Of a DNA stretch of 64,000 bases, positions 1 to 64,000 are shown piece after piece (position 1 is the stretch's first letter; each line of letters starts with the position of its first letter). The stretch spans positions 1 to 64,000 of the forward strand of contig NZ_MDSS02000012.1 of assembly GCF_001758425.2 (NCBI RefSeq), given 5' to 3'. The notes beneath the pieces are model-generated. The model was not told the origin of the DNA. It ran no database searches and saw only the letters and a list, made by a program, of their open reading frames with translations. A program made the translations under genes and the position numbers. Source of the DNA: Nesterenkonia sp. PF2B19. GTDB taxonomy: Bacteria > Actinomycetota > Actinomycetes > Actinomycetales > Micrococcaceae.

Positions 1-844
1 GTTGCGGGCGACGGCGCCGCCGCCGTTCGGGGCCTCGGCCGTGCCGTCGTCGGCGCGTCGCCAGCGCCAGCACGATGGTCTCGACCTTCGGCTCGACGTC
101 GGCGATGCGCAACAGGCGCTGACGAAGTCCGGCCTCCTCAGCCCGGGACTGCTCGGCGTGGACGACCAGCGCCAACGGCGCCCGACCACCCGGGGCCACG
201 ACGTCGACTCGTTGGGCGCCGGTGAAGTCTCCGCCGAAGAGTCGGGACTCATGGATGTCCTCCACTGCCAGCGGCATCCCTCGCAGATCGATCAGTTCGT
301 GGCTGCGGTAGGGCTTCATGCTGAGCACGCCGTGATCGTTGACCCCGAAGCTGACCCGCGTGCGCCAGTGCAGACCGTTGCTGTGACGCTCTCCGACGTC
401 GACGACATGGATCTCCCCGTCGGCTGGGGCATGGGCCAGGGTGAGGTCCTGCAGATGGATTCCGCCGATGCGCTGCAGAGTGTCCCGGAAGACCTGGGCC
501 TTGACGCGGCGCTGATGCTGGTCCGTGATGTGGCCGTACTCGGCTCCGCCGACCGGAAGCCGGTCCATCTCATGGGCGCGGAGTGCGTCGGCGAGCTTCC
601 AGATGTGCCGTCGCCGGTAGTCCGAGGCCTCCAGGACCTCGACGACGTCGGCGCGCCAGAACTTGGCCTGCGGTCCTGAGTCGGTGACGCGTGCCCGGAC
701 GACTTCGCCCGGGATCGCATGCCGGACGAAGATGACCCGCCCCTCATGCCTGGCGACACAGTGACCCCCATGAGCCATCGGGCCGACGTCGAGGGTGAGC
801 AGCTGCTGCGAATGTGTCGTGCCGGCCTGTCGTGAGGTCACCAT
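1..844 (-). CDS. TRAM-domain class I SAM-dependent RNA methyltransferase (TrmA/RlmD-like), N-terminal part
   Basis: The frame starts at the ATG at 844, one base after the stop of the DUF3159 gene, and runs off the left edge after about 281 codons. The first 60 residues have the look of a TRAM RNA-binding domain (AHGGHCVARHEG, then VIFVRHAIPGE). They are followed by a GGAEYGH segment and a basic QRRVKAQVF stretch typical of the COG2265 family, which methylates C5 of uridine in tRNA or rRNA. The SAM-binding and catalytic parts lie outside the window. The last 20 codons become arginine-rich (ATRRRHGRG) while another frame reads as normal protein, so a one-base error near position 65 is likely. 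The family call is firm; which uridine it modifies cannot be told. Confidence 0.7.
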   Translation of the reverse strand, partial: MVTSRQAGTTHSQQLLTLDVGPMAHGGHCVARHEGRVIFVRHAIPGEVVRARVTDSGPQAKFWRADVVEVLEASDYRRRHIWKLADALRAHEMDRLPVGGAEYGHITDQHQRRVKAQVFRDTLQRIGGIHLQDLTLAHAPADGEIHVVDVGERHSNGLHWRTRVSFGVNDHGVLSMKPYRSHELIDLRGMPLAVEDIHESRLFGGDFTGAQRVDVVAPGGRAPLALVVHAEQSRAEEAGLRQRLLRIADVEPKVETIVLALATRRRRHGRGPERRRRRRPQ

Positions 845-845
845 C

Positions 846-1802
846 TCAGGACACCGCCTCTCCATCGCGCCGGTCCTCCACGACCGTCGGGCGCGTGATC
901 ATCCAGCCGACCCACAGGGCCAGGGCATAGAGGGGCAGCCCCATCACCAGGCGAGCAGTCCCGAGCGCGACGACGGCGTCCGCCAGGTACAGCGGCAGCT
1001 GGACCGCCAGCCGCAGCGCGAGCACACCGGTGACGATCCACGTGGCCAGCGCATAGCGCCTCCGACGAGCGTGGTCCTGACGCCAGGCGACGCCCTCTCC
1101 CCGGATGAAGCCGAAGAGGATCCCCAGGAACGGCCAGCGGACCGCGACGGACAGCGCGAAGCCCGCGATGTAGGCGGCGTTGGTGACGAAGCCCCACAGG
1201 TAGAAGTCACGGGCCTCGCCTGTCTGCTGGGCGACGACGGCGCACAGCACGATGACCGCCAGCCCGGACAGCGACTGCACCAGAGGGCCGCGCTGTGCCA
1301 GCCGCGCCACCGTGAAGATCAGTCCCATGAGGACCGCGACGATGGAGGAGATCAGCAGGTCCTCGGTGATGACGAACACCGTGAGGAACGCCGCCGCGGG
1401 CAGAGAAGCTTCGACAAGGCCCCGCACGCCCCCGATGGAGGACATCACGTCGAGCGAGCCGTCCTCACGGGTGCGCAGCCGGGAGCCCGCCGACTCGGCG
1501 AGCCGCTCCCCGATCTCGTCCGGGCCGGCCGCATCCTGAACCTGATCGCCCCGACGGTCCGACGGATCGTCCTGCCCCGGGCCCCCGGCGCTCCCGAGCC
1601 TCCCGGCATCGGGAGTCGCGGCATCGGGAGTCGCGGCATCAGGGGTCGCTCCCCCGGTCATGAGCGTCTCGGGCGCTGCGGGCGGTGACGTCTCGTCCCG
1701 CGCCGCACGCTCCTCCGAGCTGCCCGGCGTCCCCGCCCTGCCCGGTGAATCAGTCATCACAGCCGCCTGCGCCTCCCCTGTGCGTGGTCCCCTGGTCTTC
1801 AT
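846..1802 (-). CDS. DUF3159 family integral membrane protein
   Basis: The 318-residue protein has a low-complexity N-terminus of about 130 residues rich in Ala, Pro, Asp and Gly. This includes a threefold ATPDA repeat encoded by a 15-bp tandem repeat near 1605-1650. After it comes a membrane domain of about 180 residues with five or six hydrophobic segments (for example AAFLTVFVITEDLL and ILFGFIRGEGVAW), which matches the actinobacterial DUF3159 family of unknown function. It sits between the DUF3710 gene (45 bp upstream) and the RNA methyltransferase (1 bp downstream), as is common in this operon. An alternative start is the ATG at 1757, which would remove 15 residues. No biochemical role is known. 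Confidence 0.85.
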   Translation of the reverse strand: MKTRGPRTGEAQAAVMTDSPGRAGTPGSSEERAARDETSPPAAPETLMTGGATPDAATPDAATPDAGRLGSAGGPGQDDPSDRRGDQVQDAAGPDEIGERLAESAGSRLRTREDGSLDVMSSIGGVRGLVEASLPAAAFLTVFVITEDLLISSIVAVLMGLIFTVARLAQRGPLVQSLSGLAVIVLCAVVAQQTGEARDFYLWGFVTNAAYIAGFALSVAVRWPFLGILFGFIRGEGVAWRQDHARRRRYALATWIVTGVLALRLAVQLPLYLADAVVALGTARLVMGLPLYALALWVGWMITRPTVVEDRRDGEAVS

Positions 1803-1847
1803 CGGCCGTCCCTCGACCGCCTGTCGCCGCCTCGTCCGCCAGCGAGA

Positions 1848-2850
1848 TCAGGCCTGCTGCGGCCCCTCGGAGCCGGCCGCTGCGCCTCCTGCCGACCTCC
1901 GCTGCTGCGGTCGGACACCGTTGGCACGGGCGCCGCTCTGGTCCCCTTCTCCACTGCCGACCGCGGCAGCGCCGGGATTCGGCCCTGGTGCGGCGTCCCG
2001 ACGCTGCGCCGGGTTCCGCGGCAGCACCACCCGGCGTGCGCCTTCGGGCGGCCGCAGCGGCCAGCAGCTCGCGAGGCGGCAGCGGGTCGTCGCCGCGCAC
2101 GACGACGAGCCGAGAGAAGAGATCCTCGACGTCACGAGCGGCCTGAGGGTCGATCGCCCCCCGCCCGCCGACGACACCGCGCAGGAACCAGCGGTTCCCC
2201 TCGAATCCGATGAAACGAGCCACGCGCCAGCCGGCCCGGCCGTCCTTCAGCGTGGTCGGGACACGGGCGGCGAGCTCCTTGCCGAAGCGGCCGTCGAGCT
2301 GCTTGATCCGCCCCTTCTGCCTCACCACGGAGTCTTGGATCTGTTCCCGCACCTCATCCCACGTGCCTCCCGACTTGGGCGCGGAGAACGGCTGGATCTG
2401 GATGCTGGCCTGTCCCACCGAGATCGTCAGGGCCACGACACGTTTGGTCTTCTGATCGATGTCCAGGCGTACCTTCTGTTCCTTGCCCGCCGGCACCAGG
2501 ACCGCGCCGAAGTCGATGTAGCCCTTGGTGGTCTCCACCTCCGTGACGTCGTAGGGCCCCCCGCCTTCGATGCGTTCCGAGGCGTCCTCAGAGTTGTCCT
2601 CAGTGGCACCGTCGGACGCGCTGTCGGACGCGCCGCCGGTCTCGGAACCGGCGGCCGCCGAATCCTGCGGCACCGACTCCTGCGGCGCTGGTGCCGTCGC
2701 GGACTGCTGCTCGGGGGCCGCGGAACTCTCCGTGGTCTCCTCCTGGGCAGGGCTCGTGGGGGAGGTCTCCTCCTCGCGGAGCGCCGCTCTGATGGTGGCG
2801 GGCTTGGCCTTCTCCGCCCCTTGGGACTTCTTCCGTCGTCCGAAGATCAT
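1848..2850 (-). CDS. DUF3710 family protein, frameshifted near its C-terminus
   Basis: The start is the ATG at 2850, preceded by AGAGGAAC. After a disordered Glu/Ser/Ala-rich tail of about 95 residues comes the DUF3710 core (GPYDVTEVE, YIDFGAVLVP, GRFGKELAA, RWFLRGVVGG). The family is almost exclusive to Actinobacteria and its function is unknown. At about 2061 the reading slips: the conserved ending PPRELLPLRPPEG appears only after skipping one base, and that frame stops at 1848, giving about 333 residues. Without the correction the protein would run on as nonsense and overlap the DUF3159 gene to about 1750. The dut stop lies 27 bp upstream, so the two are probably co-transcribed. Confidence 0.85.
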
Positions 2851-2877
2851 GCTGAAGTTCCTCTTATCCCTCGAGAG

Positions 2878-3372
2878 TCACGTGCCGGTGGAGCCGAAGC
2901 CGCCTGCGCCGCGGTCGCTGTCCTCCAGCTGGTCCACAGGCACGAATTCAGCCTGGTCCACACGCTGGAGGACGAGCTGCGCGATGCGGTCTCCGCGACG
3001 GAAGCTCACCGGAGTCGAACGGTCGGTGTTCAGCAGACACACCTTGAGCTCTCCACGATACCCAGCATCGATGGTTCCCGGCGTGTTGACAAGGGTGATT
3101 CCGTGTTTCACCGCCAGTCCGCTGCGGGGGTGCACCAGCCCGACCCAGCCCTGCGGGATCGCGACGGCCACCCCGGTCGGCACGAGGCGACGTGCACCCG
3201 GCTCCAGCGTGAAGTCCTCGGCGCTGACCAGGTCCGCTCCGGCGTCGCCCGGGTGGGCATAGCCGGGAAGCGGAAGGTCCGGATCAAGACGCCGGATCGG
3301 CACCCGGATCCTGCCGGGCGCCGAGCCGGTCGGCATCTGGCCGGCGTCGTGCTCCTTCGTAGACGTGGTCAT
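2878..3372 (-). CDS. dut: deoxyuridine 5'-triphosphate nucleotidohydrolase (dUTPase)
   Basis: The 164-residue protein shows the five motifs of trimeric dUTPases in order: [31 protein letters not shown] and the C-terminal [10 protein letters not shown] lid that closes over the active site. It hydrolyses dUTP to dUMP and pyrophosphate, keeping uracil out of DNA and supplying dUMP for thymidylate synthesis. The start at 3372 is preceded by GAGGAG. It is the first gene of the leftward group dut-DUF3710-DUF3159-methyltransferase, and its promoter must lie in the 199 bp shared with the divergent DUF3093 gene. Confidence 0.96.
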
Positions 3373-3571
3373 CGGGGCTGCTTCTCCTCGTGGTCTGCGG
3401 GCTGGGGCCTGGTCCCGCCCATGACGGGCTGGTCCAGTGACCCCTCGAGTCTACTCATCCGGCCTGACATTCCAGCCGGCCGGGGATTCCCTCTGGGCCG
3501 AGCTCCCATCCGGCAGGGCGTCACCGTCGGCGGTTCCGGCCCACCGGAGGTTCCGTGAGAAGCTGGTGGTC

Positions 3572-4054
3572 ATGACGACGCATTCTCCGAGCTACTCCGA
3601 GAAGCTCTGGCCGGCGTGGTGGATCTGGCTCGCCGCGGTCATCATCGGAGCCTCCGTCTCGCTCATCTTCTTCCCCATCTCCGTCGGGCTCGGCGCGACC
3701 GCCATGGTCATCGGAGTCGGACTGCTGCTGTTCGCCCTGATCATCACCACCCCTCGGATCGAGATCACCGAAGGGTGGCTGAGCGCCGGCCGAGCCCGGA
3801 TCGAGCGCACCCACGTCGGCGCCGTCGTGGCCCATCGCGCCCAGGCGGCACGTGAGCAGCTCGGCCCCGGCTTCGACGCACGGGCCTATCAGTGCATCCG
3901 TGGGTGGATCGATCCCGTGGTGACCATTCAGATCACCGATCCCCAGGACGCCACGCCGTATTGGATCGTCTCCACCCGACGCCCGGAGGCGGTCCTCGCC
4001 GCGCTCGGTTCCGAGGAGCCGGTCCGCCAGACCGGGCTCAGCGTCACGGACTGA
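3572..4054 (+). CDS. DUF3093 family membrane protein
   Basis: About 160 residues, taken from the ATG at 3572 (an upstream in-frame ATG at 3437 would add an unlikely 45 residues). Two adjacent hydrophobic segments near residues 11-55 (WWIWLAAVIIGASVSLIFF and MVIGVGLLLFALIITT) anchor it in the membrane. They are followed by a soluble domain of about 100 residues ending YWIVSTRRPEAVLAAL. This matches the actinobacterial DUF3093 family, usually found beside dut and DUF4193 as here. Function is unknown. It converges on DUF4193 across a strong bidirectional terminator. Confidence 0.85.
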   Translation: MTTHSPSYSEKLWPAWWIWLAAVIIGASVSLIFFPISVGLGATAMVIGVGLLLFALIITTPRIEITEGWLSAGRARIERTHVGAVVAHRAQAAREQLGPGFDARAYQCIRGWIDPVVTIQITDPQDATPYWIVSTRRPEAVLAALGSEEPVRQTGLSVTD

Positions 4055-4085
4055 CCGCCCGAACCGACCCCGCGCGGCCCAGGCA

Positions 4086-4131
4086 CACGGAGGCCCCGTT
4101 CCGGACCATGGTCCGGAACGGGGCCTCCGTG
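4086..4131. terminator. perfect 46-bp palindrome, bidirectional terminator
   Basis: Twenty-three bases on each side are exact reverse complements with no unpaired spacer (centre CCATGG at about 4106-4111). The hairpin therefore has a stem of about 21 bp with a minimal loop. It lies between the convergent DUF3093 and DUF4193 genes, so it can serve both strands. No U-tract follows, as is usual in actinobacteria. Confidence 0.85.
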
Positions 4132-4162
4132 CTGCAACGATGTGGCCGACCGAGATCGCCGT

Positions 4163-4462
4163 TCAGCTGTCGCAGTCCTTGCAGATGAACATCCCGTTCT
4201 CCTCGCGGGACACCTGGGACCGGTGGCGGACCAGGAAGCATTCGCCGCATGTGAACTCGTCAGACTGGGCGGGCAGCACCCGCACCTGCAGCTCCTCGTC
4301 GGAGAGGTCAGCGCCGGGGAGCTCGAACCCTTCGGCCGCCTCCGCCTCGTCTTCGTCCACGACGGCGGACTGGCGATTGGTCTGCTGATTCTTCAGTTCC
4401 TCGATGGAGTCTTCGTTGACGTCGTCGTCGTTCTTGCGCGGCGCATCGTAGTCGGTTGCCAT
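4163..4462 (-). CDS. DUF4193 family acidic zinc-ribbon-like protein
   Basis: The 99-residue protein starts at the ATG at 4462, preceded by GGAG at the right distance. It is acidic in its first 60 residues. It ends in a four-cysteine cluster (FTCGECFLVRHR, then MFICKDCDS), two CxxC pairs that should bind zinc. This is the hallmark of the small actinobacterial DUF4193 family. It shares a 393-bp divergent promoter region with sepH. Its function is not known; a role as a small transcription- or ribosome-associated factor is only a guess. Confidence 0.88.
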   Translation of the reverse strand: MATDYDAPRKNDDDVNEDSIEELKNQQTNRQSAVVDEDEAEAAEGFELPGADLSDEELQVRVLPAQSDEFTCGECFLVRHRSQVSREENGMFICKDCDS

Positions 4463-4855
4463 GAGGGTCGCTCCACACTCCGAAAGTCGAATTCGAATCG
4501 CTCGGACACCAGCCTCCACCGGTCCCCCAAGCGCGATTTGTCGCACAGATTGTGTCGCATCGAGCCAGCTCCGCCAAATCGGCGGCGACACATTGAGCCG
4601 AGGGCGGACGACGGGCCGGCTCGGGGCCCCGAAACCGTCGCTGAGGCGGCGAGCCGGGGCCGCCCGGAGCCGGCGCCACGCAGCTCCTCACGGGCTCCGC
4701 GACCCCAAGGTTCAAGTTCCGCTGAACCGGGAGCGGGAGCTCCACGCCCTCCCCGCGCTACAGTGACCCCTGGACCAGTCCACCCGGAGGGCGGCGCGGC
4801 GCCGACCGCACCCGTCCCGAAGACTACTGCCGGCCACAGGCGGGAGGAAGCACAG
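4463..4855. promoter_or_regulatory. divergent promoter region between DUF4193 and sepH
   Basis: These 393 bp hold no convincing gene. A TACAGT hexamer at 4759-4764 is a candidate -10 for sepH. The stretch around 4535-4560 carries a GTCGCACAGATTGTGTCGC near-repeat that could be part of the leftward DUF4193 promoter. Nothing else stands out. Confidence 0.4.
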
Positions 4856-6266
4856 ATGCAGCAGCTGCGGATCATGGGCGTGACCGAGGACGACTCCGAC
4901 GAACTGCTCGTCCTCGCCGACGACCAGGGTCAGGAGTTCGCCCTGCCCGTGGACGACGCGCTGCGCGCGGCCGTGGGACGGAAGTCCACCCGCCCGCCGC
5001 ACCTCACGACGCGCGCCGAAGACGCCCGGGCGCCCATGACGGTGCGGGAGGTGCAGGCCCGGCTCCGTGCAGGGGCCACCGTGGAGCAGATGGTCGCAGA
5101 GTCTGGCCTTGACCCGGCCCGAGTGGAACGCTACGCAGGGCCCGTCCAGGCCGAGCGCGCCTATGTCGCCGAACTGGCCCGCAGCACGGCGATCGCCCCG
5201 CCGTCCTCGGCCGAACAGCACCGGATCGCGTTCGGTGACGCCCCCGCCACCCTCGAAGCGATGGCGCTGGTCCGCCTGCGGTCCCTCGGCGTCGACCTGA
5301 CCTCCCTGGCGTGGGACGCCTGGCGACGCCAGGACGGCAGCTGGCAGGTCGTCTGCTGGTTCTCCCCCGATGACGAAGCCGCCGCCCGCGCTCGTGTCGA
5401 CGCCGAACCGCCCGCTGAATGGGTCTTCTCTCCGGAGTCTCGCCATCTGCGAGCGGTCGGTCCCTGGGCCCAGACGCTGAGCAGCCTCCCTCCGGAGACC
5501 GGCGCCCGCCGCGGTCCGCGGCGACTGACCGCAGTGGACGCCCCCTTCGACGTCGAGTCCGTGGCGGACTCGGCGGCGCAGCGATCGGATCGTGGCACCG
5601 GCAGGCCGGCGGCGACGACGCCGGCCCCGGTGCCCGCAGACCAGCAGGACACCTCGCCGCTGCTTCCCGCTCTCCGGACGCCCCGGCAGGCCCCACGGGC
5701 GAAGGCGACGAGCATCAGGACCTCCTCGACGTCCTGCGCGCTCGGCGGGGTCGTCGGTTGGGCGCGGACGAGGACGCCGATGACAGGCTCGCCCTCATGC
5801 TCACGCGCGACGAACAGCCCAGCGGCCAGGACACGCCCCGACTGCGCGCGGTCGAGTCGGCGCAGACCGGTCAGGGGGAGGACGATCAGCAGGCTCCCCG
5901 CGACGATGAGCGCACGGAGTCCCCCGACGTAGACAGCCCCGACGGCACCGACGCCTGGGGGTTCAGCTATGCCGACAGCGAGTCACCGGTCGACGTCGAC
6001 TCCTCCGACCGGACCACGCGGCGGCGCAGGGCGCGCCCGACACCTCAGAGGGGGCCGGCGCCCCGGCGAAGGAGCCGACCCCCGGCGAGGATCCGGCATC
6101 GGCCGGATCCGCACAGAGCGACGGCGACGCCGCCACCCGCCAGCGGGACGCCGGCAGCACCGAAGACGCCGCGCCCGCCCACGCCCCGAAGCCGAAGCGC
6201 TCCGGCTCCCGCCGCCCCAGCATGCCTCGCTGGGACGACATCCTCTTTGGCTCGAAGGGCGACTGA
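4856..6266 (+). CDS. sepH: septation protein SepH, broken by two apparent frameshifts
   Basis: The start is the ATG at 4856 with GGAGG eight bases upstream. The N-terminal 230 residues are the DUF3071/SepH domain (MQQLRIMGVTEDD, EFALPVDDALRAAV, VREVQARLRAGATVEQM, WQVVCWFSP). The middle is disordered, and the protein ends with the conserved tail RRPSMPRWDDILFG. SepH of Streptomyces binds FtsZ and promotes Z-ring assembly. Two one-base losses are needed to read through: one near 5670, before the EGDEHQDLLDVL segment, and one near 6012, before DHAAAQGAPD. The corrected length is about 470 residues. Both breaks fall in GC-rich linker sequence, which favours sequencing error over real loss of an important cell-division gene. 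Confidence 0.87.
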
Positions 6267-6314
6267 CGACCGGCAGACGGTCGCACAGGGATCGGTCGCA
6301 CGTCCCCACGGGAC

Positions 6315-7541
6315 TCAGCCGAAGGCGCGCCCGGTCAGCGAGAGCAGCGGGACCTTGACCTCCACGTCGGTCAGCGATCCGTGCTGGCCCACCATGGTCA
6401 GTGGATCCGGGCCCGTCCGGGCCACGTGATAGAGCGCGATCGGACCGTGCACGGCCACCAGGAGATCACCGATGCGGGGGCGCACCCGGTCCTCCACGGG
6501 ACCGAACCATCCCGCGTCCACCGCCTCGTCGCGCGTGGCGATCCACGCCTGGTCGCCGAAGCGCTCCTCCCACGCCTCATGCACCTGGCGGCGCACGGCG
6601 GCGGAAGCATGCTGATCGAAGTACAGATGCACGAACCGCGGCTCGCCGCCGGTGTGCCGGACGCCGCGCAGCAGCGCCTCCTCTGCGCTGAAGTCCAGCC
6701 GGCCCTCCGGGGCGATGTCCAGCATGCCGTGGTCTGCGGTCAGCAGCACCGAGAGCTGGTCGCCGAACCTCTCACGCAGCCGCGTGACGAACGTCTCGGC
6801 CTCCCGGTCCAGACTCTCCAGCGCGCGCACCCACTCGGGTGAGTCCACCCCGTATCGGTGCCCGGTCTTGTCCAGTTCGTCCACGTAGAGATACATCAGC
6901 AGCGGCTGCGGAGACCCCTGGCGCACTCCCCCGGTGGCGGGACGATGACCGGTGATCGCATCAGCCGCCAACCGGAACCGCGCGTCCAAGTGGGTGGCCC
7001 CGAGGAACTCACCTCCGGAGAGCACGGCCTGCGTCAGGGCGGAGTCGGCGAATTTGGGACGCGAGACGGTCAGCACCCGAGCGCCCGCACGCTCGGCGCG
7101 CCGCAGCACCGGCTCGTGGGGCTGCCAACGGGCCGGATCCACCGCGGGATCCCACCCGCCGAGCATGTTGACCACCCGGTCCAGCCACGGCGCGAGGACG
7201 TCGTAGCCGACCAGGCCGTGACGGCCCGGGGGTTCTCCCGTGCCCAAGGAGGCGATGGAGGCGGCGGTCGTCGCGGGGGCGGCGGCGTCCAGCACCCGTC
7301 CGGTGGCGCTGCTCCGCCATGCAGAGGCGAGGAACCGGGCGTGCCCGCTGTGCCGGGCGATGAGCTCGTCCCCCAGCCCGTCGACCATGAGGACCACGGT
7401 GAGGCTCGCCTCGGGCAGCCCGAGCCTGTCGAGGAATCCGTCAAGGCCGAGCGACGCCGCCGCCGAGGGCATCACGTGACGGATGTGGGCACCGTCATAG
7501 GCCGGGGCGAGAGCGGCCAGCTCACGGGCACGAGCGGTCAT
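6315..7541 (-). CDS. alkaline phosphatase family / nucleotide pyrophosphatase-like protein
   Basis: About 408 residues from the ATG at 7541, which has GGAAGGAAG upstream; in-frame codons up to 7631 are less likely. The fold is that of type I phosphodiesterases and nucleotide pyrophosphatases. A metal-binding VLMVDGLGDEL is followed by the nucleophile segment APATTAASIASLGTGEPPGRHGLVGY, split here by a Thr-rich stretch. Later metal ligands occur in YVDELDKTGHRYG and TADHGMLD, and another His in VGQHGSLTD. No signal peptide is visible, so it is probably cytoplasmic. It lies downstream of the DUF5998 gene in the same direction, a pairing also seen in other actinobacteria. The physiological substrate is unknown. 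Confidence 0.85.
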   Translation of the reverse strand: MTARARELAALAPAYDGAHIRHVMPSAAASLGLDGFLDRLGLPEASLTVVLMVDGLGDELIARHSGHARFLASAWRSSATGRVLDAAAPATTAASIASLGTGEPPGRHGLVGYDVLAPWLDRVVNMLGGWDPAVDPARWQPHEPVLRRAERAGARVLTVSRPKFADSALTQAVLSGGEFLGATHLDARFRLAADAITGHRPATGGVRQGSPQPLLMYLYVDELDKTGHRYGVDSPEWVRALESLDREAETFVTRLRERFGDQLSVLLTADHGMLDIAPEGRLDFSAEEALLRGVRHTGGEPRFVHLYFDQHASAAVRRQVHEAWEERFGDQAWIATRDEAVDAGWFGPVEDRVRPRIGDLLVAVHGPIALYHVARTGPDPLTMVGQHGSLTDVEVKVPLLSLTGRAFG

Positions 7542-7611
7542 CAGGGTCTTCCTTCCGGAGTGGGCGGTGCGCTGCCGCGTCACCAGAGGGTCGGGTGCGG
7601 GAGGACGACGG

Positions 7612-8241
7612 TCAGCGGGCGTGACGCACACAGGCTCGACGCAGCGCCCGGACGAAGCTGCGGGCCTCCTCCACGGCGGTGTCTCCTTCGGCGGTGGCGG
7701 CGATGCGGAGCACGATGTCCTCGGGCACGACGGTGCCGTCGTCGCCGTGGTCAGCCATGCAGTCCGGGTCTCCGCAGTGCACCGGCGCCGTCTCGAAGCG
7801 CGCGCCGCCGGTCCAGTTCATGTTCAGCGTCACCTCCGCCAGTCCCCGCTCCGGACGGAAGCTCTCCGGGCGTCGGTGCACCTCGGAGAGGATCACCGAA
7901 CGGATTCGGCTGACGGGGACGACCTCCGTGGAGATGCGCGCCACCGTGTCGGTCCGACCGGCGGTCCCGGCGTCGTCGGCCTCCACGTCGTGGTCGTCCA
8001 GATGGGCGACGACGATCACGTCCTCGGCCAGCGCCAGCACGGTGATGTGCCGGTGCACCTCCTCCATGTCGAAGTGGGTGTCCACATGGACGATCTGGTG
8101 CGTAGGCTCGCGGCCGTCCAGGGCGTCGGTCACCGTATGGTGCACAAGCGTGGGGTAGAAGCCGCCGCGCTCGATCGCCGCGCGCAGCGAGAGTGTCGAA
8201 GAGGGCGCGGAGTCGTCATGGCTGAAGGTCATGGAAACCAT
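7612..8241 (-). CDS. DUF5998 family protein
   Basis: The 209-residue soluble protein (HTVTDALDGREPTHQIVH, SRIRSVILSEV, VTLNMNWTGGARFE, then a VHCGDPDCMADHG segment with two Cys) matches a conserved actinobacterial family of unknown function. The ATG at 8241 has a good GAGGGAGGG ribosome site six bases upstream. Its end is 70 bp from the phosphatase gene, so the two are probably one transcript. Its start is only 52 bp from oleA, which runs the other way. Confidence 0.8.
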   Translation of the reverse strand: MVSMTFSHDDSAPSSTLSLRAAIERGGFYPTLVHHTVTDALDGREPTHQIVHVDTHFDMEEVHRHITVLALAEDVIVVAHLDDHDVEADDAGTAGRTDTVARISTEVVPVSRIRSVILSEVHRRPESFRPERGLAEVTLNMNWTGGARFETAPVHCGDPDCMADHGDDGTVVPEDIVLRIAATAEGDTAVEEARSFVRALRRACVRHAR

Positions 8242-8282
8242 GCTAGCCCTCCCTCGATTCGCTAGCCCGGTTCACCTGCTGG

Positions 8283-8288
8283 ATAATG
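8283..8288 (+). promoter_or_regulatory. -10 element of oleA, predicting a leaderless mRNA
   Basis: GATAAT lies five bases before the GTG of oleA. With that spacing transcription would begin at or next to the start codon. No Shine-Dalgarno sequence is present in front of the GTG, which fits. Confidence 0.5.
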
Positions 8289-8293
8289 GAGCG

Positions 8294-9321
8294 GTGCCAG
8301 GAAACGCGACTTTTCACCACCGCAACGCCGCCCTGCTCTCTGTGGCCGAGGTCCAAGCCCCGGTCCCTCTGACCTCCAAGGACATCGACCGCCGCCTGGC
8401 CGACGCCTGAAGCGGCTGAAGCTCCCCCAGGGCCTCCTGCAGCGGGTCGCAGGCGTGAAGACCCGCCGCAACTGGGAGAAGGCGGGAGACGTGCGCGCCG
8501 GCACGGTGGAGGCCGGGCGTCGGGCCCTCCAGGCCGCCGGCGTCCCCGCAGCCGACGTCTCGGTGATGATCAACACCTCGGTGACCCGCGAGCATCTCGA
8601 GCCCTCCGTCGCCGTGGGAGTCCACCACGACCTGGGTCTGCCCAGCTCCGCGATGAACTTCGACATCACCAACGCCTGCCTGGGCTTCGTCAATGCGATG
8701 ACCCTGGCCAGCTCCATGATCGACGCCGGGCAGGCGACCTATGTGCTGATCGTCAACGGCGAGGACGCCAAGAAGGTCCAGGACGCGACCGTGGAGCGCA
8801 TCAGCAGCCTCGAATCGATGGTCAGCCGCGAGGACTTCATGTCGGAGTTCGCGTCCCTGACCCTGGGCTCCGGCGCGGCGGCGGCGGTCGTGGGCCCTGC
8901 CGACCGGCACCCCGAGGGGCACCGGATCGTCGGTGGTGTGACTCGGGCTGCGACCCAGCACCACGGCCTGTGCGTCGGTGACCATCGCGGCATGTTCACT
9001 GACTCCCGCGGCCTGCTCGACGGCGGCCTCGAGCTCGTCATGGATGCCTGGCAGGACGCCAAGGAGCACTTCGACTGGGATGCCATGGACGCCTACGTGA
9101 CCCACCAGGTGTCGTCACTGCACACCGCGTCGATCATCAAGGCCGCCAAGCTCGACAAGAAGCGCGTCCCGGTGACCTATCCCGAGCTGGGCAACGTGGG
9201 GCCCGCCTCGCTGCCGATCACCCTGGCTCGAGAGTCCGCCTCCCTGTCCTCCGGTTCCCGGGTGCTCTGCATGGGCGTCGGCTCCGGACTCAACACGGCG
9301 ATGCTGGAGATCATCTGGTGA
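8294..9321 (+). CDS. oleA: OleA, acyl-CoA condensing enzyme of olefin synthesis (thiolase superfamily), frameshifted
   Basis: OleA joins two fatty acyl-CoAs head to head to give a beta-keto acid, the first step to long-chain alkenes. The protein begins VPGNATFHHRNAALLSVAEV at the GTG at 8294. At about 8407 a C is missing (GACGCC TGA where GACGCCCTGAAG is expected), which creates a false stop. The next frame continues LKRLKLPQGLLQRVAGVKTR without loss. The corrected length is about 342 residues. The active-site Cys is at about residue 129 (TNACLGFVNAM), and the thiolase His and Asn regions are YVTHQVSS and ELGNVGPAS. It overlaps oleBC by 4 bp, so the three ole genes form one operon. Confidence 0.92.
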
Positions 9322-12094
9322 GGGCTCCCCGGATCCGACACCGCCCGCTGCCCGCAGCACCCGCCCAGCTGCCGCCGAAGGGGCTGCCGGGGCTCGATCC
9401 TGCCTGGTCACGGCTGGTGGCGGCCCGGACCGTCGACGGCACCCGTACCTTCCACGTCCTGGACACCGGCCCGATCCTGGCTGCCCGGGGCATCCCCGTG
9501 CGGGGCACGATCCTGGCCGTCCACGGCAACCCGACCTGGTCCTACCTGTGGCGAGGGCTCGTCGCTGAGTCGCTGCGGCAGGCAGAGGCCGACACCGCCG
9601 GCGGGTGGCGCATCATCGCCCCCGACCAGCTGGACATGGGCTACTCCGAGCGCCTGTGCCACGCCGGCGCCCCGCGCACCCTGACGGGCGCGGATCCGGA
9701 TGAATGCGGATATCGCCGGATGGCGCAGCGGCTCGACGACCTGGACGCCTGATGGACGCCCTCGACGTCGACACGGCCCTTCCTCTGGTGACGCTGGGCC
9801 ACGACTGGGGCGGCGTCATCTCCCTGGGCTGGGCCACGCGCCATCCCTACGACGTCGACGCCGCCGCGACGCTGAACACCGCAGTGGACCATCCGGTGGA
9901 CGAGCCCGTCCCGGCCGCGCTGCGCGCGGCCACCGCACCGGGCCTGCTGAGCGCCTCCACCGTGGAGACCCGAGGGTTCCTCGGGGTCACGCTGTCCCTG
10001 GCGGAAGGGCGCCTCGACCGTGAGGTCCATGCCGCCTACTCGGCCCCGTACCGGAGCCGCGATCGGCGCGGGGGCATCGGCGGGTTCGTGGCGGACATCC
10101 CCGCCTCCGCAGACCACGTCTCCCGCGGGACGCTGGAGGAGGTCTCCTCGGCCCTGACCCGATGGGACAAGCCCACGCTGCTGCTCTGGGGGCCGAAGGA
10201 CCCGGTCTTCCAAGAACGCCATCTGGCGGATCTGCAGGAGCGCATCCCCCATGCCGACCTGCACCGCTTCGAGGGTGCCGGCCACCTGGTGGCGGAGGAC
10301 CGAGACATCGCAGCACCGCTGCTGACCTGGCTCGACGGCATGGACCGGCGCGACGGACGTCTCCGCCCGGAGGACTCGACCCGCCGCTCCCCCGCCCCGG
10401 CCGCCGCGGTGCACGGTCTGCACGCTCAGCTTGATGAGATGACGGCGAGCTGGCGGCGGAAGTCCCCCGCAGTGGTGGACATGACCTCCCAGGACCCGAC
10501 GGCGCTCAGCTGGCAGGAGCTCTCCTCGCAGATCGACGCGCTCGCTCGCGGGCTCAGCGAGCTCGGCGTCTCCCGGGGCGACAGGGTGTCCCTGCTGGTC
10601 CCGCCCGGCAACGACCTGACCGTGGTGCTCTACGCCTGCCTGCGCATCGGGGCGGTGGCCGTCGTCGCCGACGCAGGCCTCGGCGTGAGGGGCATGACGC
10701 GGGCCGCCCGCAGCGAAGCGGCCGGACTGGATCATCGGCGCCACCCCCGGCCTGGCCCTGGCCCGGACCTTCGGCTGGCCCGGTCGGCGGATCAGCGTCC
10801 AGGCGCTCTCACACCGCCAGGCACGCCTGCTCGGCACCGTGGCCTCGGTGGAGCGGCTGCTGCGCAGCCACGTGGAGGGTCTCCCGACGTCCCCCACCCG
10901 GCCCCCGAGGACGAGGCGGCGGTGCTGTTCACCTCCGGCTCCACCGGACCGGCCAAGGGCGTGGTGTACACCCACGGACGGCTCGCCGCCCTCGTGGCGC
11001 TGCTGCGGCGCCAGTTCGACGTGACGCCCGGCTCGTCGCTGATCGCCGGTTTCGCGCCGTTCGCGCTGCTCGGCCCGGCCATCGGAGCCACCTCGGTGAC
11101 CCCGGACATGTCGGTGACACGGCCTGCCACGCTCACCGCTGACGCCGTCGCTCAGGCGGCGATGACGGGTGAGGCCACGATGTTCTTCGGCTCCCCCGCG
11201 GCGCTGCGCAACGTCGTGGCGACCGCGCCCGAGCTCCAGGCGGACCAGCGAGCCGCCCTGGGACGGATCTCACTGGTCCTCTCGGCCGGGGCACCGGTCC
11301 ATCCGGATCTGTTGGACGCCGTCCAGGAGCTCTTCCCCTCCGCAGAGATCCATACGCCCTATGGCATGACCGAGGGGCTCCTGCAGGCGGACATCGACCG
11401 TGACGGAGTGCATGAGGCGATGGCCACCGGACAGAGCGGAGTATGCGTGGGCCAGCCTGTGGCGGGCGTGCGGCTGGCCCTGGCGCCGCTCGATCCCGCA
11501 GGCCGTCCGGCGGAGGAGCTCACCGTGCTGGACGACCCCGTCCAGCCCGCCGCCGTCGGCGTCCTCTCCGAGATCGTCGTCTCTGCCGCGCATCTGAAGG
11601 CCGGCTACGACCGGCTCTGGCAGACGGACCGGGCCAGCAGTCGGGACACCGCCGAAGGCCTGCTGTGGCACCGCACCCACGACGTCGGCCATGTCGACTC
11701 CTCAGGGCGCCTGTGGATCGAGGGGCGCCTGCAGCACGTGATCACCACCCCCGATGGTCCGGTAGGCCCCGGCACGGTGGAGACCCCGGTGGACGCCCTC
11801 GACGAGGTGGCCCGCAGCGCTGCCGTCGGCGTCGGGCCGTCCGGCACCCAGGCCGTCGTCGTCATCGTGGAGCCGGACGGTCCGGACCGGCCCCTGCGCA
11901 CCGGTCGGTCCCCGCTGGCCTCGCCGGAGTTCGCCTCCGCAGTGCGCCATGCCGCCGGTGACGTCCCGGTCTCGGCCGTGCTCGTCCTCGACGAACTGCC
12001 CACCGACATCCGCCACAATTCGAAGATCGACCGCACCCGTCTGGCCCTCTGGGCCGAGAAGGCTCTGACCGGGAGGAGGCCCGGCACCCCGTGA
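9318..12094 (+). CDS. oleBC: OleBC fusion: alpha/beta hydrolase (beta-lactone decarboxylase) plus AMP-dependent beta-lactone synthetase; three frameshifts
   Basis: The N-terminal part (about 340 residues) is OleB, of the haloalkane-dehalogenase type: oxyanion motif HGNPTWSYLW, nucleophile Asp in GHDWGG, and base His in GAGHLVAED. The C-terminal part (about 530 residues) is OleC: ATP loop TSGSTGPAKG, YGMTEG, and GRLWIEGRLQHVI. OleC closes the beta-hydroxy acid to a beta-lactone and OleB decarboxylates it to the alkene. Reading breaks near 9750 (a missing C in GACGCCCTGATG) and near 10730, and returns near 10886. The 160-bp segment between the last two reads in another frame as WIIGATPGLALARTFG. 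Corrected length is about 925 residues. The overlaps with oleA and oleD (GTGA) indicate translational coupling. Confidence 0.9.
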
Positions 12095-13138
12095 GTGAGA
12101 CCACCCCCTCAGCTTCGCGTCCCGCCGAGATCCTGCCCGGCTCCCGGGTCCTGCTCACCGGCGCCTCCGGGCTGCTCGGCGGAAGCGTCGCCCGACGACT
12201 GGCGCAGGACGGCTATGAGGTGACCACCCTGCAGCGCAGCGCCTCGGGACTCGACGAGGTCCGTGACGTGCGTGGCTCGCTGACCGACCACGCCCTGGTG
12301 GCCCAGGCGATGGCCGGTCAGGACGCCGTCATCCACATGGCGGCCAAGGTGTCGGTCTCGGGCCGCCGCCAGGACTTCGTCGACGTCAACATCCACGGCA
12401 CCGAGAACGTCCTCGACGCGGCCGAGGCCGCCGGCGTGGAGCATCTGCTGCATGTCTCGTCTCCGTCGGTCGCCCATGCCGGCACCTCCCTGGTCGGGGA
12501 AGGCGCCGGAGACCCCGACGCGACCGCGGTCCTCGGCCACTATGCCCGCACCAAAGCTGAGGCCGAGCTGCTGGTCCAGGCGCGTGCGGCGGCGGGCATG
12601 AAGGTGCTGGTCATCCGTCCGCACCTGATCTGGGGCCCCGGGGACGGCCAGCTGACCCGCCGCGTGGTCGACCGCGCCCGCTCCGGCCGTCTGCCGCTGT
12701 TGGGCTCGGGCGCGGCCCCTGGTGGACACCCTCTACATCGACACGCTGGTGGACGCCTTCGCCGCCGGGCTGCGTCGGCTGCCTCAGATCCACGGCCGCC
12801 GACTGGTGCTGACCAACGGCGAACCGCGACCGATCGGCGAGCTCCTGATGGGCATCGCGGAGGCGGGCGGCGCGCGTCGTCCGCGGCTCCGCGTGGCCCC
12901 GGCGGTGGCGAAGGCGGCCGGACTGGCCGTGGAGAAGATCTGGGGCCTGGCGGAACGGGTCGCCGGTGACCTCGACGACGAACCTCCGATGACGAAGTTC
13001 CTGGCGGAGCAGCTCTCCACCGCCCACTGGTTCGACCAGCGGGAGACCCGGGCGGCCCTCGACTGGACCCCGGCGATCAGCATCGACGACGGCCTGGCCC
13101 TCCTGGCGGAGCACGTCCGCCGCACCGGCGGAGTCTGA
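12091..13138 (+). CDS. oleD: OleD, NADPH-dependent beta-keto acid reductase, frameshifted
   Basis: An extended short-chain dehydrogenase of about 348 residues. It has the nucleotide-binding GASGLLGGSVARRL near residues 24-37, the active-site pair in GHYARTK (YxxxK) and the SDR-typical HLIWGPGD. It reduces the beta-keto acid made by OleA to the beta-hydroxy acid used by OleC. The GTG start overlaps the oleBC stop. Near 12716 the run GCCCCTGG appears to carry one C too many; skipping it joins GSGAA to LVDTLYIDT. This is the last gene of the operon, and an ABC exporter gene converges on it 79 bp downstream. Confidence 0.9.
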
Positions 13139-13217
13139 GCCCACCGGCGCGGCCTCCGACTCAGGAGCTCGCGCTGGAACACCGCGCAGGAACGCCGCGC
13201 TGGAACACCCCGCAGGG

Positions 13218-15136
13218 TCACCCCACCGGAGTCTCCATCCGCAGGGCCGCCACCAGGCTGCGGTACAGCTGGGAGCTGGTCAGCAGCTGCCCGTGGGTGC
13301 CCTCATCAACGATGCGCCCTCCGTCCATCACGAGGATGCGGTCCGCGTCGACCACGGTCGAGAGCCGGTGGGCGATGGTCACGACGGCGGCATGGCGGGC
13401 GTGCGTGGCGATGGTCTCCTGCACGGCGGCCTCCGTGACGCCGTCGACCTGAGCGGTGGCCTCGTCGAGCAGCAGCACCGCCGGATCCACCAGCAGCGCC
13501 CGGGCCAGGGCGATCCGCTGACGCTGCCCTCCAGAGACGTTGGTGTCCGTCAGTGCCGTGTCCAGCCCGTGCGGCAGGCGGGAGACCATGTCCTCGAGCT
13601 GCAGTCGCCGCAGCACCTGCTGCAGCTGGTGCTCGTCTGCCTCGGGTGCGGAGAACAGCAGGTTCTCCCGAATCGTCCCGGGCACGACGGGAGTCTCCTG
13701 CTCCACGTAGCGAAGGCCGAGCGCACCAGGGCCGGGCTGAGCTGCCCGTAGGGCGTGCCGCGCAGTCTGAGCTCTCCCTCCTCGGGCTCCAGGAACCGCA
13801 TCATCAGCGACAGCAGCGTCGTCTTCCCGGCCCCGGAGGGGCCGACGAGCGCCACGTGGCCCGTCGCCGGGACCCGCAGATCGATGCCCTGGACCGCCAC
13901 CGGACCGTCCTGCGCATAGCGGGCGGTCACTCCTGCCAGCTCCAGCACGGGCCGGGATGCGGTCTCCGAGTCGCTGCTCTCCGTTGCCGCCGGTGCCTCT
14001 GGACCGGCGTCTCCAGGTGGTGGCCCTCCCCTGCCCGAGCGGGGGTCCGGGGCTGGGACGCCGAAGTCGTCGTGGCCCGGCCCCGTCACGGCGCCCGAGC
14101 CTCGTGCCACTCCCTCCACGACGCGGAGGTCGGCTCGCCGGTCCTCCACGGGCATCGCGTCCACCTGGCTGATCCGTCCGGCGGCGGCCAGGCCGGACTG
14201 CAGCGTGGTGAGGTTCTGGGTGAGCTCCATCAGCGGCCCGGTCAGTCCCCAGACATAGAGCAGGAACGCCACGAGCGTGGAGACACCGATGTGGCCTTCG
14301 GAGACGCGCCAGGCTCCCAGCGCGAGCACCATGATGAGGGCGCCGTCGAGTCCGACTCCCGCGACCGTCCAGGCTCCCGCCTGGATCTTCACGGAACGCA
14401 GGCTGTGCCGTCGGGAGGAGCCCACGTGGCGCATCAGCGACTCGTAGCGGCGTCCTTCGGCCCGCGAGGACTTCACCGTCTTGATGGCCCGCACCGTGCC
14501 CTCCAGGTCGGATCCGAGGTCACCCAGGGCGGCCTGGGCCTTCTCCTCCACCGTGGCGATGCGCGGCATGAGCACGGCGAAGATCACCAGCACGACCGCC
14601 AGAGCAGCGAGTGTGGTGCCCAGCAGCACCAGGTCCAGGCGCGCCATCAGCAGCAGGGAGCCGAGGATCATGATGGCGCCGTTGATCAGCCCGATGATGG
14701 CGGTCGAGGCCGCCTGGTTGAGCAGCACCGTGTCCGAGGTGACCCTGGTGACGAGCTCCCCGGGACTGCGCCGCAGGAGCTCGAAGACGCGGGACCCCAG
14801 GTATCGGAGGATCATGCGTCGGCGGGCGTCGTAGACGATGTCCTCGGCCAGCCGCCCCAGGAGGACCCACTGGCACCAGCCAAGACCGGCGCCGAGCAGG
14901 AGCAGACCGACCAGCACCAGGACGGGATCCCGCAGCGAGGCGTCCACCGCGAGGCTGTCCAGCACCCATTTGGTGACCATCGGGCTCGCCAGCCCCATGG
15001 CCGAGACGGCGAGCGAGAGCAGCAGCCCGAGTCCCAGGACCTTCAGATGCGGTCGCGCGAAGGACCACAGGACCTTCATGCGGACTGAGGACGAGGCCTC
15101 GGGCTCGACCGACGCCTCCACTGTTGATTCATTCAT
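13218..15136 (-). CDS. ABC exporter, fused permease and ATPase, frameshifted
   Basis: The protein of about 639 residues starts at 15136. Residues 20-310 form the type I exporter membrane domain with six hydrophobic segments (WSFARPHLKVLGLGLLLS onward), followed by an unusual linker of about 50 residues rich in Gly, Pro and Asp. The ATPase domain then shows Walker A GPSGAGKTT, the signature SGGQRQRIALARAL, Walker B LLLDEATAQ and the H-loop IAHRLS. A missing G/C near 13719 shifts the frame between the Q-loop SALVRSA and LRYVEQETPVVPGTIREN. The likely substrate is a lipid or drug, and it would act as a dimer. It is divergent from a TetR gene 82 bp away, a common local-control arrangement. Confidence 0.88.
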
Positions 15137-15153
15137 GACACCTAGTGAGACAT

Positions 15154-15166
15154 AAGTGTCGCACTT
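15154..15166. promoter_or_regulatory. candidate TetR operator AAGTG-TCG-CACTT
   Basis: This perfect 5-3-5 dyad lies in the 82-bp gap between the ABC exporter and the TetR gene. It falls just downstream of a TTGACG hexamer (15173-15168, minus strand) that could be the exporter -35. A repressor bound there would block the exporter promoter. Confidence 0.45.
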
Positions 15167-15218
15167 TCGTCAATACTTGTGGCACATCAGGGCTGTTCAC
15201 TCCTGTACGCTGGGTCCC

Positions 15219-15937
15219 ATGCAGGAGATCGACAGCGCCGCGTCCCCAGCCCCCGGAACCGAGCGGGAGACGGAGGCCGAGGAGGACGCCAGCCCCGCAG
15301 AGCCGGGACCGGAAGAGCCGGGACCGGATCGCGCTCACTCCTCATCAGACCCCTCGCCCCGCCGAGTCCGGCCGCGCAGCGCACCCGCCGGGCCATACTG
15401 CTCGCCGCCGTCGAGGTCCTGTCCGTGAACCCCGGAGCCGCCCTCAGCGATGTGGCGGACACGGCCGGCGTCTCTCGGAGCACCTTGCATCGTCACTTCA
15501 CGGACCGTGCCGCTCTACGTGCCGCCGTGGACGCTCTGGCGGAGGAGCAATGGACGGAGGCGGTCCGTGTGGCGCGGCTGGACCAGGGATCGGGCTTCCA
15601 GGCCTTCCGTCGCCTCTGCGGTGAACTGATCAGCCGCATCGACACCCTGGCCTGGTGGATGGCCTCCGACGAGCCCGATCAGGACACGTCCGGCGACTGC
15701 GAGGCGCCCGCTGAATCCGCCGAGGATGCGGAGATCGCCGCGGCGCTGCGCCGTGGGCATCGGGACGGCACCATCGATCCGACCCTCAGCCCCGAATGGG
15801 TCAGCAACATCACCTGGGCGACGCTCTACGCCATCCGCTTCATCCCGGCCCAGGGCGGGATGAGCCCCTTCGAGGCGCGCCAGCAGGGCCTGCGGACCCT
15901 CCTGAAGTCCGTCGCCGCCGACCCCTCGGCCGTCTGA
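15219..15937 (+). CDS. TetR family transcriptional regulator, frameshifted
   Basis: About 239 residues from the ATG at 15219; a TACGCT -10 ends seven bases before it, suggesting a leaderless message. An acidic Pro/Glu-rich tail of about 50 residues comes first. It is followed by the TetR DNA-binding helices (RRAILLAAVEVL, LSDVADTAGVSRSTLHRHF) and an all-helical ligand domain ending near residue 239. A missing C near 15374 (CGGCCGCGC for CGGCCCGCGC) separates the tail from the DNA-binding domain. The long N-terminal extension is unusual for TetR proteins. It probably represses the divergent ABC exporter. Confidence 0.85.
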
Positions 15938-15947
15938 ACCGGGGCCC

Positions 15948-18706
15948 TCACCACCGGCTGATGGCTCGGCGCGCCGAGTCGGTGCGCTGCTGCGGATTGG
16001 CGATGTCGATGGTCGCATGCAGGATGCTGACGCCTTCCTCCGCGACCAGCAGGGGCGCGATCTCCAGCGCGGCGACCTGGGGGTGGTTGTCCTTGAGCAT
16101 GGCCACCCGCTGCAGGGTCTCCTCCACCGCAGTGATGTCCACCGGCGGCAGACCACGATGCCCCGTGAGCTTCTGCGCGGCACGCGGCCGACGGACCAGA
16201 GATCTGAGATCTTTGTCGGTCAGCGGCGGGACGGCATGGGCCCAGTCGTCCAGGAGGTCCACTGCGTCACCGGAGATCCCGAAGGACACCACGGGACCCA
16301 TGAGCGGATCCTCCAGGGCCCGGACCCTACACCCCTGCCCGATGGGGGCCATCGCCTGGACCTCGAGGCCCGGTGCGCCGAGACCCTCCAGCTGAGCACG
16401 CATGTCCGCCACGCTGCGGCGCAGCATGTCGGCGTCGCTGATGTTGAGCCGCACGCCCCCGAGATCCAGGCGGTGCCGCAGCGAGTCAGTGGTGGCCTTG
16501 ACCGCCACCGGCCAGCCGAGCCGTTCCGCGGCCGCGACCGCCTCCTCCGCCGTCGTGAAAGGGACCGACGGCATCACTGAGAGCCCATAGTGACCCAGCA
16601 GCTCCGCGGCCTGTTCGGCCTCGAGCCGATGCAGGGCGGTCCCGGAGACGGATTCCGCGAGCCAGCCCTCGAGGAGCTCGTCGACGGTGCGCGAGACGGT
16701 GGAGCCTTCCAGGCCGGAAGGCGTCCAGGGCTCGCCGATCCCCTCCTGCCGCCATCGCTGGTAGCGCACGATCTTGCCCAGAGCGGCCACCGAGCGGGCG
16801 GGTGAGGAATAGACGGGGACGCCCTGCTGCAGCGCGCCGGTCTCCATGACCGGCGCGGCGGCGGCCAGGTGGTTCAGCGGCACATCGTCCTCCAGGACCC
16901 CGATGAGCGAGACGACCACGGGCTTGGGATGCTGCCGAGCGGTGTCGAGGATCCCCCGGGAATGATCCTGGTGCTCGCCGGCGACGGTCGGCTGGAGGCA
17001 CAGCGCGACGGCGTCCACCTCCTCGGCTCCCAGCAGCGCGTCGAGCGCCTTCCGCAGCTTATCCTCCGCCTCACGTCGGGTCCCGTCGAGGTCAAGCCCC
17101 GACTCCGTCCGTACGGCCTGAAGCCCGTGGGACTGGGCGGCGTCCGCCAGCACCCGGCCCATCGAGGCGGAGTTCGACAGGATGCCCAGACGCGGCCCGG
17201 CGGGAAGCGGCTGGCTGGCCAGGATCTGCAGCACGTCCATGAGCGAATCATGGTTGCCGACCTGGATGACGCCGGAGTGCTCGAGCATGGAGTCCACGGC
17301 CCCCCGCGGAGTCAGCGTGGTGCGCACGTCATGGCCGGGCGGCAGCCGACGGCCTGTGACGTCGGATGTGGCGACGACCACCGGCTTCGTCAGCGACAGC
17401 CGCCGGGCGATGCGAGAGAACTTGCGGGGGTTTCCGAAGCTCTCCAGGTAGATCCCGACAGCTCGCGTCGCCTCGTCGTCCTCGAAGCGCTGCATGGCGT
17501 CGTTCCCGGAGAGGTCCGCGCGGTTGCCCGCCGAGATCACCGAGGACAGCCCGACCTGCCGTCGATGGGCCGCGGCGTACAGCGACACTCCGATCGAGGC
17601 CGACTGGCTGAAGAGCCCGACCCCGCCGCGCAAGGGCATCGTCGGGGACAGGGAGGCGTTGAGCGAGATGTCGGGGTCGGTGTTGATCAGGCCCACAGAG
17701 GCCGGCCCGATCACCCGCATCCCCCACCCGCGGGCCAGCCGAACGAGCTCCCGCTGATCGAGGACGGCGCCGGATGCCCGAGACCCTCCGGCGCCCTCGG
17801 CCTCGAGCCCCGCGGTCACCACCAGCAGTCCCTTGACCCCGTGCCGACCGCAGTCCGCCACCACCTCGGCCAGCCGCTCCGGAGGCACCGCCACGACCGC
17901 CAGATCGACGTCCTGCTTGATGTGCTCCAGCGAGGCGTACGCCTCCGTGCCGCCGACCTCGAAGGCGTCCGGGTTCACGGCGTGGACGCCTCCGGTGAAC
18001 CGCCCCTCTACGAGGTTGTGCACCAGGTGATACCCCACCGAGCCGTACTCGCGGGAGGCGCCGATGACCGCCACCTGGGACGGCGTCAGCAGCTCGGCGA
18101 CGCTGCGGGACTCGGCGCGATGCTCCCGCGCCTCCATCACGGCGCGGGACTTCTCCGTCGGGTCGATGGGGAACTCGAGGACGACCACGCCGTCTTCGAA
18201 CCGCCGCTGCACCTCATAGCCGGCCTCGGAGAAGACGGCCAACATCTTGCGGTTCTCCGGCAGGACCTCCGCGGAGAACCGCTCCAGGCTACGCTCCCGG
18301 CCGCTGCCGCCAGATGCTCCAGAAGGATCGACCCCAGACCTCTGCCCTGATGGGCGTCGGAGATGTGGAACGAGACCTCGGCCTCCCGGGTGCCGTCGAT
18401 GCGGTCGTAGCCGCCGACGCCGATGATCTCCTGATCGCCGGACGGGCTGGCCAGCAGGATCACCATCGCCACCCGGTCGACGTGGTCCACCTGGGTGAAG
18501 CGTCGCAGCTCCTTCTCCGTCAGTGAGGACTTGTAGGTGAAGTACCGCAGATAGATGGACGACTCCGACTGGGCCGCATGCATGCGCTGCAGCCGCTCGG
18601 CATCGTCAGCCCCGATCGGGCGCAGGTGGGCCGCGGCGCCGTCCCGCAGGACGACATCTGCCTCCCAGTGGCCCGGATATCCGCCGGTTTCTGCTGGTTC
18701 ACCCAT
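15948..18706 (-). CDS. GNAT acetyltransferase fused to ADP-forming acyl-CoA synthetase-like domains (Pat-type), frameshifted
   Basis: About 919 residues from the ATG at 18706, with a TAGTCT -10 seven bases upstream. The order is a GNAT domain first (residues 20-190; acetyl-CoA loop HQGRGLGS), then a CoA-binding Rossmann domain (VAVIGASREYGSVGYH), a succinyl-CoA-synthetase-like region and an ATP-grasp domain (LGWPVAVKATTD). The family includes protein lysine acetyltransferases that control acetyl-CoA synthetase. A missing G near 18297 splits the GNAT domain between LLEHLAAAAG and ERSLERFSAEVLPENRKML. The gene converges on the TetR gene with a 10-bp gap and is divergent from parC. Whether the synthetase half is catalytic or only senses CoA ligands cannot be judged here. 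Confidence 0.87.
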
Positions 18707-18816
18707 AGGATCAAGACTACGAGAACTTCCGGCCGGCAGGCATGGACCGCTCTGACGGACGCCTGCGCAGGCCCTGCCGACCCTCACGACCCCGACGAAG
18801 GACACCTTCCGCGCCC

Positions 18817-21444
18817 ATGGCCCGCCGTTCGACTTCCAGCTCCCCGCGCTCCGGCCCCGAGCAGCCCCCGGTGACCCCGGAGGACCACATCGTCGACATC
18901 GACGTCTCGGCGGAGATGGAGACCTCGTTCCTGGAGTACGCCTATTCGGTGATCTACTCGCGGGCTCTGCCGGACGCCCGCGACGGACTGAAGCCGGTGC
19001 AGCGGCGGATCCTGTACATGATGTCCCAGATGGGGCTGCGCCCCGAGAAGGGCCATGTGAAGTCCGCCCGCGTGGTGGGCGAGGTGATGGGAAAGCTGCA
19101 CCCCCATGGGGACGCCGCCATCTACGACGCCCTGGTCCGCATGGCCCAGTCCTTCTCGCTGCGACTGCCCCTGGTGGACGGCCACGGCAACTTCGGGTCC
19201 CTCGACGACGGCCCGGCGGCTCCCCGCTACACCGAAGCCCGTATGACGGCGGCCGCGGTGTCGATGACCACCGATCTGGACGAGGACGTCGTCGACTTCG
19301 AGCCGAACTATGACAATCAGCTGACCCAGCCTTCGGTGCTGCCCAGCGCCTTCCCCAACCTGCTGGTCAACGGCGCCTCGGGGATCGCCGTGGGCATGGC
19401 GACGAACATGGCTCCGCACAACCTGCGTGAAGTGGTCGCGGGGGCGCGGCATCTGATCATGCACCCCGAGGCCACGCTCGAGGACATCATGGTCCACATC
19501 CCCGGCCCTGACCTTCCCTCGGGTGGACGGATCGTGGGACTGGACGGCATCCGGGACGCCTACCGCACGGGTCGCGGCTCCTTCAAGACCCGCGCGACGG
19601 TCTCCATCGAGCAGGTCTCTCCGCGCAAGACGGGGATCGTCGTCACGGAGCTGCCCTACATGGTGGGTCCGGAGAAGATCATCGAGAAGATCAAGGACGC
19701 GGTCCAGTCCAAGCGCCTGGCCGGCATCTCCGACGTCTTGGACCTGACCGACCGCAAGCACGGCCTGCGGATGATCATCGAGCTCAAGGCCGGGTTCAAC
19801 CCCCAGGCGGTGCTGGCGCAGCTGTACAAGCTCACCCCGATGGAGGACTCCTTCGGGATCAACAACGTGGCCCTGGTGGACGGCCAGCCGCGCACACTGG
19901 GCCTGCTGGAGATGCTCCAGGTCTACGTGGACCACCGCATCTCCGTGGTGCGTCGGCGCACGGCGTATCGACTGGCGAAGCGCCAGGACCGCCTCCATCT
20001 GGTGGAGGGCCTGCTGATCGCGATCCTCGACATCGACGAGGTCATCCAGATCATCCGCGCCGCCGAGGACACCGGCACCGCCCGAGAGCGCCTGATGACG
20101 ATCTTCGACCTCACCCAGCCGCAGGCTGAGCACATCCTGGAGCTGCGGCTGCGGCAGCTGACCCGCTACTCGACGCTGGAGCTGGAGCAGGAGAAGCAGC
20201 GCCTCGAGGAGGAGATCGCCGAGCTTCAGGCGATCCTGGACTCCGAGCAGCGGCTGCGGGAGGCGGTGGCCGACGAGCTGGCCCAGGTGGCCGAGGCCCA
20301 CGGCGACGACCGCCGTACCCAGCTGGTGGAGTCCGAGACCCTGGAGGCCCCGGCTCCCGCGGCGAAGGTGGCCTCGCCCGATGAGGCGGTCACCGCCATG
20401 CAGATCGCCGACTCCCCGTGCTGGGCTCTGCTGTCGACCTCGGGGCAGCTGGCCCGCACCACGGACCGCTCCGGACTGGTCCATCCGACTCGTCGCGGGC
20501 GTCATGACGCGCTGACGTCCATGGTCCCCACCTCAGCCCGTGGGGAGATCGGCGCCATCACCTCGGCAGGACGGATGATCCGGGTGCCGGTGGTGGACAT
20601 GCCCGCCGTGGACGTCGCCTCCGGCACGGTGAATCTCAACCAGGGTGTCAAGGTCAAGGATTTCCTGGCGCTGGAGCGCAAAGAGGACCTGATCGCCTTC
20701 GTGCCCCTGGACGAGGTCGTCGCCCTCGGCACGGCCGCGGGGCGGGTCAAACGGGTCAACCCGGACTATCCGCTGAACCGGGACGAGTGGGAGGTCGTCG
20801 CGCTGAAGGGCAAGGACCGCGTCGTCGGCGCCCAGGCGGCCCCTGCTGATGACGACCAGCTGGTGTTCATCACTGCGGGGGCGCAGATGCTGCACTACGA
20901 CGCCGCACTGGTGCGTCCCCAGGGCAGGACCGCCGCCGGGATGGCAGGGATCAAGGTCGCCGACGGCGATGAGGTCATCAGCTTCACGGTCGTGCCCGGC
21001 GCGGGAGTGCCGGACGAGGACGGGCAGGTCGCGGAGGACCTGGCGGGCTGGACCCCGGTGGTGGTGACCGTCGCCGCCGGACAGGAGCCGCTGGAGGGCT
21101 TCGAGGACGGCAGCGTGAAGGTGACCGAGTTCTCCGAGTTCCCGGCCAAGGGGCGCGCGACCGCCGGCGTCCGTGCCCATCGTTTTCTCCGCGGCGAAGA
21201 CCACCTGCGCCTGGCGTGGGCAGGTCTGGGCCCGGCGATGGGCGCGGCGAAGAACGGCTCGGCCCGTGTGCTGCCGGCGGAGACGGCCCGACGCGACGGC
21301 TCCGGGATCCCGCTGGAGCGCACGGTCGATGCGGTGGCCTCCAGCCCGGAGGCCCTCACCCGCGTGGCCGGCGCACGCCTGTCGGCCGGCTCCGTGGACG
21401 GCGCCGAGGACGGCTCCGTGGACTCCGGGGCCGCCGGGGACTGA
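18817..21444 (+). CDS. parC: DNA topoisomerase IV subunit A (type IIA topoisomerase A chain)
   Basis: The protein has 875 residues from the ATG at 18817, where homologues start (MARRSTSS, then [20 protein letters not shown]). The winged-helix and active-site region is clear: [19 protein letters not shown] and APRYTEARM, with the DNA-cleaving Tyr at about residue 138. A tower/coiled-coil region ([17 protein letters not shown]) and a C-terminal beta-pinwheel follow. I see no intact GyrA box, which favours ParC over GyrA. It needs the ParE subunit, which is not in the window. The ribosome-binding site is weak at both this start and the upstream ATG at 18742. Confidence 0.88.
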
Positions 21445-21477
21445 CGCACGGTGGCGTCTCATCATGTGACACGCCAT

Positions 21478-21496
21478 TACTACAGGTTGTAGAAAT
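21478..21496 (+). promoter_or_regulatory. predicted BlaI-family operator upstream of blaI
   Basis: TACTACAGGTTGTAGAAAT has the TACA...TGTA core of BlaI/MecI/CopY operators (TACTACA and TGTAG around a 3-bp spacer). It lies 102 bp upstream of blaI, so the gene is probably autoregulated. A near-identical site lies at 36260-36278. Confidence 0.65.
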
Positions 21497-21598
21497 CACG
21501 GTCCCACCAGGAGTATCGTGGAAAGGCACCCTGCAGCGGGCTGAGCAGACTCGCTCCGCCTGTCAGGACACCCCATCACCGGCAAGGAGATCCACCGC

Positions 21599-21943
21599 AT
21601 GGCCACCCTCGGCGACCTCGAGCGTTCAGTCATGAGCCTGCTCTGGGACAGCGCAGAGTCCCTCAGCGCCAATGACGTGCGGGATCGACTGGACGAGGAC
21701 CTGGCGGTCACCACGGTGCTGACGGTCCTCGCGCGCCTGGAGAAGAAGAACATGGTCACCCGGGAGCGCTCCAGCCGTCCGCACCGCTACGCGGCCGCGG
21801 CCAGCCGCGAGGAGCACACGGTGGAGATGCTCAATGAGGTGCTCGGCACCGCCTCCGACCGTGAGGCCGTGCTCGCCCGCTTCATCGGTGGGATCTCCGA
21901 CTCGGAGGCCACCGCTCTGCGTCGGATCCTCAGGTCCTCCTGA
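21599..21943 (+). CDS. blaI: BlaI/MecI/CopY family transcriptional repressor
   Basis: A 114-residue winged-helix repressor (MATLGDLERSVMSLLW, SANDVRDRLDEDLAVTTVLTVLARLEKK) with a short helical dimer domain (REAVLARFIGGISDSEA). The ATG at 21599 has AAGGAG nine bases upstream. It is followed 75 bp later by an M56 peptidase gene, the classical BlaI-BlaR1 pairing in which the membrane peptidase relieves repression. No beta-lactamase gene is nearby, so the inducing signal may differ. Two candidate operators are in the window: one before this gene and one before the ABC-ctaA operon. Confidence 0.9.
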   Translation: MATLGDLERSVMSLLWDSAESLSANDVRDRLDEDLAVTTVLTVLARLEKKNMVTRERSSRPHRYAAAASREEHTVEMLNEVLGTASDREAVLARFIGGISDSEATALRRILRSS

Positions 21944-22018
21944 ACCGCTCCCCCGCGGAGACCTCCTCGTCGCCGTCGTCGCCCCGGTCCGATGTGGACG
22001 TGCCCGTAGACTGGTGCT

Positions 22019-23046
22019 GTGACCTCGCTGGCCCTCTTCCTCGCCGTGCTGGCGTTCCTGCTGGCCGTACCGATCCCCCGGCTGCTCAGCCGGGCCCGTT
22101 TCCGCGCACGCTCTCCCTGGGCCGCCATGCTCCTGTGGCAGGCGATCGCTCTGGCCGGAGGTCTCGCGCTCATCGGAGCGCCTCTGGTCTACGGGCTGTC
22201 GCCCTTCGGCGGATCGCTCCATGAATCCGTGGCGGAGGTCCTGAAGCTGCTGCGCGCCGCCGACTTCACGGCGCTGGAGGACCTGCATGTGCTCCCCACC
22301 CATGTGTTCGCCCTGTGCCTGGCGGTCATGCTGGGCACCCACCTGCTGCTCACGCTGCTGCGCACCTACGTCAGGGTCCTGGGTTCGCGACGCCGGCACC
22401 GGGATCTCGTGAGGCTGCTGTCCACACCGCTGGACGAGCGCAGAGGCGCCACCACAGCACCGAATGCGACGGCCGTGGATGAGGCCCATGTCATCGAGGC
22501 CGAGGCGCCCTTGGCCTACTGTCTGCCCGGACGCACGCACGCAAGTTCGGTCACGGTGCTCTCCCGCGGGCTGCTCGACCAGCTCTCCGATGCGGAGCTC
22601 GCCGCCGTCGTCGCTCACGAGCAGACTCACCTGCACCAACGGCACCATCTGCTCACCATGGCCTTCGACGCCTGGTACCGGGCGCTGCCCTGGCTGCCCA
22701 CTACCCGCTACGGCCGGGAAGCGGTCCTCGAGCTCACGGAGATGCTCGCCGACGACGGCGCCATGCAGCACCATTCCAGGGACGACCTCCTGCGCTCTCT
22801 GGCCCTGAGCACCCCGGAGATGTCCCTGATCGACGACGCGGACGCGGACGGACCTTCGCGGCCTGCCTGAGCTCGATGCGGCCCAGGCGCGACCGCCGGC
22901 GCCGGCGCCGCGGTGATCACCACGGAGCGGCTCAAGCGCCTGCTCGTGCCCCCGCCGGCGCTTCCACGCACCGCCCAGGCCGCGATCGACGGCCAGCCGC
23001 TGCCGGGCTTCTGACGGTGCCCACCGCCCTGCTGCTGGTGATCTGA
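22019..23046 (+). CDS. M56 family (BlaR1-like) membrane metallopeptidase, disrupted near the C-terminus
   Basis: The GTG start at 22019 follows a TAGACT -10 by six bases, so it may also have its own leaderless promoter. Hydrophobic segments lie near residues 3-18, 28-48 and 90-112. The zinc peptidase motif VAAVVAHEQTHLHQRHHLL (HExxH-like, HEQTH) is at about residue 200, with a downstream Glu in TEMLADDGAM. The first stop is at 22870. Homologues continue, and a matching tail is found here as VITTERLKRLLVPPPALPR and GLLTVPTALLLVI in other frames. Indels near 22853, 22908 and 23011 would restore a protein of about 342 residues ending at 23046. No extracellular penicillin-binding domain is present. 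Confidence 0.8.
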
Positions 23047-23459
23047 TGCACCGCTTCTCGTCTGCTCGACTTCGCTCGGGCACGGTGCTCTACCGGGAGA
23101 GGATGCCGCTGACGGCGATGCCCTGGGTCCTGCTGACCATGGCGGCCGCCCTACTCTACGGCACGTGGAGCGGAGTGGTGGACCGAGCAGAGCCGGTGTG
23201 GGTCGCTCTCGGGTGGGCGGCCCTGACCGCGGGAGCCATCGGGGTCCTGTTCCTGTCCATCTGGGCACTTCCGGTGATCGGCGAGGGCAAGCGGGTCCAG
23301 GTCGACGAGACCGGGGAGATTCCTGAGGCTCTGCTGATCGAGGATCTCCGGGCCGTCCGCCGGGGCAGCCGACGTCCCTGCTGGGCCGTGCAGGCGCCGC
23401 GCACCGACAACCTGCATGAGTCGCTGCGCACCGCCCGGCGCCAGCACAGGGGCTGCTGA
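23046..23459 (+). CDS. small membrane protein of unknown function
   Basis: A 137-residue protein whose ATG overlaps the TGA of the peptidase gene, so it is probably translated with it. Two hydrophobic segments at about residues 24-42 and 51-75 (MPWVLLTMAAALLYGTW and WVALGWAALTAGAIGVLFL) are followed by a basic cytoplasmic tail of about 60 residues. I do not recognise the family. Its position third after blaI suggests that it belongs to the same regulatory unit. An alternative start at 23103 would leave out the first 19 residues. It converges on the SURF1 gene. Confidence 0.65.
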   Translation: MHRFSSARLRSGTVLYRERMPLTAMPWVLLTMAAALLYGTWSGVVDRAEPVWVALGWAALTAGAIGVLFLSIWALPVIGEGKRVQVDETGEIPEALLIEDLRAVRRGSRRPCWAVQAPRTDNLHESLRTARRQHRGC

Positions 23460-23484
23460 GGGGCTGCCGAGGCGCCCGAGCCGG

Positions 23485-24396
23485 TCAGCGCGAGCCCAGC
23501 CGTTCGTCCACCCACGCGTCCTCGACGTCTTCGTCGCTGGCGCGACCGGCCCGCTCCCGACGACGTCGGCGGGCCTCGCGCAGACGCTCCTGACGGGAGA
23601 CCCCTGAGGACGCCGTCCCGGCTGCCCGTTCCTTCCCGTCCTCCTCTTCGGCGATCACGTCGAGATCCCGATTGCGGGCCGTCAGTCGGGCCGCGTATCC
23701 CCAGCCGACGAAGCCGAGCAGCCCGAACGCGTACCACTGCATGGAGTAGGACAGGTGCGGGCCCTCGTCCAGCTCAGGCCGGGCCAGCTGGCGCGGCTGC
23801 TGGTCGGGGGCCGGATCCTCTCCGGCCATGAGCCCGTAGGCGCCGGTCACGAGATCGTAGCCGAGCTGCGTCTCGTACTCGTCGAGGTCGATGGAGGCGA
23901 GCTGGCCGTCCGGGGCGTCCCGGTCGATGTCCGGCTCGCCCGGCTTCAGCCGCGCCGTCACCTCGGCCTCTCCCCGCGGCGGCTCCGGCATATAGGCGGG
24001 CCGAGAGGCATCGGTGCTGTCGGTCGGCAACCAGCCGCGGCTGATCACGACGACGTCGCCGTCGTGGGTGCGGAAGGGCACCACCTGCTCATAGCCGACG
24101 GACCCGCTGTGACCGCGGTTGCGCACCAGCCGGACGTCGTCGGAGAGATATTCGCCGCGCAGGGTGGTCACGGTCCATTCGTCGTCGGCCTCCGGAGACC
24201 GGTACAGTTCGCGCACCTCGGCATAGGGCACTGGGTCCTCGTCATAGTTGGCGACGACCCTGTTGATGTCCTCCATGGCGTGCTCCCGGCGGTCCAGCTG
24301 CCACTGTCCCAGGAACACACAGGCCACAGCGAAGCCCACGCACACGGCCAGCCAGCCCAGCCACGTGGGAGTCAGCAGGAATCGGTACCGGCTCAT
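23485..24396 (-). CDS. SURF1 family cytochrome c oxidase assembly protein
   Basis: 303 residues. Two membrane segments (near residues 13-33 and 215-235) flank a periplasmic domain with the SURF1 features GQWQLDRREHAMEDI, GEYLSDDVRLVRNRG, VVPFRTHDGDVVVISRGWLP and HLSYSMQWYAFGLLGF. SURF1 assists heme a insertion into subunit I of aa3-type oxidases. A charged Arg/Glu-rich C-terminal tail of about 70 residues is extra. Its start overlaps the stop of the small cysteine protein upstream by 4 bp. CtaA, which makes heme a, is encoded at 38-39 kb. Confidence 0.92.
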   Translation of the reverse strand: MSRYRFLLTPTWLGWLAVCVGFAVACVFLGQWQLDRREHAMEDINRVVANYDEDPVPYAEVRELYRSPEADDEWTVTTLRGEYLSDDVRLVRNRGHSGSVGYEQVVPFRTHDGDVVVISRGWLPTDSTDASRPAYMPEPPRGEAEVTARLKPGEPDIDRDAPDGQLASIDLDEYETQLGYDLVTGAYGLMAGEDPAPDQQPRQLARPELDEGPHLSYSMQWYAFGLLGFVGWGYAARLTARNRDLDVIAEEEDGKERAAGTASSGVSRQERLREARRRRRERAGRASDEDVEDAWVDERLGSR

Positions 24397-24656
24397 GTCG
24401 CGGACTCCTCAGTGTCGCCGCCGGTCAGGGGCACCGTGCTGCGCCAGAACAGGCGCTGGGCCAGGAAGTTCTCCAGCCATGCCCGGTGCTCGTCACAGGC
24501 CAGCCAGACCTTCCGTCGCTGCTCGTCGTGGATCTTGGGGTTGTTCCACAGGATCTGCCAGACGGCGGCGGACCGGCACCCCTTGCGGGAGCACTGCGGC
24601 GTCTCCGGACCGGGGGCCTCCCCGGCCTGTCCGCCCAGCGAGCTAAGAACGTCCAT
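24393..24656 (-). CDS. small cysteine-containing protein (often labelled acetone carboxylase)
   Basis: 87 residues from the ATG at 24656, which has AGGAG five bases upstream; the start lies inside the end of the DUF3099 gene. The conserved core PQCSRKGCRSAAVWQILWNN and RKVWLACDEHRAWLENFL carries three Cys and a His that could bind a metal. Homologues beside SURF1 in many actinobacteria are annotated as acetone carboxylase without good reason, as the protein is far too short. It probably helps membrane or oxidase assembly, but this is inference from position only. Confidence 0.75.
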   Translation of the reverse strand: MDVLSSLGGQAGEAPGPETPQCSRKGCRSAAVWQILWNNPKIHDEQRRKVWLACDEHRAWLENFLAQRLFWRSTVPLTGGDTEESAT

Positions 24657-25080
24657 CGTCTCCTGCATCCCGCACGACTTCACCTTCGATGATCTGCACC
24701 TGCCCCTCGGCGCCCCCCTGATGGCCCTCGGCACGGTCAGGGTCCCCTGCCGCGGCCTGATCATCCGCATCTCCTCCGGGGCCCCGGCCGTCCCCCAGCT
24801 GCGCCGAGCCGGCAGGCAGACCACGCATCCCGTCCACCGTCTCGGCATCCCGACTGCGGAAGTACCGGTCCGTGCCCGCATTGGCCACGGTGACCGCGAT
24901 GTAGGGCAGCACGACAGCCAGCGCGAGGAAGACCCAGGTCATCCAGTTCTGCACGACGACGGCCAGCACGAAGCACACGGCACGGATGCCCATGGAGATC
25001 GCGTAGCGCACCATGCGCCCGTGCTGCTCCTCGCTGTGACGCTGGGGAGCATCCGTGATGGACTGGACAGGTTCGTTCAC
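24643..25080 (-). CDS. DUF3099 family membrane protein
   Basis: 145 residues. The family signature QSITDAPQRHSEEQHGRMVRYAISMGIR leads into two membrane segments (residues 30-48 and 50-68), followed by a soluble Gly/Asp-rich tail. The function of this actinobacterial family is unknown. It is the first gene of a leftward group DUF3099-small Cys protein-SURF1, with overlapping ends. It is divergent from fabG, and the 113-bp gap must hold both promoters. Confidence 0.85.
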   Translation of the reverse strand: MNEPVQSITDAPQRHSEEQHGRMVRYAISMGIRAVCFVLAVVVQNWMTWVFLALAVVLPYIAVTVANAGTDRYFRSRDAETVDGMRGLPAGSAQLGDGRGPGGDADDQAAAGDPDRAEGHQGGAEGQVQIIEGEVVRDAGDDGRS

Positions 25081-25148
25081 CGCTCCATTCTAGTGCGCGG
25101 ACCTGGACGCCCACCGGCGATGTGACGAGACGGTCACCGTGTGCCTGA

Positions 25149-25901
<753 letters not shown>

Positions 25902-25957
25902 GCCCCGGTGCTCCGCAGCCGACCCCCGTCACCCAGTACAGAAGGAGACCATTGACC

Positions 25958-26722
25958 ATGACTGAGACCCAGGACCTCGCCGGCACCGGCGCCATCATCA
26001 CCGGCTCGTCCCGCGGCATCGGTGCGGCCACTGCTCAGCTGATCGCAGCCCGCGGAGCGGGTGTGGTGATCAACTACCGGCAGAAGGCCCCCCGCGCGAA
26101 GAAGGTCGTCGCACAGATCGACGAGGCCGGCGGCCGTGCCGTGGCCGTCGGTGCGGACCTCACCGAAGCCGCGGGTGCCAAGAGCCTCGTGGACGCCGCC
26201 GTGGAGAACTTCGGCTCCCTGGACCTGCTGATCCTCAACGCCTCCGGCGGCATGGAGTCAGACCGGGGCGAGGACTACGCCCTGAAGCTCAACCGTGACG
26301 CCCAGGTCCAGATGCTCCGCGCCGCGCTCGACGTCATGCCTCGCGGTGCCCAGGTGGTCTTCGTGACCAGCCACCAGGCGCACTTCATCAATGAGACCGC
26401 CACCATGGACGCCTACGAGCCGGTGGCCCGCTCCAAGCGCGCCGGTGAGGACGCCCTGGTGGCGATGATCCCTGAGCTGGACGAGAAGGGGATCACGCTG
26501 ACCATCGTCTCCGGGGACATGATCGAAGGCACGATCACCGCGACGCTGCTCGAGCGTGCCGAGCCCGGTGCGATCGACGCCCGCCGGGAAGCCGCCGGCA
26601 AGCTGTACTCCGTGGAGGAGTTCGCTGCGGAGATCGCCTCGACGGTGAATCGGGACGGTCTCGCCCAGGGCCACGTGGAGCTCGTCGGAGGCGCGGAGGA
26701 CTTCCTCAGCCGGCAGGGCTGA
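25958..26722 (+). CDS. SDR family oxidoreductase with an atypical active site
   Basis: About 254 residues. Translation could begin at the ATG at 25958 or the TTG at 25952; AAGGAG lies 10 or 4 bases upstream. The NAD(P) loop is TGSSRGIGAA and the NAG region reads LNASGG. The Ser is in VTSHQAH, but the usual YxxxK is replaced by YEPVARSK, with six residues between Tyr and Lys. The enzyme may therefore act differently from FabG or have a changed substrate. It is probably co-transcribed with fabG and ends before a strong terminator. Confidence 0.82.
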   Translation: MTETQDLAGTGAIITGSSRGIGAATAQLIAARGAGVVINYRQKAPRAKKVVAQIDEAGGRAVAVGADLTEAAGAKSLVDAAVENFGSLDLLILNASGGMESDRGEDYALKLNRDAQVQMLRAALDVMPRGAQVVFVTSHQAHFINETATMDAYEPVARSKRAGEDALVAMIPELDEKGITLTIVSGDMIEGTITATLLERAEPGAIDARREAAGKLYSVEEFAAEIASTVNRDGLAQGHVELVGGAEDFLSRQG

Positions 26723-26759
26723 GCCTCCACTGCCCCATACTCCGCACCGGGAGACACAC

Positions 26760-26803
26760 CACAGGGCCGGGAGCGACGATGAGTCGTCGCTCCCGGCCCT
26801 GTG
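26760..26803. terminator. bidirectional terminator hairpin, 20-bp stem
   Basis: Arms 26760-26779 and 26784-26803 are exact reverse complements around a TGAG loop. The hairpin lies between the convergent SDR and ABC-F genes and can stop transcription from both sides. Confidence 0.88.
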
Positions 26804-26818
26804 CTGTGGGGAGCAGGA

Positions 26819-28417
26819 TCAGGCCAGGGTGACCAGGTCCTGGTATTCGGCGGTGTAGAGATCCTCGACGCCGTCGGGCAGCAGCACCACACGCTCCGGA
26901 TCCAGCGCCTCCACCGCACCCTCGTCGTGGGTGACCAGCACGACGGCGCCCTCGTAGGTCCGCAGCGCGGCCAGGATCTCCTCACGGGAGGCGGGATCCA
27001 GGTTGTTCGTGGGCTCGTCGAGCAGCAGCACGTTGGCGCTGGAGGCGACCAGGGTGGCCAGGGCCAGACGGGTCTTCTCACCGCCGGAGAGCACCTCCGC
27101 CGGCTTGTGGACGTCATCGCCGGAGAACAGGAACGAACCCAGGATCTTGCGCTGCTCGGTGTCCGCCAGCTCCGGTGCGGCGGTCTTCATGTTCTCCAAC
27201 ACGGTGCGTTCGGTGTCCAAGGTGTCGTGCTCCTGGGCGTAGTAGCCCAGCTTGAGCCCGTGTCCAGGGATGACAGCCCCGGAGTCTGGCTGGGCGACTC
27301 CGGCGAGCATGCGCAGCAGTGTGGTCTTGCCTGCCCCGTTGTAGCCGAGGATGACCACCCGGGAGCCTCGGTCGATCGCCAGGTCCACACCGGTGAAGAT
27401 CTCCAGGGAGCCATAGGACTTCGAGAGCCCTTCGGCGAACAGCGGCGTCTTGCCGCAGGACGCCGGCTTCGGGAAGCGGATGTTGGCCACCCGGTCCGCC
27501 TGTCGCTCTCCTTCGAGTCCGACCATCATGCGGTCGGCCCGCTTCAACATGTTCTGCGCAGCGACCGCCTTGGTGGCCTTGGCGCGCATCTTCTCCGCCT
27601 GGGAGCGCAGCGCCGTGGCCTTCTTCTCGGCATTCGCGAACTCGCGCTTGCGTCGCGCCTCGTCCTGCTCCCGCTGAACGAGATAGTTCTTCCACCCCAT
27701 GTTGTAGACGTCCACCACACACCGGTTGGCATCCAGGTACAGCACCTTGTTGACGGTGCGCTCCATGAGCTCCACGTCGTGGGAGATCACGATGAATCCG
27801 CCCGAGAAGTGCTGCAGGTAGTCCCGGAGCCAGACGATGGAGTCCTGGTCCAGGTGGTTGGTCGGCTCGTCGAGAAGCAGGGTGTCGGCGTCCGAGAAGA
27901 GGATCCGCGCCAGCTCCACGCGCCGCCGCTGGCCGCCGGAGAGCGTCTTCAACGGCTGGGTGAGGATGCGCTCCGGCAGGTCGAGGTTCGCACAGATGGT
28001 GGCCGCCTCAGACTCTGCGGCGTAGCCGCCGGCTGCCACGAACCGAGCCTCCAGGGTGGAGTAGCGCTTCATGGCCCGGGCCTGGACGGCGTCGTCAGAG
28101 GAGCTCATCTGCTCCTCGGCCTGGCGCATCTTGGCCACGACCTCGTCAAGACCGCGCGCAGAGAGGATGCGGTCGCGGGCGAGCTGCTCCATGTTCTCCA
28201 CTCGGGGGTCCTGGGGCAGGTACCCGATCGACCCGGTGCGCTCGACGTGACCGGCCGCGGGCAGGGCCTGGCCGGCGAGCACCTTGGTCATGGTGGTCTT
28301 CCCCGCGCCGTTGCGCCCCACCAGACCCACCTTGTCACCGGCGTCGATGCGGAAGGACACCTCGTCCATGAGCAGACGGGCGCCGGCTCGCAGCTCGAGG
28401 TTCGATACGCTGATCAC
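26819..28417 (-). CDS. ABC-F family ATPase
   Basis: 532 residues from the GTG at 28417 (GGAAGG upstream), where homologues begin ISVSNLELRAGARLL. There are two ATPase domains with Walker A GRNGAGKTT and GYNGAGKTT, signatures LSGGQRRRVELA and LSGGEKTRLALA, and Walker B LLLDEPTNHLD and LLLDEPTNNLD. They are joined by a basic helical linker (EQDEARRKREFANAEKKA). There is no membrane domain. ABC-F proteins bind the ribosome and act in translation or antibiotic protection; the subtype is not clear here. The open frame extends upstream of 28417 but is not conserved there. Confidence 0.9.
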   Translation of the reverse strand: MISVSNLELRAGARLLMDEVSFRIDAGDKVGLVGRNGAGKTTMTKVLAGQALPAAGHVERTGSIGYLPQDPRVENMEQLARDRILSARGLDEVVAKMRQAEEQMSSSDDAVQARAMKRYSTLEARFVAAGGYAAESEAATICANLDLPERILTQPLKTLSGGQRRRVELARILFSDADTLLLDEPTNHLDQDSIVWLRDYLQHFSGGFIVISHDVELMERTVNKVLYLDANRCVVDVYNMGWKNYLVQREQDEARRKREFANAEKKATALRSQAEKMRAKATKAVAAQNMLKRADRMMVGLEGERQADRVANIRFPKPASCGKTPLFAEGLSKSYGSLEIFTGVDLAIDRGSRVVILGYNGAGKTTLLRMLAGVAQPDSGAVIPGHGLKLGYYAQEHDTLDTERTVLENMKTAAPELADTEQRKILGSFLFSGDDVHKPAEVLSGGEKTRLALATLVASSANVLLLDEPTNNLDPASREEILAALRTYEGAVVLVTHDEGAVEALDPERVVLLPDGVEDLYTAEYQDLVTLA

Positions 28418-28477
28418 AGTTGACAGGCCTTCCTGGGAGAGACGCGGACCGCCGCAGATCGGAGCAGCAGTCGAGAC

Positions 28478-29287
28478 ATGGCTGAGATGACGGACGGAGC
28501 GACGAGGAGCACGCTGAAGGGCGCCGACGCTCCGGCACACCCTGGACAGTCTAACGAGGCTGTCCAATCGGGCTCGCGGGTCCCCGCCTCTGGCCCGCAG
28601 CGCCTGGTCACCGAGGTCGACGCCGTCCACGTCGCCGTGGACCTGCCCGATGGCTCGCGTCGGACGATCCTCCACGAGCTGAGCCTCACCCTGGACGAGC
28701 CGGTGGTCGCGGTCGTCGGGGCCAACGGTTCCGGCAAGTCCACGCTGCTGCGGCTGGTGGCGGGCCTGGTCGCACCCACCGCCGGGGAGATCCGCTTCTC
28801 CCCGGCCGTGCCGCGGTCGGGGTTCATCTTCGCGAACCCGCAGGCGCAGATCATCATGCCGGTGGTGGGCGAGGACATCGAGTTCTCGCTGCGGGAGACG
28901 GTGAAGTCCCGCGCGGAGCGCACCCGCCGGATGCGGGAGATCCTGACACAGCTGGAACTCGGACACCGGGCGGAGTCGAGCGTCTACGAGCTCTCCTCCG
29001 GCGAGCGGCAGAAGGTCGCCCTGGCCGGAGTGCTGGCCACTGAGCCCGAGCTGGTGATCGCCGACGAACCCACCACACTGCTGGATCTGCGCAATGCCGC
29101 AGAGTTCCGCCGCCGCCTGCTCGAGCTGCAGGTGCCCCTGCTGCTGGCCACCCATGATCTGGAGTTCGCGGCCCAGGCGGACCGGGTCCTCGTATTCGAT
29201 CAGGGGCGGCTCGTGGACGACGACGAGCCGGCGGCAGCGATCGCTCGCTACCGCCGACTCGCCCTGCAGGAGCCTGAGGGCCGCTGA
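28478..29287 (+). CDS. ECF-type (BioM/CbiO-like) ABC transporter ATPase, orphan
   Basis: 269 residues. A non-conserved N-terminus of about 45 residues is followed by one ATPase domain: Walker A GANGSGKST, the NPQAQIIMPVVGEDIEF segment typical of energy-coupling-factor ATPases, signature SSGERQKVALAG and Walker B LVIADEPTTLLD. In this class the ATPase works with an EcfT membrane protein and an S-component for a vitamin or metal. Neither is encoded next to it here, so the partners must be elsewhere. It is divergent from the ABC-F gene and converges on sufT. Confidence 0.83.
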   Translation: MAEMTDGATRSTLKGADAPAHPGQSNEAVQSGSRVPASGPQRLVTEVDAVHVAVDLPDGSRRTILHELSLTLDEPVVAVVGANGSGKSTLLRLVAGLVAPTAGEIRFSPAVPRSGFIFANPQAQIIMPVVGEDIEFSLRETVKSRAERTRRMREILTQLELGHRAESSVYELSSGERQKVALAGVLATEPELVIADEPTTLLDLRNAAEFRRRLLELQVPLLLATHDLEFAAQADRVLVFDQGRLVDDDEPAAAIARYRRLALQEPEGR

Positions 29288-29291
29288 AGGC

Positions 29292-29624
29292 TCAGATGTT
29301 GAAGCCGAGGGCCCGCATCTGCTCGCGGCCGTCCTCGGTGATCTTCTCCGGCCCCCACGGCGGCATCCACACCCAGTTGAGCCGCCACTCGTCCACCATG
29401 GTGCCCACGTGCTGGCCGACTTGGTCCTCCAGGACGTCGGTCAGCGGGCAGGCGGCGGTGGTGAGGGTCATGTCGATGACCAGGGCGCCGTCCTCGGCGT
29501 AGTTCAGGCCGTAGAGCAGGCCCAGGTCGACGACGTTGATGCCCAGCTCCGGGTCGATGACCTCTTTGAGGGCCTCTTCGATGTCTTCGAGCGGTGTCCG
29601 CTCGGCGGTCGGGGTCTCACTCAT
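29292..29624 (-). CDS. sufT: SufT-type iron-sulfur assembly factor (DUF59/MIP18)
   Basis: 110 residues from the ATG at 29624 with AAGGAG upstream. The DUF59 core is EALKEVIDPELGINVVDLGL, followed by the conserved Cys in TTAACPLTDVL. Such proteins help deliver Fe-S clusters. It is the last gene of the leftward suf operon, 73 bp after sufU, the same place it takes in Mycobacterium tuberculosis. Confidence 0.9.
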   Translation of the reverse strand: MSETPTAERTPLEDIEEALKEVIDPELGINVVDLGLLYGLNYAEDGALVIDMTLTTAACPLTDVLEDQVGQHVGTMVDEWRLNWVWMPPWGPEKITEDGREQMRALGFNI

Positions 29625-29697
29625 GGTCCGCACTCCTTCCTTCGATGGCGTAACGCCACGGTGTCGCCATGTATGCCCGGCCTGTCCGGCCGGGGTG

Positions 29698-31542
<1,845 letters not shown>

Positions 31543-31570
31543 GGGATCAGTGCCTCTCGAGATGGTCGTC

Positions 31571-32329
31571 TCAGGCGGTGGCCGCGAGGAAGCGGTCGTA
31601 GCCCTTCTCCTCCAGCTCATCAGCGAGCTCCGGCCCACCGTGCTCGGCGACGCGCCCGTCGATGAACACGTGGACGTGGTCGGGCTTGATGTAGTTGAGG
31701 ATGCGGGTGTAGTGCGTGATGAGCATGGTGCCCATGCCGTTGGCCTCATGGGCGCGGTTGACGCCCTCGGAGACCACGCGCAGGGCGTCGATGTCCAGAC
31801 CCGAGTCGGTCTCGTCCAGGACGGCGAACTTCGGCTTGAACAGCTCCAGCTGCAGGATCTCCACGCGCTTCTTCTCACCGCCGGAGAAGCCCTCGTTGAC
31901 GTTGCGGCTGGCGAAGTCGGCGTCGATCTTCAGCTGCTCCATCGCCTCGCGGACCTCCTTGGTCCAGGTGCGGAGCTTCGGCGCCTCGCCGTCCAGGGCG
32001 GTCTTCGCGGTGCGCAGGAAGTTGGTCATGGTCACACCAGGGACCTCCACCGGGTACTGCATGGCCAGGAACAGGCCGGCCTGGGCGCGCTCGTCCACGC
32101 CCATCTCCAGGACGTCCTCGCCGTCGAGGGTGATGGACCCGGAGGTCACCTCGTAGCGGGGGTGCCCGGCGATGGTGGCGGCCAGGGTGGACTTGCCGGA
32201 GCCGTTGGGGCCCATGATGGCGTGGATCTCACCGGAGGTGATGGTCAGGGAGACGCCCTTGAGGATCTCCTTGGTGCCCTGCTCGGTCTCGATGGAGACG
32301 TGGAGGTCCTTGATCTCGAGAGTAGACAT
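31571..32329 (-). CDS. sufC: SufC, ATPase of the SufBCD scaffold
   Basis: 252 residues from the ATG at 32329. It carries Walker A GPNGSGKST, signature SGGEKKRVEILQL, the SufC-specific AVLDETDSGLDIDALR and the H-loop ITHYTRIL. It drives conformational changes of the SufB-SufD pair for cluster assembly in the cytoplasm. It lies 81 bp after sufD and 28 bp before sufS in the same operon. Confidence 0.96.
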   Translation of the reverse strand: MSTLEIKDLHVSIETEQGTKEILKGVSLTITSGEIHAIMGPNGSGKSTLAATIAGHPRYEVTSGSITLDGEDVLEMGVDERAQAGLFLAMQYPVEVPGVTMTNFLRTAKTALDGEAPKLRTWTKEVREAMEQLKIDADFASRNVNEGFSGGEKKRVEILQLELFKPKFAVLDETDSGLDIDALRVVSEGVNRAHEANGMGTMLITHYTRILNYIKPDHVHVFIDGRVAEHGGPELADELEEKGYDRFLAATA

Positions 32330-32410
32330 GTCGTGTCCGTCGTCCTTTGCTGTGTCGTGAAGCGTCAGTGTCAAGCGGGTGGGGCAGTCCGGGCGCGCGC
32401 CCGGCGATGC

Positions 32411-33700
32411 TCAGAAGCCGGCGATCTCCAGCTCGTTCTCCAGGTCCTCCTGGAGAGAGTCCTCGATGCTGGACACACCGATCTTCTGGATGATCTCGTT
32501 CAGGAAGCCACGGACCACCAGCTGGCGGGCCTCCTTCTCCGGGATGCCCCGGGCCATGAGGTAGAAGAGGTGGTTCTCGTCGAACCGTCCGGTGGAGGAG
32601 GCGTGCCCGGCCCCCTCGATGACGCCGGTCTCGATCTCCAGGTTCGGCACCGAGTCCGCGCGGGCTCCGTCGGTGAGCACCAGATTCTGGTTCTTCTCGT
32701 AGGAGTCGGTCCCCACGGCCTCCTTGCGGATGAGCACGTCACCCACCCACACGGTGCGGGCCGAGGCGCCCTGGAGAGCGCCCTTGTACAGGACGTTGGA
32801 CGTGTTCCGCGGCGAGTTGTGGTCCACGAACGTCCGGTGCTCAATGTGCTGACCGGCATCGGCGAAGTACAGGCCGTACATCTCCGCCTCCGCACCCTCG
32901 GCGGCGTAGCGGAAGTTGGTGTTGAGGCGGATGACTGCGCCGCCCAGCGACACGGCGACGTGCTTGTAGGACGCGTCGCGACCGACCTCGGCGTCGTGCT
33001 GTCCGACGTGGACGGCGTCGTCGTCCCAGCGCTGCAGGGAGATCACCTTCACGTCGGCGCCGTCGCCAACGATCACCTCCACGTTGCCGTTGAAGGCCGC
33101 GCTGCCGCGGTGCTCGAGCACGAACACCGCCTTCGCGTGGGTCCCGGCCTGCAGCACGATGTGGCTGTTGGCGCGACGTCCGGCGCCCGCCCCGGTGATG
33201 TCCACGCGGATCGGCTCCGCGACCTCGACGTCGGCCGGCACGCTGACGTGCAGCGCGTCGTCGACGTTCTTGGCCGCGACGGCGGCTGCGCGGTCCGCCG
33301 GCTGCAGGACGCTGTCGCGCGGAGCGATCCCCTGGGCCAGCGAGGAGACGACGACGTCCTCGGAGGCGGTGACGCGGTGCTCCGCGGCGTCGGCCTGACC
33401 TGCCTCGTCGGTCAGCACGCCGGTCAGCTTCTTCAGCGGAGTGAAGCGCCACTCCTCCTCACGGCCGCTCGGCTGCGGGAAGCCGGCGACGTCGAATCCG
33501 GTGTGCCGGTTGGCCCGGGAGCCGATGCCGGAGGTCAGCTGCTTCGTCTCACCGAGCCCGCCGTGGCTGTGCTCAGCGGCCTGGTTGGTCTCAGCGGCGA
33601 GGTTCTCGCCCTCCTCCGTCATGCCGGGGATGGAGATGCGGCGTTCGCCGACCTCCACTCCTGCGACCTTCTCCGCCTGGTCAGCGGGGGTGTTCGTCAT
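32411..33700 (-). CDS. sufD: SufD, Fe-S scaffold subunit
   Basis: 429 residues. It has the right-handed beta-helix of the SufBD family and conserved C-terminal motifs ([56 protein letters not shown]). It pairs with SufB and SufC as the cluster-building scaffold and is thought to help iron entry. The 116-bp gap to sufB is longer than other gaps in the operon but holds no obvious promoter. Confidence 0.95.
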   Translation of the reverse strand: MTNTPADQAEKVAGVEVGERRISIPGMTEEGENLAAETNQAAEHSHGGLGETKQLTSGIGSRANRHTGFDVAGFPQPSGREEEWRFTPLKKLTGVLTDEAGQADAAEHRVTASEDVVVSSLAQGIAPRDSVLQPADRAAAVAAKNVDDALHVSVPADVEVAEPIRVDITGAGAGRRANSHIVLQAGTHAKAVFVLEHRGSAAFNGNVEVIVGDGADVKVISLQRWDDDAVHVGQHDAEVGRDASYKHVAVSLGGAVIRLNTNFRYAAEGAEAEMYGLYFADAGQHIEHRTFVDHNSPRNTSNVLYKGALQGASARTVWVGDVLIRKEAVGTDSYEKNQNLVLTDGARADSVPNLEIETGVIEGAGHASSTGRFDENHLFYLMARGIPEKEARQLVVRGFLNEIIQKIGVSSIEDSLQEDLENELEIAGF

Positions 33701-33816
33701 CTGTTCCTCGTCCCTTGTCTGTCGTGGAGATGTGGGTGAAGTCTGATCTCACGGAGACCCGCCCCGGGGGCTCCCCCCGGAGCGGGTGTCCGTGCGTACG
33801 GCGATGAGGCCTCCGG

Positions 33817-35274
33817 TCAGCCGACCGAGCCTTCCATCTGCAGCTCGATGAGGCGGTTCAGCTCGAGGGCGTACTCCATCGGCAGCTCCCGGGCGATCGG
33901 CTCGATGAAGCCGCGCACGATCATCGCCATGGCCTCGTCCTCGGCCAGCCCGCGGGCCATGAGGTAGAACAGCTGGTCCTCGGAGACCTTGGAGACGGTG
34001 GCCTCGTGCCCGAGGGTCACGTCGTCCTCGCGGATGTCGATGTACGGGTAGGTGTCGGTCTTTGAGATCGTGTCCACCAGCAGGGCGTCACACACCACGG
34101 AGTTCGCCGAGTGCTCGGCTCCCTCGTTGACCTGGACCAGGCCGCGGTAGGAGGCGCGCCCACCGTTGCGGGCCACCGACTTCGAGACGATGGAGCTCGA
34201 GGTGTGCGGCGCCATGTGGACCATCTTGGAGCCGGTGTCCTGGTGCTGACCCTCGCCGGCGAAGGCCACAGAGAGGGTCTCACCCTTGGCGTGCTCACCG
34301 GTCAGGTAGACCGCGGGGTACTTCATGGTGACCTTGGAACCGATGTTTCCGTCGATCCACTCCATGGTGCCGCCGGCGTCGACGACGGCGCGCTTGGTGA
34401 CCAGGTTGTACACGTTGTTCGACCAGTTCTGGATGGTCGTGTAGCGCACGCGGGCGTTCTTCTTGACCACGATCTCCACGACCGCCGAGTGCAGCGAGTC
34501 GGTGTCATAGATCGGGGCGGTGCAGCCCTCGATGTAGTGGACGTAGGAGTCCTCGTCGGCGATGATCAGGGTTCGCTCGAACTGACCCATGTTCTCGGTG
34601 TTGATGCGGAAGTAGGCCTGGAGCGGGATCTCGACGTGCACGCCCTTGGGGACGTAGACGAAGGAGCCGCCGGACCACACCGCGGTGTTCAGGGCGGCGA
34701 ACTTGTTGTCGCCCACCGGGATGACGGAGCCGAAGTACTCCTCGAAGAACTCCGGGTGCTCCTTCAGTGCGGTGTCGGTGTCCATGAAGATGACGCCCTG
34801 CTCCTCCAGGTCCTCACGGATCTGGTGGTAGACCACCTCAGACTCGTACTGGGCGGCCACGCCGGCCACCAGACGCTCACGCTCGGCCTCCGGGATGCCG
34901 AGCTTCTCATAGGTGTTGCGGATGTCCTCGGGCAGGTCCTCCCAGGTGCGGGCCTGCTTCTCCGTGGAGCGCACGAAGTACTTGATGTTGTCGAAGTCGA
35001 TCTCAGAGAGGTCGGCTCCCCACATCGGCAGCGGCTTGCGCTCGAAGTACTTCAGGCCCTTCTTGCGCAGCTTGAGCATCCACTCCGGCTCGTCCTTCTT
35101 GGAGGAGATGTCGGCGACGACGGCCTCGTCGAGACCGCGCTTGGCGTTGGCGCCGGCGACGTCGGAGTCGGACCAGCCGTACTCATAGGCCCCGATCGCG
35201 TTGAGCTCCGGATTCTTCTCCAGGATCTCAGAGATGACGCCCGGGTCCTCGGTGCGCTGGATCTGCTCGGTCAT
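33817..35274 (-). CDS. sufB: SufB, Fe-S scaffold subunit
   Basis: 485 residues, typical for an intein-free SufB; the M. tuberculosis homologue is much longer because it carries an intein. The conserved core includes [23 protein letters not shown] and the cluster-related Cys in [11 protein letters not shown], and the gene is intact. Its ATG overlaps the sufR stop by 4 bp, so repressor and scaffold are translationally coupled. Confidence 0.96.
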
Positions 35275-36131
35275 GACAACCTCTCTTGTTGACGGGGGGA
35301 GATGACGATTCTCTTGCGTCCGCCGGACAGGCGGCTGCCTGCGGAGGCGGTGCGTGTCGTGGGGTCCTGCGGGGCATCGGACGCTGAACGTCGGGCCCGC
35401 TGTTCGGCGGCGAGCCGCTCGCGGCCCACCGGGACGTGTGTGGTGCAGACGTGGGCTCCCGCGGCCTGCGTCGAGAGCCGCCGGACGTCCACTTCGAGCA
35501 GGCGAGAGATCATCTCGGTCTCTTCCTCGCAGAACACCGGATGGGCCTCAGCTATTTCCCGCACCGGGCAGTGTCCCTGACAGAGCTGGGTGGACTGCAT
35601 GGCCAGCAGCGGATTGTCCCGGCCCACTTTGCGGGTGAAGCCGGCGAACCCGTCCTCGCTGAAGAGCTCGGCCAGCCTCTCCGCACGCTCGTCGAGGTCG
35701 TCGATGCCGGCCAGGTGCTGGCGGTAGCGATCCTCGTGGCCGGCGAAGTAGGCCTCTGCCAGCGCGCGGGGCGCCTCGTCACCGACGGCGTCGCCGAGCA
35801 CGTCGAGAGCCCGCCGGGCCAACCCGAGATAGTCGTCGCCGAGTACCTGCTGGCCCTCCTGCGAGATCACGTAGCGTCGGGAAGGACGTCCGGCACCCTT
35901 GCGACGGGAGGTGACGTTCTTGATCTCCACGATGCCCTGCTCGGTCATCGCGTCGAGGTGACGGCGTACAGCGGCGGCCGTGAGGTCAAGGCGCCTCCCG
36001 AGCGCCGCAGCGCTGATGGGGCCCTCCTCCACGACGAGCTGCAGCACCCGCTCACGCGTGGTGCCGTCGCCGTCCCGACCCGCGTCGACCTGCGCCGACA
36101 CGGGCTCTGCGGAGCTCCGGCTCGAATACAT
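35271..36131 (-). CDS. sufR: SufR-like Fe-S-sensing transcriptional regulator
   Basis: 286 residues. The N-terminal winged helix (residues 25-90: [34 protein letters not shown]) is followed by a dimer domain and a Cys cluster [19 protein letters not shown], which should hold an Fe-S cluster. SufR represses the suf operon when clusters are plentiful. It is the first gene of the operon, so it regulates itself. A CATAAT -10 lies six bases upstream of the ATG. The last 55 residues are basic and poorly conserved. Confidence 0.92.
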
Positions 36132-36134
36132 GAT

Positions 36135-36159
36135 CCTATTATGACTTATTCAAAACAGG
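36135..36159. promoter_or_regulatory. candidate SufR operator over the suf promoter
   Basis: CCTATT (36135-36140) and AACAGG (36154-36159) form an inverted repeat with one mismatch around a 13-bp spacer. It overlaps the CATAAT -10 of the leftward sufR gene, a fitting place for autorepression. The motif is inferred from position, not matched to a known consensus. Confidence 0.35.
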
Positions 36160-36259
36160 CGTGCCAGTAAGGCGACCCTGCATTGATGCAGATCACAGCC
36201 GGGGTCCACGAGCCCCGGCACAGGATGTCATCCTCCCACCCTCCAGCACCCTCGACCTC

Positions 36260-36278
36260 TACTACAACCTGTAGAAAT
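36260..36278 (+). promoter_or_regulatory. predicted BlaI-family operator in the ABC-ctaA promoter
   Basis: TACTACAACCTGTAGAAAT matches the site before blaI at 16 of 19 positions; the differing centre (ACC versus GGT) is its own reverse complement. It ends one base before a TAGAAT -10 (36280-36285). That -10 is six bases from the GTG start of the ABC gene, so a bound repressor would cover the promoter. Confidence 0.62.
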
Positions 36279-36291
36279 GTAGAATGTCCTG

Positions 36292-37239
36292 GTGCCCCAG
36301 CATCCCCTCTGCCTCAGCCTGCGCCAGGTCCGATACGCGGTCGGCTCCGCCCGGTCCGCAACCGGTGTGCAGGAGATCCTCCGCGGCGTCGACTTCACCG
36401 CCCGCCGCGGCGAAGTGACCGTCCTCCTGGGGCCCAACGGTGCGGGGAAGACCACCGCACTGGGCTGCGCGCAAGGCCTGCTGCGACCCTCCCAGGGCAC
36501 GGTCTCCCTGCTGGGCGAGGACCCCTGGCGGGCCGGGGCTGGGCTGCGCGCCCGGGTCGGCGTCATGCTCCAGGACGGCGGCCTCCCCCAGTCGGTGCGA
36601 CCGAAGGTGCTGCTCGAACACGTCGCCCGGCTCCACGCGGACCCCTGGCCGCTTCAGGACCTGGTGGACCGCCTGGACATGTCCGGATTCATGGGCACCA
36701 CCGTGCGCCGCCTCTCCGGCGGGCAGCGGCAGCGCGTCGCCCTGGCCGCCAGCCTCATCGGCCGCCCGGAGGCCGTCTTCCTGGACGAACCGTCGGCCGG
36801 CCTGGATCCACAGTCGCGGCAGACCGTCTTCGAGCTGGTCACGCATCTGCGGGACCGTGGGCTGGGCATCGTGCTGACCACCCATCTGCTGGAGGAGGCC
36901 CAACGCCTGGCCGATTCGGTGCACATCCTCAAGGACGGCGTCGTCGTGCGGCACGGCACCGTGGCCGAGCTCACCGACGACGGGCGCAGCCGGCGGCTGA
37001 TCTTCGTCTCGCCCCGCACGTTGACCCGTGCCGAGCTCGAGGCGGCTCCGACGCCGATGAGCCTCGACGGCGGGGCGGACAACGAGCCCGGAGCCCGGTG
37101 GGCCGCCGGAGGCATCAGTGGCCCCCAGGATCTCCACCGTCTCACGGACTGGTGGCGCCAGATCGATCTGATGCCCGGCGAGGTCTCCTTCGAGGCCCGC
37201 ACCCTCGAGGACGTCTTCTGGGAGGTCTCCGTCTCATGA
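36292..37239 (+). CDS. ABC transporter ATP-binding protein of the ctaA operon
   Basis: 315 residues from the GTG at 36292, probably leaderless. It has Walker A GPNGAGKTT, signature LSGGQRQRVALAASL and Walker B AVFLDEPSAGLD, with a C-terminal extension of about 90 residues as in DrrA/NatA-type exporters. The next gene overlaps by 4 bp and encodes its permease. The same order (ATPase, permease, CtaA homologue, next to sufR) is known in M. tuberculosis (Rv1458c-Rv1456c beside Rv1460). The substrate is unknown; a link with heme a or oxidase assembly is inferred from the operon. Confidence 0.88.
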   Translation: MPQHPLCLSLRQVRYAVGSARSATGVQEILRGVDFTARRGEVTVLLGPNGAGKTTALGCAQGLLRPSQGTVSLLGEDPWRAGAGLRARVGVMLQDGGLPQSVRPKVLLEHVARLHADPWPLQDLVDRLDMSGFMGTTVRRLSGGQRQRVALAASLIGRPEAVFLDEPSAGLDPQSRQTVFELVTHLRDRGLGIVLTTHLLEEAQRLADSVHILKDGVVVRHGTVAELTDDGRSRRLIFVSPRTLTRAELEAAPTPMSLDGGADNEPGARWAAGGISGPQDLHRLTDWWRQIDLMPGEVSFEARTLEDVFWEVSVS

Positions 37240-38000
37240 CCCCGCCGCTCTCCCGCCCCGCTCCGGCGAGCCGGCGCATCCTCGCCCATGGCTTCTACGA
37301 GACCCGCAACACGCTGCGCAACGGCGAACAGCTGCTGGTCTCGATCATCCTTCCTGTGTTGGTGCTCATCGGAGCGCACCGTCTGGACATCGTCTCCGGT
37401 ACGACCGCCGGAGGCCTCAGCGTGCCCGGGATCGATGTCATCACCCCCGGGGTGCTCGCACTGTCCGTGATGGCCTCTGCCTTCACCGGACAGGGCATCG
37501 CGGCCGGCTTCGAACGGCAGTACGGGGTGCTGGCCTATCTGTCCACCACTCCGCTCGGGCCGACCGGCCTGATCCTCGGCAAGGCCGTGGCCGTCGTCTG
37601 CGTCGTGGTCATCCAGGTGGTCGTCATCGGGGCGGCAGGACTGATGCTGGGCTGGCAGCCTGACCCCGGAGGCCTGGCGTGGCTGTCGCTGGTCCTCGTC
37701 CTGGGTGCCACCGCCTTCACTGCGCTGGGCCTGCTGCTGGCCGGCACGGTGCGAGCAGAGGCGACACTCGCACTGACCAACATCCTGTGGGTTCTGCTGG
37801 GGGCCGCCGGAGGCACCGTGTTCCCGCTCGACCATGACGGACCGGGCGCCCTGCTGCTCCTGCTCCCCTCCGCGGCGCTGGGCGAGGGCCTGCGCGCCGC
37901 TTCCATCGACGGGGCACTGGCCCCGGTCCCTGCTCTCGTCCTGGCGGGCTGGTCCGTGCTCGCCGTCCTCGCCGCACGAAGGTGGTTCCAATGGCGCTGA
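37236..38000 (+). CDS. ABC transporter permease (ABC-2 type) of the ctaA operon
   Basis: 254 residues with about six membrane segments (LLVSIILPVLVLIGAH, VLALSVMASAFTGQGI, AVVCVVVIQVVVIGAAGLML, LSLVLVLGATAFTALGLLLAG and two more). The YGVLAYLSTTPLG stretch is typical of ABC-2 exporters. It overlaps the ATPase gene by 4 bp upstream and ctaA by 10 bp downstream, so all three are tightly coupled. Confidence 0.87.
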   Translation: MTPPLSRPAPASRRILAHGFYETRNTLRNGEQLLVSIILPVLVLIGAHRLDIVSGTTAGGLSVPGIDVITPGVLALSVMASAFTGQGIAAGFERQYGVLAYLSTTPLGPTGLILGKAVAVVCVVVIQVVVIGAAGLMLGWQPDPGGLAWLSLVLVLGATAFTALGLLLAGTVRAEATLALTNILWVLLGAAGGTVFPLDHDGPGALLLLLPSAALGEGLRAASIDGALAPVPALVLAGWSVLAVLAARRWFQWR

Positions 38001-39001
38001 CCGATTCCCTGACCCGCCGACTCCCCACCCGTATCACGACCATGACGCGGATCCTGGCGATCGCCACCCTGGTGTCCAACATCGGCATCATGGTCACCGG
38101 CGGCGCCGTGCGGCTCACCGACTCGGGCCTCGGATGTCCGGAGTGGCCCCGCTGCACCCCCGAGTCCTGGGTCTCCACCCCCGAGATGGGCATCCACGGT
38201 GCGATCGAGTTCGGCAATCGGCTGCTCACCTACGTGCTCATCGCCATCAGCATGGCCATGTTCTTGGCGATCGTCCGGCTCTGGGACAGCCACCGTCCAC
38301 TCGTCGTCCGGTCGCTGCTGATCGGCCTGGGCATTCCGCTGCAGGGCGTGATCGGCGGCATCACCGTCTGGACGAACCTCAACCCGTGGGTGGTGGGCCT
38401 GCACTTCGTGCTGTCCTCGGTCCTCGTCATGCTCGCCGCCCAGCTGCTGCATCGAGTGAACCTGGAGCTCCGACACGACGGTGAGGCCGGACGTCCCCTC
38501 GTGGACGGGCCAGTGGACTCCGTCAGCTCCGCGATGGCTCCGGTCCTGCTGGGCGCCAGCTGGATCGCCGTCGTCCTGGGCACGATCGTCACGGGCACAG
38601 GCCCTCACGCCGGAGACCCGGGCGCCCCCCGGCACGGTTTCGACCCGGACCTGGTCACCCGCCTCCACACGATCCCGGTGTGGGTGCTGTGCGCGGCGAC
38701 GCTGGCCATCCTGGTCCGGCAGCTCCGGCACCAGGCGTCCCCTGCTCAGCGGAAGGCCACCTGGTGGTTGGTCGGCGTGATCCTGGGCCAGGCCACCATC
38801 GGCTATGTCCAGCACTTCACCGGACTCCCCATCCTGCTCGTCCTGCTGCACATGCTCGGCTCCGCCGTGCTCATCGCCGCGGCGATCGTCCTGGTGGACA
38901 GGCTGCGGGCCCCGTATCGGACCCGCGGCCTGGATCGCGGGCCCCGACGCAGGCCTCGGCCCCCGGTGAACACCGAGGTCGACGGTCACATCCTGAGCTG
39001 A
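37991..39001 (+). CDS. ctaA: heme A synthase (COX15/CtaA)
   Basis: 336 residues from the ATG at 37991, which lies inside the end of the permease gene. Eight membrane segments are visible. Heme-binding His/Glu are found in MGIHGAIEFGNRLLTY, VGLHFVLSSVL, TRLHTIPVW and LLHMLGSA; the early motif is DSGLGCPEWPRC. It oxidises the methyl group of heme o to make heme a for cytochrome aa3 oxidase. Its 3' end overlaps the opposite-strand RDD gene by 16 bp. Confidence 0.93.
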   Translation: MALTDSLTRRLPTRITTMTRILAIATLVSNIGIMVTGGAVRLTDSGLGCPEWPRCTPESWVSTPEMGIHGAIEFGNRLLTYVLIAISMAMFLAIVRLWDSHRPLVVRSLLIGLGIPLQGVIGGITVWTNLNPWVVGLHFVLSSVLVMLAAQLLHRVNLELRHDGEAGRPLVDGPVDSVSSAMAPVLLGASWIAVVLGTIVTGTGPHAGDPGAPRHGFDPDLVTRLHTIPVWVLCAATLAILVRQLRHQASPAQRKATWWLVGVILGQATIGYVQHFTGLPILLVLLHMLGSAVLIAAAIVLVDRLRAPYRTRGLDRGPRRRPRPPVNTEVDGHILS

Positions 39002-39423
39002 ACGGTTCCTGACACACGGTCATGGACGGCGCGCCCGTCGGGCCCGAAGAGGATCGCCGGGAGGATCACCACCAGCAGCCCCGTGCGTACGGCCGACCAG
39101 AGCGGGCCCGGGGCCCGAGTGCCGCGCACCACCTGGATGCGGACCAGTCGTTTGCCGATGGTCACCCCGAGCAGACCCACCAGGATGATGTGCATTGCGG
39201 CGAAGATCAGCAGGGTCACCACCGGGTCGCCGGCGAACCAGACGGTGGAGATCAGCAGCGCGATCCCCCAGTCGATCAGCAGAGCCAGCACCCGGCGCCC
39301 GAACGGGGCCAGGCTGCCTGGGCCGTCCTCCGGAAGGCCCAGGCGTTCCCCCGGCCAGCTGTCTCCGGCCCCCTCCCCGGAGGGCTCGGAACCACCAGGG
39401 CGCGCGTCTCGGCTGTCTGCCAC
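38986..39423 (-). CDS. RDD family membrane protein
   Basis: 145 residues from the GTG at 39423, with AGGAG four bases upstream; longer starts lack a ribosome site. After about 45 residues of polar tail comes the RDD domain with Arg and Asp in FGRRVLALLIDWGIALL, then two more membrane segments (VVTLLIFAAMHIILVGLLG and VRTGLLVVILPAILF) and the ending RAVHDRVSGTVQLRM. The role of RDD proteins is poorly known. It converges on ctaA and is divergent from glnA. Confidence 0.85.
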   Translation of the reverse strand: MADSRDARPGGSEPSGEGAGDSWPGERLGLPEDGPGSLAPFGRRVLALLIDWGIALLISTVWFAGDPVVTLLIFAAMHIILVGLLGVTIGKRLVRIQVVRGTRAPGPLWSAVRTGLLVVILPAILFGPDGRAVHDRVSGTVQLRM

Positions 39424-39793
39424 GGATCTCCTCTGCTCGACGGGCCGTCGGCAACATGTCTGCCGACGGACTCCAACCCACCATTCTACGGGCGAGGACG
39501 CTCTCCGGGCGGGACTGACCGACGGGGATGAGCGACTTAAGTTACATGGCTGAAACATTTGCGTGATGGTCGAGAAACCCCGCCTGCCTAGCGTGGACTC
39601 CAGAGCGTGAGCCTCGGCCCACGGCTCAGGTGACGCGGACCGGCCATCACGACGGCACGACCCCGGTGCACCCCCGCCGGATCAGGTCATCGACGGTGAT
39701 CGGTCCCACACACCTGTGCCGATCCGGCTAGGGTGAACAACGCAGACCGGGTCCGCCCGGTGTCCAGCACGATATCCATAGGAGCAAGGACGC
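39424..39793. promoter_or_regulatory. 370-bp control region between the RDD gene and glnA
   Basis: No gene is apparent. The region holds the GlnR box and first glnA promoter (39541-39594), then a leader of about 200 bases. A second possible -10, TAGGGT, lies at 39729-39734, and the glnA ribosome site AGGAGCAAGGA is at the end. I see no strong hairpin in the leader. Confidence 0.5.
39541..39578 (+). promoter_or_regulatory. GlnR box of glnA
   Basis: GTTAC-n6-GAAAC-n6-GTGAT-n6-GAAAC matches the actinobacterial GlnR pattern (gTnAc-n6-GaAAc, repeated) with only the last base of the third block differing. A TAGCGT -10 follows at 39589-39594. GlnR is the OmpR-type nitrogen regulator; its gene is not in this window. 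Confidence 0.72.
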
Positions 39794-41218
39794 ATGTTCA
39801 GCAACCCCGAAGAAGTCCTGAAGTTCATCCAGGAGGAGGATGTCCGCTTCGTCGACATCCGGTTCACGGACCTCCCCGGCAGCCAGCACCACTTCAACGT
39901 CCCGGCGAAGACCGTCGACCTCGACTTCTTCGAGAACGGGCAGCTGTTCGACGGCTCCTCGATCCGCGGGTTCCAGGGCATCGAAGAGTCTGACATGCAG
40001 CTCATCCCGGATGTCGCCACCGCCTTCATCGACGAGTACCGCGTCGAGAAGACCCTGGCGATGAACTTCTCCATCGTGAACCCGCGCACCGGCGAGCCCT
40101 ACGTCCGCGACCCGCGCGGCGTCGCGCAGAAGGCCGAGGAGTACCTGGCTTCCTCCGGCATCGCCGACACCGCCTTCTTCGGTGCTGAGGCCGAGTTCTT
40201 CCTCTTCGACGATGTGAAGTGGCAGTCCTCGCCGCAGGCCTCCTTCTACTCGGTCGACTCCGACGAGGCCAACTGGAAGTCGGCCGAGGAGCTCGCAGGC
40301 GGCAACCTGGGCCACAAGCTCGCCACCAAGGGCGGGTACTTCCCGGTCTCGCCGCAGGACAAGAGCGCCGACCTCCGTGACGCGATCTGCATCGCGATGG
40401 ACAACGCCGGCCTCGAGGTCGAGCGTTCCCACCACGAGGTCGCCGCTCCGGGCCAGCAGGAGATCAACTACAAGTTCAACACGCTGGTCCACGCCGCCGA
40501 CGACGTCCAGAAGTTCAAGTACGTCGTGAAGAACACCGCCGACCAGTTCGGCAAGTCGGCCACGTTCATGCCGAAGCCCGTCTTCGAGGAGAACGGCTCG
40601 GGCATGCACTGCCACCAGTCCCTCTGGAAGGACGGCGAGCCGCTGTTCTTCGACGAGAAGGGCTACGCGAACCTCTCCGACACCGCGCGGTGGTACATCG
40701 GTGGCCTGCTCAAGCACGCCCATGCGGTCCTGGCGTTCACCAACCCGACGGTGAACTCCTACAAGCGACTGGTCAAGGGCTATGAGGCCCCGGTCTCCCT
40801 CGTGTACTCGCAGGGCAACCGTTCCGCCTCGATCCGCATCCCGATCACCGGGGCAAACCCGAAGGCGAAGCGCCTCGAGTTCCGCGCTCCGGACGCCTCG
40901 GGGAACCCGTACCTGGCCTTCGCCGCGCAGATGATGGCCGGCCTGGACGGCATCCGCAACCGCATCGAGCCCCACGAGCCGGTCGACAAGGACCTCTACG
41001 AGCTGCCGCCCGAGGAGCTGGCGACCATCCCTCAGGCCCCCGGCTCGCTGGATGAGGCGCTGGAGGCTCTGGAGAACGACTACGAGTTCCTGCTCGAGGG
41101 CGGGGTGTTCACCGAGGAGATCGTCAAGACCTGGATCGCCTACAAGCGTGAGCAGGAGATCGAGCCGCTGAACCTGCGCCCGAACCCGCACGAGTTCGAG
41201 CTCTACTACTCGGTCTGA
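39794..41218 (+). CDS. glnA: glutamine synthetase type I
   Basis: 474 residues. The beta-grasp start ([23 protein letters not shown]) is followed by the catalytic motifs [33 protein letters not shown] and [11 protein letters not shown], and the ATP-site [10 protein letters not shown]. The adenylylation site is Tyr at about residue 402 in [11 protein letters not shown]. It makes glutamine from glutamate, ammonia and ATP as a dodecamer. The site means that activity can be switched by GlnE, encoded at 43-46 kb. Transcription is probably under GlnR. A strong terminator follows. Confidence 0.97.
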
Positions 41219-41241
41219 CCCGCAGACTCAGGTCGACGTCG

Positions 41242-41288
41242 AAGGCCCCGTGGGCGGCAGCTGCCAGGCTGTCCCCCACGGGGCCTTT
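41242..41288 (+). terminator. rho-independent-type terminator after glnA
   Basis: Arms 41242-41254 (AAGGCCCCGTGGG) and 41275-41287 are reverse complements, with a further small stem in the loop. A short T-run follows the second arm. It lies 23 bp after the glnA stop. Confidence 0.8.
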
Positions 41289-41446
41289 CGCGTGCGCTGC
41301 GGTGGGCGCCCCTCTGCCCACGGTGCCGGGACCCACGGCCATACGCCCTGGCCACAGACCTCCGCCCGCCACTAAGGTCTGTGGGCATACCCGACGCCCG
41401 ACGACCAGCGGCCACCACATCCCGAAGGCCGCAGGAGGCCGACACC

Positions 41447-41998
41447 ATGTCAGAGATCGCCGCCCGTCACGCCCGGCTCGCCGCCGACTTCAGGAGCACC
41501 GCCGCCTCCGTGCCCCCGGGCCGGTGGGACGCTCCCTCACCCTGCCAGGGCTGGACCGCACACGACGTCGTCGCCCACGTCATCGAGGCGCACCTGATGC
41601 AGCTCGGTTTCGCCGATGCCGTTCCGCAGAACGTGCCTGATGCCGTCGAAGCCCCCGTCGAGGCCCTGGACGTCGTGATCGCCGCGGTCCAGGAACAGCT
41701 CGGGGACCCCGACCGCGCCACGCAGGTGATCGACGGAATCGCCGGGCAGATGCCCTGGGAGACCTCCGTCGACTCGTTCCTGTGCTTCGACCTGCTCGTC
41801 CACCGCTGGGACCTCTCCCGTGCCGCCGGCTTGCCGGAGGCGCTGCCTCCCGAGGACGTCCGTTGGGCGTCGGCCGTCGCCGACGGGTTCGGCGAGATGC
41901 TCCACGCCGAAGGAGTCTGCGCCCCACCGCTGGAACCTCCCCAGGACGCCGATGAGCAGACCACGTTCCTGGCCCGGCTCGGCCGACGCGCCTGGTGA
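41447..41998 (+). CDS. TIGR03086 family metal-binding protein (DinB/maleylpyruvate isomerase-like fold)
   Basis: 183 residues from the ATG at 41447 with AGGAGG upstream. The pattern PSPCQGWTAHDVVAHVIEAH and CFDLLVHRWDLSRAAGLPEAL carries the three His-type metal ligands of the mycothiol-dependent maleylpyruvate isomerase N-terminal domain. Members use or act on mycothiol conjugates, but the substrate of this subgroup is unknown. It is transcribed alone after the glnA terminator, with an LLM enzyme gene 109 bp on. Confidence 0.82.
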   Translation: MSEIAARHARLAADFRSTAASVPPGRWDAPSPCQGWTAHDVVAHVIEAHLMQLGFADAVPQNVPDAVEAPVEALDVVIAAVQEQLGDPDRATQVIDGIAGQMPWETSVDSFLCFDLLVHRWDLSRAAGLPEALPPEDVRWASAVADGFGEMLHAEGVCAPPLEPPQDADEQTTFLARLGRRAW

Positions 41999-42107
41999 TC
42001 ATGCTCTCAGCGAATCCGGGATGACGTGCCGCCGCGCCCCTGTTGGATCCGGTGAGCGCTGACACGGGTCAGCGCACCCGTCCGTCCGGAACCGCCGAGG
42101 AGCCGCT

Positions 42108-43100
42108 GTGCCTGCATCCCGTCCCCTGTCCCTGCTGGATCTGGCGACCGTCCGGTCCCCGGAGACGATCGCAGACGGCATCGCCCGCAGCCGCCGACTG
42201 GCACGCACCGCCGACGGCCTGGGCTACACCCGGCTCTGGTTCGCCGAGCATCACAACATGCCCCACATCGCCTCCTCGGCGACCTCACTGATGATCCAGC
42301 ACATCGCCGCGGCCACCGAGAACCTCCGCGTCGGCTCCGGCGGCATCATGCTGCCCAACCACACTCCCCTGGTCATCGCCGAGCAGTTCGGCATGCTGGA
42401 GACTCTCTTCCCCGGGCGGATCGACCTCGGACTGGGTCGGGCCCCAGGCACCGACGGCGCGACCATGCGGGCGCTGCGCCGCGACGGCACCGAGTCCGAC
42501 CGGTTCGAGTCCGACATCATGGAGCTCAACGGCTATCTGTCCGGATACTCCCGCATCCCCGGGGTCCGGGCCTACCCGGGGGACGGCACCGACGTCCCCC
42601 TCTATATCCTCGGGTCTTCCCTGTTCGGCGCCCAGCTGGCCGCCAAGCTCGGGCTGCCCTATGCCTTCGCCTCCCACTTCGCCCCGCAGATGCTGACCCA
42701 GGCCGCGGATCTCTACCGGTCCACCTTCGACGCCACCCGGTCGCTGCTCGGCCCCGAGGCCCGCCCGCACTTCATCGCCGCGGCCAATGTGATCGCCCAC
42801 GACGACGCCGACGCGGCCCGGGCCCAGCGCCGGGCCGCCGAAGACTCCTGGATCCGCAGCATGCTCGGCCGAAACCGGACGTTGACGGACGACGACGTCA
42901 TCATGCTCCGTGACCATCCGGCAGGTCAGCAGGTGCTCGACATGCTCTCACGCACCGTGGCCGGCACAGGAGCAGAGGTCATCGCCTGGCTGGACCGCCT
43001 GGCCGAGGAGGTCCAGGCCGACGAGCTGATGCTGGTCAACCTCGCACCCGAGGAGGACGTCCAGCACCGCACTTTGGAGCTCCTCTCCCCGACCGCATGA
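42108..43100 (+). CDS. LLM class flavin-dependent oxidoreductase (luciferase-like)
   Basis: 330 residues from the GTG at 42108 with GAGGAG upstream. The luciferase-type barrel is clear: [60 protein letters not shown] and [20 protein letters not shown]. It matches the MsnO8-like monooxygenase branch, which uses FMNH2 or F420. The substrate cannot be told from the sequence. It converges on glnE with 37 bp between the stops. Confidence 0.87.
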
Positions 43101-43137
43101 CGGTGCCGGGTTCTCGACGTCCGACCCTCGGGGTCCG

Positions 43138-46100
43138 TCAGACGTCTTCGTAGAAGAGCCTCTCGTAGACCTGCCGGCAGCGCCGCGTCGTACGCAGATA
43201 GTGTTCCTCGAAGGCGGCTGCGGAACCGGCGTCGAAGCCGCACCAGCGGGCCACGGCCTCCAGGTCCCGGCGCGATGAGGGCAGTACGTCCGAGGTCCGT
43301 CCGCTCCACACCTTCATGGCGGCCCTGGCTCGGGTGCACAGCCTCCAGGCCTCGGCCAGCACGGCGGCGTCCTCTGCCGCCAGCAGCTCATGCTGAACCA
43401 GCACCTCGAGGGTGTCCAGCGTGTTCGTCACCCGGAGCTCCGGGTGCTCATAGGCATGCTGCAGCTGGAGCAGCTGGGCCAGCCATTCCACGTCGGAGAG
43501 ACCGCCGCGGCCCAGCTTCACATGACGGGACGGGTCGGCGCCACGGGGAAGGCGCTCCGATTCGACCCGGGCCTTGATCCGCCGGATCTCCCGCACCTCG
43601 GACTCGGAGGGGGCCGGGGCGTAGCGGACCTCATCCACCAGCTCCATGACGTCGGCCGCCAGCTCGTCACAGCCGGCGATGGGACGGGCTCGCAGCAGCG
43701 CCTGGCGCTCCCAGATGTCCATCCACCGCCGGTAGTACTCGCGGAAGGACTCCAGGGTCCGGGAGATCGGGCCGGTCTTGCCCTCGGGTCGGAGATCGGC
43801 GTCGAGCTTCAGGGGGTCCTCCCCACGCACCGGCGGCTTCACCGACTGGGAGAGCAGAGCGGTCAGCCGTGTCGCCAGACGCCGGGCCTGCTCATCGGCG
43901 ACGGTCGGGTCCGCCCCCTCGACGGCGCGGTGCACGAACATGGCGTCCATGTCCGACCCGTAGGAGATCTCCTGGCCACCCTGCCGTCCCATGGCGACCA
44001 CGAGGAACTTGACGTGCTCGCCCTGCTCGGCAAAGACCTCCCGCTCGGCCACGTGCAGGGCGCCCAGGGTCGCGGCCCTGTCGACGTCGGAGAGCGCACG
44101 GCCCACCTCATTCAGCTCCAGCAGCCCGGCGGCGTCGGCGATTGCGATCCGAAGCACCTCGCGCTGACGCACCAGTCGGGTGAGCCGGACCGCGGTGGAC
44201 GCGTCCCCCTCATGCCGGGCCAGCTGATTTCGGATCTCCGTCCACAGCGACTCGAAGCTCAGCGGTCGCAGCGCAGAGTCGTCACCCAGCCACCGGCTCG
44301 ACTCCGGCGAGTGCTCCAACAGGTCGGAGATGAAGCGGGAGCTGGTGAGGATGTGGCACAGCCGCTCGGCGGCCACCGAGGAGTCCCGCAGCATCGTCAG
44401 ATACCAGGGGCTCGTGCCCAGGGACTCGCTGAGCCTCCGGAAGGCCAGCAGTCCGGCGTCGGGATCCACCCCTTCGGCGAACCAGCCCAGCATCATCGGC
44501 AGGATGCGGCGCTGCAGCGTCGCACGCCGGGTGACTCCCGCGGTGAGCGCCTCGATATGCCGCATAGCGCCGGAGGTGTCCGAGTACCCCAAGGCGGCGA
44601 GCCGGTCCTGTGCGGCCTGGGACGACAGGCGGACCTCCTCGTCGGAGAGCACCGCAGTGGTCGAAAGCAGCGGACGGTAGAAGATCGTCTCGTGGAAGCT
44701 CGCCACCTCACGCACCACGCTGCGCCACGCCTTGAGCAGGTCCTCAGCGGAATCCCGTCGGTCAGCCTGCGGCGGCCGCACAGCATGGGCGAGGGCGCGG
44801 AGCTCCGGCTCCCTCCTGGGCATCAGATGCGTGCGTCGCATGTTCGACATCTGGATCCGGTGCTCGTAGAGCCGCAGCTGTCGGTAGCAGCGGGACATGG
44901 CCTCCTGGTCCCGGCTGGCCATGTACTCGCCCTCTCCGAGCGCTCGGATGGCGGTCAGCGTGTCCCGGACGTGCAGCTCCTCGTCCACGCGTCCATGGAC
45001 CAGCTGCAGCAGCTGCACCGTGAACTCGATGTCACGCAGCCCTCCACGGCCGAGTTTGATCTCCCGGTCCACATGCTCGGCAGGGATGTGTTCGAAGACC
45101 CGCCGGCGCATGCGCTGGACGTTCTCCACGAACTCCGGCTGCTGCGAGGAGCTCCACACCAGCGGCCACAGCGTGGTGATGTAGGCCTCGCCCAATGCCT
45201 GGCTGCCGGCGATGGGGCGCGCCTTGAGCAGCGCCTGGAACTCCCAGCCGTGGGCCCACCGCTTGTAGTACTCCACATGGGACTCCAGGGTGCGGGTGAG
45301 CGGGCCGTCCTTGCCCTCGGGCCGCAGATTCGCATCGACCTCCCACAGCCCTGGTTCCGGCGCCGAGGAGTTGATGACCTTGGAGATGCCTCCGGCCAGC
45401 CCTCCGGCGATCGAGCTGACCTGCGCGTCGTCCACGTCCTCCGGCCCGCGATGGACGAAGACGACGTCCACGTCGGAGATGTAGTTCAGCTCGCGGGCCC
45501 CGCATTTGCCCATCCCGATGACCGCGAGCTCCACCTGCTGGGCGATCGGGCCGTGACGCTCCACCAGCTCCGCCCGAGTCACGGCGAGGGCGGCCTCGAC
45601 GGCCGCGGCCGCCAGGTCTGCCAACTGCTGGGAGACCAGCGGCTGATAGGCCAGCGGGTCCGCCGCGGTGAGGTCACGCAGAGCCACGGCGGTGAGCAGG
45701 CGACGATAGGCAACTCGCAGGGCGACCGCGGCGTCGCGGGCCGTGAACCCGTCATCCAGGCGGGCCACCGGCGTCTCTGACCCGGGGTCCGCGCGCACCT
45801 CTTCGAGCAGGACCCGCCGGAGGTTCTCAGCGTCGTCGACCCGCGGCCGACCATCGGGGGATGGAAGATCCGCCTCCTCCCGGTGATCGAACACCACGCG
45901 CACCGCGTCAGGGCGGCGCACCAGGAACTCGCCGAGCGCCCTCGAGGCGCCCAGGAGCCGGATCAGCGGGACCGCCTGCGGATGGTGGCCGTCGCTGACC
46001 TCCTCGAACAGCGCGAGGACGTCCGGTGCCTGCTCGAGCAGCCGGATGAGCAGCAGCAGGGCCTGATCGGCATCGGGGGCCCGCCTCAGCGTGCCCAGGA

Positions 46101-46209
46101 GTTCCGGCCTGCCGATCGTCCGCAGCTGATCGTCCTGCAGGAAGGCCGCAGCTCGGTCCAGCTCGTCGAAGCCGGCGGCGATCAGGTCGCGTGTGGACGG
46201 TGTGCTCAT
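43138..46209 (-). CDS. glnE: bifunctional glutamine-synthetase adenylyltransferase/deadenylyltransferase
   Basis: 1023 residues, intact. There are two nucleotidyltransferase domains, each with its metal-binding signature: ELNYISDVDVVFVHRG near residue 235, and EISYGSDMDAMFVHR near residue 750. Each is followed by a helical GlnD-PII-interaction region. The enzyme adds AMP to, or removes it from, the Tyr of GlnA. It lies 16 bp downstream of glnA2 in the same direction, so the two are probably co-transcribed. Confidence 0.96.
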   Translation of the reverse strand: MSTPSTRDLIAAGFDELDRAAAFLQDDQLRTIGRPELLGTLRRAPDADQALLLLIRLLEQAPDVLALFEEVSDGHHPQAVPLIRLLGASRALGEFLVRRPDAVRVVFDHREEADLPSPDGRPRVDDAENLRRVLLEEVRADPGSETPVARLDDGFTARDAAVALRVAYRRLLTAVALRDLTAADPLAYQPLVSQQLADLAAAAVEAALAVTRAELVERHGPIAQQVELAVIGMGKCGARELNYISDVDVVFVHRGPEDVDDAQVSSIAGGLAGGISKVINSSAPEPGLWEVDANLRPEGKDGPLTRTLESHVEYYKRWAHGWEFQALLKARPIAGSQALGEAYITTLWPLVWSSSQQPEFVENVQRMRRRVFEHIPAEHVDREIKLGRGGLRDIEFTVQLLQLVHGRVDEELHVRDTLTAIRALGEGEYMASRDQEAMSRCYRQLRLYEHRIQMSNMRRTHLMPRREPELRALAHAVRPPQADRRDSAEDLLKAWRSVVREVASFHETIFYRPLLSTTAVLSDEEVRLSSQAAQDRLAALGYSDTSGAMRHIEALTAGVTRRATLQRRILPMMLGWFAEGVDPDAGLLAFRRLSESLGTSPWYLTMLRDSSVAAERLCHILTSSRFISDLLEHSPESSRWLGDDSALRPLSFESLWTEIRNQLARHEGDASTAVRLTRLVRQREVLRIAIADAAGLLELNEVGRALSDVDRAATLGALHVAEREVFAEQGEHVKFLVVAMGRQGGQEISYGSDMDAMFVHRAVEGADPTVADEQARRLATRLTALLSQSVKPPVRGEDPLKLDADLRPEGKTGPISRTLESFREYYRRWMDIWERQALLRARPIAGCDELAADVMELVDEVRYAPAPSESEVREIRRIKARVESERLPRGADPSRHVKLGRGGLSDVEWLAQLLQLQHAYEHPELRVTNTLDTLEVLVQHELLAAEDAAVLAEAWRLCTRARAAMKVWSGRTSDVLPSSRRDLEAVARWCGFDAGSAAAFEEHYLRTTRRCRQVYERLFYEDV

Positions 46210-46225
46210 GCTCGTCCGGCCGGTC

Positions 46226-47566
46226 TCAGATCATGCCCAGGTATCGGTTGATCTCGAAGGGCGAGACGTTGATCCGGTACTCGTCCCATTCCTGCTGCTT
46301 GTTGCGCAGGAAGTTCTCGAAGACCTGCTCGCCGAGGATCTCCGCCACGAGCTCGGAGTCCTCCATCTGGCGGATCGCATCGTGCAGCGTGCCGGGCAAC
46401 GGCTTGATGCCCAGTGCCTTGCGCTCCGGGGTGGTCAGAGACCACACGTCCTCAGTGATCGCCTCCGCCAGCTGGTACTCCTCCTGGATGCCCTTCAGCC
46501 CGGCACCCAGCACGACCGCGTAGGCGAGGTAGGGGTTGGCGGAGGAGTCGATGCCACGGAACTCCACCCGCGCAGAGCCGCCCTTGGTGGGCTTGTACAG
46601 CGGCACCCGCATGAGGGCCGACCGGTTGTTGTGCCCCCAGGAGACGTGCGACGGCGCCTCTCCCCCGCCCCAGAGGCGCTTGTAGGAGTTCACGAACTGG
46701 TTGGTCACCGCCGTGAACTCCGGTGCGTGGGTGAGCACACCGGCGATGAACTGCCGGGCGATGGTGGAGAGGTTGAACTCGGCGTTCGGCGCGAAGAACG
46801 CGTTCGTGTCGCCCTCGAAGAGCCCGAAGTGCGTGTGCATGCCCGAGCCGGGGTGCTCGGCGAAGGGCTTGGGCATGAAGGTCGCGTATTTGCCCTGCAT
46901 CACGGCGACCTCCTTGATCACCGTGCGGAAGGTCATGATGTTGTCCGCCGTGGTCAACGCGTCCGCGTAGCGGAGGTCGATCTCGTTCTGGCCGGGTCCG
47001 GCCTCGTGATGGCTGAACTCCACCGAGATCCCCACGGCCTCCAGCATGGAGACCACATGGCGGCGGAAGTCCTGGGAGACGCTGCCGGTCACGTGGTCGA
47101 AGTATCCTGCCCGGTCCACCGGCACGGGGTAGCCGTCCGCGTCGACCTCGTCGGAGTCGAGCAGGTAGAACTCGATCTCCGGGTGGGTGTAGCAGGTGAA
47201 GCCCATCTCCGCGGCGGTGTCGAGCTGTCGGCGCAGCACGGAGCGCGGGTCAGCGGCGGCCGGCTCCTGGTCCGGCGTGAGGATGTCGCAGAACATCCGG
47301 GAGGTGGGCTCATCCTCGCCCCGCCACGGCAGGATCTGGAAGCTCGAAGGGTCGGGCTTCAGCAGCATGTCCGACTCGAAGACGCGGGAGAGTCCCTCGA
47401 TGGAGGAACCGTCGAAGCCCAGCCCTTCGCTGAAGACGCCCTCCACTTCGGCGGGCGCCAGGGCGACCGACTTCAGCGCGCCCACGACGTCGGTGAACCA
47501 CAGACGCACGAAGCGCACGTCCCGTTCCTCGATGGTGCGCAGTACGAATTCCTGCTGTCGATCCAT
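46226..47566 (-). CDS. glnA2: second glutamine synthetase type I (GlnA2-like), lacking the adenylylation Tyr
   Basis: 446 residues. It has the catalytic motifs of type I enzymes (FDGSSIEGLSRV, HPEIEFYLLD, HHEAGPGQNEIDLRY, GSGMHTHFGLF, NNRSALMRVPLYKP). At the place where GlnA has DLYELPPEE it reads VWSLTTPERKALGIKPLP, so there is no Tyr for GlnE to modify. This is the pattern of GlnA2 of M. tuberculosis, also next to glnE. It is probably constitutively active or has a narrower role. Confidence 0.9.
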   Translation of the reverse strand: MDRQQEFVLRTIEERDVRFVRLWFTDVVGALKSVALAPAEVEGVFSEGLGFDGSSIEGLSRVFESDMLLKPDPSSFQILPWRGEDEPTSRMFCDILTPDQEPAAADPRSVLRRQLDTAAEMGFTCYTHPEIEFYLLDSDEVDADGYPVPVDRAGYFDHVTGSVSQDFRRHVVSMLEAVGISVEFSHHEAGPGQNEIDLRYADALTTADNIMTFRTVIKEVAVMQGKYATFMPKPFAEHPGSGMHTHFGLFEGDTNAFFAPNAEFNLSTIARQFIAGVLTHAPEFTAVTNQFVNSYKRLWGGGEAPSHVSWGHNNRSALMRVPLYKPTKGGSARVEFRGIDSSANPYLAYAVVLGAGLKGIQEEYQLAEAITEDVWSLTTPERKALGIKPLPGTLHDAIRQMEDSELVAEILGEQVFENFLRNKQQEWDEYRINVSPFEINRYLGMI

Positions 47567-47713
47567 GCTCGCTGCAGCCTCTCTGCCGTGCGTGGGTGTC
47601 TCGCCGCTCCCACTCTACCCAAGTCTTCGCCCACGTCGGGGCCATCCGGGGTGCGGTTCGGGGTTCGCCGACCCTCATGCCGGCTCGCCGGCAGAAGGCG
47701 CTAGCCTGGAGCC

Positions 47714-48636
47714 ATGCCAGCTGAGAATCAGAGCAGCGAGACAGACACCCAGGCCACCTCCCCCGCGTCCGCCCCCTATGGGGGGTCAGGCGGCGCGGCG
47801 GCCGGAGGCACCGCAGGCAAGGCCGGGGCGACGCCGCACTCCCCCTCGCGGATCCGCACGGTCCACCTGCGACGTTTCAAGGACGACGGCCGCCGCTTCG
47901 CCATGCTGACCGCCTATGACGCCCAGATCGCCTCGATCTTCGACGAGGCGGCGTCGAGGTGCTGCTGGTGGGCGACTCCGCCGCCAATGTCATGATGGGC
48001 CGGACCACTACGCTGCCGATCACGGTGGACGAGATGCTGGTGTTCTCCCGATCAGTGGTCAACGGCGTCCGGCGCGCCCTGGTGGTGGCCGATGTGCCGT
48101 TCGGCAGCTACGAGGCCTCCCCGCAGCAGGCGGTGGCCACCGGCGTGCGCTTCCTGAAGGAGGCCGGCGTCCACGCGGTGAAGGTCGAGGGGGATGCCGC
48201 CATGGCGCCCCACGTGCGCGCCATGGTCGCCGCCGGGATCCCGGTCATGGGGCATGTGGGATTCACTCCGCAGTCGGAGCACGCGCTCGGAGGCTACCGA
48301 GTCCAAGGCCGCGGCGATGCGGCCGCCCGAGTGCTCGAGGACGCGCGAGCCATGCAGGACGCCGGCGCGTTCTGCGTGCTCATGGAGATGGTCCCCTCGG
48401 AGGTCGCCGCCGAGGTCGACGCCGCTCTGGAGGTCCCGACCATCGGCATCGGCGCCGGAGGGTCCACCACCGGGCAGGTGCTCGTGTGGCAGGACATGCT
48501 CGGCATGACCCAGGGCCGCGTGCCTCGCTTCGTGAAGCGCTATGCCGACCTTCGCGGGGTGATCTCCGAGGCCGCGACGGCTTTCGCCGACGACGTGCGC
48601 TCGGGCACGTTCCCCGCGGAGGAGCACGGGTTCTGA
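47714..48636 (+). CDS. panB: 3-methyl-2-oxobutanoate hydroxymethyltransferase, frameshifted
   Basis: About 307 residues. It catalyses the first step of pantothenate synthesis, transferring a hydroxymethyl group from methylene-tetrahydrofolate. An extra N-terminal tail of about 45 residues precedes the barrel (FAMLTAYDAQIASIFDEAG, LLVGDSAANVMMG, VKVEGDAAMAP, GHVGFTPQSEHALGGYRVQG, GIGAGGSTTGQVLVWQDMLG). A missing G near 47951 (GAGGCGGCGTC for GAGGCGGGCGTC) shifts the frame after FDEA. A TAGCCT -10 at 47702-47707 lies six bases before the ATG, indicating a leaderless message. Confidence 0.92.
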
Positions 48637-48637
48637 G

Positions 48638-48820
48638 TCAGCCCTCGGCGTCCTCCGCCGAGTCGCTCTCGTCCCATCGCTCGTTGTTCGCCCGCACCTT
48701 CTCCATGGCGCGGGCCGCCTCCGTATGGGAGTCGTAGGGACCCAGGAGGTGCTTCCAGCTGGACTGGGCGCCCTGCTCGACCTCGCCGGTGCGGACGTTG
48801 TACCAGTACTGCGTGCTCAT
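48638..48820 (-). CDS. small SPOR-like conserved actinobacterial protein
   Basis: 60 residues: STQYWYNVRTGEVEQGAQSS leads into a helix HTEAARAMEKVRANNERWDES. This WYN...VE.G pattern is common to a short family in Actinobacteria often tagged SPOR-domain-containing, although it is too short for a full SPOR domain. Its function is unknown. It converges on panB with almost no gap and lies downstream of the DeoR gene in the same direction. Confidence 0.75.
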   Translation of the reverse strand: MSTQYWYNVRTGEVEQGAQSSWKHLLGPYDSHTEAARAMEKVRANNERWDESDSAEDAEG

Positions 48821-48871
48821 GGCTCCAGCCTACGCCGCACGCCCTCGCAGGCACAGCGCGAAGGCGCGACA

Positions 48872-49645
48872 TCAGGCACAGCAGACGACGTCGACCCCCT
48901 CCTGCTCCAGCCAGAGCCGTCGCTCGCGAGACAGACGCCCCGTGGCGAGGGTGTCTACCGCCGAGGAGGGGCACACCGAGAAGACCGCCGAGAGCCCGAT
49001 CTTCTCGGCCGCCGCGGCGGCGACCACCTGACGGGAGGACCCGATGAGCGCCTTCTTGACGTCGGCGTCCTGAAGCGTGGACGCCGTCATCCCGGACTCC
49101 TCGTCCCATCCGCAGACCCCCAGCACGCCGATGTCCGCCCGGAAGTCCTCGATGTCGCGCACCGCCCGGTGGCCGCTCCAGGACAGCTCGCCAGGGTTGA
49201 GCTCGCCTCCGGGGGTCAGCACCCGGATCCCCCTCCCTGAGGCGTCCCCTCCCTCCGCAAGCACGGCCGCGAGATGCACCGACAGCGCGAGGACGGTGAG
49301 CTCCCGCCCGGCCAACGCTCGGGCCACCGCTCCGCAGGTGGTGCCGTCGTCGAGGATCACGCTGGAGCCGTCCGGGATCATGGCGGCCACCGCCTCCCCG
49401 ATCCCGCGCTTCTCCTCCACATGAGTCTCGCTGCGCACCTGGAACGGCAGCTGCGCGCCTCGTGCGGGCAGCCCGACGGCACCCCCATGAGTGCGCCGCA
49501 GCACCCCGCGGCGTTCGAGATCGCTCAGGTCCCGGCGAATGGTCATCGCAGAGGCCCCGGTGGCGCGGACCAGATCGGAGGCGCGCACCTCGTCGCCGCC
49601 CCGCACGGCTGCGATGATCGTTCTGTGTCTGTTCGCACGTTGCAT
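48872..49645 (-). CDS. DeoR/GlpR family transcriptional regulator
   Basis: 257 residues from the ATG at 49645. The DeoR helix-turn-helix is RASDLVRATGASAMTIRRDLSDLERRG followed by the family hallmark VLRRTHGGAV. The C-terminal sensor domain (ILDDGTTCGAVARAL, VLTPGGELNP, ALIGSSRQVV) has the fold that binds sugar phosphates. It is divergent from an MFS transporter with only 30 bp between the starts, so it probably controls that gene. Confidence 0.88.
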   Translation of the reverse strand: MQRANRHRTIIAAVRGGDEVRASDLVRATGASAMTIRRDLSDLERRGVLRRTHGGAVGLPARGAQLPFQVRSETHVEEKRGIGEAVAAMIPDGSSVILDDGTTCGAVARALAGRELTVLALSVHLAAVLAEGGDASGRGIRVLTPGGELNPGELSWSGHRAVRDIEDFRADIGVLGVCGWDEESGMTASTLQDADVKKALIGSSRQVVAAAAAEKIGLSAVFSVCPSSAVDTLATGRLSRERRLWLEQEGVDVVCCA

Positions 49646-49650
49646 GTGTT

Positions 49651-49661
49651 CGATCTGATCG
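49651..49661. promoter_or_regulatory. CGATC-T-GATCG dyad in the DeoR/MFS gap
   Basis: This perfect 5-1-5 palindrome lies in the 30 bp between the divergent start codons. It is a plausible operator for the DeoR protein, although DeoR sites are often longer or repeated. Confidence 0.3.
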
Positions 49662-49675
49662 GAAGACTGCTCGCC

Positions 49676-50896
49676 ATGCAAATGCCCAGCCCAGCGGACC
49701 GCGTGCCGACTCCGCCGCCGCCCTCCCTGCGACGCAGCCGGATGGCGACCATGGCGGCCTTCGCCACGAACGGCGCCCTGCCGGCCTCCCTGCTGGCCCG
49801 GTATGCGGAGGTCAAGGAGGCCCTGGGACTGAGTCCGGCGCTCTTCGGACTGCTGGTCGTCGGCATCGGTCTGGGCGGCACGCTGGCCGTGCACCTGCCG
49901 GGAGTGATCTCCCGTCGCTTCGGCGTCGCCTGGTCGGCCGGTGTGGGCACGGCCTGGGTGGGCGGCTCCCTGGTGGTGGCCACCTCCGGCGTGGCACTGG
50001 CCAGCCCGTGGCTCGTCCTGCTGGGACTGCTGCTCGCCGGCTTCGGAGACGCCGTGGTGGACGTGGCGCAGAACTCCCAGGGCTTGCGGGTCCAGGAGGC
50101 CTACGGCCGGTCCCTGCTGAACTCCATGCACGCCGGGTGGAGCGTCGGAGCGGCGCTGGGCGGCGCCGTCGGCACGCTCGCCGCACTGCTGGGTGTGCCG
50201 ATTCTGACCCATATGGCCGTCTGGGCCGTGGTCTGCGCGGCCGCGATGGCCGCATCCGCCCGGGCGTTCCTGCCGGAGCCGGAACCGGTGCTGGGCACCC
50301 CGCAGAGCACCACCCGCGCCACCGGCTGGGCCACGGCGAAGATCCTGATCCCGTTGGCGCTGGTGGCACTGGCCGGGATCTCGGTGGAGGACGTGGGCAA
50401 CAACTGGTCCGCCGTGCTGCTCTCCAGCGAACGCGACATGGCCGCGGCCTCCGCCGGCATCGGCCTCACCGTCCTGCTGACCGCCCAGTTCATCGGCCGC
50501 CTGCTGGGAGACAGGGTGATCGATCGGCTCGGCGACCGTCGGGCTCTGCTGCTGAGCCTCGCCGCCGTCGTGCTGGGTCTCCTCGGGGCCGCCTGGGCGC
50601 CCACCGTCCCCCTCACCCTCGCCGGACTGGCCCTGGCCGGAGTGGGCTGTGCGGTGACCGTCCCGATCGCGTTCGCTCGCGCCGACGCGGTGCCCGGACT
50701 GCCCCCGCACAGCGGCGTCACCTGGATCAGCTGGACCATGCGGACCGTCACGCTGAGCCTCTCGCCGGCGATCGGCGCCATGACTCAGAGCACCTCGCTG
50801 CCGATCGCCCTGACCGTGGTGACCCTCATCGCCGTCGTCGCCTGGTGCTGCAGCTGCGCCCCGTCGCCCGGTGAACGCCCCCTGTCGGAACGTTAG
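49676..50896 (+). CDS. MFS transporter
   Basis: 406 residues from the ATG at 49676, with about twelve hydrophobic segments and the cytoplasmic-loop signatures [11 protein letters not shown] and [20 protein letters not shown]. The [24 protein letters not shown] stretch resembles the FucP/sugar-porter-like branch common beside DeoR regulators. The substrate is unknown. The last codons overlap the -10 of the map gene. Confidence 0.85.
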
Positions 50897-50899
50897 GAT
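50894..50899 (+). promoter_or_regulatory. -10 element of map, leaderless
   Basis: TAGGAT ends seven bases before the ATG at 50907; a GTGAAC at 50871-50876 is a possible -35 with 17-bp spacing. No ribosome-binding site fits in the gap, so the message should begin at the start codon. Confidence 0.55.
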
Positions 50900-50906
50900 G
50901 GGGTCC

Positions 50907-51806
50907 ATGGCTTCCGCTCCCTCCTCCACCGCCCCGATCGGCACGCTCACCAAGGGCACCGTGACTCCGATGCGGCCCGTGCCGCACCACATCGAGAAGC
51001 CGAACTACGTCGGGCTGGACGCGCCCCCGGAGTACACCGGGGAGGACGTCTACGACGCCGCGACGGTGGAGCGCATCCGCCGTGCCGGACAGCTCGCCGC
51101 CGATGCGATGGTGGCCACCGGCCGACTCATCCGCCCCGGGGTGACCACCGACGAGCTCGATGCCTTCGCCCACGAGTACCTCGTGTCCCGTGGGGCCTAC
51201 CCCTCCTGCCTGTCCTACCGCGGCTTCCCCAAGGCGATCTGCACCTCCGTCAACGAGGTCATCTGCCACGGCATCCCCGACTCCACGACCCTGCAGGACG
51301 GCGACATCGTCAACCTGGACATCACGGCCTACCTCGACGGCGTCCACGGCGACCACAACCGCACCTTCCTCGTGGGCGACGTCGACGAGGACTCCCGGCT
51401 GCTGGTGGAGCGGACCCACGAGGCCATGATGCGCGGGATCCGCGCCGTGAAGCCCGGCCGCCCCATCAACGTCATCGGCCGCTCCATCGAGTCCTATGCC
51501 AAACGCTTCGGCTACGGCGTGGTCCGCGAGTTCATCGGCCATGGAGTGGGCAAGGCGTTCCACACGGGGCTGGTCATCCCCCACTACGACGCCGCACCCG
51601 AGTACTCACGTCCCATGGAGCCCGGGATGGTGTTCACCATCGAGCCGATGCTCACCCTGGGGACGCGGCACTGGGACATGTGGGAGGACGGCTGGACCGC
51701 GGTCACCCGCGATCGGCGCCGCACCGCACAGTTCGAGCACACGCTGGTCGTCACTGACGACGGGGCGGACGTCCTCACACTCCCCTCGGCCGACGAAGAC
51801 GCCTGA
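50907..51806 (+). CDS. map: type I methionine aminopeptidase with N-terminal extension
   Basis: 299 residues. The two-metal site is complete: Asp in LDITAYLDG and HGDHNRTF, His in [11 protein letters not shown], and Glu in FTIEPML and FEHTLVV. The extension of about 45 residues (a Pro-rich linker, [15 protein letters not shown]) is like that of the longer mycobacterial MetAP. It removes the first methionine from new proteins. A second, shorter copy is usual in actinobacteria but is not in the window. Confidence 0.94.
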
Positions 51807-52060
51807 TCAGCCAGGCGCCGGGCGGCCGCGCAGTTCCCGTGGGGCTCCGCACGCCCGCGTCCGCGGCGCGTCAAGCATCGTGACATACGTGACCTGCATC
51901 GCTCCGACCCGCTATCCTGTTCTCTGGCCGACCCCGCAGGGTCTGGCCGTCCGATCCCGGTGCGACGACGCACGTCCAGTCCTGTGGCCCCCGAGCAGAG
52001 CCGGCAGCGCGTCGTCGATCGCCGCTGTCTCGCTCTTCTCGCCTCACCCCTTGGAGAGCA

Positions 52061-52968
52061 ATGACCCACTCTGACCAGTCTCAGCCTCTGGCCGCCCAGG
52101 CGGTCGCCCCTGCCAGCTTCGCCGTCGACGACCTTCCCAAGCGGGCGATCGGCATCGACGTGGGCGGCACCGGCATCAAGGGCGGGATCGTCAACCTCCA
52201 GAAGGGCAAGCTGACCGGCGAGCGGTTCCGCATCCCGACGCCGAGGCCGGCCACGCCGGAGGCCGTCGCGGAGGTCATCAGCACCATCCTGGAGGAGCTG
52301 CTGGGGCGCGAGAAGGCGCCCTCCCGCGATGAGCTGGCCGTCGGCGTCCTGGTGCCCGGCATCGTGATCGACAACGTCGTGCTCTCCGCCGCCAACATCG
52401 ACGACTCCTGGATCGAATGCGACGCCGGTGAGCTGCTGCGCCCGCTGCCCGGTGACGTCTCCACGCTCAACGACGCCGACGGCGCCGGTCTGGCTGAGGC
52501 ACGGTACGGCGCTGGCGCTGGACGCGCGGGCAGCGTGCTCACCGTCACTCTGGGCACGGGGATCGGCTCTGCCTGGTGCATGACGGGGTGCTGGTCCCCA
52601 ACAGCGAGCTGGGGCACCTGGAGTTCGAAGGAGAGGTCGCCGAGCAGAAGGCCTCGGCCGCGGCCCGCGAACGCGTCGACATGCCCTGGGACGAGTACGG
52701 GCGGCTCCTGGACCGCTACCTCACTCACGTCGAGCGCCTGTTCTCCCCCTCCCAGTTCATCATCGGCGGGGGCATCTCCAAGCGCAGCGAGGACTTCCTC
52801 CCCCACGTGACCAGCACCCGCGCGCCGGTGGTGCCTGCCCAGCTGAAGAACAACGCGGGCATCGTCGGCGCGGCGCTCTTCGGCGCCGAGCAGCGCGCCC
52901 TGGCGCGGCGTTCCGCGGCCGTGGACCCGCAGCAGGAGGCCGCTGAGAAGATCAGCGCGGACGCCTGA
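52061..52968 (+). CDS. ppgK: polyphosphate glucokinase, frameshifted
   Basis: About 302 residues. This ROK-type sugar kinase phosphorylates glucose using polyphosphate or ATP and is typical of Actinobacteria. Phosphate loop IGIDVGGTGIKGGIV, the TLGTGIGSAL region, LGHLEFEG and the ending LKNNAGIVGAALF are present. A missing C near 52570 (TCTGCCTGG for TCTGCCCTGG) shifts the frame inside GTGIGSAL. A TATCCT -10 at 51913-51918 lies about 140 bp upstream. The remaining 254-bp gap after map shows nothing else. Confidence 0.92.
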
Positions 52969-53019
52969 GCGGCCGCCCTGCAGGAGGGCTTCCTCCGTCG
53001 CGGGCGCTGAGCCCTTTGG

Positions 53020-53025
53020 TATAGT
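53020..53025 (+). promoter_or_regulatory. -10 element of the tRNA-Val gene
   Basis: TATAGT lies 65 bp before the mature tRNA. The matching -35 region is weak. It is the best -10 in the 121 bp between ppgK and the tRNA. Confidence 0.5.
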
Positions 53026-53089
53026 GCTGTGGCCGGCGCGCCCGTCCCGACGTCATTGCGCCTGTCACGGGAACGCGGCCGCCGTGCCC

Positions 53090-53162
53090 GGGCCTTTAGC
53101 TCAGCTGGTAGAGCATCGCGTTTACACCGCGAGTGTCATCGGTTCGATCCCGGTAGGGCCCA
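53090..53162 (+). tRNA. tRNA-Val (anticodon TAC)
   Basis: The 73-base gene folds into a full cloverleaf. The acceptor stem pairs GGGCCTT with AGGGCCC (one G-U). The D-arm is GCTC-AGCTGGTA-GAGC, the anticodon arm TCGCG-TTTACAC-CGCGA with anticodon TAC, and the T-arm ATCGG-TTCGATC-CCGGT. CCA is not encoded. A strong hairpin follows at once. Confidence 0.96.
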
Positions 53163-53163
53163 C

Positions 53164-53196
53164 CGATGCCCGGCACGGTCTCCGTGCCGGGCATCG
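53164..53196 (+). terminator. terminator after tRNA-Val
   Basis: A perfect 15-bp stem (53164-53178 with 53182-53196) around a TCT loop begins right after the tRNA, followed by TCGTTCC. It should end the tRNA transcript. Confidence 0.88.
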
Positions 53197-53397
53197 TCGT
53201 TCCCGCAGCAGCTTCCGCTCCGGCCATGCCGCGCGGCCACAGACCGCGCCTCACGGTCGAGCAGCCATCCTCACCACAGCACCCACCGGGTACGGTGGAC
53301 GGATCCTGAGACGCATCTCTGGTTCTGAGGGGAGGACACAGTCGCACAGGGCCCGGTCCTGGCCGGTCGGCGGGGACGGGCGTGCCGTCTGCAGATC

Positions 53398-56300
53398 ATG
53401 GTGGTTGTCGAGGTGCTGGGGCCGGTGCAGGTCAGACGCGACGACGGCACCGTCGTCCGTCCGCCAGGCCTGCAGGCGCTGCTGCTGAGCATGCTGGTCG
53501 TGGACGCAGACCAGATCGTCACGACGGATCGGCTGATCGACGTCATGTGGGGCGCTGCCCCGGATGATCGTGCTGCTCATCGCCTGCAGTCCCATATCCA
53601 CCGGCTGCGCCGCACACTCGACACCGGTGCCACGATCGAGGCCGACGGCGGCGGGTACCGTCTGAGCCTCGAAGGCGGGGCTGTCGACGCGGTCCGCTTC
53701 GAGAAGCTCCTCGCGGAGGCACGGAGGGCGGCCGAGATCGGCGACCATGACCAGGTGGTGACGCTGTGTCGCGACGCTCTCTCCCTGTGGCGGGGCGCAC
53801 CGTTCGAGACCATCGAGACCACACGTCTGGCCGGAGCATCGCGGCGCCTCCACGACCTTCGCTCGTCCACCTGGGAACTGCTGCTGGCCTCGGAGCTGTC
53901 CCGGGGAAACCACGAGACGGTGGCGCGAGAGATCGAGCCGCTGGTCCGTGAGCACCCGCTCCGCGAGCGCCTCCACGAACTGCTCGTCACGGCCCTCTCC
54001 CTCTCCGGTCACCACGCCGACGCGCTGGGGGCCTGTGAACGCGCCAGGACATGGCTTCTGGATGAGCTCGGCGTCGAGCCCGGACCCCGGCTGCGAGAGC
54101 TGCATCGCATGGTCCTCGCCGAGGAAGCGATACTCGTCGACCCGGGCACGTCCGTCCCGAAGCCGTCCCGCCAGGTTCCCGCCCAGCTGCCGGTGTGTCC
54201 CCGTGTCTTCGTCGGCCGCACGGACGTCCTTCGGGAGCTTGACGAGGGGAGGAGCCGTGCTGTCGATCCGGTCAGGATCTTCTGCCTGACCGGTGGCGCC
54301 GGCACTGGCAAGACGGCGCTGGCCGTCTCGTGGGGACATGCGGTCACAGGCGACTTCCCGGACGGACAGCTGTACATCGATCTGCGGGGCTTCGGCCCGG
54401 ATGAGCCTCGGGACCCTACGGAAGCACTGCCCGGACTTCTCACTGCTCTGGGCGTCCCGACGGCGGAGATTCCTGATGGCGAGCACGAACGATCAGCCCT
54501 GTTCCGATCGGCCATGTCAGGTCGTCGGATGCTGGTGGTGCTCGACAACGCCAAGGACGCCGACCACGTCCGGCCTCTGCTCCCGGGGACATCGGAGTCA
54601 GTCACCGTCGTGACCAGTCGTTCGCAGCTGACCGGACTGGTCGTGCAGGAAGGTGCGCATCGCCTCCCGTTGGGTCCGCTCTCCCCGGAGGAGACTCAGC
54701 AGCTCATCGCGGACCTGGGCCTGCCGCTGGATGACTCACAGGCCGATTCCCTGGCAGCAGTCTGCTCGCGCCTCCCCCTGGCCCTGCGTATCGCAGCCGA
54801 GCGTATGCGGTCAGGAGGCGCCCAGGAACTGGACGCGCTCCTCGCCTCGCCCCAGGACGTCCCTCCTGACGCCGGGGCTCGGCTGGACGTGTTGGACGTC
54901 GGAGAGGACCGGGCGTCCGTTCGCGGCGTCTTCTCCTGGTCCTACCGTCACCTGGACCATGACTCCGCATGGATCTTCCGATGCTTCGGCATCTCACCGT
55001 CCGCTGAACTGAGCCTGGGTCCGCTCTCAGCGCTCGCCCACCTCGATGAACGCGCCACCCGGCGCGGCGTGGAGACGCTCCGGCGTGCTCATCTGGTCGA
55101 GCCGGTGTCCCGGGGGCGCTACCGGCTTCATGACCTGCTTCGGGTCTACGCGATCGAGCTCTCCGAGAATCACGATCCGGAGTCGGCGCGGCAGCGAGCC
55201 TTCGCCCGGCTGTGCGATCACTATCTCGAGCGGGCGCCTTGGCCATGGTGGTCCGCATGCCCCACCAGACCGACCATCCCAGCATCCAGGACCTGGCAGG
55301 CAGGGCGAAGGCGACAGGAGCCGACGTCGACGTCCGGTCAGCCATCACCTGGCTCACCACCGAACGTGAGAATCTCGTCCTCACCTCGGAGGAGGCCGCC
55401 CGCCGCGGGGGCCATCCCTTCTCCACAGACCTCTCCGAGATCATCTGGCGCGATCTGTACCATGATGAGGCCCATGTGCTGGCGGAGCGACTGCATGGCG
55501 CTGCGCTCCGAGCGGCTCGCCATGTCGACGATGCTTCTGGGGAGGGCACTGCGCATCGACGTCTTGCCATCACCGCGGTGAACCGTGCGCGTCTCGACGA
55601 GGCCCAGCATCACGCCGCACGCGCCCTGGAGCTCCACGCGACGGCCGATGCCCTCAAGGAGATCGCCGCTGACCGGGACACGCTCGGTGCGTTGAGCTTC
55701 TACCGTTGTCGTCCGGCCGACGCGGGTGCGCACTTCGAATCCTCGGCTCACGCTCACGAGGAGCTGGCAGATCCGCGAGGGGGCTGCGCCATGGCCAATG
55801 CCGGTCTGGTCCATCAGCGGATGGGGCGCTTGGACGATGCCCTGTTCTGGCTGGGGAAGGCACTGGACTACAGCCACCAGCACCACCAGACGTCTGATGA
55901 ATGCTCCGCCTGTGCGTCCCTCTCCCTGGTGCACAGAGAACGGGGCGAACTCGAGACATCTCTGAGATGCGCCGAGCAGGCCATTGCCCTGGCACAGGAC
56001 ATTGCGGCCGCGGACCTCGAAGGTTTCGCCCGGGCGGAGATGGGCAAGACGTCATGGCTGTCGGGTGAGACCGCCACAGGGCAGCACCTGCTGGACCAGG
56101 CGCTCGACGTGGCAGAGCGACTTGTGATCGAGGACCTGGCGTCGGAGGCCCGGTTCGGTCTCGGGGAGATCGCTCTTGACCGCGGGGACCTCCACCGTGC
56201 GGTCGGCCTCTTCACTGCGGCCCTCGACGTCTCGGACCAGTATTGGTACGAGTTGGCCCAAGCCCATAGGGGGCTGGCCCGGACCTTCGACGCGCTCGGC

Positions 56301-56414
56301 TCAGTCGACGAAGCGACGGAGGCCTGGCGGCGGGCCGCGGAGATCTATACGGCTGTCGATCATCCTGACGCCGAGGCGCTGCGACGACGGGCGGCGGGCG
56401 GACCCGCTCCGTGA
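53398..56414 (+). CDS. AfsR-like SARP regulator: BTAD, NB-ARC and TPR domains (first copy), frameshifted
   Basis: About 1005 residues. An OmpR-type winged helix (residues 5-90, VVVEVLGPVQVRRDDG) and BTAD domain (to about 245, ending LGVEPGPRL) form the SARP DNA-binding part. A STAND ATPase follows (VFVGRTDVLREL, P-loop GGAGTGKTAL near 299, MLVVLDNAKD). The last 400 residues are TPR-like helices. A lost base near 55240 separates HYLERA from LAMVVRMPHQTDHPS. AfsR proteins activate target promoters after ATP-driven or kinase-driven switching. It is a clear paralogue of the gene at 57015, and a small gene lies antisense between them. Confidence 0.88.
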
Positions 56415-56426
56415 GCGCCGGGGACA

Positions 56427-56714
56427 TCAGCGCCGAGCTGGGCCGCACGGGGTCAGCCTCCGCGGACCCGGCCGCTCGCCCTCACGGCAGATACCCGTAG
56501 GCGCAGCCGTGGCCCGGGCGACCATGTCGTCGTGCCGCCGCCGCGCTTCCCAGCCGACCAGTCGGCGCCGGTGGATCTCCTGGGGCCCCGGCCGCTCGCG
56601 TCGGACGACGCAGATCTCCTCGCAGCGGCTGGCCCACAGCACCAGGCGCGCGCCCAGCTCGTAGGCCAGCCGCCGCGCGGCGGGGATGCTGTGGACATCG
56701 ATGATGCTGGTCAT
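56427..56714 (-). CDS. small protein between two SARP genes, predicted SARP target
   Basis: 95 residues from the ATG at 56714, with a good AGGAG five bases upstream. The first 50 residues (MTSIIDVHSIPAARRLAYEL, then GARLVLWASRCEE) look like real protein with an amphipathic helix. The last 20 are Arg/Pro-rich and may be altered by a frame error. There is no signal peptide or clear membrane segment. I do not recognise the family. Three heptamers at 56785-56813 lie about 70 bp upstream in the orientation and phase expected for SARP activation. By position and size it resembles afsS, the small target next to afsR in Streptomyces, although the sequences are not alike. Confidence 0.6.
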   Translation of the reverse strand: MTSIIDVHSIPAARRLAYELGARLVLWASRCEEICVVRRERPGPQEIHRRRLVGWEARRRHDDMVARATAAPTGICREGERPGPRRLTPCGPARR

Positions 56715-57014
56715 GGTTCTCCTCACGCAGACATGTCTCCGGCTGCAGGTCCCCTCCTCGTATGGCTCCACTGTGCCGACACCGCCTCACAGTCTCCTCA
56801 CACGGGCCTCACACGCCCTTCTGCAGCGGTCCGCTCAGCCGCTGACCTGGGACGTCTCCTCTCCATCGGCGCCGAAGAGTTCTCGGAGAGCGCTGCGGCA
56901 CGGTACCGTGTCATCGTCGGGCACGGTCGTCGCAACGGGAGGGGAGGATCGCCCCGGCGGTCGCGGGCGCCGCCATCCGGAGGCACCGCTCCGGAGTCTG
57001 CCGGGGATCATGAC
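56715..57014. promoter_or_regulatory. 300-bp region between the small gene and the second SARP gene
   Basis: No further gene is convincing here. It holds the heptamer array at 56785-56813 and, on the minus strand, a CACAGT (56775-56770) as candidate -10 for the small gene. I see no clear promoter for the second SARP gene. Confidence 0.4.
56785..56813 (-). promoter_or_regulatory. SARP-type operator: three TGTGAGG heptamers at 11-bp spacing
   Basis: CCTCACA occurs exactly at 56785, 56796 and 56807 (TGTGAGG on the minus strand). On the minus strand the last heptamer ends nine bases before CACAGT, a candidate -10, and the expected -35 position reads AGGAGA, which is poor. Heptamers in 11-bp phase about 8 bp from the -10 with no good -35 are the known layout of SARP-dependent promoters. 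Confidence 0.62.
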
Positions 57015-60000
57015 ATGCCGATCTTCGAGGTGCTGGGGCCTGTACGCGTTCGTCGCGATGACGGCAGCACACTCACCCCGACAGGTCTGCAGTCCCAGCT
57101 GCTGGGGCTGCTCCTGGCGAACCCCGGCCGCCTGCTGACCCATGACCGGCTCGCCGACGCGATGTGGGGATGCCCGGCGGATCCGCGGATGGTCCATCGC
57201 CTGCAGACGCACGTGCATCGCCTGCGCTCCGCCGTCGGCGACCTGCCCCTGGCCGCGGACCCCGGTGGGTACCGGCTTCAGATCACCGCGGAACAGACCG
57301 ACGCCGGACGGTTCGAGTCCCTGGTCTCCGCGGCGGCCGACGTCGCCGCCCAGCAGCCAGCCCAGGCCGCGGCACTCGCCCGTGAAGCCCTGAACCTCTG
57401 GCGCGGACGACCGTTCCACGGCCTGGAGACCGAGGAGACCGCGGCGGCATCTGTGCGCCTGCAGCATCTGCGGGTCACCGCGTGGGAGGAGCTCTACGCC
57501 GCTGAGCTGACCTGCGGGCATCATGCGCTCGTGGCCGACGAACTGCCACCTGTCGTCGATCAGCACCCGCTGCGTGAGCGCCTCCGCGAGCTGCTCATGA
57601 TGAGCCACGCCGCAGCGGGCCGTCAGGCCGACGCCCTGGCTGTCTTCCACGAGGCACGCTCGGTGCTGCGCCGGGAACTGGGTGTGGAACCGGGCCCTGG
57701 ACTGCAGGACCTGCAGGCGCGGATCCTCTCCGGTGCCGCACTGGACCATGACCGTCTTCCGCCTGCCGCGGCCCTCGAGGCGCTGTCACGCCAGCGGGCC
57801 GGCGTCCACGGGGCCTGCGCGGCTGTGGAGGTCCCAGCTCAGCTGCCCGCCCGGCCGCGAGGATTCATCGGACGCGACGCCGAGCAGAGTGAGCTCTGGA
57901 CGTGGCTGGACGATGACCATCGTCCGGCGTCGCTGTTCACACTCATCGGCGGCGCCGGCGTCGGCAAGACCGCCCTGGCTCTGCATTGGGCCCACGAGAT
58001 CGCCCACCGGTTCCCCGACGGTCACTTGGCGGTGGACCTGCGGGGGTACGGTCCCGAGGATCCCGTGCCTGCAGAACAGGCCCTCGCCGGGTTCCTGCGC
58101 GCTCTCGGCACGGACGTCGAACACGTCCCCGACGGACTCGACGAGCGCGCGGCGGCCTTCCGGTCCCAGACGGCGGAACGACGCCTGCTGATCCTGCTGG
58201 ACAACGCCCGCGATGTGTCCCAGGTGCGGCCGCTGCTGCCCGGAGGCTCCGGTTCCCTGGTCATCGTGACGAGCCGGACCGCGCTCACGGGGCTGGTGCT
58301 GCAGGAGGGCGCGCACCAGATCGCCCTCAGCACGATGGGCGACGACGACTCACGCCGCCTGCTCGGACAGCTGCTGGGCCCGGCGCCCAGCGCTGATCAG
58401 CTGGAGACCCTCGCCGACCGGTGTGCGCATCTGCCGCTGGCCCTGCGTGTCGCCGCCGAACGTGTCCGGGGGATCGGATCTGAGGACCTTCCGACGGTCC
58501 TGGAGGATCTCGAGGACCTGCAGGATCGACTCGACGTCCTCGACCTCCACGCCACCGGGGACCAGGCGTCCTCCATGCGAGCGGTGTTCTCCTGGTCGTA
58601 TCTGGGCCTCGAGCCGACCCCAGCCTGGCTGTTCCGCTGCTTCGGCGTCGCACCGGCCCATGAGCTCAGCCTCCAAGGCCTGTCCGCCCTGGCGGGGCTC
58701 GAGCTCCGCATCGTTCGGCAGGGGGTAGAGGGGCTGCGCCGAGCCCATCTGGTGGAGAGCTGCGGGCCTCACCGGTACCGCCTGCATGACCTCCTCCGCA
58801 GCTACGCGATCGAGCTCACCGAAGACCACGAGGGCGACACCGTCCGGGAGGCGTGTCTCGACCGTCTGTCCCGCCACTACCTTCGGGGCGTGGCGGCCGC
58901 TTTGGAGATCCTCATGCCCGAAGAGATGACCATCCCCGAGGCGCGGGATCTCCTCGACGCCGACACCGTCCGGCCGTTCAGCCGGAAGACGGACGCAGCG
59001 GAATGGCTCGAGCAGGAGCTGCCCCATCTGCTCGTCACCGCGGAGCACTGTGCCGATGGCGGCCAGCCGCGCTTCGCCGTCGTGCTGTCCAAGCTCCTGC
59101 GTCGCCACCTGGACCGCTCCCCCTATCTGCACAGCGCCCACCGGCTGCACACCGCAGCCTTCCTGGCCGGCCGCCGCCTGGAGGACCTGGCCGCACAGGG
59201 CCACTCACTGCGGATGCTGGGGCGAGTGGCCCTGCTGCGGGTGCAGCTGGAGGAGTCGCGTGAGCTGCTGGAGCGGTCCGTGGACTGTCACCTCCGAGCC
59301 GGAGAGGAGCGTGAGGCCGCCGTCACCCGAGGGCTGCTGGGAGGGGCCCACGCCTATCGCGGAGACATCCGCGGCGCCCTGCGCGAGCACCGATCCTCCG
59401 TGGACACGCTGCGGGCCCTCGACGACCCGGCGGTGTGCTTCTCCCTGGCCAACTGGGGGCTGGCCCACCATCTGCTGGGTGAGGCGGACGAGGCCCGCAG
59501 GCTCCTCCACGAAGCAGTCGACATCAGCCGGCAGCGCGGCTCGCCCTACGGCGAGTCCGTCGCCCTGCTGAACCTGACCCTGACCTACGCGAGCACCGGA
59601 GAGCATGAGGCTGCGTTGGACCTCGCCCGGCGGACGCTGCGACTGGCCACCAGGCTGGGGCGTCGCGCTCGCGCCTGCCAGGCCCTGGTCAGCGCCGGAG
59701 AGGCGCTCCACGGCGTGGGCCGGCGCAAGGTCGGTCACCGGCTCGTGCGGTTGGCCCTGACCGAGGCCGAGATCTGGGGCAGCGGGACATCATCGCCACC
59801 GCCCACCTGGCGCTCGGCGGCCTGACGCGAGAGGCCCGGGCGCTGCAGCACAGCAGGTCCCACCTGCTCATCTCTCTGGAGCAGGCGCGCGGGCACTGGG
59901 ACCTGGAGGCGCTGACCCTGATCAGTCTGGGCGAGACATGCTCCGCGACTCAGGACCCAGACGGTGCGCGGGAGGCATGGGGCCAGGCGCTGGCGATCTA

Positions 60001-60076
60001 CGAGCGGGTGGGCCACGCTCACACGCCGGTCCTGCGGCGTCGTCTTCAGGGCGTCGAGTCTCCGGCGGTCACCTGA
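57015..60076 (+). CDS. AfsR-like SARP regulator: BTAD, NB-ARC and TPR domains (second copy), frameshifted
   Basis: About 1020 residues from the ATG at 57015 (MPIFEVLGPVRVRRDDG). It has the same domain order as its neighbour: winged helix, BTAD (to LGVEPGPGL near residue 233), NB-ARC (GFIGRDAEQSELW, P-loop GGAGVGKTAL near 312, LLILLDNARD) and long TPR helices. A missing G near 59780 (TGGGGC for TGGGGGC) shifts the last 95 residues into the frame that begins GQRDIIATAHLALGGL and ends at 60076. The two copies are diverged along their whole length, so the duplication is not recent. Confidence 0.88.
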
Positions 60077-60145
60077 CGAGACGAGGGGGCTCCGACCGTG
60101 GGCTCGCGGTCTCCCGAACGGCCGGTCTCCGGACCGGCTCGCCCC

Positions 60146-60574
60146 TCAGAGGCCGACGGCGGGGATGATCTCTCGTTGCCACGCCTGACGACCATGGACG
60201 ACGAAGCGATGCTCGTAGCCGTCCCGGATGTCGACGACCACAGCGTTGGGCACCACAGGGACCATTCCGGCGATCCTCGTCCAGCCGAGGCGGAGGTCGG
60301 TGACCTCCTCCAGCGGCACGACCGCATCTCCCGTCTGGGCGTTCATGCGATGAGCCGCGGAGCGCAGCTGCCGATCCATCAGCGCGAGGTTTCCCTCAGA
60401 GCCCGGGGGATGGTCCTGACAGCCGCTCCTTGCTGCTCCGAGGACCACGACCGCGACATGGCCCGGCCTGACGGTGCGGACCTCAGCGCCGACGTCCTCG
60501 TGACCTGCCGCCCGGGCGCCTCTCCGGGTCGTCGTGGCCATGTCATGGCCCTCTGAGGAGGACACCTCTGTCAC
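60146..60574 (-). CDS. small PH/GRAM-like protein
   Basis: 142 residues from the GTG at 60574, which has GGGGAGG four bases upstream. The second half (DRQLRSAAHRMNAQTGDAVV, then PLEEVTDLRLGWTRI and GYEHRFVVHGRQAW) resembles bacterial PH/GRAM domains, in which a beta-barrel reads V-P-L-E-E-V before a positively charged strand. The first 50 residues are less convincing and may hold a frame error. It is divergent from nothing and lies between the second SARP gene (convergent) and the iron ABC operon. The family assignment is tentative. Confidence 0.5.
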   Translation of the reverse strand: MTEVSSSEGHDMATTTRRGARAAGHEDVGAEVRTVRPGHVAVVVLGAARSGCQDHPPGSEGNLALMDRQLRSAAHRMNAQTGDAVVPLEEVTDLRLGWTRIAGMVPVVPNAVVVDIRDGYEHRFVVHGRQAWQREIIPAVGL

Positions 60575-60613
60575 AGACCTCCCCTGGACCGAGATGGCCC
60601 GAGGTGGTCGAAC

Positions 60614-61777
60614 TCAGTGCTGAGGCTCCGATTCCGGATAGGCGACCCCGGGCCCGGCGACGGCCAGCCGCACGACCGCGCCCGGCGGCAGCGGATCGGC
60701 GTTGAGCCGGCGCACGCGGATGGGCTCCTCGAGTCCGTCCACCGACACCACAGCCGTGGTGTCATGCCCGAAGTACTGCGAGGTCAGCACCTCGGCACGG
60801 ACGCCTTCGTCGGCCAGCACGATCTGCTCCGGACGAAGCATGACGGTGGCCGATGCGTCCGCGGTGCGCCAGCTCCGATCCTCGGCCGACTCCTCCGGTT
60901 CGGAACGCACCACCGAGACGTCTCCGAGCACAGTGGACGCCACGCCGGGACTGCGCAGGCGGGCCGGCAGCAGCACGGCCTCGCCCAGGAACCTGGCAGT
61001 GCGCGCATCACGGGGGCGGCGGTAGATCTCCTCCGGGGTGCCCGTCTGGGCCAGCCGCCCGTCCCGCAGCACGGCCACCTGGTCGGCGAAGGACAGGGCC
61101 TCGTCCTGGTCGTGGGTCACCAGCACGGTGGTGGTCCCGGTCGAGGCGAGGATCTCACGGACGGCCTGCCGAGTGATCTCCCGCAGACCTGCGTCCAAGG
61201 CGGAGAACGGCTCGTCCAACAGGATGACCTCCGGACGCCGGGCCAGTGCGCGGGCCAACGCCACCCGCTGCCGCTGGCCTCCGGAGAGCTGATCGGGCCG
61301 CCGTCGCGCGTGGGAGCGGTCCAGGCTCACCAGGTCCAGCAGCTCCTCGACGCGGCGCCTCGCCTCCCCGCGCCGGATGCCCTTCGGCAGTCCGAAGGCG
61401 ATGTTTCCTGCCACGTCGAGATGCGGGAACAGGGCCCCGTCCTGTGCCACCAGACCGATGCTGCGCCGGTGGGCGGGCACCTGGGTGACCTCCTGCCCGC
61501 GCAGGGACACCGTGCCGGTTGCGGGGCGGAGGAACCCGGCGATCACCCGCAGCAGCGAGGTCTTGCCGGAACCGGACGGTCCCACGATCGCGGTGGTGCT
61601 GCCGGGCGCCACCTCCAGGTCCACGCCCTGGAGGACCGGGGTGCCCCGCCCGAAGCCGACCGAGGCGCCCACCACCTGCAGTCCCGGCCGCTCAGCACCG
61701 GCCCCCAAGACGGCGGTCTGTCTCGCCGCATCGATTGGTGCGCCCGCGGGACTCGTGGTCAATGCCGGAGTGGTCAT
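60614..61777 (-). CDS. fbpC: iron(III)-type ABC transporter ATP-binding protein (FbpC-like)
   Basis: 387 residues from the ATG at 61777, with AGGAGG upstream; its ATGA overlaps the permease stop. ATPase motifs: Walker A GPSGSGKTS, signature LSGGQRQRVALARAL, Walker B ILLDEPFSALD, and LVTHDQDEAL. A C-terminal TOBE-like domain of about 110 residues follows (VMLRPEQIVL, YFGHDTTAVV). It powers the permease next to it. The family also transports thiamine and 2-aminoethylphosphonate, but the whole operon fits iron best. Confidence 0.88.
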   Translation of the reverse strand: MTTPALTTSPAGAPIDAARQTAVLGAGAERPGLQVVGASVGFGRGTPVLQGVDLEVAPGSTTAIVGPSGSGKTSLLRVIAGFLRPATGTVSLRGQEVTQVPAHRRSIGLVAQDGALFPHLDVAGNIAFGLPKGIRRGEARRRVEELLDLVSLDRSHARRRPDQLSGGQRQRVALARALARRPEVILLDEPFSALDAGLREITRQAVREILASTGTTTVLVTHDQDEALSFADQVAVLRDGRLAQTGTPEEIYRRPRDARTARFLGEAVLLPARLRSPGVASTVLGDVSVVRSEPEESAEDRSWRTADASATVMLRPEQIVLADEGVRAEVLTSQYFGHDTTAVVSVDGLEEPIRVRRLNADPLPPGAVVRLAVAGPGVAYPESEPQH

Positions 61778-63292
61778 CGGACCTCCTTGAGCAGTCGTGA
61801 GATCATCATCCAGGCCGGAACGGCGGCGACGAGTACCAGCAGCGCCGCGAACGGAGCGGCGGCCGCGTAGGACTCGTTGCCGGTGTAGGTCCACAGCCGC
61901 GTGGCCAGAGTGTCGAAGCCTGTGGGCCGCAGCATCAGCGTCGCAGGAAGCTCCTTGATCACCGTGAGAAGGACCAGCAGCGCCCCGGAGACGATGCCCG
62001 GAAGCATCAGCGGCAGGGTGACGCGCAGATAGGCCTGCACCGGACTCCTGCCGAGCGCCCGCGCCGCCTCCTCCAGCTCCGGCGGCGCACTGAGCGCGGC
62101 CGAGAGGACCGGCCCCAGGCTCAGCGGCAGCATCAGGCGCAGTAGGCCAGTGTGAGCAGCCACATCGTCTGATACAGCGCCGGAAGGACCGTGATGCCGA
62201 GCATCACCACCGAGAGTCCGATGACGACCCCGGGCAGCGAATGCGCCAGATACGCGGCCCTCTCCAGGCCTCGAGCCAGGACGCTGGGGCGTCGGGCCAG
62301 CCACAGCCCCAGCGGGACGGCGATCAGCGTGGTCGCGGCCGCCGCCAGGCCGGCGGCCCACAGCGAGTTGCCCAGGGCACCCATCACCTCGGCGAGGGAT
62401 CCCGGGCGGGACACCCCCTGGACGCTCCAGATGCCAGTGCCGAGAGCGGCACCCCCAGCGCGACGACGATCGGCGCCCACCCCAGCATCACGGCCGCACC
62501 ACGCCAGCGCCCCAGATCGAGCAGCAGCAGGCGTCCACCTCCCGAGCCGGAGAGGCTCGCATACCTGGTCCCGGTGCGACGCAGACGCCCCTCGACGGTG
62601 AGGACGCACAGGGTGAGCAGCAGGAGCACGGAGGACAGTGCGATGCCGCCGAGTCGGTCGAATCCCATGGAGAAACTGGTGAAGATCGCCCGAGTGAAGG
62701 TGTCCACCCGCAGGATCGAGACTGCTCCGAAGTCCGCGATCACGTAGACCGCGCACAGCAGGCCCCCAGCGGTGATCGCCGGGGCGGCCTGTCGCACCGT
62801 CACCGTGAAGAACGTGGACAGCGGCCCGCGGCCCAGTGCCCGTGCGGCCTCCTCCTGCGCGGGATCGACAGCCACCAGGGCGGCGACCGCCGGCAGGTAT
62901 ACGTACGGGTACGTGACGGAGGTGATCACCACGACGGCGGCGGCGAAGCCCTCGAACGTCGTGCCCGGGCTGAGCAGCGCGTTCATCGACTGCCAGCCGA
63001 AGGCCGCCACATAAGAGGGAACCGCCAATGGCAGGGCGGCCGCCACCCCCAGGGCCACGCGCCCCGGGATCCGGGTGCGGGTCACCAACGCGGCCAACCC
63101 GACTCCGAGGGCCACACACAGCAGAGTCACCAGGCCGGTCAGGGCGAGGGACGTGACGGCCAGCCGCGCGCTGCGGGGGCTCAGGACAGCATCAGCGAAG
63201 TCGCCCAGGGGGTATTGGGCGACGCGCACCACCAGGTAGACCAGCGGCAGCAGGGCCACCGCGGTGCCGATCAGAGCTGCGGCCGCAGCCAC
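61774..63292 (-). CDS. fbpB: iron(III)-type ABC transporter permease (FbpB-like, two fused modules), frameshifted
   Basis: About 506 residues. There are two permease modules, each with its EAA loop: EEAARALGRGPLSTFFTVTV and EEAARALGRSPVQAYLRVTL. Breaks near 62442 and 62136 (a missing C in TGCGCCCTGATG) split it into three frames that read through when corrected. The first in-frame start codon after the upstream hairpin is the GTG at 63292, giving MAAAAALIGTAVALLPLVYL; no ribosome site is visible, so the start is uncertain. It forms the membrane channel for the binding protein encoded upstream. Confidence 0.85.
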
Positions 63293-63303
63293 CAGGGCAC
63301 GCC

Positions 63304-63336
63304 GACGGCTCCGCCCCCGGCAGGGGCGGAGCCGTC
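63304..63336 (-). terminator. intercistronic hairpin between the binding protein and the permease
   Basis: A perfect 14-bp GC-rich stem (63304-63317 with 63323-63336) with a 5-base loop begins 42 bp after the corrected stop of the binding protein. It could partly end transcription or protect the upstream mRNA, giving more binding protein than permease. Confidence 0.6.
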
Positions 63337-63377
63337 CAGTGCGCCGGAGACCGACCGGCCGTGGTGGGGGTGATGGG

Positions 63378-64000
63378 TCAGCCCACCAGCCGGAATCTGT
63401 GATCATCTGCACGGTGGTCTCCAGGTCCTCCAGAGAGTTGAGGTCGATGTCCGGGACGTCGAGCTCCTCCAACGACGGCATGCCCTCCGGCCCGTCGAGG
63501 CCGTCGATCAGTGGGTACTCAGCCGTCTCTTCGGCGAAGTAGCGCTGGCCCTCGTCGCTGAGCAGGTGCTCCACGAGCGTATGGGCTCCTTCATGGTCGG
63601 CGTCGAACACTCCGACGCCGGCCACGTTCATCAGCGCGCCGACGTCGCCGTCACCGAAGAGGTGGTTGGCGATGTTCAGCTCTGCGGGGTCCTCCCCCAG
63701 CTCGGCCGCACGGCCGTAGAGGTAGTAGTGGTTGACCAGGCCCATCTCCACGACGCCGTCGGCGACGTCGGAGACGATCTCGCCGTTCTTCTCCCGGATC
63801 TGCGGGTCGTTCTCCGCCAGCCCGGTCAGGAAGTCCTCGGCGGTCTCGTCGCCCTCGATCTCACGGTAGGCGGTCACGAACGCTTGGAAGGACCCGTTGG
63901 TCGGAGCCACCGCGTAGCGCCCTGCGTACTCGGGATCGGTCAGATCCGAGACGGTCTCCGGCAGCTCCGACTCGTCGACGAGGTCTGTGTTGTACACCAG
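63378..64000 (-). CDS. fbpA: iron(III)-type ABC transporter substrate-binding protein (FbpA-like), C-terminal part
   Basis: The gene enters from the right edge, so the signal peptide and N-terminal half are missing. What is seen (about 207 residues) fits the C-terminal half of FbpA/Idi-type proteins: YNTDLVDESELPETVSDLTD, APTNGSFQAFVTAYREI, and MGLVNHYYLYGR with the Tyr pair that holds ferric iron, then VEHLLSDEGQRYFAEET. A missing C near 63391 hides the real stop (TCCGGCCTGGTGGGCTGA); with it restored the protein ends DSGLVG at 63378. Read as given, it would falsely fuse to the permease. Confidence 0.85.

Follow-up and report, generated by a model that had tools for sequence, protein, structure and literature searches.

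Two regulators of the AfsR type lie in tandem in a 64,000-nucleotide stretch of DNA from Nesterenkonia sp. PF2B19 (here called the window, on contig C33 of the assembly), and a small gene between them is preceded by a triple direct repeat. A sequence-only reading of this stretch had proposed an AfsR/AfsS-like switch, in which a regulator turns on its small neighbor through the repeats. This raises the question of what reads the repeats, which genes they serve, and whether regulator and small gene form a conserved unit. The features of the locus, including the regulators R1 and R2, are listed in Table 1.

Table 1 Features of the regulator locus, in window coordinates
Feature	Position	Strand	Support
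tRNA-Val(tac), at the upstream border of the stretch missing from sister genome G003	53090..53164	+	ARAGORN, Rfam
R1, first piece: OmpR-type DNA-binding, BTAD, NB-ARC	53398..55581	+	PF03704 E 1e-35
R1, second piece, other frame: TPR part	55212..56414	+	TPR_12 E 1e-14
95-aa small ORF, basic; low-confidence model with two helices (12-40, 44-70)	56427..56714	-	ORF list, 44%/39% relatives
Proposed −10 element CACAGT	56770..56775	-	same hexamer and distance at C87 and in Amnibacterium
Proposed SARP operator: three TGTGAGG in 11-bp phase (CCTCACA on the plus strand)	56785..56813	-	pattern counts
R2: AfsR-type regulator with DNA-binding, BTAD, NB-ARC and TPR parts, oriented divergently to the small ORF	57015..59825	+	PF03704 E 2e-36

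The three CCTCACA heptamers are exact and 11 bp apart, as had been reported, with starts at 56785, 56796 and 56807. On the minus strand, nine bases separate the last TGTGAGG from the start of CACAGT, exactly where that hexamer had been placed. No sigma-70-like −35/−10 pair was found at 56380–57040, in agreement with the poor −35 described in the sequence-only reading. SARP promoters are described as carrying 11-bp direct repeats, the last of which lies about 8 bp before the −10 (PMC10936776). The window shows the same layout, with an 11-bp phase and a heptamer nine bases from the −10 element (eight if read one base on), and its spacing, −10 position and repeat number all match published SARP promoters. 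Both this geometry and the recurrence of the layout elsewhere in the genome and in Amnibacterium, described below, support the SARP-type operator originally proposed, to which a regulator would bind.

We counted how often such an arrangement occurs. The 29-base triple pattern, with up to three mismatches, was found once in the window (shuffle mean 0.01, 100 shuffles) and once in the 3.70-Mb genome (134 contigs; reversed control 0). Perfect triples of any heptamer at period 11 numbered one in the window, whereas 60 Markov simulations averaged 0.017. The same scan, covering periods 8–30, also yielded one perfect triple each at periods 15 and 21. This, and the fact that any genome will contain some repeats, favors the view that the repeats arose by chance and have no function.

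Recurrence of the repeats at a fixed distance from a −10 element argues against chance. A heptamer-pair search of the genome, with up to two mismatches, produced 21 matches, 19 of them outside the window, and 12 matches for the reversed control. At the nine-base offset, nAnnGT followed 5 of the 19 non-window pairs, versus 7 over 30 other offsets (binomial 3e-6), and the looser form nAnnnT, which was not derived from the sites, gave 5 at offset nine versus 16 over the other offsets (1.5e-4). The nine-base offset had been named beforehand in the sequence-only reading and thus held up genome-wide, and the nAnnGT form was chosen after the first sites had been viewed. Two of the five, on contigs C69 and C123, have two repeat mismatches and are weak, and we did not count them as regulon members.

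The core pair TGTGAG-N5-TGTGAG has 5 matches at 4 loci in this genome and 7 matches in the 29 other genomes of the genus (controls, 2 in the 30 genomes). At N10 after the pair, nAnnGT is present at all 4 loci in this genome and at 0 of 7 in the others. The exact full pattern, TGTGAG-N5-TGTGAG-N10-nAnnGT, occurs at four sites in this genome, a count that is partly by construction since the core and nAnnGT were fixed after the first matches, and at none in the other 29. The pair count alone is only mildly unusual: 0.51 were expected from a window-based Markov model, and the probability of at least three further loci was 0.015, or 0.002 when the rate in the other genus genomes is taken. With two mismatches allowed, the full pattern gave 9 matches in this genome (control 1), but the 29 others together also had 71 (control 48), and weak sites are therefore inseparable from chance. 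In a sample of the order, 2 of 396 genomes contained the exact full pattern, namely this one and G288, where its two sites lie ahead of a secreted repeat-rich protein and a lipoprotein (kinds read from sequence).

The exact-form loci are on contigs C33 (the window, CACAGT), C56 (TAGGGT), C95 (CAGAGT) and C122 (GAGAGT), and a fifth site, on C87, has one mismatch and an equally spaced CACAGT. Further upstream, C33, C122, C87 and Amnibacterium have a third repeat that matches in at least 5 of 6 letters, which C56 and C95 lack. The putative operator is one of several alike and is not private to the R1–R2 locus.

TGTGAG pairs were also seen in another context. At L053, L056 and L058 (G002, G023 and G019, respectively, all of the genus), a pair within a similar stretch follows a gttatcgtcctgttat-like run without the −10 layout and is probably another conserved element. 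The sequence TGTGAAAAACATGTGAGTG, or a near form of it, is found in four genomes of the genus, at G000 (this genome) C22:86216, G003 C1:3265943, G010 C4:368898 and G015 C1:534692, and is a conserved element.

When public genomes were scanned for three phased TGTGAG repeats, at least 117 stretches were returned. In Amnibacterium kyonggiense DSM 24782 (L141, box at 7587–7614), the exact triple is followed by ten bases and then CACAGT. The twelve bases TGTCGGCACAGT are identical in this species and the window, and the Amnibacterium ATG lies 7 bases on. The ORF behind the box encodes an exporter-type ABC ATPase (motifs read by eye) and is seemingly leaderless, and a BTAD-ATPase gene is located about 1.9 kb away on the opposite strand. 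A general enrichment of nAnnGT after the public triples, which we also considered, was not seen: among the matches listed for the at least 117 loci, 3 of 125 array ends had nAnnGT at N10, with a mean of 1.6 at other offsets. At these loci, tblastn with R1, R2 and R4 detected no BTAD genes among the matches listed; after R3 and the Amnibacterium protein were added, L141 alone was detected among the matches listed, by its own query. Because the R1, R2 and R4 queries had missed the L141 gene, other distant BTAD genes may be missed too; the Pfam run among these loci covered L141 only. With no −10 enrichment and no other BTAD gene among the matches listed, the Amnibacterium case draws on the shared 12-mer and the neighboring gene. 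The presence of TGTGAG triples in many unrelated public genomes would fit chance repeats, but the fixed −10 offset and the identity of the Amnibacterium 12-mer are not easily accounted for in that way, and we consider functionless repeats very unlikely.

The proteins that might read the box were then classified by their domains. Trans_reg_C and PF03704 scored above the curated cut-offs in both R1 and R2, as did NB-ARC and TPR_12 in R2. The NB-ARC match of R1 was below its cut-off (19.4 vs 23.5), and the R1 TPR sits in the second piece. With an OmpR-type DNA-binding domain plus BTAD, and NB-ARC plus TPR, R1 and R2 are classified as SARPs of the AfsR type (SARP-STAND). R2 matched AfsR structures with an E value of 1.9e-36, and the first piece of R1 is 49% identical to R2 over R2 residues 2–644. 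Neither reaches the AfsR equivalog NF053617, with 429 bits for R2 and 395 for the first piece of R1 against a cut-off of 1430. The two AfsR-type regulators described in the sequence-only reading therefore have the BTAD, NB-ARC and TPR domains assigned to them, but R1 is split over two frames and the R2 frame, starting at 57015, already closes at 59825, before the given end at 60076. Because of this split, the function of R1 is uncertain. The glucokinase gene at 52061–52968 is also in two frames, both pieces aligning at more than 90% with neighboring parts of a single G003 locus; the frame breaks in both genes may well be assembly indels.

The genome has five BTAD genes, two on C33 and the others on C46, C57 and C134, whereas the contigs with the remaining four box sites (C56, C87, C95 and C122) showed none. 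Four of the five regulators, R1–R4, have the recognition helix HRLQ[TS]H[VI]HRLR in common, and the fifth has LQAKLSQLR instead. R4 (L012 5189–8400, on C46) is also frame-split, with a DnaE2-like gene (judged by its sequence) directly downstream. Among five sampled relatives of the genus, four contain a total of 8 BTAD genes and G020 has none; six of the eight helices are LQAKLSQLR or near, one is LRVHISHLR and one is LRVLISQLR, and the R1–R4 form was not seen in these five genomes. G288 has three BTAD matches, one of which, LQQHVSRLR, is closer to R1–R4. The Amnibacterium helix, IQMLVSRVR, differs from that of R1–R4, so that box and helix do not correspond one-to-one. In the alignment, T65 and R69 of R2 fall on T88 and R92 of AfsR, and R1 has a serine at the first of these positions. 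Both AfsR residues are described as contacting bases in the solved complex (PMC10936776), R92 at the T in repeat position three, and the AfsR repeat is given as CGTT(T/C)ATCGNN (PMC10972967). When the repeats are aligned from the first base, which is our own choice, TGTGAG would also present a T at position three.

The boxes might instead be read by an OmpR/PhoB-type response regulator that is not a SARP. Proteins of this type likewise recognize 11-bp-phased direct repeats a short way ahead of the −10, and geometry alone cannot separate them from SARPs. SARPs themselves are described as having the OmpR-type fold (PMC10936776). However, within the genus sample only this genome has the exact box together with its −10, the HRLQTHVHRLR regulators are likewise confined to it among the genomes sampled, and the triple lies between two of these regulators here and near a BTAD gene in Amnibacterium. 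We regard such a response regulator as unlikely and prefer a SARP-STAND protein as the reader of the box.

The small antisense gene between R1 and R2 is open for 95 aa, as originally called, with GAGGAG, a good Shine-Dalgarno sequence, ahead of its ATG, which lies 55 bases after CACAGT. A single-sequence AlphaFold model contained two helices at low confidence (mean pLDDT 70, pTM 0.27), and the protein had no match in Pfam or NCBIfam. In 58 genomes (this one and 57 relatives), its relatives were one protein in G003 (44%) and a second copy in the same genome as the window, on C58 (39%). The three aligned proteins have 22 invariant columns, and the C-terminal ~20 residues of the protein from the window are without counterpart in the other two. 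An order-level search, in which up to 12 candidates were scored per genome, gave matches in six other genomes at E values of 2.5e-4 to 9.2e-4; five were taken as noise, with open frames of 443–789 aa or stops inside, and the sixth, in G251, has an open frame of 148 aa.

Both clear relatives of the small protein adjoin an amidase gene (named from its sequence), and no SARP was seen near them in the 3.2-kb loci. In G003, methionine aminopeptidase, glucokinase, tRNA-Val and the ABC ATPase follow in the order found in the window, but R1, the small ORF and R2 are replaced at the tRNA-Val site by other genes spanning 2.2 kb. Judged by synteny, the block clearly differs from the sister genome. No relatives of R2 at E 1e-60 were found in the 29 other genus genomes, nor did a peptide-pattern search of the genome contigs reveal close ones; in the order sample, with two candidates scored per genome, only G315 (38% identity) passed E 1e-120 besides this genome. 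The idea of an AfsR/AfsS-like two-gene module kept as a conserved unit did not survive this comparison: in the relatives sampled, the small gene is not kept beside the regulator, and R2 is without genus relatives at that threshold. A tRNA-borne island with a duplicated tRNA end was also rejected; the window has no other exact direct repeat of tRNA-Val of 14 bases or longer, and the G+C across the R1–R2 block is like that of the surroundings.

The candidate targets of the boxes are mostly small. In addition to the 95-aa ORF on C33, the box lies ahead of a 65-aa ORF with a signal-peptide-like start on C87, a membrane-protein-like ORF on C56 that is truncated by the contig end and at least 189 aa long, and ppc on C95, whose ATG is 375 bases after the −10. 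On C122 (L063 3597–3948), it lies ahead of an 18-aa hydrophobic ORF, MLEFLTTVMNFMNIMYIL, preceded by GAGGAGG. Like the 95-aa protein, the 65-aa and 189-aa proteins had no match in Pfam or NCBIfam. The 320-nt stretch on C122 folds far better than shuffled copies of itself (z −5.8; none of 100 was as stable) and includes a 14-pair stem-loop at L063 3916–3948; it is possibly a peptide or small RNA gene. At Rfam gathering thresholds, the window and four loci showed no structured RNAs at the target promoters, the sole match besides tRNA-Val being Actino-pnp (L097 7460–7534), about 620 bases from the box.

The direction of the boxes also bears on whether the triple mainly controls R2 through autoregulation, the small ORF being incidental. 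The triple is placed between divergent genes, with R2 beginning 200 bases away, and the conservation of the small ORF is thin, both of which would suit this idea. Nevertheless, CACAGT, the Shine-Dalgarno sequence and the ATG are all on the minus strand, toward the small ORF, and the boxes at C56, C122 and C87 likewise point at Shine-Dalgarno-preceded ORFs, which makes autoregulation of R2 quite unlikely as the main role.

Taken together with the observed recurrence, fixed geometry, rarity in relatives and common helix, our preferred reading, with a probability of roughly 0.65, is that the triple is a site for a SARP-STAND (AfsR-type) activator within a regulon and is read by one or more of R1–R4. 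Activator protomers would sit side by side on the TGTGAG repeats, on one face of the DNA, and stand in for the missing −35. As described for AfsR (PMC10936776), protomers on neighboring repeats would contact RNA polymerase and sigma. The polymerase could thereby use the weak CACAGT −10, so that the 95-aa ORF would be transcribed leftwards. The same double or triple box, at the same −10 distance ahead of at least four other transcription units, would make up the regulon, and one or more of R1–R4, with their common recognition helix, would read it. From the family, ATP and the TPR part may set the activity of the regulator. Binding, activation, the start sites, the acting regulator and the signal sensed by NB-ARC/TPR all belong to what we infer.

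The data point to a small regulatory network with targets that are mostly small or envelope-related, and not to a module of two genes. More tentatively, four paralogues might form a genome-specific STAND-SARP network with one TGTGAG specificity, directed at tiny genes, a membrane protein and ppc, the same box in G288 and Amnibacterium serving secreted proteins and an ABC exporter; this wider picture is possible but doubtful. What is new here is the TGTGAG box of a candidate SARP-STAND regulon; among the matches listed for SARP/AfsR in the open-licence literature, TGTGAG was not found. If the preferred reading is true, it would be a second STAND-SARP with several dispersed targets, small genes included, outside the Streptomyces work found. 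The AfsR-to-small-gene logic would then extend beyond antibiotic clusters, and TGTGAG-N5-TGTGAG-N10-nAnnGT would offer a searchable box for locating such regulons.

Among known systems, a PafBC-type promoter was considered for its like spacing. In the PafBC / RecA-NDp promoters of mycobacteria, a TGT-containing element lies about 16 bases before the start of the −10, as here, and follows a sigma-adaptation logic, but the element is single, without phased repeats, and the targets are DNA-repair genes. With no repair genes among the five targets, this type was rejected. A three-repeat operator has a precedent in PimR, a SARP with a large extra domain whose operator, as here, consists of three heptamers that 4-bp spacers set in 11-bp phase (PMC5930380). 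PimR differs from the present case in its heptamer, CGGCAAG, its one target gene and its SARP-LAL rather than NB-ARC/TPR architecture (PMC5930380). The AfsR box is described as 22 bp long and made up of two 11-bp repeats, and its −10, CACTGT, as weak (PMC10936776). The AfsR/afsS system of Streptomyces coelicolor, as these sources present it, resembles the window in its large SARP with NOD and TPR, its 11-bp direct repeats (PMC10936776, PMC10972967), its weak −10 of the CACTGT type, its poor −35 and its small target gene beside the regulator, and R2 keeps the residues corresponding to T88 and R92. Unlike in AfsR/afsS, the repeat here is TGTGAG-N5 rather than CGTT(T/C)ATCGNN, the small protein is without a Pfam or NCBIfam match, and R1 and R2 score far below the AfsR equivalog cut-off. 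Furthermore, the present genome has several like paralogues and several candidate target promoters, and the sampled relatives do not keep the unit.
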